From IMG/VR virus record IMGVR_UViG_3300042304_000916, positions 1 to 36,542 of that record: DNA of 36,542 nucleotides. One strand, 5' to 3'. The translations under genes and the position numbers were made by a program. Positions 1 to 36,542 of this stretch are shown here, one piece after another. Position 1 is the stretch's first letter. The number at the start of each line of letters is the position of its first letter. The notes below the pieces were generated by a model. The model was not told where the DNA came from. It saw only the letters and a program-made list of their open reading frames with translations, and did not search any database. This DNA is from a virus.

Positions 1-553
1 AGTCATCTACCAACTGTCTGAACTGTGGTGATTCATCTAGGTTCTTAGCAAGGGTTTCCCTCAATGCTCTTATCTTGGTAGGTGAGAAGTCAAAGGGTAT
101 ATCGTTACCCATATCCTTACCCGTGAGCTCTTTTATTTGTTCTTGTATATAGTCAATGACGGCTTGTCTATCTACAGTTCCACGTTTGTTACGGTATGGA
201 TTGGCAGTGAGGTACACAGTGGCTTGCTCTGCGAACTGTGCCATCAATCCTTCTAGTGTGTCTGGCACTACTGTCTCTGCTATCTCTGCATTAGACATAC
301 CTCTGTGCCTATTGCGATGGTTTTGTTTCTTGTTCTTACCAATCGCATTGCCTATTGCTGCCATTGCTTTCTTTGTTTTTTCGATTGCATCATCAATAGC
401 ACCAATGACTGCAGGTCTTTCAAATGGTGTGTTGTCTTGCACAATTCCATCACCATCACCATCAATGGCATCTGCATCAAATGATTGGTTTAGTGCTTTG
501 CGATTGTAACGATTGAGTTCAGTTACATCTGCGACATACGACATGTTATTCAT
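1..553 (-). CDS. Partial phage protein with DGDGDG/QDxTxFxRP motif, runs off left edge
   Basis: The frame is open from an ATG at 553 (or the in-frame ATG at 544) to the window edge, giving at least 184 residues with no stop. The N-terminus has an aspartate/glycine loop (DGDGDG) followed by Q-D-N-T-P-F-E-R-P at about residues 27-44. A near-identical signature occurs inside the giant protease-led protein of this window. The DGDGDG loop resembles an EF-hand or dockerin-type calcium loop. The next segment is Ala/Lys-rich and helical, with a basic cluster near residue 75. No enzymatic domain is recognised. The shared motif suggests a virion or head-associated protein, which is inference. No strong ribosome binding site is seen upstream, so the start is uncertain. 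Confidence 0.7.
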   Translation of the reverse strand, partial: MNNMSYVADVTELNRYNRKALNQSFDADAIDGDGDGIVQDNTPFERPAVIGAIDDAIEKTKKAMAAIGNAIGKNKKQNHRNRHRGMSNAEIAETVVPDTLEGLMAQFAEQATVYLTANPYRNKRGTVDRQAVIDYIQEQIKELTGKDMGNDIPFDFSPTKIRALRETLAKNLDESPQFRQLVDD

Positions 554-637
554 TGTGTGTCTATTGTAAAGTAAGGGTGCAATAGGGTATAGCAACTAAG
601 TCTGATTGCATTGTCTATTGGATTACCTAGTTTGAGT

Positions 638-655
638 GTTACCTAATTAGGTAAC
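638..655. promoter_or_regulatory. Perfect 18-bp palindrome, candidate operator
   Basis: GTTACCTAATTAGGTAAC equals its own reverse complement with no loop. It lies about 85 bp upstream of the left-edge gene start. A loopless palindrome suits a symmetric DNA-binding dimer rather than a terminator. No binding protein can be named from the window. Confidence 0.5.
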
Positions 656-674
656 GTCAAATGACTGGCTAATG

Positions 675-690
675 GTATCCAATTGGATAC
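675..690. promoter_or_regulatory. Perfect 16-bp palindrome, candidate operator
   Basis: GTATCCAATTGGATAC is a perfect loopless palindrome with the same AATT centre as the 18-bp palindrome, whose centre is 36 bp away. Each reads T-A/T-C-C or A-C-C-T before AATT. They could be two versions of one binding site. Confidence 0.45.
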
Positions 691-747
691 ATATGGACTA
701 GTGGCAATAGGGGCAACCTATGGGTATGCTGTGCCATTGCACATCTA

Positions 748-761
748 TTCCGATATCGGAA
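748..761. promoter_or_regulatory. Perfect 14-bp palindrome
   Basis: TTCCGATATCGGAA is self-complementary. It is the third perfect palindrome in the same noncoding stretch. It shares TCC/GGA half-site letters with the 16-bp palindrome but has a different centre (GATATC). Confidence 0.4.
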
Positions 762-898
762 CGGTTGTGTAAGAGCTAAGGGTGTACCGGCAATCTGGAG
801 AGAGGGTGTCGGGACTTTTTTTATCACCCCTCCCCATGCGCGCCCCACATGCGCCAAAAAATATGGGTTCCAGAAACCTGATTAGATTTATCCGTTTC

Positions 899-1690
899 CT
901 ACAGGCTGGTGGTGATTACATTCCCAGTTCTCTGGTCAAGTGGTGGTAGTTCCTTTACCACTAAGGCTCTCTGTAGCCATCTATCGGTTCCGTCGTATCT
1001 CGGCTGGAATGGTGCTCTTCCGTGTACACAGGCATGGTTGTTGATAACCAGGATATCCCCCGTCATGAGGGCAATCTTTCGTGTAGCGAGTGAGATTGCT
1101 TTGTTTAGGTGCTCTAGAGCAAGTCTTGCTTGTGGAGTTGTGCCTTGCATGAGGGTCTTATCGTAAATGAGCGAACCCCCATTGAGGATAGAAGTAGTTA
1201 TTGTCCTATCCGGTTGTCTATCATTTTGGAAGGAAATGTCTAGGGAGGTAGTGAAGAGCTTCTCTCTCAGGATTTCTTTGATTCCGCCGCTGAGATTCCT
1301 CAGAATATTGGAAAGCGTTGCAATCGTGGTGAAGGCTTCTGGGTCACCTCGTAAACACATCAGCAAAACATAGTCAGGTCGATAAGGATGGAAGGCCGTC
1401 TCTGTATGAAGCTCCAGTTGCACCTTTGATGACGTGGAAATCTGTTGATACTCAGTCTTGTGGTTAGGTACAAGATTCTGAATCATCATTCCATTATGTT
1501 CTTGCCTATAGCCAATTAAATGACCAAATAGCGCCGCTTTTTCCCTGAGGATATTTGTTTCTGGCAGCACGACATTGTCTGGAGTCATCGGAGTTGGTGG
1601 AACATCTTTACCCGTGAACTGGTTGGGGTACAACTCATATTCAAGAACATTGAATTGATTTAGATTTAAATGAGTGGGGTTGAATATCAT
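899..1690 (-). CDS. Fe(II)/2-oxoglutarate-dependent oxygenase, clavaminate synthase-like
   Basis: The 263-residue product matches the TauD/clavaminate synthase-like superfamily, closest in style to amino-acid hydroxylases such as L-Asn, L-Arg or L-Lys oxygenases. Iron ligands are visible as H95-x-E97, within L-H-T-E-x-A-F-H-P-Y-R-P-D-Y, and H223 in the segment after G-D-I-L-V-I-N-N-H. R238 or R241 is the likely 2-oxoglutarate-binding arginine. The His-x-Glu (not Asp) pair and the P-D-Y-V-L-L-x-C-L-R segment are typical of the clavaminate branch. Family knowledge implies hydroxylation or oxidation of a free or tethered amino acid, but the substrate cannot be read from sequence. Length is near that of a minimal family member, somewhat shorter than the roughly 330-residue bacterial enzymes. 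No clear ribosome binding site precedes the start. Confidence 0.85.
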   Translation of the reverse strand: MIFNPTHLNLNQFNVLEYELYPNQFTGKDVPPTPMTPDNVVLPETNILREKAALFGHLIGYRQEHNGMMIQNLVPNHKTEYQQISTSSKVQLELHTETAFHPYRPDYVLLMCLRGDPEAFTTIATLSNILRNLSGGIKEILREKLFTTSLDISFQNDRQPDRTITTSILNGGSLIYDKTLMQGTTPQARLALEHLNKAISLATRKIALMTGDILVINNHACVHGRAPFQPRYDGTDRWLQRALVVKELPPLDQRTGNVITTSL

Positions 1691-1849
1691 AAAATCGCTT
1701 CTATTTCTGTTTAGATTTATCCATTTTCGTAGATACTAGTACAGTTGTGCCTCTGCCCCAGAAGGAAGTTACAGAAATACCGTACAGGGTCACTGCCCGT
1801 GTTTAACGGAGTTACTGCACTCTTGGCGAGTTGGTTGTATCGTAGCAGT

Positions 1850-2095
1850 ATGGGCGCAAACTTCAATTCGAGAGAACTCTACCCACTAGTGATACGTCAG
1901 GCTCGCTATTCAGGTGTGTACGAAGGCGGCGAATGGATTGCAATCCCAAATTACGATGAGTCAGACATTGCCTTGTATGACTACCTGCACGGAAACGACG
2001 ACGACTTTTTTACATGGGCAGAAAAGACAACATTTGGTGCTGGCTCAACTCCAGAATCAGCCATTGCCGACCTATATGACAAACTGAAATACTAA
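1850..2095 (+). CDS. Small conserved phage-type protein
   Basis: The 81-residue product starts at the ATG at 1850. The upstream in-frame extension to 1745 has a non-protein-like composition and is left out. It reads as one small domain with the core Y-E-G-G-E-W-I-A-I-P, an acidic middle (G-N-D-D-D-F-F) and the closing helix T-P-E-S-A-I-A-D-L-Y. Proteins of this shape, an E-G-G-x-W strand followed by an acidic linker and an 'S/T-P-x-x-A-(I/V)-x-D-L' helix, are common small phage proteins of unknown function. It sits on the plus strand with the 50-residue membrane protein downstream. The ribosome binding site is weak. Confidence 0.6.
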   Translation: MGANFNSRELYPLVIRQARYSGVYEGGEWIAIPNYDESDIALYDYLHGNDDDFFTWAEKTTFGAGSTPESAIADLYDKLKY

Positions 2096-2184
2096 TCACT
2101 ATCTACGATTAGGTATATCTATTTTAGAGATACAGGTGATACTTGAATCATGTTTAGCGATACAAGCGGCATAATAATCGCATC

Positions 2185-2337
2185 ATGTTTATATTTATCA
2201 TCATCTCAGCAGTTTTAGCAATTTCGGGGTTTCATGCCCTGCTCATGAAGTCCGTGGAGGACTTTAACTACGGTGGCGAATCACCATCTACCGAATGGCG
2301 TGAGTTTGAGCGCCTGAAGAACGGCGTTCGCTTCTAG
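2185..2337 (+). CDS. 50-residue single-pass membrane protein
   Basis: This short frame begins at an ATG at 2185 and ends in TAG. The first 22 residues form a hydrophobic segment (M-F-I-F-I-I-I-S-A-V-L-A-I-S-G-F) without positive residues before it. A charged tail of about 28 residues follows. The stop codon directly abuts the stop of the opposite-strand gene at 2338, so the space is used exactly, which favours a real gene. Its function is unknown. It could be a small inner-membrane peptide that affects the host envelope. Confidence 0.5.
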   Translation: MFIFIIISAVLAISGFHALLMKSVEDFNYGGESPSTEWREFERLKNGVRF

Positions 2338-2481
2338 TTATTCCCACATATCCTTGTTTGGGAGTCCAATATCTTTGCGTATTTTGATAAGACGCGATAT
2401 CCCAGATGCAGTAACCAATGGAAGCAGTAGAAAAAACGTGATTAATTTAACCGTTTCTTCTGCACGGGATTTTTCACTCAT
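2338..2481 (-). CDS. 47-residue membrane protein coupled to ferredoxin
   Basis: The ATG at 2481 overlaps the TGA of the ferredoxin gene by four bases (ATGA), the usual sign of translational coupling. The product has a polar N-terminus with basic and acidic residues, one hydrophobic helix (about residues 13-27) and a basic tail with R-L-I-K-I-R-K, which fits a single-pass protein with a cytoplasmic basic tail. Its function is unknown. The tight coupling suggests that it works with, or is co-regulated with, the ferredoxin, for example as a membrane anchor. That is inference. Confidence 0.5.
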   Translation of the reverse strand: MSEKSRAEETVKLITFFLLLPLVTASGISRLIKIRKDIGLPNKDMWE

Positions 2482-2723
2482 TGTTCAATGAAAATGCACT
2501 CACCAGGGCATTCCTCTGCTGACTCAATGACATCTTCAAGCCTGTCGTCTGAAAAGGATGCTAATCCAGCTGCGCCTTCTGGGTTCCCCACAGCGGCCGC
2601 ATAAATCTTGTCCCCTTCTCTTACATATGCAAGACCGTCCGGCATCATGTGAAAAACATCTGGGGCTATTTCTGCGCATAGTCCGTCTCCAGTGCATAGG
2701 TCTTGGTCAATCCAAACTCGCAT
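2478..2723 (-). CDS. [3Fe-4S]-type ferredoxin
   Basis: The 81-residue protein is a single-cluster ferredoxin of the actinobacterial type. C10 and C16 lie in C-T-G-D-G-L-C, and C72 lies in E-C-P-G-E-C-I-F-I-E near the C-terminus, with a further C76. The position that would be the middle cysteine of a [4Fe-4S] motif is D13, so a [3Fe-4S] cluster is expected from family knowledge. Such ferredoxins donate electrons to cytochrome P450s or other oxygenases in actinobacteria. The copy here is an auxiliary metabolic gene in a phage. The neighbouring 2-oxoglutarate oxygenase does not normally need a ferredoxin, so a partner inside the window is not evident. It is followed, with a 4-bp overlap, by a small membrane protein gene. 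Confidence 0.9.
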   Translation of the reverse strand: MRVWIDQDLCTGDGLCAEIAPDVFHMMPDGLAYVREGDKIYAAAVGNPEGAAGLASFSDDRLEDVIESAEECPGECIFIEQ

Positions 2724-2772
2724 TATTTTTCCTTAGTAATCAAAACTTCTGAATGTGCTGAATTTAATGGTA

Positions 2773-3411
2773 TCACCTAACCCAGATACCCAATCTCTCT
2801 AGCTCTTCGCCGCCGTCGCTAATAAAGCGGTATCCATCTCGTATTAGATGTGTGTAATGGAAGTCAATGTCAAAGCCATCTGGGTGTTCGTCCTTCCAGA
2901 CTGGAATCATTGAGGAGTTATTGTGTGAAAAATCTGAGTTCCCACGGAGGTGAATTTCAATAAGTTTCCCATCAATGAATTCACAATTTATTTTTCCATA
3001 CCTAAGTGGCATTAATCCCAAGAATTGCGGAAGGGGGTGAGTTTTTTTAGTTTTTTCCCAGTAGGTGAATCTGCTGTATGGGCGTGTTGCATGTTTCGTA
3101 CCAATAACCGACAAGACTGGCTCATATTTGACATAATCAACACTTACATGGTCGCCAGTAAATATCTCTGACCAAAATTCCCCTGGGTGCAAGTGTAGGG
3201 TTTCTTCCTCAAGATACTCGACCCGAGCCCTTTCCCCCATGCCTTCAATATTTATTACTGGTCGCACAAAATAATTGCCAGAAATTGGAACTGGAGTTCC
3301 GCGTGGGCCGCACAAGTGGCCAGCTTTTTTTGCAACTATTAATTTATCAAAAATCCAAAGGTCATCTAATGCACATTTATTCCATGCATTTATCTCTGGG
3401 GACGAAACCAT
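2773..3411 (-). CDS. Conserved phage protein, ATP-grasp-like signature
   Basis: The 212-residue product opens with N-A-W-N-K-C-A-L-D-D-L-W-I-F-D-K-L, then has G-P-x-G-x-P-V-P and F-V-R-P-V-I-N-I-E-G-M-G, a basic/aromatic middle, and near the end I-N-C-E-F-I-D-G-K-L-I-E-I-H-L-R-G-N. I recognise this as a conserved protein type of environmental phages with no established function. The E-x-H-x-R-G-N end and the R-P-x-x-N segment resemble the nucleotide and metal-binding region of ATP-grasp ligases, so a degenerate or specialised ATP-grasp fold is possible. The gene is separated by 49 bp from the ferredoxin and by 3 bp from the membrane protein gene upstream, so it probably belongs to the same transcript as the lysis-like cassette. 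Confidence 0.65.
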   Translation of the reverse strand: MVSSPEINAWNKCALDDLWIFDKLIVAKKAGHLCGPRGTPVPISGNYFVRPVINIEGMGERARVEYLEEETLHLHPGEFWSEIFTGDHVSVDYVKYEPVLSVIGTKHATRPYSRFTYWEKTKKTHPLPQFLGLMPLRYGKINCEFIDGKLIEIHLRGNSDFSHNNSSMIPVWKDEHPDGFDIDFHYTHLIRDGYRFISDGGEELERLGIWVR

Positions 3412-3414
3412 TGA

Positions 3415-3696
3415 TTACTCTTCGCTGTCTGGTATACCGTTTCCGTTTTTATCATCAGCATTGCGTCCGGTTGAAATCATCAAACCAGCAAGTGTTCCAG
3501 TAATGAATGTCGCTACTGAAGAAAGAACACCAAAGAACATCTTGTCATTCTCCGCCTGTGCACCGATTGGCTGTGTGACAAATACAAGCGCCCAGAGTAC
3601 GCCAATCGTCGTAATCATCAGAACGAATCCAAGCATGCACCCAATAACAAACTTTAGACGAGCATCAAGTTCTGCAGATGTCAAACGCTTCTTCAT
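3415..3696 (-). CDS. Two-helix membrane protein, holin-like
   Basis: The 93-residue start at 3696 is chosen because its ATG overlaps the TGA of the preceding lipoprotein gene (ATGA). The longer in-frame extension reads through that gene in another frame. Two membrane segments are visible (about residues 16-38 and 50-70), separated by a short polar loop. The tail ends in N-A-D-D-K-N-G-N-G-I-P-D-S-E-E, a thrombospondin-type-3-like Asp/Asn calcium loop. Small size, two helices and its place in a three-gene overlapping cassette fit a holin or antiholin, but no endolysin gene is in the window. Confidence 0.55.
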   Translation of the reverse strand: MKKRLTSAELDARLKFVIGCMLGFVLMITTIGVLWALVFVTQPIGAQAENDKMFFGVLSSVATFITGTLAGLMISTGRNADDKNGNGIPDSEE

Positions 3697-3911
3697 GGTG
3701 CGACCGTTTCTTCTGTGATTGTTTCTGTTACCGCGTTCGGGTCCCATCCAAGTAGCGTTTCTGTGCACGCGCCATCTACCTTGCATGCTGGTGGCTCACA
3801 TTCTGTTTTTCCCCAATTTTCAGGGTCTTGACATGCATAGCGATACTTTCCATCATAACCACAAGAAGCAAGAGCAAGTATGGATATGAGAACAAGACTA
3901 AACCGCTTCAT
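3693..3911 (-). CDS. Small lipoprotein
   Basis: The 72-residue product has a signal sequence (M-K-R-F, hydrophobic core, L-A-S-C lipobox with C17), so the mature protein should begin with a lipidated Cys17. The mature part is about 55 residues with four further cysteines (about 27, 38, 43 and 48), which suggests two disulfides outside the membrane. The start at 3911 is taken from the signal peptide. It lies 14 bp inside the end of the upstream membrane protein gene. The arrangement of holin-like, lipoprotein and holin-like genes recalls a lysis or superinfection-exclusion cassette. Phage lipoproteins are known in both roles. Confidence 0.65.
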   Translation of the reverse strand: MKRFSLVLISILALASCGYDGKYRYACQDPENWGKTECEPPACKVDGACTETLLGWDPNAVTETITEETVAP

Positions 3912-4170
3912 TCTGCTTTGCTTTCGCTGGAGCTTTTTTGTCCACCTTGGTGAAGACCTCGTTGATTTCAGAGCTTGAAAGTTTTCCGTCCTCCAAAAAC
4001 GCTCTAGACAAACCTTCAACGACTATTGCAACCCCTGCAATTCCAGCCATGAAGACAGCCTTGAGTACCGGAACACCAGCGATAGTTCCTGCACCGATAA
4101 CACCCAAGCCAGATGCGGCAAAAGTAGCGAGAATTCGGAGAAGTACATTAATAAACAAGTCTTTTTTCAT
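3898..4170 (-). CDS. Small membrane protein, actinophage holin-like
   Basis: The 90-residue product begins M-K-K-D-L-F-I-N-V-L-L-R-I-L-A-T-F-A-A-S-G-L, then has a Gly/Ala-rich hydrophobic region through about residue 55, and ends in a charged Lys/Ala tail (K-A-P-A-K-A-K). The N-terminal helix L-L-R-x-x-A-T-F-A-A-S followed by a second Ala/Val-rich helix resembles holins of mycobacterial and related phages. It is the first gene of a cassette whose next two starts overlap the preceding stops. The strong terminator just upstream separates it from the virion gene at 4250, so it must have its own promoter in 4171-4192 or be read through. Confidence 0.55.
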   Translation of the reverse strand: MKKDLFINVLLRILATFAASGLGVIGAGTIAGVPVLKAVFMAGIAGVAIVVEGLSRAFLEDGKLSSSEINEVFTKVDKKAPAKAKQNEAV

Positions 4171-4192
4171 TCATTTATTATCTCACAAAATT

Positions 4193-4228
4193 AAAAGCCG
4201 CCAGCGAACTTAATCACTGGCGGCTTTT
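4193..4228 (-). terminator. Rho-independent terminator
   Basis: A 12-bp perfect stem (AAAAGCCGCCAG paired with CTGGCGGCTTTT) encloses a 12-base loop. Both ends carry A/T tails, so it could work in both directions. In the minus direction it lies 22 bp after the stop of the beta-rich virion gene. Confidence 0.9.
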
Positions 4229-4249
4229 ATAACCCGAAAAGGGAATTAA

Positions 4250-4678
4250 TTAGGCTTGAACGCCACCTGGGTGGGTACCACGGAGGGTTGCAACGTCATA
4301 AACATTGTCACCCGAGTCGGCAGCAACCATGTCGTAGGTTACGAGAACTGAAAGGTTTGCACCAGCAATAGTTGAACCAACTTGGTCAACATCGACCGAG
4401 ATGACATCGCCAGCAGCGAAGGTTCCTGCCTGAACAGCGGCACTGTTATCTGAAAACTCAGTTGCTGCAATTGATGGGCGATTTGCTTGGGTTGTGAACA
4501 CTGTTGTTCCAGCGACATTGACGTCACAAACAAGGGCTGCACCAGTTGGAGCAGTCGTTACTGCGGTCGTGATTGAGCGGATGGTTCCAGCATGTGGCAT
4601 ACGAACTGCTGCCTTGCTGCTTGTTGCTACTGCTCCAGTTACGGAGAGAACGATTGAGGCTGGTGCCGATTCTGACAT
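4250..4678 (-). CDS. Beta-rich virion protein (decoration, fibre or tail type)
   Basis: The 142-residue product is rich in Ala, Thr, Val, Gly and Ser with no long helix, which fits a beta sandwich. Segments such as G-T-I-R-S-I-T-T-A-V, A-P-T-G-A-A-L-V-C-D-V-N, G-T-T-V-F-T-T-Q-A-N-R-P-S-I and A-A-G-D-V-I-S-V-D-V-D-Q-V-G-S-T form regular strands. They match a widespread phage surface module found in head-decoration and fibre-like proteins. A good ribosome binding site (AAGGAG, seven bases before ATG) and its own strong terminator suggest high expression as a single gene, as expected for an abundant virion component. The exact place in the particle is not known. Confidence 0.7.
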   Translation of the reverse strand: MSESAPASIVLSVTGAVATSSKAAVRMPHAGTIRSITTAVTTAPTGAALVCDVNVAGTTVFTTQANRPSIAATEFSDNSAAVQAGTFAAGDVISVDVDQVGSTIAGANLSVLVTYDMVAADSGDNVYDVATLRGTHPGGVQA

Positions 4679-4746
4679 TTATTGCTCCTTGTTAAAATTT
4701 GTGGACAGCCAATAATAGCAGAAGGTTATTTACCCTCGGCGGACTG

Positions 4747-5196
4747 TTATGCCTTCTTTTCCTCTGACTCCATCTTGTAGATTTCATCGGCAATTTTCTT
4801 TGAATAACGTTTTCTGAGACCCCAAATCTTTTGGTTCATCTCAAACATGGCTTCTGTTTGGCGGGCTTTTTTCATTACATCATTGGAAAATATTCCGTAT
4901 TTATTGAAGAGGTGATTATCAATATCTGAAGCCTCAATAAGGATGTCCGACACCCAGTTGGCACGGTTGTCAATGGCTACCAGCATCTCGCACATGCCCT
5001 CATAGCCAAAATCGTTATAGGCTCGGCTAACGCTCATGTGGCAATAGTTTTTACGGTAGGTAGTGTCTGCATCGGAAGCAGTTGCAATAAATTCAGCGAT
5101 GAAATTTGTCAAACCTTCACGCGTGACTTCATTGAATTCCGCCGCGCCGCTTTCCCAGTCTTCTTCCATTTCGCCATCCTGATTAAAGTCGCTCAT
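4747..5196 (-). CDS. Hypothetical protein, acidic N-terminus
   Basis: The 149-residue product is not recognised. The first 20 residues are strongly acidic (D-G-E-M-E-E-D-W-E). The remainder is predicted by eye to be helical with a basic stretch near the C-terminus (G-L-R-K-R-Y-S-K-K) followed by an acidic/Lys tail. No cysteine cluster or membrane segment is present. GGAG six bases before the ATG supports the start. It lies 68 bp upstream of the beta-rich virion gene on the same strand and may share its transcript. Confidence 0.7.
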   Translation of the reverse strand: MSDFNQDGEMEEDWESGAAEFNEVTREGLTNFIAEFIATASDADTTYRKNYCHMSVSRAYNDFGYEGMCEMLVAIDNRANWVSDILIEASDIDNHLFNKYGIFSNDVMKKARQTEAMFEMNQKIWGLRKRYSKKIADEIYKMESEEKKA

Positions 5197-5247
5197 GGGA
5201 GTCTCCGTTCGATTTGGGTCACTTGTTAATCATCTCACGATTCGTGT

Positions 5248-6270
5248 TTAAGCCATTGAAAGGATGAGTTCTTGGGCTGCTGTTTTCTTCTTATTGACCC
5301 ATGAGTATGTATTCATGGAAGAAACAGCCCGTTCCTCTTTTGTCGCTTCTCTGTAGTGGTCTAGGTACTCGGTAATGGTGTTGTACATTGCCCAGCCGTT
5401 TTGACCCACTCCACCAGCATTCGTCTTCTTCGGGTACAAGACCTTCATGGCCTCAAGAATCAGTTCTCGATTCTTTTGCTGAGTCTTGCTCTCGTTTTTT
5501 GTCTGGGTGAACAATGTGTTGACAATATGGTCAAACTTTGCTGATGATTTATCAATTGGAATCTGCAACATCTTTTCTGCTGATTGAGCAAAGATGTGCG
5601 CCCATGATTTTGACAATCTCAACACTTCTTGTGCATCATTCACGATGAAGTCAGCATTTTTTGTATGCCTTGCAGTTACCTTCATTGATGCATCTTGAAT
5701 AGCGGTAAAAACTGTGTTCTTACATACTGCGCGAATTGGTGTGTTGGCAAATGTGATTGGCGTTTTTCCATCATGTCCGTTACGAACAACGATGTACCTA
5801 TCAATTCTGTCGTTGATTCCATTTGGGTCAATATAAACAGCACCTAGGTCAAGTGTTGCAAAAAACTCACGACCGCCATCAAGGACACCGCACGTATCAA
5901 TAAGTGCATCTCCCTTTGATGCCCCAACAACGGCTAATGCCCTTTCAAGCACTTCCCTGTTTTGCTGAACTACGTATCGTGTCCCAACGGTTGATAGAGC
6001 ATTAAATGTCCCATCACCATTAACACGAATTGTGGCTCTTGAATCTTTTACGAGTATCGCAGAGCCATCTGGATTCAATAAAAAATTACCTTCAGCATCA
6101 ACCACTGCAACACCGGCTGTAACAACATCAAAGTCAGCATTTGCTGCACGGAGCATGTCGGGGATTGTCTGGAGCCCCTTAACTGGGGTCCCTAGTTTGT
6201 GCCAAGGGACAGAATGGTCGGCATAAGCCATCCGTGCCTGCATATTCGTGATTTCAATTCCGTGTGCCAT
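5248..6270 (-). CDS. DUF932 / TIGR03299 phage-plasmid protein
   Basis: The 340-residue product begins M-A-H-G-I-E and continues A-Y-A-D-H-S-V-P-W-H-K-L-G-T, the characteristic N-terminus of the phage/plasmid-like TIGR03299 family (DUF932). Further family features are the G-x-G-T-x-N-A-L-S-T-V-G-T-R-Y region and the late N-x-x-W-A-M-Y-N-T-I-T-E-Y-L-D-H segment. The biochemical role of this family is unknown. Its members are frequent on phages, plasmids and integrative elements. I chose the start at 6270 because homologues usually start M-A-H. A longer start at 6288 would place the ATG directly next to the ATG of the divergent gene. No spaced ribosome binding site is seen for either, so leaderless translation is possible. 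Confidence 0.85.
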   Translation of the reverse strand: MAHGIEITNMQARMAYADHSVPWHKLGTPVKGLQTIPDMLRAANADFDVVTAGVAVVDAEGNFLLNPDGSAILVKDSRATIRVNGDGTFNALSTVGTRYVVQQNREVLERALAVVGASKGDALIDTCGVLDGGREFFATLDLGAVYIDPNGINDRIDRYIVVRNGHDGKTPITFANTPIRAVCKNTVFTAIQDASMKVTARHTKNADFIVNDAQEVLRLSKSWAHIFAQSAEKMLQIPIDKSSAKFDHIVNTLFTQTKNESKTQQKNRELILEAMKVLYPKKTNAGGVGQNGWAMYNTITEYLDHYREATKEERAVSSMNTYSWVNKKKTAAQELILSMA

Positions 6271-6288
6271 CCCTATAGGATAGTGCAT

Positions 6289-6753
6289 ATGGGACGTCTA
6301 TCTGATTTTGACATTGAATCTTTGGGAAAAACATTTGACTTTGAAAAGGATTTGGCTTTCGGTCAAAATGGTGAAAAATCAATTATTGAATTTGCTAAAG
6401 CAATTGGTTCTGGTGCTGTTGAGGTAAAAACAGACAGATACAAGAACGGCAAAATGGTTGTTGAAACTCATCAGAGTCCAGGGAACAGAAAAGATATTGA
6501 CGGGAAAAACATTTGGGTTCCATCTGGATTGAATGTAACCAAGGCTGAATGGTGGGTTTACATCTATTCAGTTGACCAATCATTTGTAATGTTTAAAGTG
6601 GACAGACTCAAGCGATACTTGCGAGCTCATCCAGAGGTGTACAACAACAGCACGAAGCGAACAATGGCTCCAAATTCGGATAATCCAGCACTTGCTTGGA
6701 TTGTTGAAAAAAACGACGTCATCAACATGATTAGTTCAGCGCAGTACGACTAA
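6289..6753 (+). CDS. PD-(D/E)XK-like nuclease
   Basis: The 154-residue product has the spacing of a PD-(D/E)XK nuclease core: E29 in G-E-K at the start of the first helix, E45-V-K47-T-D as the (D/E)-x-K strand, and V-V-E59 on the next strand. S-G-L-N-V-T-K-A-E-W-W-V-Y then resembles the 'T-x-A-D/E-W-W-V' segment of small phage endonucleases of this fold. Such proteins may act in recombination, repair or host DNA degradation. The start at 6289 has AGGA eight bases upstream. The upstream in-frame part overlaps the divergent gene and is not used. A terminator follows directly. Confidence 0.6.
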   Translation: MGRLSDFDIESLGKTFDFEKDLAFGQNGEKSIIEFAKAIGSGAVEVKTDRYKNGKMVVETHQSPGNRKDIDGKNIWVPSGLNVTKAEWWVYIYSVDQSFVMFKVDRLKRYLRAHPEVYNNSTKRTMAPNSDNPALAWIVEKNDVINMISSAQYD

Positions 6754-6791
6754 ACCCTTTACCCATAAGGGTTTAATTGGATATTTTTTTT
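6752..6791 (+). terminator. Rho-independent terminator
   Basis: An 8-bp stem (AAACCCTT with AAGGGTTT, seven-base loop) begins inside the stop codon of the nuclease gene. An uninterrupted run of eight T follows at 6784-6791, ten bases after the stem. Confidence 0.75.
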
Positions 6792-6802
6792 ATTAAAAAA
6801 GG

Positions 6803-6832
6803 TTGTTGTTATGCTTTTTTACTGCGTATAGT
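6803..6832 (+). promoter_or_regulatory. Candidate sigma-70-type promoter
   Basis: TTGTTG at 6803-6808 and TATAGT at 6827-6832 are separated by 18 bases, close to the housekeeping consensus. They lie between the terminator and the AT-hook gene, with the expected start of transcription near 6839. This is a pattern match only. Confidence 0.45.
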
Positions 6833-6872
6833 AAATGTTATTAGAAATCACTACTAAGAAAGGCAGTTAATC

Positions 6873-7088
6873 ATGTCTGATTACACCAAACTCAAAAAAG
6901 AAGGCTTGAAGCGTGGTCGTCCACGTCTTCCAGAAAACGAAAGACAAGAACGTAAACAACTTGTTCTAATGCGCGCAGAAGCACGTCGTCGAGCAATGCT
7001 TGTCATTTGCGACAGGCACACCGAAGAACTAAAAAATCAAGTTGAAGTTGAATTGAAAGAATTGCTCAAGCAGAGCAAGAAAAAGTAA
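6873..7088 (+). CDS. Small basic AT-hook protein
   Basis: The 71-residue product contains K-R-G-R-P-R-L-P near residues 13-20. R-G-R-P is the AT-hook core that inserts into the minor groove of A/T-rich DNA. The rest is a highly charged helix with Arg/Lys/Glu repeats, possibly a coiled coil for dimerisation, and a lysine tail. A ribosome binding site (AAAGG) lies about ten bases before the ATG. The gene has its own promoter candidate and meets the H1-like gene end to end without a gap. A role in phage DNA organisation or regulation is inference. Confidence 0.7.
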   Translation: MSDYTKLKKEGLKRGRPRLPENERQERKQLVLMRAEARRRAMLVICDRHTEELKNQVEVELKELLKQSKKK

Positions 7089-7343
7089 TTACTTCTTCTT
7101 CTTCTTTTTGCCAAAGATTCGTTTCCACAACGAACTCTTCTTTGCAACAGCGATATTGATATTCACAGTCTCGGTAAGTTCTGATACGAACTTCTGAGCA
7201 TCAACGAAGTGTCTGTCAATTGCGGCACCGTCAATGAAGTCGTCCTTTTTTTCAGCTTTTGGAGCTGTCTTTTTAGGGGCGACTTTTTTGGCTACTGCCT
7301 TTTTTGCTGGAGCTTTCTTTACTGGTTTCTTGTTTGTTGTCAT
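7089..7343 (-). CDS. Lys/Ala/Pro-rich histone-H1-like protein
   Basis: The 84-residue start at 7343 is preferred. The longer frame to 7412 has a dissimilar leader. The N-terminal 30 residues repeat K-K-(A/V)-(A/V)-P/A-K units, as in histone H1 tails and the C-terminal tails of actinobacterial HU. The middle (about 32-66) is an ordinary mixed segment (F-I-D-G-A-A-I-D-R-H-F-V-D-A-Q-K). The C-terminus ends in W-K-R-I-F-G and six lysines. DNA binding is likely from composition. It is convergent with the AT-hook gene, the stop codons being adjacent. Confidence 0.7.
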   Translation of the reverse strand: MTTNKKPVKKAPAKKAVAKKVAPKKTAPKAEKKDDFIDGAAIDRHFVDAQKFVSELTETVNINIAVAKKSSLWKRIFGKKKKKK

Positions 7344-7420
7344 AGGTGAAATACTAGCCACAGGCGAAAGCCTCGTAGTGGAACTACATCCCCTAGGAAA
7401 ATTCAATATCATTTAGGCTG

Positions 7421-8071
7421 ATGGTCGTGGAAGACGACTATGTAGACGATGTTCAGAAAATGGCGCTAATCACTACGTCGTCCCAGTTGGCAAAAGAAGC
7501 CTCTGTTGCAGTTGAAGGGATTGGCGAAGACCTTGGCTTCAACTTTTTTGGCTGGGTTGGCGGTTCTCTGAGGATAATCTGCCAGATGAGTAAGCAAGCC
7601 ATGAGGCAGACGCACCCAGATAGGTTTACTGCATCAATGAGCCTCTGTGTGGCTCTCAGGCGCTACTGGGGGGTCACAGACATCACAATGGTTGCAGAAG
7701 GCTTTATATCCCTAGACCCCCTCACAACGCGCGGGAAAGACCTTAGAAGGCTGTTCGCCAATACGGATGACATTGGGGAATGCATCACAATCACCCATGC
7801 ATATAGTGATTTGCGAACTGACCCACCAAAGCAGGCTGTAAGCCTTGTCGCCGTTCCGTACTCGTATGGATTGGGTCGAAAGATTGAATGGAAGCAAATG
7901 CTGGCAGCCCCAGACGATGGAGTGAAAATCCTGAGGGAAAGCATGTATCCGCAAATGTTGATGCGAGTCCTCACCGAGAGGGTGGAGAAAGAAGTTCCCA
8001 GCGATGCTCTTTATTCAATCATTGAGCAGATGATGGAAAATGGATTTGAAGTTTTTGAGTTTGAGATTTAA
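7421..8071 (+). CDS. Hypothetical protein
   Basis: The 216-residue product is not recognised. It has a mixed alpha/beta look with an acidic first ten residues and an acidic end (F-E-V-F-E-F-E-I). It includes a segment R-Q-T-H-P-D-R-F-T-A-S-M-S-L-C-V-A-L-R-R-Y-W in the first half and no membrane segment or cysteine cluster. A short AGG is placed only a few bases from the ATG at 7421. The in-frame ATG at 7460 is an alternative. It is followed after 14 bp by the zinc-binding protein gene and probably shares its transcript. Confidence 0.7.
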   Translation: MVVEDDYVDDVQKMALITTSSQLAKEASVAVEGIGEDLGFNFFGWVGGSLRIICQMSKQAMRQTHPDRFTASMSLCVALRRYWGVTDITMVAEGFISLDPLTTRGKDLRRLFANTDDIGECITITHAYSDLRTDPPKQAVSLVAVPYSYGLGRKIEWKQMLAAPDDGVKILRESMYPQMLMRVLTERVEKEVPSDALYSIIEQMMENGFEVFEFEI

Positions 8072-8085
8072 TGTAAACTTTAAAT

Positions 8086-8418
8086 ATGGATTATCCACAG
8101 CACCCGTTTCATAATTCAACTATTAATCTTGCAAATGGCATATTCAGTATCGGGAGCATAAAGATATCCACAGCCGATAGACAAAAGTGCCCAGTCTGTG
8201 GACATGCCACCGGAGATTGCACTGGAGAAACTGGGCCGCCAAAAAGTATTGCTGGATTCAACCAAATTGAGTCGTTGAAAAAAACACAATCACTTCTTGT
8301 TGAAGAAGATATTTCCGAAGAAAGACAAATCACACCTTTTAACAAGATTCGAGTAGTTATTCATCGCAAGGGGAGTTATATTTCCTTGGACGAGGCCAAG
8401 AAACTTGGTCTCCTCTAG
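8086..8418 (+). CDS. Small zinc-knuckle protein (CPVCGHxTGDC type)
   Basis: The 110-residue product has C35-P-V-C38-G-H40-A-T-G-D-C45, a compact putative zinc site. This C-P-V-C-G-H-x-T-G-D-C signature is recurrent in small proteins of actinophages. The second half ends with a conserved-looking S-L-D-E-A-K-K-L-G-L-L helix. The role is unknown, and DNA or protein binding near the head or in regulation is possible. The gene lies between the hypothetical gene (14 bp upstream) and nrdJ (72 bp downstream) on the same strand. Confidence 0.7.
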   Translation: MDYPQHPFHNSTINLANGIFSIGSIKISTADRQKCPVCGHATGDCTGETGPPKSIAGFNQIESLKKTQSLLVEEDISEERQITPFNKIRVVIHRKGSYISLDEAKKLGLL

Positions 8419-8490
8419 GATATTTCACTATTTGTTTGTGGAGTACAATAGATTCCTCTAATCGTGACTACTTAATCTAAAAGGGGCTTT

Positions 8491-10416
8491 ATGTCTTACA
8501 TTGACGACTCTCTCGTTGCTTCCTACTCAACACAAACACCTCCTTGGGGATTTAGCGGTCTTGGTGAAATTGTTTATTTGAGGACTTATTCACGCAAGAA
8601 AGACAACGGTGATTTGGAGAGCTGGCCAGAAACCCTCCAGCGAGTAATCAATGGAGCAATTGAAGTTGGCGCAAAACTTTCACAAGAAGAAGCAGAGAAA
8701 CTCTTTGACCACTGCTTCAATCTTCGTGCATCTTTTTCAGGTCGCTCGCTCTGGCAACTTGGTACGCCGCTTGTCAAGAAGCTCAATGCAACATCGCTAA
8801 ATAATTGCTATTTCACCAATATTGAAAAGATTGAAGACTTTGAAATGTTGTTTGAGTATTTGATGCTCGGTGGAGGTGTTGGATTTTCTGTTGAGCGAGC
8901 AAAGATTCACGACTTACCAAAAGTTCAAGAAGGTGTAGTCATTACCCAAGAGCGAAGTAACGATGCAGACATTATTGTCCCAGACTCCCGTCAGGGTTGG
9001 AAGCGTTTACTTCATGCAGTGCTTAAGTCGTATTTTGAGACCGGCAAATCTTTTAGTTACTCAACGATTTTGATTCGTGAGTTCGGTGCTCCATTGAGTA
9101 CATTTGGCGGAACAGCATCTGGACCCGGTGCCCTAATTGAGGGAATTAAGGACATTTGTGCAGTGATGGAAAACCGTGTTGGCAAGAAACTTCGTTCAAT
9201 TGATGTTCTTGACATCTGCAATATCATCGGTCGAATTGTTGTTTCTGGTTCCTCGCGCCGTTCAGCACAGATTGCAATGGGCGACCCAGACGATGTGTTG
9301 TTCCTTCGTGCAAAGAACTGGGGTTCGGGGAATGTTCCAGCATGGAGAGCAAACTCAAACAACAGTATTTATGCAGACTATTACGAGGAGATTCAGCCAG
9401 AACTCTGGAAGGGTTATGACGGAACTGGAGAGCCTTACGGTTTGCTGAATCGTCGCCTTGCTCGACGCTTTGGTCGTACTGGAGAAGTGAAGGTTGATAA
9501 TTCAATTGAGGGTTTTAACCCATGTGCGGAAATCGCACTTGCGGATGGCGAATCCTGCAACCTTGCAACATTGTTTTTACCGAACATTGATTCCTATGAA
9601 CAATTTGTAGAGATTTCAACTCTTCTGTATAAGGTGCAAAAGCAAATCACTCAGATGTCTTACCCATACGAAAAGACAACAAACATTGTTCGCAAGAATG
9701 CTCGCTTGGGGCAATCCATAACTGGAATCCTGCAGTGTGACAGCGAAAAAATGACATGGCTTTCGGATGGCTATCAGGCTCTCGTTGACTACGATGCAAA
9801 ATTCTCAAAAGAGAATGGATTGCCAACATCGGTAAGACTCACGACAGTTCAGCCTTCGGGAACACTATCCCTTCTCCCAGGAGTGACTCCAGGAATCCAC
9901 CCCGCGTACGCCAAGTACTACATCAGGCGTGTTCGTTTCGGTTCCTCTGACCCACTTGTTGAAGCATGTCGCAAGCGTGGATATAAAGTTCAGTGGGACA
10001 TGGGTCTAGATGGAAGAGAAGACCACACACGTTATGTAGTTGACTTTCCTTGCGAGTCTCCAGAGGGTTCGGTTCTTGCAGCGGATATGACTGCCGTGGA
10101 ACAATTGGAATGGGTAAAGAAAATGCAGGCTGAATGGGCGGACAATGCTGTTTCGGTCACGGTTTATTACCGCAAGGAAGAACTTCCACTTATCCAAGAA
10201 TGGTTGTCAAAGAATTACGATAAGAGTGTGAAGTCCGTTTCATTCTTGCTACATACTGACCACAACTTCGTTCTTCCTCCATACGAAGAAATCACAGAAG
10301 CTGAATACATAAAGTTTGCATCAAAAATTGACTTAACAATTCCGATGGTTCAGCGTTCGTTTGATGGAGAATTGGATTTGGACAACTGCGCAACTGGCGC
10401 ATGCCCGATTAAGTAA
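8491..10416 (+). CDS. nrdJ: Ribonucleotide reductase, class II (adenosylcobalamin-dependent), monomeric
   Basis: The 641-residue product reduces ribonucleotides to deoxyribonucleotides in the cytoplasm, with a radical made from adenosylcobalamin. All catalytic positions of the monomeric Lactobacillus-type ribonucleoside triphosphate reductase are present. C106 (L-N-N-C-Y-F) and C356 form the redox pair, C345 is the thiyl radical site, and E347 (N-P-C-A-E-I) is the general base. The C-terminal shuttle pair is C633 and C638 (C-A-T-G-A-C). The barrel signature P-S-G-T-L-S-L-L-P-G-V-T-P-G-I-H-P is intact. The Lactobacillus enzyme is about 739 residues, so this one is about 100 shorter, the difference lying before the C345 region. 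The ribosome binding site AAGGGG is strong. It supplies dNTPs for phage replication and needs B12 from the host or environment. Confidence 0.95.
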   Translation: MSYIDDSLVASYSTQTPPWGFSGLGEIVYLRTYSRKKDNGDLESWPETLQRVINGAIEVGAKLSQEEAEKLFDHCFNLRASFSGRSLWQLGTPLVKKLNATSLNNCYFTNIEKIEDFEMLFEYLMLGGGVGFSVERAKIHDLPKVQEGVVITQERSNDADIIVPDSRQGWKRLLHAVLKSYFETGKSFSYSTILIREFGAPLSTFGGTASGPGALIEGIKDICAVMENRVGKKLRSIDVLDICNIIGRIVVSGSSRRSAQIAMGDPDDVLFLRAKNWGSGNVPAWRANSNNSIYADYYEEIQPELWKGYDGTGEPYGLLNRRLARRFGRTGEVKVDNSIEGFNPCAEIALADGESCNLATLFLPNIDSYEQFVEISTLLYKVQKQITQMSYPYEKTTNIVRKNARLGQSITGILQCDSEKMTWLSDGYQALVDYDAKFSKENGLPTSVRLTTVQPSGTLSLLPGVTPGIHPAYAKYYIRRVRFGSSDPLVEACRKRGYKVQWDMGLDGREDHTRYVVDFPCESPEGSVLAADMTAVEQLEWVKKMQAEWADNAVSVTVYYRKEELPLIQEWLSKNYDKSVKSVSFLLHTDHNFVLPPYEEITEAEYIKFASKIDLTIPMVQRSFDGELDLDNCATGACPIK

Positions 10417-10812
10417 TTACTTAAATTCAGTCCAGGTCTTATCGCCGACACCAAAATACTCTCTGGCATATCCAGACTGAATGATGTCCTTATTAAGGCA
10501 TGCAGTGGTTGGGTCGTCAACTTTGTCCGAACTGTAAATTCGTGCAAGAACACGTCCATACTTATCGTTTTTGTCTGGAATCGTATTAACAAAAACCCAC
10601 TGATGATTTGTTAGCCAGTCTTTTGTAAAAGACTTAGCTTTAAGACCTATTTCTTTTTCAGCAAGGTCTTTTGTTCTTGACTCTGGTGTATTAACTCCAT
10701 AGAGTCGAACACGAATTTTATGATGGATACTAAATCCAAGGTCAATCATTAGGTCAATGGTGTCACCATCAACGACATTTAAAACAGTTGCTCCGTACCA
10801 GAATCTTTGCAT
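10417..10812 (-). CDS. Staphylococcal nuclease-like (thermonuclease family) protein
   Basis: The 131-residue product has the SNase fold signature: V-V-D-G-D-T-I-D (D15, D17, D20) for calcium, R36-L-Y-G-V-N-T-P-E44 with the catalytic Arg and Glu, and Y-G-R87-V-L-A-R-I with the second catalytic Arg. These correspond to R35, E43 and R87 of staphylococcal nuclease. No signal peptide is present, so it should act inside the host, perhaps in host DNA or RNA breakdown for nucleotide supply, which would fit the neighbouring reductase. It is convergent with nrdJ, with adjacent stop codons. Confidence 0.9.
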   Translation of the reverse strand: MQRFWYGATVLNVVDGDTIDLMIDLGFSIHHKIRVRLYGVNTPESRTKDLAEKEIGLKAKSFTKDWLTNHQWVFVNTIPDKNDKYGRVLARIYSSDKVDDPTTACLNKDIIQSGYAREYFGVGDKTWTEFK

Positions 10813-10836
10813 TCAGTAATTATCCCACATAATACA

Positions 10837-10872
10837 AAAACCCCGCCCCAACCTTTCGGCCAGAGCGGGGTT
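10837..10872 (-). terminator. Rho-independent terminator of the head operon
   Basis: In the minus direction an 8-bp G+C-rich stem (AACCCCGC with GCGGGGTT) is followed by a run of T. It lies 18 bp after the stop of the major capsid protein gene and ends the roughly 25-kb head operon. Confidence 0.9.
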
Positions 10873-10890
10873 CCTGTTACTTGCGGTTAA

Positions 10891-12198
10891 TTATGCGCTT
10901 GGTGCTGCGTCGAAGGTTACTTCAACGAACGACTCCGGACGCTTGACAGCAAGGGCGAGACGCTGCTCGGCCAAGATGACAATTGCGTTGCGGATGAAGA
11001 AGTCTGCATGCTGTTCCGAGATACGGATGCTTGCTTGTTCACGGTCGTAGAGCTGTGCGCCCTGACCAAATGAACCAACAAGTGCCTTACCCTCGGTCAT
11101 TGCAGGAGTTTCAACGATTGGCAAACGCCATACCTTTGGCTCGCCACCCATTGCAACCGAAACTGCGATGAGGTACTGGCCATTGCCATCCTTGGTCAAC
11201 TCGATGTCTTCCCAATCGTTTGGATGCATTACAACACCCGATGGCTCGTAGTAAGCCAAGAACGAAAGAGTTGCTGCACGACGGATTGCATCAGCCTTGG
11301 TGTCGCTCATACCAGCAGTTGCCGAGTATGCACCATCAGACCAATCGTAGGTCTGAATGCCTGATGTGTTCAAGATACCGGTGAGGTTTTCGCCAGTTCC
11401 ATCGCCATTGAGGATTTGAGCATCTTCCTGAAGACGGAGACCGTACATCAGTTCGTTATCAATGATTGAGCGTAGTTGTGGCTCATCAGCAAGAACGTTT
11501 CTGTGTGCTGCTTCCCAGTGTGCAAGGGTCTTGACCGAAGTCTGTACACCCTCAAACTGCATGCTTGATTGTGGCTTAACACCGAAGGATGCTGAAGCTG
11601 TGCGCTCTGCAACTGCTGCGGCATTGTTCGTGAAACCAGTCATGCGGAAGTATTCAATGATTGCTGCAGTCGTGGTGCGAACTGGGAACAAGTCACGAAC
11701 TCTCTTCGTGCGCTTTGGCTGAATGACGATTGGGTCACGCTGAACAGTGCCGAACTGACTTGGGAAGCCGCTTGGCATTGAAGTGTAGACATCCTTCACG
11801 CTGTAGTTGTTGGAGAGGCTTGAGCCGTACTGGAAAGGTGCTGGCATGTTTGCGCCATTCTTTCCACCATTGAGGGACTTGAATTCTGCCGAAGCAAGGA
11901 ATGCTTCGCCGATTGACTCAAGCTGACGGCTTGGGATTGCGTAGCCAGCGGCAGCTGCAGCAGCAACTGATTGACCACTTGCCTCGGAGCCCCACTCTTT
12001 TACAGTGTTCATGGCTTCCATGCCGTCAATCAAGGACTTGATTTCCTTGATGTCTGTCATGTTCTTGTCAAATGCAGACTTTTGCTTTGCATCAACGATT
12101 ACGGTGCCATTTTCGACTTTAAACGAATCGGCGATTGCTTTGTTTTCCGACATTTTAGTGCGGAGAGCTCCTTGGAGCTCCTTTAGGTTTTCTGACAT
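10891..12198 (-). CDS. Major capsid protein, HK97 fold
   Basis: The 435-residue product forms the icosahedral shell. Family features are a helical N-terminal delta-like region (about 1-75), an Ala-rich linker (79-84) before G-Y-A-I-P-S, the strand R-V-R-D-L-F-P-V, V-A-E-R-T near 196-200, L-N-G-D-G-T-G-E-N-L-T-G-I-L, and V-M-H-P-N-D-W. By analogy with HK97 the N-terminal region would serve as internal scaffold and be removed by the prohead protease. The cut would fall somewhere between the Ala-rich linker and about residue 135, which is inference. A G-G-A-containing ribosome binding site precedes the start. It is the last gene of the head operon and has its own strong terminator. Confidence 0.93.
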   Translation of the reverse strand: MSENLKELQGALRTKMSENKAIADSFKVENGTVIVDAKQKSAFDKNMTDIKEIKSLIDGMEAMNTVKEWGSEASGQSVAAAAAAGYAIPSRQLESIGEAFLASAEFKSLNGGKNGANMPAPFQYGSSLSNNYSVKDVYTSMPSGFPSQFGTVQRDPIVIQPKRTKRVRDLFPVRTTTAAIIEYFRMTGFTNNAAAVAERTASASFGVKPQSSMQFEGVQTSVKTLAHWEAAHRNVLADEPQLRSIIDNELMYGLRLQEDAQILNGDGTGENLTGILNTSGIQTYDWSDGAYSATAGMSDTKADAIRRAATLSFLAYYEPSGVVMHPNDWEDIELTKDGNGQYLIAVSVAMGGEPKVWRLPIVETPAMTEGKALVGSFGQGAQLYDREQASIRISEQHADFFIRNAIVILAEQRLALAVKRPESFVEVTFDAAPSA

Positions 12199-12318
12199 GA
12201 TATTCCTTTTTGTTGTGGAAGGTGAATTATTGAGGTCAGCTCAGGTAAGCACCCAACCGATACCTATCAAAAATAGCAGAGATATTCTATTAGTTAGGGG
12301 AACTACTAATAAATACGG

Positions 12319-12942
12319 TTATTTTAGTTTGCGCTTTTTTAACTCTTGATTAATAATGGTTCGGATGCCTTGGCGCATATCTTCCCGTTGGCCACGACGA
12401 CCAAGTGCTGTTGTACCTGCCAAACGGGCATAATCACTCATGTTTGTGCACGGAGTCCAGACAGTTCTGCCGTTTTTTGATGTTCTTCTTGAGATTCCGA
12501 CGCAACCCAACCGCCTAGACCTGATTCTTGCGGATTCTGGCTCCATGAACACATCTGGGTCATTGTCTCTTGGTGCAGAAATAGGAACCGCCTTCCCTCT
12601 CACTCCGTATAACCCGCCACCAGGCAGGGTTCCAATTCCGGAGAGGGGTTTTTCGTTTAACTTCTCATTTTTCTTTCTCTTGGGTTTTCTTTCCTCACCG
12701 CGCTTTGATGCTTCAATCAATGCAGACTTCCCACGGGCGCGAACATCTCTTTTTCGGAGTGATGAAAGGCTATTTGACCCATACCAAGAATCGCTTTCGG
12801 CAGCATCTGACAGACGCTCCATTTCATCCATGCTTTTACATGGGTGCCATTTTCCATTCTCATCCTGATGTGCACCAGAGCAACCAATGATGATTGCCAT
12901 TCTGAGGGCGTACGCCTGTTCCTGTTTGTCCTTACTCACCAT
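12319..12942 (-). CDS. Head-operon protein with duplicated GCxG...WxPC motif
   Basis: The 207-residue product carries two copies of a Cys motif: G-C21-S-G-A-H ... K-W-H-P-C35-K-S-M-D-E near the N-terminus, and G-C147-V-G-I ... V-W-T-P-C165-T-N-M-S-D in the second half. The linker (about 60-140) is basic and low in hydrophobic residues (K-R-G-E-E-R-K-P-K-R-K-K), and the C-terminus is Lys/Arg-rich. Each motif could hold a disulfide or half of a metal site. I associate G-C-S-G-x-H ... P-C modules with actinophage head-cluster proteins of unknown role. Its start overlaps the preceding gene by 11 bp. Confidence 0.75.
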   Translation of the reverse strand: MVSKDKQEQAYALRMAIIIGCSGAHQDENGKWHPCKSMDEMERLSDAAESDSWYGSNSLSSLRKRDVRARGKSALIEASKRGEERKPKRKKNEKLNEKPLSGIGTLPGGGLYGVRGKAVPISAPRDNDPDVFMEPESARIRSRRLGCVGISRRTSKNGRTVWTPCTNMSDYARLAGTTALGRRGQREDMRQGIRTIINQELKKRKLK

Positions 12943-13432
12943 TGCTTTGCTCCATTATTAATGAATCAAGGTAGAGACCTTGGAAGAGTCTTTTTTGCTT
13001 TACTGCCAAAACTGGATAAACCATCGTTTCGGACTTAAACCCTCGGCGACGTCGCCTTTTTCTGCGAAGCCTATTTCTTACAACCCCGAATATGAATTCA
13101 CCGGGATATTTGACTTCAATTTCGTTTTCCAAAAGAGACTTCGCTCTTCTTTCTAGTCTTCTATTGCTAGAACCGACAATTGAATTCTCGTCATTAATTT
13201 CAAATGCCTCAAGAAATTTGTTCAGCACTTCTGAATCTGCGCTTTTCTTCTCTGTAATCATCATCCCAGACGGAGCGGTGGTTTTGGTCGCCGTTAGGTT
13301 CGCTGAGGCGGCCCACTTTTTGGAATGTTTATTGATGCCATAGACCTTTTCGCTTTCCCCATCGCTAAATACGATTGCATATGGCTCGTTTCTTGCAACA
13401 TCAACAACCAGTGAATAAAACATTTTATCCAC
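12932..13432 (-). CDS. Hypothetical head-operon protein
   Basis: The 166-residue product is not recognised. The N-terminal half reads as alternating strands (F-Y-S-L-V-V-D-V-A, Y-A-I-V-F-S-D-G). A basic block R-N-R-L-R-R-K-R-R-R-R-R-G-F lies around residues 118-132, and the protein ends in an acidic tail. The Arg block suggests nucleic-acid or acidic-protein contact, for example with packaged DNA. The gene overlaps both neighbours (8 bp with the 666-residue gene and 11 bp with the next gene), so translation is probably coupled. Confidence 0.7.
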   Translation of the reverse strand: MDKMFYSLVVDVARNEPYAIVFSDGESEKVYGINKHSKKWAASANLTATKTTAPSGMMITEKKSADSEVLNKFLEAFEINDENSIVGSSNRRLERRAKSLLENEIEVKYPGEFIFGVVRNRLRRKRRRRRGFKSETMVYPVLAVKQKRLFQGLYLDSLIMEQSNGE

Positions 13433-15425
13433 TTAATCCATCACGAATTAATTGACCAGAATTTGATAGCTGTTCAACCCTCTGCTTAAACAATGTTCCG
13501 AGTATGTCAATGTGTATCTTTTCACCTTCTGACAGTTTTCCATCAGTTGAAAGTCTGCTCTTATATTGAGAGACGCTGAATTTTCTTGCTCGTGAAAGAA
13601 GCTGGGAAATAAATCTCCGCATTTGCGCCTGTTGGTCGGCGCGTAGTTCTCGGTAGTATTTTGAATACTCAGACATCAATGCTGAACCGAGTAGTTCATT
13701 AATCTTCATCTTCTGTCGCTTCGCAATGGCAATTTTGTCAAGAGCCATCAACCCTCCAGAAACATTGGTTACAGCCATCGGAACGACCCTGTCGCCCCTT
13801 CTGAGTGCAACAACTGAGTCGCTCGTTCTGATTCTTTGGTCTGTTACGAGGTCTGAAACAAGGAGTTTTGCAATATCTTCTGGAGAGAAATCTTTCCATG
13901 TTGCATTTCTGTCAAGCGAAGAACCAAGAATTGCACTTTGCGCATCTTCTCTTAGATACTTCCTGTTGTCACCACTTCCAACCAACAGAACATCTGGTGA
14001 CTCAAGTCCTAGGAACTGTTGAACATCCTCAGAGAATCTCTCTGAAAGTGCTTCATATTTTGATGGTCGTTTGTTGTAAATGTATTTCCGTGAGCCAAGT
14101 TCAATCATTGATGAATTGGTGGAAAGTTTCGTTTCTCTTGTGACACCATTTGTTGCAAGAACCTTTGCCAAAATAGATGGATTTACATCAGATAAACTTC
14201 CACCATTGTTGATATGTGCAATCGCCTCATCAACGGAGTTAATCTTTCCAGTGATTCCAGAAAAGGTTTCGGTTTCTCTAGTCGAGAGATTTGATGTTCC
14301 GATTGGCTTCATGCGATTACGCTTGCCGCCAAATGTTTCCTCAACCCACTTCTCTCTATTTTTTCCACCCCTAAAAATCATCTGGTGTGGGTTCTTGATT
14401 TTTGGGAAGTTTTCTGAATACCTAATCCCATCCCCGGTTTCGTTGGCAACATACTTGAGTCGTGCAGTTGGGTCAGTTGAGATATCAATGGAATTAGCAG
14501 TATTTACTGTTCGTCCAAGCTTTCTTCTTTCTCCAACTGTAAGTTCTCTGACCTTTTGTAGGGAGAATGTGTTTCCACCAGGTGTTACGTAAAGCAATTG
14601 ATTAACACCGGTATTTGAAAGCAAACCGAGTTCATCTCTGCCGAACTCTGTCTGACCTAGTGCGGATTGAATATATGTTGCGCCTTCCATGTCCCTGTTG
14701 TCTGGGATTGCTCGCAAAACAGATGGAGGAACAACTGGCTGCAATACAAAACCATCACGTCTTACGAGTCTAAAATTCCTAGTGTCAACACCACCTAATT
14801 GTCTAACCATTTCTGCAACACCGTTTGCGCGAGATGCATTGTTCGCTGTTGAAACTTTCGGAATCTGCACATTTGGGGCGCGACTGATTACTGGGCTGTC
14901 AATATATTCCCCAGCACCCAAAACTCTTCCAGAAGCAGGTTTCCCCTTCGGTCCCTTACCAGCCTTCTTTAGTGCACCTATGGTGAGACCAAGAGGACTG
15001 GGTATATCAAATAATTTTGCGCCGCATGTTGAGAGAAGTGAGTCAGTAAATCGACCACCATATTGGTAACCCTCAGGGCATCTATATCCACGATTCTCCC
15101 CAGGTCTTGAACCACCCACACCAGGCTTACCTGGGGTGAGTGTTCTATAAACAGCGGAGCGAACAGGTGAGCGGATTGGGTCAGAGTCGCCAGGGATAGC
15201 CAGACTTAAAAGAGTGCGTCCAAGACGTTTGACTTGAATATCTTTTGATTTTCTACTAAAACCAGTTACGACTGAGATTGCTTTGAATTCCCTAATCTCT
15301 GATTTGTTTTGTGTTTTGGTGCGAAGAATGTTATTAGTTGCCGAACTAGTGTCCTGCTTGAGGATTACACGAGTTCTTCTAACTTCTCCACTAGAACGAT
15401 TCGTCATCTTTGTCAAGCAACCCAT
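13425..15425 (-). CDS. Large head-operon protein with CPxG...FTD...C motif, possible kinase-like C-terminus
   Basis: The 666-residue product (start 15425, or 15407 if the second Met is used) has a basic, disordered-looking first 110 residues. A short motif follows at about 115-139: R-C-P-E-G-x6-F-T-D-x5-C, which recurs in the 1440-residue protein. The second half contains a conserved-looking segment: S-R-K-Y-I-Y-N-K, then a helix, L-G-L-E-S-P-D-V-L-L-V-G-S-G-D-N-R, and I-A-K-L-L-V-S-D-L-V-T-D-Q-R. This order (Lys strand, helix, L-V-S-D-x-x-T-D-x-R) is reminiscent of HipA/PI3K-like kinase folds in phage proteins, but the N and D of the catalytic loop are not clear, so it may be inactive. Its place in the head operon suggests a virion component. 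Confidence 0.75.
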   Translation of the reverse strand: MGCLTKMTNRSSGEVRRTRVILKQDTSSATNNILRTKTQNKSEIREFKAISVVTGFSRKSKDIQVKRLGRTLLSLAIPGDSDPIRSPVRSAVYRTLTPGKPGVGGSRPGENRGYRCPEGYQYGGRFTDSLLSTCGAKLFDIPSPLGLTIGALKKAGKGPKGKPASGRVLGAGEYIDSPVISRAPNVQIPKVSTANNASRANGVAEMVRQLGGVDTRNFRLVRRDGFVLQPVVPPSVLRAIPDNRDMEGATYIQSALGQTEFGRDELGLLSNTGVNQLLYVTPGGNTFSLQKVRELTVGERRKLGRTVNTANSIDISTDPTARLKYVANETGDGIRYSENFPKIKNPHQMIFRGGKNREKWVEETFGGKRNRMKPIGTSNLSTRETETFSGITGKINSVDEAIAHINNGGSLSDVNPSILAKVLATNGVTRETKLSTNSSMIELGSRKYIYNKRPSKYEALSERFSEDVQQFLGLESPDVLLVGSGDNRKYLREDAQSAILGSSLDRNATWKDFSPEDIAKLLVSDLVTDQRIRTSDSVVALRRGDRVVPMAVTNVSGGLMALDKIAIAKRQKMKINELLGSALMSEYSKYYRELRADQQAQMRRFISQLLSRARKFSVSQYKSRLSTDGKLSEGEKIHIDILGTLFKQRVEQLSNSGQLIRDGLSG

Positions 15426-16026
15426 CTAGACCACCGCAGCAGTCATTGTCGTATGAGACAGAGAATGGCACAGATTTTTCACCCATGCCTGAAATATCGT
15501 CACCAACAATCTCCCAGTTATCGTGGTTTCGTACATACTCGCTGAAGTCAGGTTCCGACTCAACAAAATCTTTCAATGCTTTTGCGGCCATTCTGTAGTC
15601 ATCACCGGTTACGATGCTGTCCGCATCTGATGGCATACCCTTAAACTCAGCAAAGAAAACATCATCTGACTTTTTACCAGATAGACGACGAGAAAAGTCT
15701 GCATCACTCCAGTTTTTTAGTTTTTTGAGTTTTCCTTTGCAGTTCTTCATGCCTGGGTGATGGCATCCTTCGTTTGGCCACAAGCCAGTTGTCTCATGGT
15801 GAAGCCATGCGCAGATTCTTTCAAGTGGATAAAGTTCTGGATGATTGGCAAGGATTACTCGACAGCGACGGAAGCCTCCTGGCTTCTTCATGATTGGTCG
15901 CCAGTAGCGCAAAAGGCGCTCAAGATTTCCCCTTCGTGGACCATAACCACGAGTCTTGGCGGTAGCAATCTCTTGTGGAACAAGACCACCAAGAGGGCCG
16001 CCAGCCTTGATTTCAAAATCGGACAT
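15391..16026 (-). CDS. Head-operon protein with Cys/His-rich 'RCR...CAWLHH' domain
   Basis: The 211-residue product starts with G-G-P-L-G-G-L-V-P and continues L-L-R-Y-W-R-P, G-G-F-R-R-C55-R, C72-A-W-L-H76-H77, G-L-W-P and G-C88-H89-H90. This pattern (a G-x-F-x-R-C-x motif, then C-A-x-x-H-H, then G-x-W-P-x-x-G) matches a module I have seen in actinophage head-region proteins whose function is unknown. It may bind metal. The second half is acidic and ends in a Cys-Cys-Gly-Gly segment and Asp/Glu. The 3' end overlaps the next gene start by up to 35 bp. Confidence 0.75.
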   Translation of the reverse strand: MSDFEIKAGGPLGGLVPQEIATAKTRGYGPRRGNLERLLRYWRPIMKKPGGFRRCRVILANHPELYPLERICAWLHHETTGLWPNEGCHHPGMKNCKGKLKKLKNWSDADFSRRLSGKKSDDVFFAEFKGMPSDADSIVTGDDYRMAAKALKDFVESEPDFSEYVRNHDNWEIVGDDISGMGEKSVPFSVSYDNDCCGGLDGLLDKDDESF

Positions 16027-16425
16027 TTATGGCCTCTCGTTCATTTGCATCATTAATATTGCCACCTTTGTCTGCATTTCCATTGCACCACTTGAATTCT
16101 TTGGCTTTGGGACACCAACTTGAATTGATTGGATTGGTGTGGTGTCAAGGATTTCCTTGTCAAAGGGAACTTTTCTATTAACAAAAACATCGGTCCATAC
16201 CCGTAGGTCTTCACCTTGTGGTTCGCTCCATAGGGTCTGTTGAAATTCGTTTTCTTGCATTTCCTCAAGGTCATTCCTAGAGCCAACCCAAGCCCAGAAT
16301 GGGACTAAGAACTTTTTCCCATCTTTCTTGACGACGATGCCTGTTTTTTCCGAACTGGTTCCCTCTTCAACAACGAAGTAGACCTTGTCCCCAAGCGATG
16401 TTCTTGCCACAAGTACGGAGTTCAT
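16027..16425 (-). CDS. Hypothetical head-operon protein
   Basis: The 132-residue product is not recognised. The first 50 residues look like a small beta barrel (V-L-V-A-R-T, K-V-Y-F-V-V-E-E-G, T-G-I-V-V-K-K-D-G-K-K-F-L-V-P-F-W-A-W-V), perhaps SH3-like. The rest is mixed, with a Met-rich C-terminus. Its ATG overlaps the stop of the 1440-residue gene by four bases (ATGA), so it is probably translated by re-initiation and made in proportion to that protein. Confidence 0.7.
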   Translation of the reverse strand: MNSVLVARTSLGDKVYFVVEEGTSSEKTGIVVKKDGKKFLVPFWAWVGSRNDLEEMQENEFQQTLWSEPQGEDLRVWTDVFVNRKVPFDKEILDTTPIQSIQVGVPKPKNSSGAMEMQTKVAILMMQMNERP

Positions 16426-19400
16426 ATCTTTATCTCTGCAAGTTCGTTTCTTGTCTTCTGAATCTTCTTCAATGCGGCCTTTAGTTCATCATCAATCTCG
16501 GTTTGGATACGTGTGCGGAGAATATCCTCAACATCGCCTTCATCTTGATTTGACAATGAATACGCCCTAGGGGAGAGCATGTCCATCCCGTGCTTATGGG
16601 AGAACTGAACCTCAGGGATACCCATTTTTTTATATCTGTCGCTAATTTCTTGGCTCTTTCTGTATGCACGTAGTTGTTGCATTGCGGAAGTATTGATTGA
16701 GCCGAGTGAATTACCATTGAGCGAGTAGAAGTACTGGATTTCTTCTGGGCTGAAACCAAGTCGTGACAACTTCTCAGAAATTGGCTCTTGCTGGATTGCA
16801 TCTGAAATATCCATGTCTTTTGACGAACTCTGAATCTTGCTCCAAGGGTGAACCACTGCGGAAATCTCTTCTTTCTTATAACCACCCATGATGTGAGCTC
16901 CAAGTGGTTGTTGACCAGACAAATCAGCATTGAACTTGTCAATCTCTGTTTCGTAATCAGGACTTGACTTGGGTGGTCTGACCGAGTCTGTATTCAAGAA
17001 TGAACCCAAATCGTTATCTTCTGTCGAAATCAATGCATTGGCAAATCTTGCTTGATAGTTCTGTGCTGTTGGGTGCAGTAATGCGTCCATGATGTCATCA
17101 GGGTCGTCGGAATTCATCCATACAGGGCGAGTTTGCTGGTCTGGCCCACGACCAAATCCATAGGCAGTTCTCCCAGACACCTCTGGTCTAAGGATTAATT
17201 CAATGTCACCGTCCGCTCCAATATTCCCGTAGGGGGTATTTTCGGATTCATATTCAAATGGCATGTCTCCGGCGACAATGCCTTTCTTCTTAAGTGCATT
17301 GACTGTCATATCGCGTTGCGACTTGTGGACTACGTATCCAGAAACTGGTCTGTCTTCATCCGGGGTGTCGGGATGGATGCCAATCCGTGAGTGATATTCA
17401 ACAGCATTTTTTCTTGCCATCCCAGAAGATGAGAAAATTTCTTCAAATCTTCTCTTTCTATCAATTTCTTTTTGAATGTCCGGATTCCCCGAACCATCGT
17501 AAGGTTGAATTTTTGGAATGTCGGTCATGTCTAAATCAAAATCTTGAAGAAGTCGTTCTGAGTCTGTTCTTACTCGTGGCCTTCTGTCGATAGTGTCATG
17601 CAAGTCAAAAACCATTTGCTCAACTTGGGAAAATGTGTCTTCATTTATTGAAGAAGGGTCAATATAGTCACGAATTTTTGGATGCTTCCATAATTCTTCA
17701 TTCCCAATATCGGCAAGCATTTTTTCAAAAAGTTTGTCCCTGTCAATGCGCCGCTCAATCGGAGTTGAGACTGGCCCTAATGCGTCGTCAAATCCAGACG
17801 ATGCATAATCCGCATTGGACGCAAGACCGTCAACATACTCACGGTCTGGCCTTGTTGGCTTTCCACCATTTCTTCTTACCCTGTCAACAATGTCCGTATT
17901 GTTTTTTCTAATTTCTCTGGCAAGAATTGGATTACTTCTGCCATCTGGAAGAGTTTCTCCACCAGATGCTCGTATTTTCTCGTTGTGGTTGTCAACAAGT
18001 TTTTGTACAGATGCTTTTTCTCTTCTTAGTATTCCGTCCTCAAATTTTGAATCACCTTTTGCTGGCCAGTTATCAATCATTCGTTGTAGAGACTGACTGC
18101 TTGTTTCTTGGTCAATAAGTCTTGCGGTAACTCGCCCATCCGCATCTGTTCCAGTGATGACAATGCGCCCAGGTGGAAGCATAACTCGACCAAATTTTCC
18201 AGACTCATCGACGGATGAATCAAACGGACTGCTTGGGACCAGAATTCCTCTTGCATCTGTGCCGAGTTCAATTGAGACCGTTCCTGGTGGTAAACCTAGG
18301 TCGTCATGCTCTAATTGAAAACTTCTCAAATCTGGGATAGAAATTATTTCTCCTTCGCCGCCAGTAGATTTTGGCTGAAACCTAACCACCAAATTACCTG
18401 GGAGTTTTGTTTTATCTAATGCAGAAAGAGTTGGAATTAATGTGTGTTCTACTTGTTCACTTACTGAACCCTCATTAATATCAAATTTGTCTGGGATGAC
18501 ACCCATCCGTTTCAAGCGTTTATTATCCTTGTGTATAGCCAGAATATCTCCGGCTGGATTTGCGCTAATCAAAGATGCGACACGAGTATCAACGGGGTCG
18601 CCTATTCTTTCTATCGCCCCACCTTCTTCTTCTGCAAGTTTTTTGATTGCACTTCTTCTAGTCTTTTTCCCGAATTCGTCTGCATCTTTTTTACCAACGA
18701 ATTTGGTTGGTGGTTTCTTCGGAGTCTTGGGTGTATCTTCATCTGATGGAAAGTCTGGTCTATCTCCATCCATTAGTGGCTTTGACATTTCCTTTTCCAC
18801 CAATGCCATTTGACGCTTGCGCGTGTTCGCACGGTGAGTTGAGTCCTTGGCTTTGGCGGTTCTATCCATCCACTCAAGTGCAGCATCAACATCATCGCCC
18901 TGAATGATGTCCATATCCCTCAGGGCATAAAGTTCTGCTGAAAGTTCAATCGCCCATAGCTGGGTGATTCCATCTTTTTCGTATTCGCTCAATGGATATT
19001 TTCCACCAAGTATTGCCACTGCCTCAAGGGACTTGAGCGTGACATTGAGGTCGGCCATGTCAATACCATCACCAAGCTCCTTCATGCTGTTCATAATTTC
19101 TTGGCTGGTCATCTCTGAAAGTTGCTTGTTTGAGTACTTTGCCCTCATAACTTTCTTCCATTGCATCATCTGTATGACGTGTCCTATTTCGTGCGCGGCG
19201 GTATGGACCCCTTTTCCAACACGACCATCTACGGCAATTGCTGCCGCCATTCCTCCAGCGAACATGTCTTGGCTTGCTACAAAATCCGCAATTGCAGCGG
19301 CACGTTCTTCTTCTGTCTTGGCTCCCTCTACATTTACGCCGAGTCTTTGACCCTTTTTTACTTCAGGAATTTGTGCTGCTGCATTTGATGTCATAAGACC

Positions 19401-20744
19401 AATATCAAATCGAAGACCAAATTTTGCATCTGATATATTTGCATCAGGGTTCGTTATGTATGCCATTGCTTCAACGCCGCTTTGAAGTGGGTTCTCCCGT
19501 GGGTCATCTGAAATCATTCCGGTAAAATCAATACTGTTGATTTCTTTTGCTACATGAGGGTCTCTGAGATATGTTTCAAGAACACGATTAAGAACACCTC
19601 TTTCCGTTGCTAAGACAGTCTTTTCTGTAATTCCTTTTTTCTTTAAGAAATCGCGTTCGTCATCACTTAATGCCGCGAACTTGGCTTTGACATTAGAAAG
19701 GTCATTGGATATTTCGATATCCCATAGCCCCATTTCTTTGAGTTTGCGGAATGCCATGTGTAGGTGTAGGTTTTGGGCTCGTTCCTCTGGTGTTACGTCA
19801 ATGCCAAGTTCTTTTATAAGGTTGTCAACAGCCCCTTCCATTTCCGCCATGCGAGCTTGACCACGTGTGCGAGCATTCTTGAGCCATCTTGCTTTTGGTC
19901 TTGCTAATTCTTCCCTATAGGACCTAGCGTCAAGTATGAAATTTCCAGATTCATCAAGAAGATGTCTTCTTCCAAATCCAGTTGCTCTTTGATGTTCCCA
20001 CCAACCACCAAGGGACTCTAAACCTCTTTGTGCAATTGCCCTAATTTCTCCTGCGGATATAGCGAAGCATGTGCTTCCAAACTTGTCTGTAAATTGATTC
20101 GCTTGAGGCGTGCCCGGTGGGCACCGGAATTTTCCCAAGTCGTCCACCACCACCTTGAATTTTTTTGCGGCTCTTTGTGCGAGACCACCAGTGGGATTTG
20201 TTTCACGAATTGAACGACCAATTGATTTAACTGATTCAGCATTCTGTTCTTCAACTTCACGTTTGCTCAGTTTTCTTTTTGGTTCTCCATCTTTATCAAC
20301 TTCGTATACATCAAGTGATACTTGTGGCTTTTCCATTTCAAGACGAACTGCCTCTTGAAAATTTGTTGCTGTAGTTGGTGTTGTTTTTTCAACCCAACCA
20401 AAGTTTGCATTTTTGTTTAAACCTTTTCTGACACTCATCGGTGGGAAAAGGTTGAGTTCCATTCCCGGACCACCCTTGGCAGAAGGGTCATATCTCCAAC
20501 CATCTTGGTTCTTTATTCCGGGGAGTTCTTGTTCTTGTTCCTTCGGTTGTTTGTCTTGATTTTTTTGACCGACGGTCTTGCCAATTCCCTTAACCATGAT
20601 TTCATCACTATTGGAGATTGACTTTACTGAAAGTTCAAGCCCTTGAATAAAATCAGCGACGGCTTCTTCCAACCTGTTCTGGTCGTGCCCCATAGCACGC
20701 TGAGAGATGATAAACCGATTCATTCGCTGATTATTGCTGTCCAT
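16422..20744 (-). CDS. 1440-residue head-operon protein with HEIGH metallopeptidase motif
   Basis: The protein has several regions in order. Residues 1-100 are disordered. A Cys motif follows at 205-230 (R-C-P-P-G-T-P ... F-T-D-K-F-G-S-T-C), shared with the 666-residue protein. A helical domain at about 240-500 ends in the zincin motif H518-E-I-G-H522 (A-A-H-E-I-G-H-V-I-Q-M), with a plausible third-ligand region W-A-I-E-L-S-A-E-L downstream. A low-complexity linker is followed by a C-terminal module (about 1130-1440) with D-G-D-I-E-L-I-L-R-P-E-V-S-G-R-T-A-Y-G and G-A-H-I-M-G-G-Y segments, which I recall from other phage head proteins and which may be ADP-ribosyltransferase-like. Internal position in the virion and action on host proteins are inference. 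Confidence 0.8.
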   Translation of the reverse strand: MDSNNQRMNRFIISQRAMGHDQNRLEEAVADFIQGLELSVKSISNSDEIMVKGIGKTVGQKNQDKQPKEQEQELPGIKNQDGWRYDPSAKGGPGMELNLFPPMSVRKGLNKNANFGWVEKTTPTTATNFQEAVRLEMEKPQVSLDVYEVDKDGEPKRKLSKREVEEQNAESVKSIGRSIRETNPTGGLAQRAAKKFKVVVDDLGKFRCPPGTPQANQFTDKFGSTCFAISAGEIRAIAQRGLESLGGWWEHQRATGFGRRHLLDESGNFILDARSYREELARPKARWLKNARTRGQARMAEMEGAVDNLIKELGIDVTPEERAQNLHLHMAFRKLKEMGLWDIEISNDLSNVKAKFAALSDDERDFLKKKGITEKTVLATERGVLNRVLETYLRDPHVAKEINSIDFTGMISDDPRENPLQSGVEAMAYITNPDANISDAKFGLRFDIGLMTSNAAAQIPEVKKGQRLGVNVEGAKTEEERAAAIADFVASQDMFAGGMAAAIAVDGRVGKGVHTAAHEIGHVIQMMQWKKVMRAKYSNKQLSEMTSQEIMNSMKELGDGIDMADLNVTLKSLEAVAILGGKYPLSEYEKDGITQLWAIELSAELYALRDMDIIQGDDVDAALEWMDRTAKAKDSTHRANTRKRQMALVEKEMSKPLMDGDRPDFPSDEDTPKTPKKPPTKFVGKKDADEFGKKTRRSAIKKLAEEEGGAIERIGDPVDTRVASLISANPAGDILAIHKDNKRLKRMGVIPDKFDINEGSVSEQVEHTLIPTLSALDKTKLPGNLVVRFQPKSTGGEGEIISIPDLRSFQLEHDDLGLPPGTVSIELGTDARGILVPSSPFDSSVDESGKFGRVMLPPGRIVITGTDADGRVTARLIDQETSSQSLQRMIDNWPAKGDSKFEDGILRREKASVQKLVDNHNEKIRASGGETLPDGRSNPILAREIRKNNTDIVDRVRRNGGKPTRPDREYVDGLASNADYASSGFDDALGPVSTPIERRIDRDKLFEKMLADIGNEELWKHPKIRDYIDPSSINEDTFSQVEQMVFDLHDTIDRRPRVRTDSERLLQDFDLDMTDIPKIQPYDGSGNPDIQKEIDRKRRFEEIFSSSGMARKNAVEYHSRIGIHPDTPDEDRPVSGYVVHKSQRDMTVNALKKKGIVAGDMPFEYESENTPYGNIGADGDIELILRPEVSGRTAYGFGRGPDQQTRPVWMNSDDPDDIMDALLHPTAQNYQARFANALISTEDNDLGSFLNTDSVRPPKSSPDYETEIDKFNADLSGQQPLGAHIMGGYKKEEISAVVHPWSKIQSSSKDMDISDAIQQEPISEKLSRLGFSPEEIQYFYSLNGNSLGSINTSAMQQLRAYRKSQEISDRYKKMGIPEVQFSHKHGMDMLSPRAYSLSNQDEGDVEDILRTRIQTEIDDELKAALKKIQKTRNELAEIKI

Positions 20745-20757
20745 TGGACTCGCTTAA

Positions 20758-22146
20758 TTAGATGTCTTGTGATTCGTCGCTGAGGAGTTGAAATTCAATG
20801 AGTGAGCGCTTGAATTCTTCGTCCTCGATATTTGCAGCATCATCTTTCTGGCTCATCACCCAGCTTGAAGGAATTAGTTTTTCAAGACCAAGCGATTTTG
20901 CACGCTTCATGATGTGACGCTTTGTCGCCTCTTTGTCTTTTGCTCTACCGAACGCTTGAATCGCATTCTTTAAATCGCCTTCGCTCTTGATTGGGTACGA
21001 ACCATCTGGAAGAGCCAAGCCACTATTGGCAAGTTCTTCACGACTCTCGTCGGAGAATGCTCTCTTTAGTGCGATTTCAGCCGCTTCAGCCTCAATCTCT
21101 TCGGCTTCTTCTTGTTCGTACTTGTCGTAGCCAAGAACTTCGCCATCAAGAGAAACGAAAACGTCATAAGACTTACCGTCAAGAGCTTCAATTTCAACCG
21201 CATACGAATCAATCCCTTCAAATGAATCCGGCTCAATGCTAATAACTTCGCCTTCAATTGACTTTGTGGCAATATCTCCGGCTTCGTCAAATGTTACAAG
21301 AAGTAATTGGTCTGACTTGGTTTGAATACTTCCATAACTGTCGGTCAAGCGATGACCATGAATCTGTCCGGTTGTTCCATTGATGAATACATCAAATGTT
21401 TTTCCATCTTTTCTCTGAACACCGACTACATACATGTCTGCATTTGCGACGTAACCAGAATCAACTATTTCACCCTTGACTAGAGTCTGTGCATAACCCT
21501 CTGCATGTAATAGGGTCATCTGACCCTTTGTCCCCATGCAACCACCTGGGCACGTAGCGCATGCTGGTGTTCCGCCAGGATACACCTTGCTATCACTTGC
21601 GCACTTGTATCCGCCCGCACCTGCATCAATGGATTTAATTCCCATCTGTGAAAGACGTGCTTGACGGAATTTTTGCATCATTCCAACTTCTTCGTCTTCA
21701 AGCAATTCTTCTTCTTCTTCTTCTTCTGGCTCTTCCTCGGACTCATCTTCGTCAGCCATTTCGCCTTCAGCATTTTCTTCCGCTGCACGTGCACCCTCTG
21801 GCATTGACTCTTCTTCTTCTTCCTCTTCATAAGGAACTTCAGCAGTCTCATCATCTTCGGTCATTGCGTCTTCCATCGCGCGCGGGCGAGGCTTCTTTTT
21901 CTTTGGCTCATCCATTGAAGCCATCGCCTCATCGGCAGCCTTCATGTCAAGAGCTTTTTGAAGCAAGTCGTACTCTTCGGCACGAAGAACTTTCATCTCA
22001 ATTGGGAGTGCACCACATTTACCGCATACTGGCGAGCCAGCACTAAAGCCGCATTCTGCTGAGCCAAGTCCTTTTGCGCACTTAAGGACATTGCCCTCTG
22101 CATCAACACTGACACCGGTCACTTGATTCGGGCTATTTGAGTCCAT
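20758..22146 (-). CDS. Acidic Cys-rich head protein with PepSY-like repeats (scaffold or protease cofactor candidate)
   Basis: The 462-residue product has five parts. A four-Cys cluster lies at the N-terminus (C23, C32, C41, C44). A very acidic region spans about 95-155 with long Glu runs. A second Cys cluster follows (C182, C196, C199, C203). Two tandem copies of a PepSY-like beta unit come next (about 215-266 and 285-342, each ending D-G-K-T/S-F/Y-D-V-F-x-x-x-x-G-x-x-x-G). Last is a helical domain at 378-429 (L-P-D-G-S-Y-P-I ... A-I-Q-A-F-G-R-A-K ... H-I-M-K-R-A), a type often found in actinophage head maturation proteins. Its place next to the protease gene and its acidic nature fit a scaffold. 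A good ribosome binding site (AAAGGAT) supports the start. Confidence 0.8.
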   Translation of the reverse strand: MDSNSPNQVTGVSVDAEGNVLKCAKGLGSAECGFSAGSPVCGKCGALPIEMKVLRAEEYDLLQKALDMKAADEAMASMDEPKKKKPRPRAMEDAMTEDDETAEVPYEEEEEEESMPEGARAAEENAEGEMADEDESEEEPEEEEEEELLEDEEVGMMQKFRQARLSQMGIKSIDAGAGGYKCASDSKVYPGGTPACATCPGGCMGTKGQMTLLHAEGYAQTLVKGEIVDSGYVANADMYVVGVQRKDGKTFDVFINGTTGQIHGHRLTDSYGSIQTKSDQLLLVTFDEAGDIATKSIEGEVISIEPDSFEGIDSYAVEIEALDGKSYDVFVSLDGEVLGYDKYEQEEAEEIEAEAAEIALKRAFSDESREELANSGLALPDGSYPIKSEGDLKNAIQAFGRAKDKEATKRHIMKRAKSLGLEKLIPSSWVMSQKDDAANIEDEEFKRSLIEFQLLSDESQDI

Positions 22147-22223
22147 GAAACCAATCCTTTAGAAATTATTAATTTATAACACACTAGTATAACTCACTGT
22201 TTTATAGTGGATTAATGAAAGTG

Positions 22224-25200
22224 CTATTCTGAACGGAACTTATCAAATTCTTCTGAACTAATTCCCAGCTTCTCCAAGAGCAGTTGTATCTGTGCTGGGC
22301 TCATGGAAAGTGGGTTTCTCCCAGTTGCCTTGCCAGATGACCGTGGGTTGTTTATGAAGTTCTTTGCAGTAGAGATTGATGGGCGACGACCCGTGACTTC
22401 GGCAATTGCCTCAACCACTTGTTGTGGGAACCCTCTTTTGCCTCTAAGTGAGTCAAAAGCCTGATTACTAAAGACATCCGCCAGTGGCATGCTGTCGGTT
22501 CTTCTAACAGAAGTAGCAATTTCAGTTGCATCGCCGTATAGGTCAGAAGCCTTCTTCTTGGACTTCTTTGCCTTCAATAGGGCATCAACCTCTCCTGCGG
22601 TGATACCACGGCTCAGAATTCTCTTCCAAGTCGTTTCACCGAATATGTCAATGTTTTCCTTGATAATCGAATACCGTGAAGCATCCCTGTCAATTCCAAC
22701 CTCTTCAAGAACTGCACTAGCGTCTAGGTAATTTCTTGACTCTGTTGACCTTGGGGCGCGGGTACCGGGGACATCTGGAGCCATATCACCAGTATCTGGG
22801 ATGTTTGCTTCAATGTCTATTGGTTTGCCAGATTCGTCATAATACGAGAGTGGGTCTTTTCCTACGCCCCATAGATTTCTGTCACCATCAACTTGGATAC
22901 GAAGCCTGTCAAGAAGGTAGACATCTCGTGTTCGTGCACCTGGCTTGCGCATCTTTCGCGCCACATCAACTGGCACGCCTAGTTCTGCGGCAAGTTGCTC
23001 GTCTGTCATGTTCTGTTTTCCGCCAAACCTTCTGGCAGCACGATTGACGATTGGCTCAAATCCCCACGAGCGACCACCAGAACTCTCTTCACCAACGACG
23101 ATGTCGCTTGGGAGGATGTCAATTGGTTCGCCTCGTGAACCAAACCCATACTCTGATGCATCTGGTCCGTTACGGCGTTTGCCTGGTCGCTTTTTGGAGC
23201 GCAATCTATCTCCGTCAACATAACTCTGTCTATCTTCTGGGGTCCAATTGGTTTTTGGCACACGTGGACGCTTTTTGTCGCCACGGGAGGCAAGACCGCG
23301 CGTATTTCTGACGTATTGGTCACCTTGCTTGCGCAATGTCATCCTATTGAGTGCATCCCACTGCTTGTCTGACAGTTCACCATTTCTGTCATACTGTCCA
23401 ACGACACTTGTCGTGAACCTATTACCCATTCTTCTGGCAATAGCGATAATTTCATTCTTCTCTTCTCGGCTGAGATTCATTCTGCTCGCAAAACCATCTT
23501 CTGGAGATGGTCCTTCTGGCATCATGTCTTCTTGTTCCATCATGTAATCTTGGGCGGCATCATAAGCCCAGTCCATTGCATCAAGTTCGTCTGGGTCCAT
23601 TGAGTCCCCACCAGAAGCAAGACCGTTTTCATAGACCCGACCGTTTTCGTCAAGTAATGAACCAGTTTGTGGGTGGTCAAATGCTTGAGCCCATACAACC
23701 TTGTTGTCGTCACTCAGCATTGAAGGCTTTAATGATGCTTGGTATGAGGTTTCGCCGAGTTCGTCAGCATAAACATTGTCCCACTGACCAAGGACTCTTG
23801 TCTTTCCCTTGTCCTTGCCACTAGTGATGATTTGCTCTGCTCTTACGAAGTATGTGTCGCTTCCGCCGTCGTAACCAACAATCACTTGCTGATTTCTATT
23901 TACAGGAAGAACCATCTCGTTATTGCGCTTCTTTGCTCGTGTTCCAGAGATTGCCATGAGATTTCCACGACCGATTTGGGAGAGTGCTGTTCTCATATCA
24001 AATTCACTTGGCTCATATCCACCAGATGTCGGCCAGTCGCCACGAGATGCAAGACCTTGAACGGAAACTGCTGGGTTTCCAACAACAGCGATTTCTGGTG
24101 TTTCAAACTCAGCCTTTTCACCGTTAGAGAACTTACTCTTTGCATTAGGTGAAATATCCAAGACATAGTTGACTGCCTTTTGGGCATCGGTCATTGCTTT
24201 TTCCAATGCCTCTGGGTCGTCCTTCAACTTCTTCAACCAAGATGCGAGGTACGGTCCATGATTCTCTTGAATGTTTGGTTCGATGTTGTGCGAAGCCATG
24301 AACATTGCAGATGCAATTTCCGCTACGAGTTCTTCGTATGCATATTCAGGTGTTCCGAAGGTGCCCATTTGTTCTCTTCCGAGACGACCATTTCCACCAG
24401 TCCAGTGCATCAATTCATGTGCAACTGTTGAGTAGTAGCTTCTCGCATCATTAAAGTTCTCAAAGTCTGGAACTTGAATAAAGTCGCCACTTGGTTGGAA
24501 GAATGCCTTATCTCCACCATTTTTAATAACAGCAGGAATCTCGGAAATAGTTTTCTCCAAGTCGGCAACTCTTTCTGCTTCTGGGAGAATTTCTTTCTTA
24601 TCAAAATCATCAGGCATTCCATCAATTTGCTTAAGGTTGAATACCGTTGCAACCTTGAACATGATTCTTCCGTCAGTGGATGTACCATCGGCTTTTTCTT
24701 TGCCTTTAATAAACATCGGAACAAAGATTGTCGTTCCCTTTTCGCCCTTGCGAACCTGACCGCCAAGACCCTGCCACTGGTTGTATGTTGCCCACTTGTT
24801 TGAATCAAACCCACGAGCATCAGCAATTACGGATAGGAAGAACCAGTTTGAACCTGAATACTTTCTTCCAGTCGTGCCGTTTTCTGGCATTCCCGTTCTT
24901 CTCCATGGAAGTTTCCACTTACCAAGGTTTTCAGAATCTTCTAGTGCAGCAATGAGTTGTTTTTGCATTTCTGCAAAAACTTCTTCCTTGGTCTTTCTCT
25001 TTACACCGCTCTCTCCTCTTGAAGAAAATCCACGAGGGGTCAGTCCAAAGACATCACCATCTGAATATCCTCCAAGAACCGAGAGCGGGTCAACTTTTGG
25101 GCGGTCGCCGCCGGTCTTTGGGGTGGAAGGATTTGTTCCTAAGCCAACGATTTTTCTGCGCTTATTTTCAAGGTCGGTTGCTAGTGCGGCCATCTCAAAG

Positions 25201-28200
25201 GCATCCATGTTCTTCGCAAACAGTTTTTCAAAATCGTCTAACGATAGACCTAAATCAGCGAGCATTTCTTCAATTTTGTCTTCACTCAAACCTGGATTAC
25301 TTCTTTCAAGCATCTTTCGTGCCGACTCGTAATAGTCATCCTTGGCTTGTTTGAGGTTTCGTTCAAGGGCAATCAAATTTGCCTTTGCCTCTCCGTCGTA
25401 AATTCTTCCTATTTCTTTGTCAATTTCTCCCACTGTTGCACCATCACGGTCCATTTGGTTAAAGTATGCGCGATTGTTATCAATCATGTCTTCGGCAACT
25501 CTTCTTTTTTGACCTGTTGTCATCTTGGACCACGGTACGGTATTGATTGATGGCTTATATTCTGCCGAATCATCCCAAGTTCCACCCCCAGCTGGTGGGA
25601 GAGCTCTGTCAAGAGCATTGAAGATTGAAGCATTATCATCAAGCGGTGTGTCAACAGACATGGCAGATTGGTAATCCCTATCCAACTTTGATGTTCCGCC
25701 GCGTGACGCGAATCCTTCGCCAGCAGTGCGCCCGCGTTTACGTTCCCAATATGCCTCGTTGTCTAGTTCGCGTTGCCTTTCGATACGAATATCTTCATCT
25801 AGTTTTTTTCGCTCGTCGTCTGGTAGTCCATTAATGAAATCAGCGTAATCTTCGTAGGTGAATTCAGTGTCTTCGTAAAAGCGGTCTATGTCTTCGTCGG
25901 TTGCATAGTTTCCACCATCAACAAATCCTTGTGCATAAGAATCAAGTAAGTCTTCGCTTGGTTCACCATAGGTCGCATCGTATATTTCTTTTTTGGTAAC
26001 CCAATCATTGAGGGTATTAACTGTTGCATCATCAATATCGTCGGCTGTCAATTTTTTACCACGTGAAGCGAATCCGTCTGGTGTGATGTCATTTACATCG
26101 TAAGCGAATGATGCTGCTCGGTCAATTGCTTGCTCCAAAGCCGCACTTCGCTCTTCAATTCCACCGTCATGATTTTTAGAAAGTTCTTCAATGTATGGAA
26201 CTGCACCGCTAAATTGCCTTAGGTACTCTCTTTCACCAAGGATTTCTCTTGCCACTTTTTCTCTTTCATTGATGAAATCAAGCAACTCATCATTGGTTCT
26301 ATCTAATGCATCAGATGCATCTGCTTCATCCATTCCTTCAACATCTGGCATCATCGGTACACGAACACGCTTGCTTCTTGGAGCAGCTGGCTTGGCAAAT
26401 ATCTTGGGTCCGTAGAACTCAATCAATTCGTCAATCCTTTGCTTTCGCTCTTCTGGGTCAGTGATTTCGGCAAGGGATTCTCTGTCATCAGAATGCATTC
26501 TTGAAGGAACAATCCTTTGACCAGTACTGCTCTCGTTGATTGATGCACGAGAGGCGAATCCATCACGACCATTGCGTCGTGCATTCACCTTCTGAATATC
26601 ACCAGTCGTGTATGCACGCTTGTTATAGTTTGTGGCCTTGCCATTTTCGTCAAGGTAGAAACCGTTCTCGTTTGTGCGGTTTGTGATTTTTGGATTTGAC
26701 CGCTCAGCTGGTTCTCCCATTGAGTAGAAAGCTGACTGAGGAATTGCTTCTTCTCTTCTAAAGTCAAAGTCATCTCGCACTCGGCGCAATGTTGCACCAC
26801 GGCTATCTGATGCTTCAAGGTCGTCAACTACTGATTGTGGGACATTTTCATAGATGTAGAACTCGCCGGTTCCTTTTCCATCTCGTCCACGGTATTCGAC
26901 GCGGAGTTCACGCTTATCTGGGTCGTACTGAACTCTGTTAAGTGCGGCGCTAGAGCCAACGTCAACGTTTCTGTAACCCATTCCAAGCGACTCTGCTTGC
27001 ATTTCCATCATTGCGATTTGACGGTCATCGTATGCTCGTGCTTTTGCATCAGCAGTGATTTCGTCAGCTGATGTTCCGCTTCCTGCGTTGATTGCTGAAT
27101 CTACTGCTCGTGTAAAGTAGCGACTCTGCTCGTCTGGCCCAATTTCGTTCCAATGCGAGTCAATCTGTGCCTCATATGAACCTTCACCAAGTTCTGCACT
27201 TGCATCTGCATCTCTATCGGTTCTGTCTGAGCCACTTGCCCTTCGTACCGACTTGGATGCTTTAATTTTGTTGATGACTTTACCCTTTGAACTTGAACTA
27301 GCAAGTTCTTGAGCTTCGTCAGAAGTTACGCCTTCATAGATGTAACTTCCACCAGCATTGCCATCCTTGTCCTTGAAGGTAACAACCAGTTCTTGGGTAT
27401 TCGGGTCATAGTACGACCCGTAAAGAGCGGCACTTCTGCGAACATCAATGTCCTGAATTTTTGATGGCTTCTTCCCTGCGGATGCAGGCTTAGGTGAGCG
27501 AGACTCAAAAATTTGAATCATTCTTTCTTGGACTAGAGAATTTGGTTCGCCGTATTCGTCGCTAAGTTCGTACCCATCAAAACCATCACGCGCAAGACTA
27601 CGTCTAGCTTCATCTGCCAAGTCAGTCAAATCTGATTCAGACAAACTTCCTATTTCGTCACGGAGTTGCAAAACTTGTTCAAGCATGTCGTCTGATTCGG
27701 AATCTCCACGACCATTGATTGCATCAATCGTGCTTGACTTTGTAATCTCAACATCATGATTTCTCTTGACATCATTGATTACTCGACCAATTGAACTAGA
27801 ACCTGCTACTTCGTTGTCAAAGTAATCAGGTGAAACATCTGAGTATGTGTAGTACCTTGCTTCCCCACCAGTTTGACCTGGCTTAAACGCAACATGGAGT
27901 TCACGAGTTTTTCTGTCATAGTGAACTGCTTCAATTGCGCTTGAGTTTGGAGTCTCAACAGTGTCAAAGCGTGAACTGCCGCGTGATGCGAATCCACTCG
28001 TTGATTTACCACTGCTTGAGAAGAGTCTGTCTTCGGGGTAATCAGCATCGTAACCATCTACGCTTGGAATCTCATCAGTATCATACTCAAGGTCTTTGTA
28101 GTTACCTTTGGCAATAGATTCTTCTCTTGAAATAATAAAACTCATTACATCATTGGCTTCTTCAAGAACCTCCGCCAAATCGTCGCCTTGTTCATCTTTC

Positions 28201-31200
28201 TTTTCACCGGCACGAATGAGTTCGTCAACAAGATTAATTGTGTCACGAATCTTTTCTTTCTCATTCTCTGACTCCCACAATGAGGAACCGTCGTAATGTT
28301 CAAGAGCATCAATTTCCTCAAACCTTTTGGCGAGTTCGTTCAAGTCTGACTCAAGACCACCCTCTCCGTCGTCGCCATAAAGGTTGATTGAGTTTGATTC
28401 CAAGTCTTGAATTTTTGCCCAAATGTCACTTGCTTCATCAACCTTTGCTAATTGTGCGGTGCGATACTCGCTATTTCTTTCAATATTTTCTGTTGCTTCA
28501 GAAATTGCTTCATCTAGGCTCTCAAGGAGGTCAATGTCGTCGTCATCATCTGTTACATCGTAAATTGTTGTACTAGAGTCAATCTTTACACCATTGGCTT
28601 CTGCAATTTCTCTAGCGATTCGACTGCGTGTTTCGATTAGTTCTTTGCGCTGTTTAAGCAAGTCAGCATGACGAATGTCCATGTTTGAAGAGTTGCCGTT
28701 GTCTAGTGATGGAATATCCAACAAGTCAGAAACTTCTTCCTTGTATTCATCAGTTGATTTACGGCCACCACGTGAGGCGAATCCAGAGGTGTCATTATCC
28801 TCCATGATGTATCGAAGTTCATCATCAAGTGCGCTGAACTTTTCGTTCTTGTATGCATGTGATTGCCATGCAGATTCAAGAACCTCAAGAAAATCTTCGT
28901 CGCTTAAATTGGTTCTTTCGCTAATTTGTGAATCAGCAAAAGCCTCATTTTTTTCAGATGGTGTCAAACCATTCCAGTTTTCTACTAGAGCTTTTGAGTA
29001 TTCACGTAAAGGTTTTGGAATTCTTGAATCATCCTCTCGTGCGCCAAGTCTGTCTGAGATGAGTTCTTGTAATTTTGCTGCTGATGGTGGTTTACTTCCG
29101 CGTGATGCAAGGCCCATGTCGCCAGCATCGCCAAAGTCAACAAAGTCTGGATGGATTTCTGGGTTGTCCTGCAAGAATTCGTCATAATCAAAACCACCTT
29201 CTTCCAATACATTTTTTACTATGTCCCATCGTCCTTGGTCATATAGGTCGTCTTGAACTTGTTCAAATAACTTTTCTTTTTCCTTACTAGTGAATTCATC
29301 GTATGGACGCATTTCTGGCGTGGTATCACCACGTGAACCAAATCCGCGCTGACGCTCGTTGTAATTATCCGCCGCTGCATCAAGGTAGTTGTCGTAGGCA
29401 AGAGCCATTGCATACAGGGAATCGCCGTCTGCTTCTTTTAGATACTCGTCATGGATTGCATCATTTTCAATCCAGTAGTCGGCAACTCTTTCTGCTTCAT
29501 CCCTATCTGCACCGCTCCCCTTGAGCGCTTCAATTGCTTCTTTTCTGAAGTCTTTTGCAAATCCGTATTTCTCTGGATTCGCCATGAGGTCTTCAATCAT
29601 CGCCTCAGAGGAATGGTCGCGTGCGCCTGGGCGTGGGCTACCAGGGTTGTCTAGATAGTACTGTGCGTCAAGTTCTCCGAGCAAATCATCATTGGAATCA
29701 AGAAATTCTTGGACATCTTCTGGCAACCATTTGCCGAGGTCGTTATTCTTTCCAGGAACATCAAGTCTGTCGCCTCGTGAGGCGAATCCACTACCCCGAA
29801 GATTTGCATAGCTATTAACGTTGTTTAGGACTTCGTTGATTGCAAAGCGTTCGTTTGGCTTTATGGTTGGTCTCATCTTATAGAGGTTGGCGAGTTTTCT
29901 GATGGCGGCTTCCTCTTGTGGGCTTACCTTCCCATCACCTTTTCTCACCTTGTCCAGTCCACTCATTGCCATTCTGTACTCACTCGGTGAGAACTCGTCA
30001 GAAAGGAAGTCTCTGTTCCCTCTCTGTAGAATTCGTTCGCCATCATTTGGCATACGTGAAGCAAAGCCATCTGTTGGCTTGCCATCTCTGCTCTGCGCCT
30101 TACGTACGAATATGCGTTCAATTGCATTAGCGCGAGTCTCACGATTAGAGACACCCTCTGCTTCGTAGTCGCGCCCAATAACGCCAGCGTCACGTTGGAG
30201 AAGAACGAATCTTGCCTCGCCGTATTCGTTGCGTGCTTTTTCAAGTTCCTTCTCAAGTTCAGGAAGTGACATTTCCATCAATGAGCGGTAGTCGGATTCC
30301 ATCTTTTCGTTGCGTCTAGAGTCCTCTTCGTTGAGTCTAGGGTCAAGGACACTCGTCCTCTTTGCGGGTAATAGGTCGGCAATAAATTCTTCATCAGACA
30401 GGTCTAATCTTGCCTGTTTTTTGACCTTCTCTGCTTGCTTTGCTTTTCTTTGTTCGTTAAGAAGCAGTTTCTCAAGTTGAAGCCGTGTTTCAACACCCTC
30501 AAATTTATCTTCGCGTCCAAAGAAGTTAAACTTGTCATCATTCGTAAAACCTCTGCTGGTCTTGATTTTTTCGAGGGCATTGACGGACTCACTTAGATTC
30601 CTAGAGGCACCCAGTTCATTGAGTTCTTCCTTGCTGACATCTTGGAGAACGTAAGTCCGAATTTCTGTGCGTGTGTATTGAATTGCCCCACTTGCATCTG
30701 GCTCCCCCGCCTTCCATCCTCCACCGGTGGAAACAAATAACTCTTTGCTTTTATCGTCGTAAATAAGGTCATTAACAATTTCATCGCTTAAATTAATTTC
30801 TTCGATGGCTCCATCATCTACGACGCCTCTGACTCTACCTGGCTTGATTCTACTCAAAGAGGCAAAGCCATCTACTTCGTCATCTCCTGCATCATCTGCT
30901 GCCATGTACAATTCGTCGTATGTATTCTCGTCTTTGCGCAACCGTTTGACAAATGCATTTGCTTCACTGCGACTCATTCGGTAATTTCTCATCACCTCTT
31001 GCTTGACTTCTTCGTCAGACATTTGCGTGTAATCCATGTAGTCAACGCCATACTCAGAGTCAAGGTAGTTTTCAAAAGAACGTAATTCTTCCTTCGGTGT
31101 TGGCTTGTCGGTTAGTGAGGCCCCGCGTGAGTCAAATCCGCCACGGCTTCTTTCGTAGTCTTCGTAGTCGGGTTCGTACTTGGAATTTTGAGCATCAACC

Positions 31201-33941
31201 ATGTAGTCGTATTGGTCGTCTACGAGGTCACTGAAGAAACGTGAAGCTATTTCATCACTTGCTATTGCCCTAATGGCATCGTCATCAGACTGGTATCTGT
31301 CAAATAAATCTTTGAGTTCAGAATCACTCAGTGGTTCTTTGCTTCGATTATTAAAACTTTCCAACTTGTCAAATTCAACTTCACCATCACCGACATGGTC
31401 AATTATGTATTCTTCAATAAACGAGTCATCAAGTTCGTCGTCATCTGGGTCAATGCCCATATTTGAACCCCAAGGTCCATTACCCTCACCACGCGATGCA
31501 AGACCACGAGCACTATCACGACCTTGTTCAAGGACTAGGTCTTGCTCATCTGCTGAGAGCTTGTCAAAGTCATCTTCTGCGAACATTTCGCCTTGACCAG
31601 CAGCTCGCTGACGGTCACGCTTTGCCTTTGGAGTGTCAAGGTCTGCTGGATTTACTAGGTCAGCAAACTCTTTATCAAGTTGACCGTAGAAGCCTTCTTC
31701 GTATGATGCAAAAATATCTTCAGCATCTGCTTGAAGTTTTGAATCAGTTGACCAGTCGCCCTCAGGAAGAAGGTCACCAATTCTGTCGCTCCAAAGATTT
31801 TCCCCGCCCCACTCACTGGTTAGTGGACCATTTCCGTCCTGAAGCAAAAATGAAACAATTCCATTTTCACGAATGAAGTCTTTATCTTCATCACTTAGAT
31901 TCTTCATGTTGTCTGCAAGAATCTGAGCCCTTCCAGATGCAATGTCTGAACCACGACGACGTGAAGTATCAATTCTGTCCTGTTGTTCTGGCGTTACATC
32001 ACCACGACTACCGAATCCACGCTTTGAACGATTTTTTTGATATTCGTCAAGGAATTCTCCATATTTGGGTTTCTCGTAGCGTGGATTATTGCGACCACTG
32101 AAACCATATCCGAGACGAGTGTCTTCTGCAGCAGTTCCTTCTGGCAAGATGTCACGAACTCCACTGACATCAAATGTTTCTTTGCCGGTTGATTCTGTTC
32201 TCTTTGGTGGAACGAAATCTTTTCCGAACTGTTGCTTGTAGGCATCACGACGTGAGAACTCATGCGAAAGTTTGAAGAGTTCTGCATCTGTCTTTTCTCT
32301 GTCTGAACCGGTTTGTCCACGACGAGCAGCAACAAGTTTCTGACCTTCTGCACGGAGACCATCTTCTGACATGTCCCAGTACTTTGCGAGTCCTTCGTTT
32401 TCTGGTCGACGATTAGCAAGGAACGAAATGTCGTCCATCGTGCGTGGTTGCAGTTCTCCTGCAGCCAATGCTTCTTGACGCTCCGTACCAGAGAGAAGAC
32501 TCGGGTCCTTCGTCGGCTTCTTGCCGGTTCTGATTGTCGGCTTGTCAAGTAGCTCATTTGAGTCACGATTCTTTCCACCAATATCTGGAAGATTCATGTC
32601 TGGCTTCTTAATAGGAATGTACGGTCTCTGGAATGCAGTACCGTCTTGCGCAAATCCGTCGTTGTCGCCGTCAATTGCAAATGGGTTGAACGACTGTGAG
32701 AGGGTTCTTAGGTTCCCAACCGACTGACCGATTGTTTGACCAATCGCCTTAACTGCGGTCTGGAGCGCATCAATTGCTTGTGCAGAGATGCTTCCGTTTA
32801 CAATAATTCCATTGTCTGAATCAGTTGTTGAAAGATTGTGATACTTGAATACCGGCTGAAGCATGCTCTTGGCTTGCACAATGTGACCCTGAGGGATTTC
32901 AATAAGGTGTGCATATGCAGACTTACCAATACCCACTTGACCACCAAGCATTGTGTTCATTTCGTCTTGGTCGTCATCTCGGTACGGAATCTGTTGTGGT
33001 TGCATTGGAACCATTGATTCATCTGCTGGCTTAACTTCAATCTGTTGTTGAACTGGTGGCTTGTTTTGATTTCCAGAATAAGCTTCTGGCTTGCCAAACA
33101 TGAATGTGTTGTAAGCGTCTGGGGTGTGGTAACCAACTCTGTACATAGAAACTTTTCCGTCAGTTGTTGTTCTGCGGAAAACAATGAAACTATCTGTTGC
33201 TTCAACAATGTCAACCTTTGAGCCAGTTCTTTCACTGAGCTCTGATTGGATTTTCTGTGTCTTCTCAGCATCTAATGGTTGTGCAAGACCTTCTGCAAAA
33301 ATATCAAAAGGCTCGTCTTGTTCTTGTTCCTGCTCCTGTGGTGCTGCAATGACAATCATTCTTGGCTGTTGTAGTTGTTCACCCATCATTGACATGCCTG
33401 GGATAATTGGCATCATGTGATTCTTTGAATCGCTCTTAACGGAGATTGTTCCAGTCAATTGATTAGCACCATGAAGCACTGGTGACACTTCGTAGAGCTC
33501 TACTTCTCTGAGAACATTTGCTTGTTGTGCTGTATCAAATGCACCATTGATTGTTTTGTAACCAATAGACCATTCCTGCTCTTCTCCAAAGAATGCAACG
33601 CTCGCAAATGCTTCTTTGCCTTTTTCTGACTGAAGGTTAAATTGAACCTTTGCATACAAACCGCCAATTCCAGCATTTTTCATTTTTGCTGGGAGACGTG
33701 GGTCGCCTGGTGGAACTTCGTACATCTCAAGGACTTTTCCAATTGGGTCATTCCAACTGTGAGCCCATACAACTCTTGGCTTACGACGGGTGAGGCTCTT
33801 GGCAAACGCACCAGTTACAACGATGTCACCAACTGAGTCCTTGTTGCCAATTCCTGCAACGAAACATTCGACAATTCCTTGCAGTTCGTCAAGAGCGATT
33901 GCTCCGCTAGCTGCTGATTTGAATTCAAATTGTTCGTTCAT
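22224..33941 (-). CDS. Giant prohead-protease-led polyprotein with GFASRG motif array, KTSC and ArdC domains
   Basis: The protein has 3905 residues from the ATG at 33941, preceded by GGTGG. An upstream in-frame ATG at 33980 lacks a good ribosome binding site. Residues 1-170 are an S78-family prohead protease, with H61 in V-W-A-H-S-W-N-D-P-I-G-K, S125 in E-W-S-I-G-Y, and E148 or E151 in E-V-E-L-Y-E-V-S-P. A Glu/Gln-rich linker and a mixed region follow. From about residue 429 to 3604 the chain is divided by about 20 copies of G-[F/L]-[A/S/G]-S-R-G. The pieces include KTSC domains (about 1991-2065, 2163-2237 and 2322-2398, with a divergent one at 1036-1130) and an ArdC-like module (2971-3296). 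The C-terminal 300 residues are helical with an HTH-like stretch. The arrangement suggests packaged cargo, with the protease at its head. This is inference. Confidence 0.85.
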   Translation of the reverse strand: MNEQFEFKSAASGAIALDELQGIVECFVAGIGNKDSVGDIVVTGAFAKSLTRRKPRVVWAHSWNDPIGKVLEMYEVPPGDPRLPAKMKNAGIGGLYAKVQFNLQSEKGKEAFASVAFFGEEQEWSIGYKTINGAFDTAQQANVLREVELYEVSPVLHGANQLTGTISVKSDSKNHMMPIIPGMSMMGEQLQQPRMIVIAAPQEQEQEQDEPFDIFAEGLAQPLDAEKTQKIQSELSERTGSKVDIVEATDSFIVFRRTTTDGKVSMYRVGYHTPDAYNTFMFGKPEAYSGNQNKPPVQQQIEVKPADESMVPMQPQQIPYRDDDQDEMNTMLGGQVGIGKSAYAHLIEIPQGHIVQAKSMLQPVFKYHNLSTTDSDNGIIVNGSISAQAIDALQTAVKAIGQTIGQSVGNLRTLSQSFNPFAIDGDNDGFAQDGTAFQRPYIPIKKPDMNLPDIGGKNRDSNELLDKPTIRTGKKPTKDPSLLSGTERQEALAAGELQPRTMDDISFLANRRPENEGLAKYWDMSEDGLRAEGQKLVAARRGQTGSDREKTDAELFKLSHEFSRRDAYKQQFGKDFVPPKRTESTGKETFDVSGVRDILPEGTAAEDTRLGYGFSGRNNPRYEKPKYGEFLDEYQKNRSKRGFGSRGDVTPEQQDRIDTSRRRGSDIASGRAQILADNMKNLSDEDKDFIRENGIVSFLLQDGNGPLTSEWGGENLWSDRIGDLLPEGDWSTDSKLQADAEDIFASYEEGFYGQLDKEFADLVNPADLDTPKAKRDRQRAAGQGEMFAEDDFDKLSADEQDLVLEQGRDSARGLASRGEGNGPWGSNMGIDPDDDELDDSFIEEYIIDHVGDGEVEFDKLESFNNRSKEPLSDSELKDLFDRYQSDDDAIRAIASDEIASRFFSDLVDDQYDYMVDAQNSKYEPDYEDYERSRGGFDSRGASLTDKPTPKEELRSFENYLDSEYGVDYMDYTQMSDEEVKQEVMRNYRMSRSEANAFVKRLRKDENTYDELYMAADDAGDDEVDGFASLSRIKPGRVRGVVDDGAIEEINLSDEIVNDLIYDDKSKELFVSTGGGWKAGEPDASGAIQYTRTEIRTYVLQDVSKEELNELGASRNLSESVNALEKIKTSRGFTNDDKFNFFGREDKFEGVETRLQLEKLLLNEQRKAKQAEKVKKQARLDLSDEEFIADLLPAKRTSVLDPRLNEEDSRRNEKMESDYRSLMEMSLPELEKELEKARNEYGEARFVLLQRDAGVIGRDYEAEGVSNRETRANAIERIFVRKAQSRDGKPTDGFASRMPNDGERILQRGNRDFLSDEFSPSEYRMAMSGLDKVRKGDGKVSPQEEAAIRKLANLYKMRPTIKPNERFAINEVLNNVNSYANLRGSGFASRGDRLDVPGKNNDLGKWLPEDVQEFLDSNDDLLGELDAQYYLDNPGSPRPGARDHSSEAMIEDLMANPEKYGFAKDFRKEAIEALKGSGADRDEAERVADYWIENDAIHDEYLKEADGDSLYAMALAYDNYLDAAADNYNERQRGFGSRGDTTPEMRPYDEFTSKEKEKLFEQVQDDLYDQGRWDIVKNVLEEGGFDYDEFLQDNPEIHPDFVDFGDAGDMGLASRGSKPPSAAKLQELISDRLGAREDDSRIPKPLREYSKALVENWNGLTPSEKNEAFADSQISERTNLSDEDFLEVLESAWQSHAYKNEKFSALDDELRYIMEDNDTSGFASRGGRKSTDEYKEEVSDLLDIPSLDNGNSSNMDIRHADLLKQRKELIETRSRIAREIAEANGVKIDSSTTIYDVTDDDDDIDLLESLDEAISEATENIERNSEYRTAQLAKVDEASDIWAKIQDLESNSINLYGDDGEGGLESDLNELAKRFEEIDALEHYDGSSLWESENEKEKIRDTINLVDELIRAGEKKDEQGDDLAEVLEEANDVMSFIISREESIAKGNYKDLEYDTDEIPSVDGYDADYPEDRLFSSSGKSTSGFASRGSSRFDTVETPNSSAIEAVHYDRKTRELHVAFKPGQTGGEARYYTYSDVSPDYFDNEVAGSSSIGRVINDVKRNHDVEITKSSTIDAINGRGDSESDDMLEQVLQLRDEIGSLSESDLTDLADEARRSLARDGFDGYELSDEYGEPNSLVQERMIQIFESRSPKPASAGKKPSKIQDIDVRRSAALYGSYYDPNTQELVVTFKDKDGNAGGSYIYEGVTSDEAQELASSSSKGKVINKIKASKSVRRASGSDRTDRDADASAELGEGSYEAQIDSHWNEIGPDEQSRYFTRAVDSAINAGSGTSADEITADAKARAYDDRQIAMMEMQAESLGMGYRNVDVGSSAALNRVQYDPDKRELRVEYRGRDGKGTGEFYIYENVPQSVVDDLEASDSRGATLRRVRDDFDFRREEAIPQSAFYSMGEPAERSNPKITNRTNENGFYLDENGKATNYNKRAYTTGDIQKVNARRNGRDGFASRASINESSTGQRIVPSRMHSDDRESLAEITDPEERKQRIDELIEFYGPKIFAKPAAPRSKRVRVPMMPDVEGMDEADASDALDRTNDELLDFINEREKVAREILGEREYLRQFSGAVPYIEELSKNHDGGIEERSAALEQAIDRAASFAYDVNDITPDGFASRGKKLTADDIDDATVNTLNDWVTKKEIYDATYGEPSEDLLDSYAQGFVDGGNYATDEDIDRFYEDTEFTYEDYADFINGLPDDERKKLDEDIRIERQRELDNEAYWERKRGRTAGEGFASRGGTSKLDRDYQSAMSVDTPLDDNASIFNALDRALPPAGGGTWDDSAEYKPSINTVPWSKMTTGQKRRVAEDMIDNNRAYFNQMDRDGATVGEIDKEIGRIYDGEAKANLIALERNLKQAKDDYYESARKMLERSNPGLSEDKIEEMLADLGLSLDDFEKLFAKNMDAFEMAALATDLENKRRKIVGLGTNPSTPKTGGDRPKVDPLSVLGGYSDGDVFGLTPRGFSSRGESGVKRKTKEEVFAEMQKQLIAALEDSENLGKWKLPWRRTGMPENGTTGRKYSGSNWFFLSVIADARGFDSNKWATYNQWQGLGGQVRKGEKGTTIFVPMFIKGKEKADGTSTDGRIMFKVATVFNLKQIDGMPDDFDKKEILPEAERVADLEKTISEIPAVIKNGGDKAFFQPSGDFIQVPDFENFNDARSYYSTVAHELMHWTGGNGRLGREQMGTFGTPEYAYEELVAEIASAMFMASHNIEPNIQENHGPYLASWLKKLKDDPEALEKAMTDAQKAVNYVLDISPNAKSKFSNGEKAEFETPEIAVVGNPAVSVQGLASRGDWPTSGGYEPSEFDMRTALSQIGRGNLMAISGTRAKKRNNEMVLPVNRNQQVIVGYDGGSDTYFVRAEQIITSGKDKGKTRVLGQWDNVYADELGETSYQASLKPSMLSDDNKVVWAQAFDHPQTGSLLDENGRVYENGLASGGDSMDPDELDAMDWAYDAAQDYMMEQEDMMPEGPSPEDGFASRMNLSREEKNEIIAIARRMGNRFTTSVVGQYDRNGELSDKQWDALNRMTLRKQGDQYVRNTRGLASRGDKKRPRVPKTNWTPEDRQSYVDGDRLRSKKRPGKRRNGPDASEYGFGSRGEPIDILPSDIVVGEESSGGRSWGFEPIVNRAARRFGGKQNMTDEQLAAELGVPVDVARKMRKPGARTRDVYLLDRLRIQVDGDRNLWGVGKDPLSYYDESGKPIDIEANIPDTGDMAPDVPGTRAPRSTESRNYLDASAVLEEVGIDRDASRYSIIKENIDIFGETTWKRILSRGITAGEVDALLKAKKSKKKASDLYGDATEIATSVRRTDSMPLADVFSNQAFDSLRGKRGFPQQVVEAIAEVTGRRPSISTAKNFINNPRSSGKATGRNPLSMSPAQIQLLLEKLGISSEEFDKFRSE
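23607..24056 (-). other. ArdC-associated domain inside the polyprotein
   Basis: The interval after the ArdC unit (about 144 residues) reads M-R-T-A-L-S-Q-I-G-R-G-N-L-M-A-I-S-G-T-R, then strands V-L-P-V-N-R-N-Q-Q-V-I-V-G-Y-D and D-T-Y-F-V-R-A-E, and ends Y-A-D-E-L-G-E-T-S-Y-Q-A-S. I recognise this as a small domain of unknown function common in actinophages and actinobacterial plasmids. Its placement directly after ArdC suggests an antidefence or DNA-entry role. That is inference. Confidence 0.6.
24056..25031 (-). other. ArdC-like antirestriction module inside the polyprotein
   Basis: Between two motif copies lies a complete ArdC-type unit of about 325 residues. The N-terminal ssDNA-binding-like domain has W-K-L-P-W-R-R, Y-S-G-S-N-W-F-F-L, W-A-T-Y-N-Q-W-Q-G-L-G-G and V-R-K-G-E-K-G-T. 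The C-terminal zinc peptidase-like domain has H3175-E-L-M-H3179 (bases 24405-24419), then W-T-G-G-N-G-R-L-G-R and E-E-L-V-A-E-I-A-S. ArdC proteins of plasmids counter type I restriction and bind ssDNA. Here the unit ends exactly at the motif copies on both sides, so it could be released as a separate protein. Delivery with phage DNA would give immediate protection, which is inference. Confidence 0.85.
26750..27970 (-). other. Three tandem KTSC domains inside the polyprotein
   Basis: This lies in the longest motif-free interval (478 residues). Three units of about 70 residues share the plan S-[S/A]-A-[I/L]-x3-x-Y-D-x-x-x-[R/Q]-E-L-x-V-x-[F/Y], then Y-x-Y/I-Y-x-x-V, then S-S/R-x-G-x-x-x-x-x-[I/V]. 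This is the KTSC family, known from the end of some lysyl-tRNA synthetases and as stand-alone proteins. Approximate residue ranges are 1991-2065, 2163-2237 and 2322-2398. The copies are clearly different in sequence, so the triplication is old. A fourth, more distant copy may lie at about 30545-30836. Function in the phage is unknown. Confidence 0.75.
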
Positions 33942-34021
33942 TTTCCACCAATCAAATAGAGTGTTTAAATCATAAGACACTTATTTGATTGGGGACTGCA
34001 ACTAATCGCCAAAAAGTTTAT

Positions 34022-34047
34022 GTTTCACTATTTATATATAGTGAAAC
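34022..34047 (-). terminator. A/T-rich hairpin between portal and polyprotein genes
   Basis: A 10-bp stem (GTTTCACTAT with ATAGTGAAAC) and a six-base loop begin at the last base of the portal stop codon. In the minus direction no real T run follows, and the stem is A/T-rich, so it is probably a partial terminator, a processing site or a stabiliser of the upstream message rather than a full stop. Confidence 0.5.
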
Positions 34048-36059
34048 TAGTAAATTGAATTCCAAGCATCGTTCGTCTCTTCAAAAGCAACTTCATGACG
34101 AACTTTTCCATGAAGGTTGGCGTACATCTCAATAATGTCCCTCTTCAGCGACTCATGTCGGGCTTCTTCGCCTGGAGTGTTGACTGCATTGATGATTGCA
34201 TTCTTTACTTGACCAAACATGTCGGAGTTAAGTTGCTTGATGTTTTCAATATGTCGGTAGACCTTGACATTGATTTCAAGTTCGTTCCATGTTGCATTAG
34301 GTTGCTTTACTTCAATGGCATCTTTAACGATTGCTGATAGCACTGGCTTGATGTCTTCCTCTAGTTGTCTGTTCCATACATCTGGACTGAGGATTGATTC
34401 GGCTTCAAGAGTTCCAGCAAATAGTGCCTTGCGTGATTTGACTCCATTTGCCTTTTCCATCACGACTCGTTGCTGTCTTTCCAGAACACGCTCAAGTGAG
34501 CGGTCTAGGATTTCAACCCATCTATCCATCGTCCTTGCAGGCTCTTCTGATTTGTAACTCATCACCGAACTAGCAGAAGCCATTCCCTCTGGGAGTGGGG
34601 CAGTTGCTGTCTCGGGAGCGCCAAGTGGTGGGGACATTTCCCCTGGGGGTGCACCAGCGCCACTAGTTGCAGCAGCCAAAGCACCAGCCATAGTGTTCGG
34701 GTCAAGACCTGATGGTGGAGCGCCCTCAACCGGTGGCATACCTGGAGGCATTGCACCCTCTGGCCCTGGTGGCATTCCTGGAGCACCAGGTGCGGCACCA
34801 GCCATCATTGGTGGCTCTTCCATCTTCTTCTTTGTGTTGGCGATTGGTGTGAGGTTTGGATTCATCAACAATGAGTCAGCCAAGTCTGCATCAACCTCTT
34901 TGCGACCGCTCATCATTCGGTATTCGTTAACGCTGATGAGACCCTGCGAGAGTTCGTCTTTCAAATATCTTTCGCGCTCTTGCTTGTAGAGCATAAGAAC
35001 TGGAACAAGGCTTGTGTCAAAGTCAATGTAATGAACATCATCAAGTTCGTCAAGGGCACGAGCAATCGGTTCTAGGTGGGGAAGCATTGTCTCGGTCCAG
35101 AACACACGAATTTCTTCGCTTGCATTACTGAAGGTTCTTCCAGCCGCATTGCCGATTACCGTCTCTGGGACGCCGAATGCTGCAAGAATTTCTTCTTTCG
35201 TAATTTGTCGCATTTGAATATAGGCGGCATCACGTGGGCTTGCGGAAACATCAACAAAGTCAACGCCATCGTCGGCAGACAGGACCGTAGTTCTTCCGGT
35301 GGTAGCGAGATTGCCTCTAAACCTGTTCTTTAGTTCTTCCTTGTCGTCATCATCAATTTCGCCCTTAACTACAAGAAGGCTTCCTGGTCGACCATCATTC
35401 ATCAAAAAGTTTCTGTTATATAGTTTTGCAAAGTTTTCAATTTCAATTGCAATACCGGCTGATTCCATTGGCGTTAATGACAGGTAAGGGTCAAGTGGGT
35501 GTGGTCTTCTAACCCAGACAACATCCTCTGGTTTGAGGATTACTGGCTCACCGTTTGGCATCATCACCTCGTACCCAGAAACAAATTTCTTTGGGTCTGG
35601 GATTGGAGAAGTTGCTTGAGGCGGGAGAAGGTTTAGACCAATAATGTCGCCGTTCCTGCCTCTCACCTTTTCAATGAATGCTCCACGGGTTCCAAGAAGT
35701 AACTGTGATGAAAGCCTGTAGCGAAAGATAAACGAGTTTTCACCGATGTTGGATTTAGTGTTTAATACTTGAAGAAGTGTTGAGTCTTCTGCTTTTCTAC
35801 CAACAATGACTTCACCGTCCGGTGAATTGTCTTTACGGAGAATAATTGGGAGTCTTGCTTGGTTCCCAGCGATTACGTCAATACACCTAGCCACCCATGT
35901 GACTCGCTGCATTCCTTCTCTGTAGGCTCGCTCAATGTCCCAAGAATCCTTGTATGGCTTACCAACGAAAGATGAGTCATTGGCTATGGGCGCGCCGGGT
36001 CCAATCCCCTTGGAGTTGATATTATTGAGGGCTTTATTTGAGCCTGTGTTCCATGCCAT
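34047..36059 (-). CDS. Portal protein, HK97 family
   Basis: The 670-residue product forms the dodecameric ring at the packaging vertex. Family signs are the N-terminal W-V-A-R-C-I-D-V-I-A-G-N, L-L-G-T-R-G-A-F-I-E-K, L-P-P-Q-A-T-S-P, E-D-V-V-W-V-R-R-P-H-P-L-D-P-Y-L-S-L-T-P-M, and F-G-V-P-E-T-V-I-G-N-A with T-F-S-N-A-S-E-E-I. The core ends near residue 405. A Pro/Gly/Ala-rich linker (about 410-498) then leads to an extra helical C-terminal domain of about 170 residues, so the protein is longer than a minimal HK97 portal (about 400-450). The extra domain probably faces the capsid interior or wall, where it could contact cargo or DNA. The gene follows the small membrane protein with a 2-bp gap. 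Confidence 0.93.
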   Translation of the reverse strand: MAWNTGSNKALNNINSKGIGPGAPIANDSSFVGKPYKDSWDIERAYREGMQRVTWVARCIDVIAGNQARLPIILRKDNSPDGEVIVGRKAEDSTLLQVLNTKSNIGENSFIFRYRLSSQLLLGTRGAFIEKVRGRNGDIIGLNLLPPQATSPIPDPKKFVSGYEVMMPNGEPVILKPEDVVWVRRPHPLDPYLSLTPMESAGIAIEIENFAKLYNRNFLMNDGRPGSLLVVKGEIDDDDKEELKNRFRGNLATTGRTTVLSADDGVDFVDVSASPRDAAYIQMRQITKEEILAAFGVPETVIGNAAGRTFSNASEEIRVFWTETMLPHLEPIARALDELDDVHYIDFDTSLVPVLMLYKQERERYLKDELSQGLISVNEYRMMSGRKEVDADLADSLLMNPNLTPIANTKKKMEEPPMMAGAAPGAPGMPPGPEGAMPPGMPPVEGAPPSGLDPNTMAGALAAATSGAGAPPGEMSPPLGAPETATAPLPEGMASASSVMSYKSEEPARTMDRWVEILDRSLERVLERQQRVVMEKANGVKSRKALFAGTLEAESILSPDVWNRQLEEDIKPVLSAIVKDAIEVKQPNATWNELEINVKVYRHIENIKQLNSDMFGQVKNAIINAVNTPGEEARHESLKRDIIEMYANLHGKVRHEVAFEETNDAWNSIY

Positions 36060-36061
36060 AT

Positions 36062-36244
36062 TTATTCAAGACCTAACAAGAATCCGACTATTCCACATGC
36101 CAAACCTGCAACTATCAATCCAGCTGGAGGGAATATTAAACCAGCACCGATTGCCGTTAACAGTATAAATGAAATCATTAAAAAATTAGCGATATAACCA
36201 CGGTTTATTAAAGCAAGTTTAATTTTAGCAAATATTCTTTTCAT
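36062..36244 (-). CDS. Small two-helix membrane protein
   Basis: The 60-residue start at ATG 36244 is preferred because AGGA lies eight bases upstream. An in-frame GTG at 36250 is too close to it. After a basic N-terminus (M-K-R-I-F-A-K-I-K), two hydrophobic segments are visible (about residues 18-34 and 36-57), separated by a short P-P-A-G turn. It is the first gene of the head operon, two bases before the portal. The role is unknown. Small membrane proteins at this place are not typical of head modules. Confidence 0.6.
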   Translation of the reverse strand: MKRIFAKIKLALINRGYIANFLMISFILLTAIGAGLIFPPAGLIVAGLACGIVGFLLGLE

Positions 36245-36273
36245 GCGCACCGTCCTACATTACCCGATTAATG

Positions 36274-36290
36274 TGTTCTAATCTAGAACA
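36274..36290. promoter_or_regulatory. Inverted repeat in the divergent terminase/head promoter region
   Basis: TGTTCTA-ATC-TAGAACA has 7-bp arms and a 3-bp centre. It lies in the 68-bp gap between the plus-strand terminase gene and the minus-strand head operon. It could be an operator that controls both directions. Promoter boxes cannot be assigned with confidence. Confidence 0.45.
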
Positions 36291-36312
36291 ACAATTTTTA
36301 TTTGGAGATTAC

Positions 36313-36542
36313 ATGCCTGACTGGGTTGAAATTCTTGAGTACCTTGAACCGAAGGAACCACTGTATTGCCCAGAAGAAGGTTCCTTAAACCAAAGAGCAT
36401 TCCTTAGATACTATGGGCTAGAAGCGCTCTTTGGTGGAGCAGCGGGTGGAGGAAAGTCTTCAGCATTGTTGATGGCAGCACTTCAGTATGTAGACATTCC
36501 TGGATATTCAGCAATTCTTTTTCGTAGAACATTTGCCGACTT
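36313..36542 (+). CDS. terL: Terminase large subunit, N-terminal part (cut by window edge)
   Basis: The 76 visible residues include F-G-G-A-A-G-G-G-K48-S-S-A-L-L, a Walker A site of the packaging ATPase, followed by Y-S-A-I-L-F-R-R-T-F-A-D, which is typical of terminase large subunits. The protein drives DNA into the prohead through the portal and cuts concatemers with its nuclease domain, which lies beyond the window. The start at 36313 has GGAG six bases before the ATG. It is transcribed away from the portal and head operon, an unusual opposite orientation for these two genes. Confidence 0.92.
   Translation, partial: MPDWVEILEYLEPKEPLYCPEEGSLNQRAFLRYYGLEALFGGAAGGGKSSALLMAALQYVDIPGYSAILFRRTFAD

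What the first reader, a model, noticed from the sequence alone, without database searches (positions are those of the whole stretch)
899..1690. Phage-borne clavaminate-synthase-like oxygenase
The H-x-E...H iron site and P-D-Y-V segment put it with amino-acid hydroxylases rather than with the known phage nucleobase oxygenases of the TET/JBP type. Possible roles are modification of an amino acid attached to phage DNA, of a host metabolite or of an antibiotic-like compound. It lies beside the palindrome region and not with replication genes.
Basis: partly seen in the sequence, partly recalled or inferred. Interest (0 to 1): 0.5.

Follow-up and report, generated by a model that had tools for sequence, protein, structure and literature searches.

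The report
Phage-borne amino-acid hydroxylase-like iron enzyme
This phage gene encodes an apparently intact iron enzyme of the kind that adds a hydroxyl group to a free amino acid, probably lysine or a similar one, and its closest relatives form a viral branch that general family models call TauD, the name of a taurine enzyme.

Summary
[quoted passage not shown] Nearest solved structure: KDO1, an L-lysine 3-hydroxylase (Z 30.8, 2.0 A over 257 residues). dN/dS is 0.09-0.14. Every iron, 2-oxoglutarate and substrate contact mapped from KDO1, including the two aspartates that hold the lysine side chain, is kept in 60 of 60 distinct viral relatives. The viral form lacks ~80 N-terminal residues of cellular members; in a 63-row tree the 31 viral rows form one group, with Acidimicrobiia proteins as sisters. 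There the long form mostly precedes an aldolase-like gene, and the short form lies near Kdo-type sugar genes and an Lrp/AsnC regulator. In 17 of 37 viral groups glycosyltransferases lie within four genes. Best reading: beta-hydroxylation of a free cationic amino acid, lysine likeliest; in many relatives the product may feed a glycan cassette. That last step is inferred, and the window has no adjacent glycosyltransferase. Taurine and TET/JBP readings are not supported.

The parts
899..1690 (-). 263-aa clavaminate-synthase-like Fe(II)/2-oxoglutarate oxygenase; predicted free cationic L-amino acid beta-hydroxylase
1400..1408 (-). codons of the H95-x-E97 iron ligands (KDO1 H178, E180)
   Evidence: sequence, mapping; 60 of 60 viral sequences (scan pattern HTETAFH partly forces this)
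1022..1024 (-). codon of distal iron ligand H223 (KDO1 H314)
   Evidence: 60 of 60 viral, 6 of 6 short and 74 of 74 other bacterial sequences
1238..1240 (-). D151 (KDO1 D234), lid aspartate that holds the side-chain amine of lysine in KDO1
   Evidence: 60 of 60 viral; contact role from PMC6224419
1160..1162 (-). D177 (KDO1 D268), second side-chain aspartate
   Evidence: 60 of 60 viral
1499..1501 (-). E64 (KDO1 E147 in this alignment, taken as logo position P2, alpha-amine contact)
   Evidence: 60 of 60 viral; residue type at P2, its number in KDO1 inferred here
1436..1438 (-). S85 (KDO1 S168), substrate carboxylate contact on the adjacent loop, which has low confidence in the model (83-86), as expected of a mobile loop
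968..982 (-). R237 (2-oxoglutarate) and R241 (substrate carboxylate), KDO1 R328 and R332
   Evidence: 60 of 60 viral (R237 partly forced by scan pattern YDGTDRW)
1707..1722 (-). upstream copy of a 16-base direct repeat (GGATAAATCTAAWCAG on the gene's strand), ending 16 bases before the ATG
   Evidence: its core TAGATTTATCC occurs only twice in the window, both copies flanking this gene
878..893 (-). downstream copy of the same direct repeat, 5 bases after the stop codon
1850..2095 (+). 81-aa unknown protein (cluster c14), divergent from the oxygenase here; within four genes of it in 8 of 37 viral groups
   Evidence: model too weak to assign (pLDDT 61.5)

Best explanation
[quoted passage not shown] Proposed reaction: free L-lysine (or ornithine or arginine) + 2-oxoglutarate + O2 -> 3-hydroxy-L-amino acid + succinate + CO2. 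The H95/E97/H223 triad holds iron; R237 and T121 hold 2-oxoglutarate; R241, S85 and E64/E97 hold the alpha-carboxylate and alpha-amine; D151 and D177 clamp the cationic end of the side chain. Shown: the predicted fold, conserved contacts, purifying selection, a viral clade. Inferred: cationic free amino acid (about 0.7), C3 position (about 0.6), lysine in particular (about 0.4). Role, inferred at about 0.35: the hydroxy amino acid is a building block or decoration in a phage-encoded glycan or surface-modification pathway, because in many relatives the gene directly precedes glycosyltransferase or methyltransferase genes, in some near a VanY lysin, and its bacterial short-form sister lies in a Kdo-type glycan locus.
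For: Nearest solved sequence KDO1, phmmer E 2e-34, profile 5.5e-46. AlphaFold model pLDDT 87.7; KDO1 TM up to 0.87 by query length, Z 30.8. KDO1 contacts identical in 60 of 60 distinct viral sequences, whereas 74 other bacterial sequences vary (E64: Q48/E22; S85: G45/N14/S10; D151: D59). Eight fetched long-form loci of the family of the Ilumatobacteraceae genome G001: a divergent upstream ORF that clusters with an RpiR-type regulator in 8 of 8 (one tested by Pfam), and an ORF that clusters with a GntG/threonine-aldolase-like PLP enzyme on the same strand within 1.2 kb downstream in 6 of 8 (overlapping by 4 bases in L189), 5.3 kb away in one, absent from one (one tested by Pfam and NCBIfam). 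Short forms: Lrp/AsnC-type ORF in 4 of 5 loci L170-L174 (one tested); KDO8P-synthase cluster in 5 of 6 loci L090-L095 and a KpsF-type isomerase cluster in 3 of 6 (one of each tested, both over cut-off). Glycosyltransferase clusters within 4 genes in 17 of 37 viral groups, the next gene in 12 of these; GT2 within 1.5 kb in 7 of 13 groups that have a GT2, 1.35 expected, Monte Carlo p 7e-5.
Against: No activity is shown. KDO1 is only about 30% identical, its place in the tree is unsure (long branch), and its D270 is T179 here, variable in the family. The nearest NCBIfam models are below cut-off. The glycan role rests on relatives: 20 of 37 viral groups show no GT cluster within four genes, 13 of 35 records have no GT2 match, including the window's two sister contigs, and in 6 of 13 groups the GT2 is 7 kb or more away. 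Sister G007 has an epimerase, but only weak, below-cut-off methyltransferase and GT4 matches, about 60 kb away on the contig. One neighbour cluster counted as GT (c36) is just below its Pfam cut-offs, though every group with it also has c27 within four genes. The GT test treats related groups as independent and its 1.5-kb limit was chosen after looking. No PF01212 aldolase in 35 phage records, so the bacterial two-step route is not seen in them.
Confidence: 0.58

Rival explanations
1. Metabolic gene that feeds host catabolism: the phage enzyme beta-hydroxylates lysine or arginine and a host threonine-aldolase-type enzyme splits the product to glycine and an aldehyde, releasing carbon and nitrogen during infection.
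For: Bacterial long-form homologues mostly sit beside such an aldolase-like gene (6 of 8 within 1.2 kb), and the tree places the viral clade next to Acidimicrobiia.
Against: No PF01212 enzyme in 35 phage records. The short-form bacterial sisters, closest to the viral clade, show no aldolase cluster in the short flanks held, but glycan genes. The host is not known.
Confidence: 0.17
2. Hydroxylation of a lysine residue in a protein or peptide (for example a lysine-rich virion protein), followed by glycosylation, as with collagen-type hydroxylysine.
For: A glycosyltransferase is the next gene in 12 of 37 viral groups; small lysine-rich proteins are encoded close by in some (clusters 24 and 28, my reading).
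Against: The conserved pocket includes the contacts that hold a free alpha-carboxylate and alpha-amine; the CSL family groups enzymes active on amino acids and their derivatives (abstract of PMC6224419).
Confidence: 0.12
3. The hydroxy amino acid (or an antimetabolite made from it) acts as a small inhibitory molecule against the host or competing phages.
For: Solved relatives VioC, OrfP, CmnC and CAS serve antibiotic pathways (names; roles recalled); DSL-LC01 also carries a tryptophan-7-halogenase homologue (PMC10611076, passage).
Against: No assembly enzyme was recognised among the neighbour clusters given to Pfam; no dedicated search for peptide synthetases was made.
Confidence: 0.07
4. DNA hypermodification: the enzyme modifies an amino acid or a base linked to phage DNA.
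For: 2-oxoglutarate oxygenases of other families do act on phage bases (recalled). In DSL-LC01 an Fpg/Nei glycosylase, a sugar transferase and a methyltransferase-domain protein lie within about 3 kb, and its paper names a DNA methyltransferase elsewhere in that genome.
Against: HxE triad and amino-acid pocket, no TET/JBP hit in Pfam; no DNA-modification enzyme recognised among the recurrent neighbour clusters given to Pfam.
Confidence: 0.04
5. Taurine dioxygenase (TauD) that relieves sulfur starvation, as phage tauD is read in PMC9469726.
For: Pfam PF02668 hit and the record annotation of DSL-LC01.
Against: PF02668 is a superfamily model. The protein has HxE where TauD has HxD (recalled), and its contacts are those of amino-acid hydroxylases. 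Solved chains labelled TauD/TfdA (9yut, 7tcl) match only weakly (E 0.0015 and 0.012).
Confidence: 0.02

Closest known systems
KDO1, L-lysine 3-hydroxylase (PDB 6f2a, 6f2b, 6f2e, 6f6j), CSL family IPR014503
   Same: Same fold (Z 30.8), same iron, 2-oxoglutarate and lysine contacts residue for residue
   Different: About 30% identical; the phage form lacks the equivalent of KDO1 residues 1-78 (model 5-263 aligns to 79-357), which may cost part of the dimer interface described in PMC6224419; D270 replaced; no activity shown
GntD, L-enduracididine beta-hydroxylase (NCBIfam NF041363)
   Same: Highest-scoring NCBIfam model (167 bits); its pathway partner GntG does a retro-aldol step (PMC10367076, passage), and GntG is the best model for the aldolase-like enzyme next to a bacterial long form
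   Different: Below cut-off 345; no PF01212 enzyme in 35 phage records
OrfP and NapI (arginine), AsnO (asparagine)
   Same: Family, fold and facial triad; both arginines in OrfP and AsnO
   Different: Each differs from the viral set at one or more of E64, S85, D151 (OrfP Q/G/D, NapI L/G/D, AsnO E/N/P) and NapI has K for the second arginine; 26-31% identity
DSL-LC01 gene WJZ48424.1, 'TauD/TfdA family dioxygenase' (OQ999401, Dishui Lake)
   Same: Groups with the viral rows in the trees, 49% identical, next to a VanY gene
   Different: Annotated as TauD; 'dioxygenase' and 'TauD' occur 0 times in the main text of its paper (PMC10611076)
PHROG 18172 (unknown function)
   Same: The only PHROGs family hit at E 0.1 or better
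   Different: 168-position model with no named function

Membership tests
Clavaminate-synthase-like (CSL) oxygenases | 2-His-1-carboxylate triad H-x-E/D...H | tested here: met
   H95, E97, H223; 60 of 60 viral sequences (H95/E97 partly forced by the scan pattern)
Clavaminate-synthase-like (CSL) oxygenases | Two conserved arginines, for 2-oxoglutarate and for substrate carboxylate | tested here: met
   R237 and R241 align with KDO1 R328 and R332
Clavaminate-synthase-like (CSL) oxygenases | CSL jelly-roll fold | tested here: met
   Predicted model; the first 43 rows are CSL enzymes at Z 24-31, the next rows (CarC, TmpA, BBOX1) 18-19
Clavaminate-synthase-like (CSL) oxygenases | Gln/Glu in P2 for the alpha-amine (large majority of groups, not all) | tested here: met
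   E64, 60 of 60 viral (P2; number of the KDO1 residue inferred)
Clavaminate-synthase-like (CSL) oxygenases | Typical but not defining: about 320-360 aa with an N-terminal region ahead of the core | tested here: not met
   Viral median 260 aa (252-355, n=86) against 344 in bacteria (n=77); alignment starts at KDO1 residue 79
L-lysine 3-hydroxylase (KDO1 type) | Lysine contacts S168, E180, D234, S236, D268, R332 | tested here: met
   S85, E97, D151, S153, D177, R241, 60 of 60 (contacts); mapped by sequence alignment, not by distances
L-lysine 3-hydroxylase (KDO1 type) | Turnover of free L-lysine to 3-hydroxylysine | not testable with these tools
   Needs enzyme assay
GntD, VioC, Cs1 equivalogs (NCBIfam) | Score above curated cut-off | tested here: not met
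   167/345, 127/418.6, 138/450
TauD taurine dioxygenase | HxD triad (recalled) | tested here: not met
   HxE in the window and in 60 of 60 viral sequences
TET/JBP nucleobase oxygenases | Match to a TET/JBP family model | tested here: not met
   Only TauD and CsiD matched at E <= 0.1 in Pfam

The most novel reading that the evidence does not exclude
A large, virus-specific and N-terminally trimmed branch of CSL enzymes lets phages make a free hydroxylated cationic amino acid as a dedicated building block for a virus-encoded surface or virion glycan. A good part of what viromics calls phage 'tauD' would then be glycan chemistry, not sulfur metabolism. In one part of the branch the gene moves or is controlled as a unit bounded by a conserved 16-base direct repeat.
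Probability: 0.22. Interest if true: 0.75.

Novelty: new variant of a known kind. Interest (0 to 1): 0.5.

Why it matters
At least one virome study reads phage tauD as a sulfur-starvation gene (PMC9469726, passages: highest in freshwater and halocline layers, many top hits to uncultured freshwater Caudovirales). If a sizeable share of such genes belongs to this clade, which was not tested here, that inference would need revision. A phage-made free hydroxy amino acid tied to glycosyltransferase cassettes would be an unusual kind of phage chemistry, and it is directly testable with one recombinant enzyme.

Tried and rejected
TauD/taurine: rejected on the HxE triad and pocket; no taurine dioxygenase was among the 50 rows, which excludes nothing. 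TET/JBP: no family hit. A phage-borne two-step route with an aldolase: PF01212 searched in 35 records, 0 matches; the control rings in 14 of 14 genomes, over the cut-off in 12. Function of the neighbour c14 (81-116 aa): no Pfam or PHROGs match, model pLDDT 61.5, not searched. Palindromes 638-690 as part of the system: not found in G008. The exact repeat CTGWTTAGATTTATCC in viral contigs gave 36 stretches. Two same-strand copies are seen only in L228 and L200 (the records of L010 and L011) and, counting a variant copy, L212 (the record of L073); L232 has two 10-mer copies on opposite strands. A 16-base pattern may hit by chance about as often in a collection of that size (my estimate, not computed), so no mobile-element family is claimed. 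Viral structure library: best TM by query length 0.60, with remote TauD-like proteins, so the clade seems absent from BFVD. Papers on phage CSL or tauD: searches; I found no description of a phage CSL enzyme in the listings or passages seen, which does not cover subscription journals or preprints. Searches were searches on other points. In the first, quick tree of 83 rows the viral rows needed two changes, with the short bacterial forms inside an unresolved fork with them; only the viral-plus-short group of 44 rows was firm there.

Full report
What is there. The ORF at 899-1690 (-) is exactly as described: ATG start, 263 aa. Pfam matches the broad TauD superfamily (2.8e-14) and, below cut-off, CsiD. 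NCBIfam's three best models are CSL enzymes, all below their curated cut-offs: GntD 167/345, Cs1 138/450, VioC 127/418.6. Among solved structures the nearest sequence is KDO1, L-lysine 3-hydroxylase, at 2e-34, or 5.5e-46 with a seven-sequence profile. The AlphaFold model from the window protein aligned with 34 viral relatives has mean pLDDT 87.7. Foldseek and VIA-align both put KDO1 first: TM 0.87 by query length; Z 30.8, 2.0 A over 257 residues. The best chains of AsnO, VioC, NapI, CmnC, clavaminate synthase and OrfP follow at Z 27.9-29.4, KDO5 at 24.6; carbapenem synthase, TmpA and BBOX1 fall to 18-19.

Active site. PMC6224419 (Results section read) lists the KDO1 contacts. Mapped by alignment, they are identical here: iron H95, E97, H223; 2-oxoglutarate R237 and T121; substrate carboxylate R241 and S85; E97 and S153; side-chain amine D151 and D177; and E64, taken as the P2 Glu/Gln that binds the alpha-amine. 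All are invariant in 60 of 60 distinct viral sequences (from 88 loci). The scan required HTETAFH or YDGTDRW, so H95, E97 and R237 are partly forced; E64, S85, T121, D151, S153, D177, H223 and R241 are not. In 74 other bacterial relatives E64 is Q in 48 and E in 22, S85 is G in 45 and S in 10, and D151 is D in 59. [quoted passage not shown] So a free cationic amino acid is the prediction; lysine is the best single guess. The poorly predicted stretch 83-86 lies in the loop that moves in KDO1. Against a strict KDO1 assignment: about 30% identity, and KDO1 D270 is replaced.

A viral clade. One scan with P0001 gave 7 relatives in 8 matching stretches. A scan with the alignment gave 334 viral stretches that encode a relative, of which the best 80 were kept, and 432 in bacterial and archaeal genomes, best 80 kept; the rest were not examined. 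Viral ORFs have a median of 260 aa (n=86), bacterial ones 344 (n=77): the viral form starts at the equivalent of KDO1 residue 79. In a careful tree of 63 rows the 31 viral rows form one group, weakly supported (88/50, in 90% of 200 bootstrap trees). Six short bacterial forms are its sister; viral and short forms together have 100/99; 13 long forms come next (93/80). The quick tree of 83 rows did not separate the viral rows from the short forms. The six short-form genomes all fall in the family of G001, titled Ilumatobacteraceae; the bifidobacterial title of one is a label of a metagenome bin. Long forms come from that family and from records titled Acidimicrobiales, Iamiaceae or Ferrithrix, or plain Actinomycetota. 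KDO1 sits on a long branch, so its place is unsure. dN/dS among the window and its two closest relatives is 0.09-0.14.

What the bacterial sisters say. In a draw of 150 genomes from the family of G001, 35 had a match at 1e-20 or better. I fetched the surroundings of eight long-form hits. An ORF that clusters with an RpiR-type regulator (HTH_6 plus SIS in the one tested) lies divergently upstream in 8 of 8; the cluster also caught antisense ORFs. An ORF that clusters with a PLP enzyme of the beta-eliminating-lyase fold, whose tested member is closest to GntG and threonine aldolase though below their cut-offs, lies downstream on the same strand within 1.2 kb in 6 of 8, overlapping by 4 bases in one; it is 5.3 kb away in one and not seen in one. 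GntG does the retro-aldol step in guanitoxin synthesis (PMC10367076, passage), and GntD is the model that P0001 matches best, so this pair looks like beta-hydroxylation of a free amino acid followed by cleavage. The short forms lie instead near a KDO8P-synthase cluster (5 of 6 loci), a KpsF-type isomerase cluster (3 of 6), a weak GT8 match and an unknown 410-aa protein, with an Lrp/AsnC-type ORF in 4 of 5 loci (one member of each tested).

What the viral neighbours say. Viral loci were grouped at 90% identity of the oxygenase: 37 groups. Within four genes, 17 have a glycosyltransferase cluster, 9 a methyltransferase, 6 a VanY gene, 5 the 81-aa ferredoxin and 8 the small protein c14. In 12 of the 17 the glycosyltransferase is the next gene, starting 13 bases before to 18 bases after the oxygenase stop. 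One cluster counted as glycosyltransferase (c36) is just below its Pfam cut-offs, but every group that has it also has c27 within four genes. Of 35 records searched for GT2 (PF00535), 22 have one. By group, 7 of 13 have it within 1.5 kb of the oxygenase against 1.35 expected, p 7e-5, with groups treated as independent and the distance chosen afterwards. Negative cases: in 6 of 13 groups it is 7-95 kb away, and 13 of 35 records have no GT2, among them both sister contigs of the window. The window lineage belongs to the set where the gene sits with c14, ferredoxin and a PHROG 3577 protein. Sister G007 carries an epimerase (1.4e-30), a weak methyltransferase and a weak GT4-like match among what look like tail genes. 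The aldolase family was found in 0 of 35 phage records.

Flanking repeat. The 16-base repeat GGATAAATCTAAWCAG flanks the oxygenase in the window (878-893, 1707-1722) and in both sister contigs, with no other exact TAGATTTATCC copy in any of the three. In 406 kb of viral loci (37 group representatives) the 10-mer GATAAATCTA occurs 14 times, 9 of them within 120 bases of the oxygenase ends, always on its strand: four in the near copies L010 and L011, five in L012, L073 and L075, whose proteins are only about 47-63% identical to the window's. With one mismatch, copies also occur away from the gene ends in 5 of 20 records searched (G009, G012, G167, G178, G185), and the upstream copy of L012 is about 280 bases ahead of its start. 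It could be a promoter-like or RNA element, or a cassette border; I do not decide.

Verdict. The enzyme is best described as a viral, N-terminally trimmed CSL amino-acid hydroxylase with a KDO1-type pocket. The reaction is inferred from conserved contacts and family; the role in glycan modification is inferred from neighbours in relatives and remains open for the window's own lineage. The DNA-linked role has no support here. The main consequence is for annotation: a Pfam or 'TauD' label (as in DSL-LC01) points to taurine and sulfur, which the active site does not support.

Noticed in passing
878-893 and 1707-1722: Conserved 16-base direct repeat bounding the oxygenase gene, also in both sister contigs and, as variants, in distant relatives L012, L073 and L075; function unknown.
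   Followed up: partly
22224-33980 (-): Giant 3918-aa ORF next to the portal gene: prohead serine protease near its N-terminus, then KTSC, ArdC N-terminal and MPTase-PolyVal domains; 4109 and 4307 aa in the sister contigs. Looks like a polyvalent protein fused to a maturation protease.
   Followed up: partly
2478-2723 (-): 81-aa single 4Fe-4S ferredoxin (Fer4_15, 6.6e-17) found near the oxygenase in 5 of 37 viral groups and encoded about 10 kb from it in L187, which has a glycosyltransferase cassette.
   Followed up: no
8491-10416 (+): Adenosylcobalamin-dependent ribonucleoside-triphosphate reductase, over the RTPR cut-off; the next gene upstream of the oxygenase in the L044 group and L076.
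   Followed up: no
638-655 and 675-690: Two perfect palindromes of 18 and 16 bases, about 20 bases apart, in an apparently intergenic stretch; not found in G008.
   Followed up: partly
L056:5000-5791 (+): A second TauD-superfamily protein (263 aa, PF02668 1.5e-29) two genes upstream of the oxygenase in some relatives (cluster c45).
   Followed up: no
L184:1516-4837 (-): Epimerase, methyltransferase-like and GT4-like genes (the last two weak matches) among apparent tail genes of the window's sister contig G007.
   Followed up: partly
L071 and L076, just upstream of the oxygenase: The reading frame ahead of the gene translates what looks like the 3' end of a tRNA gene (CNEERVGSNPTKGS), so a tRNA may lie directly upstream.
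   Followed up: no
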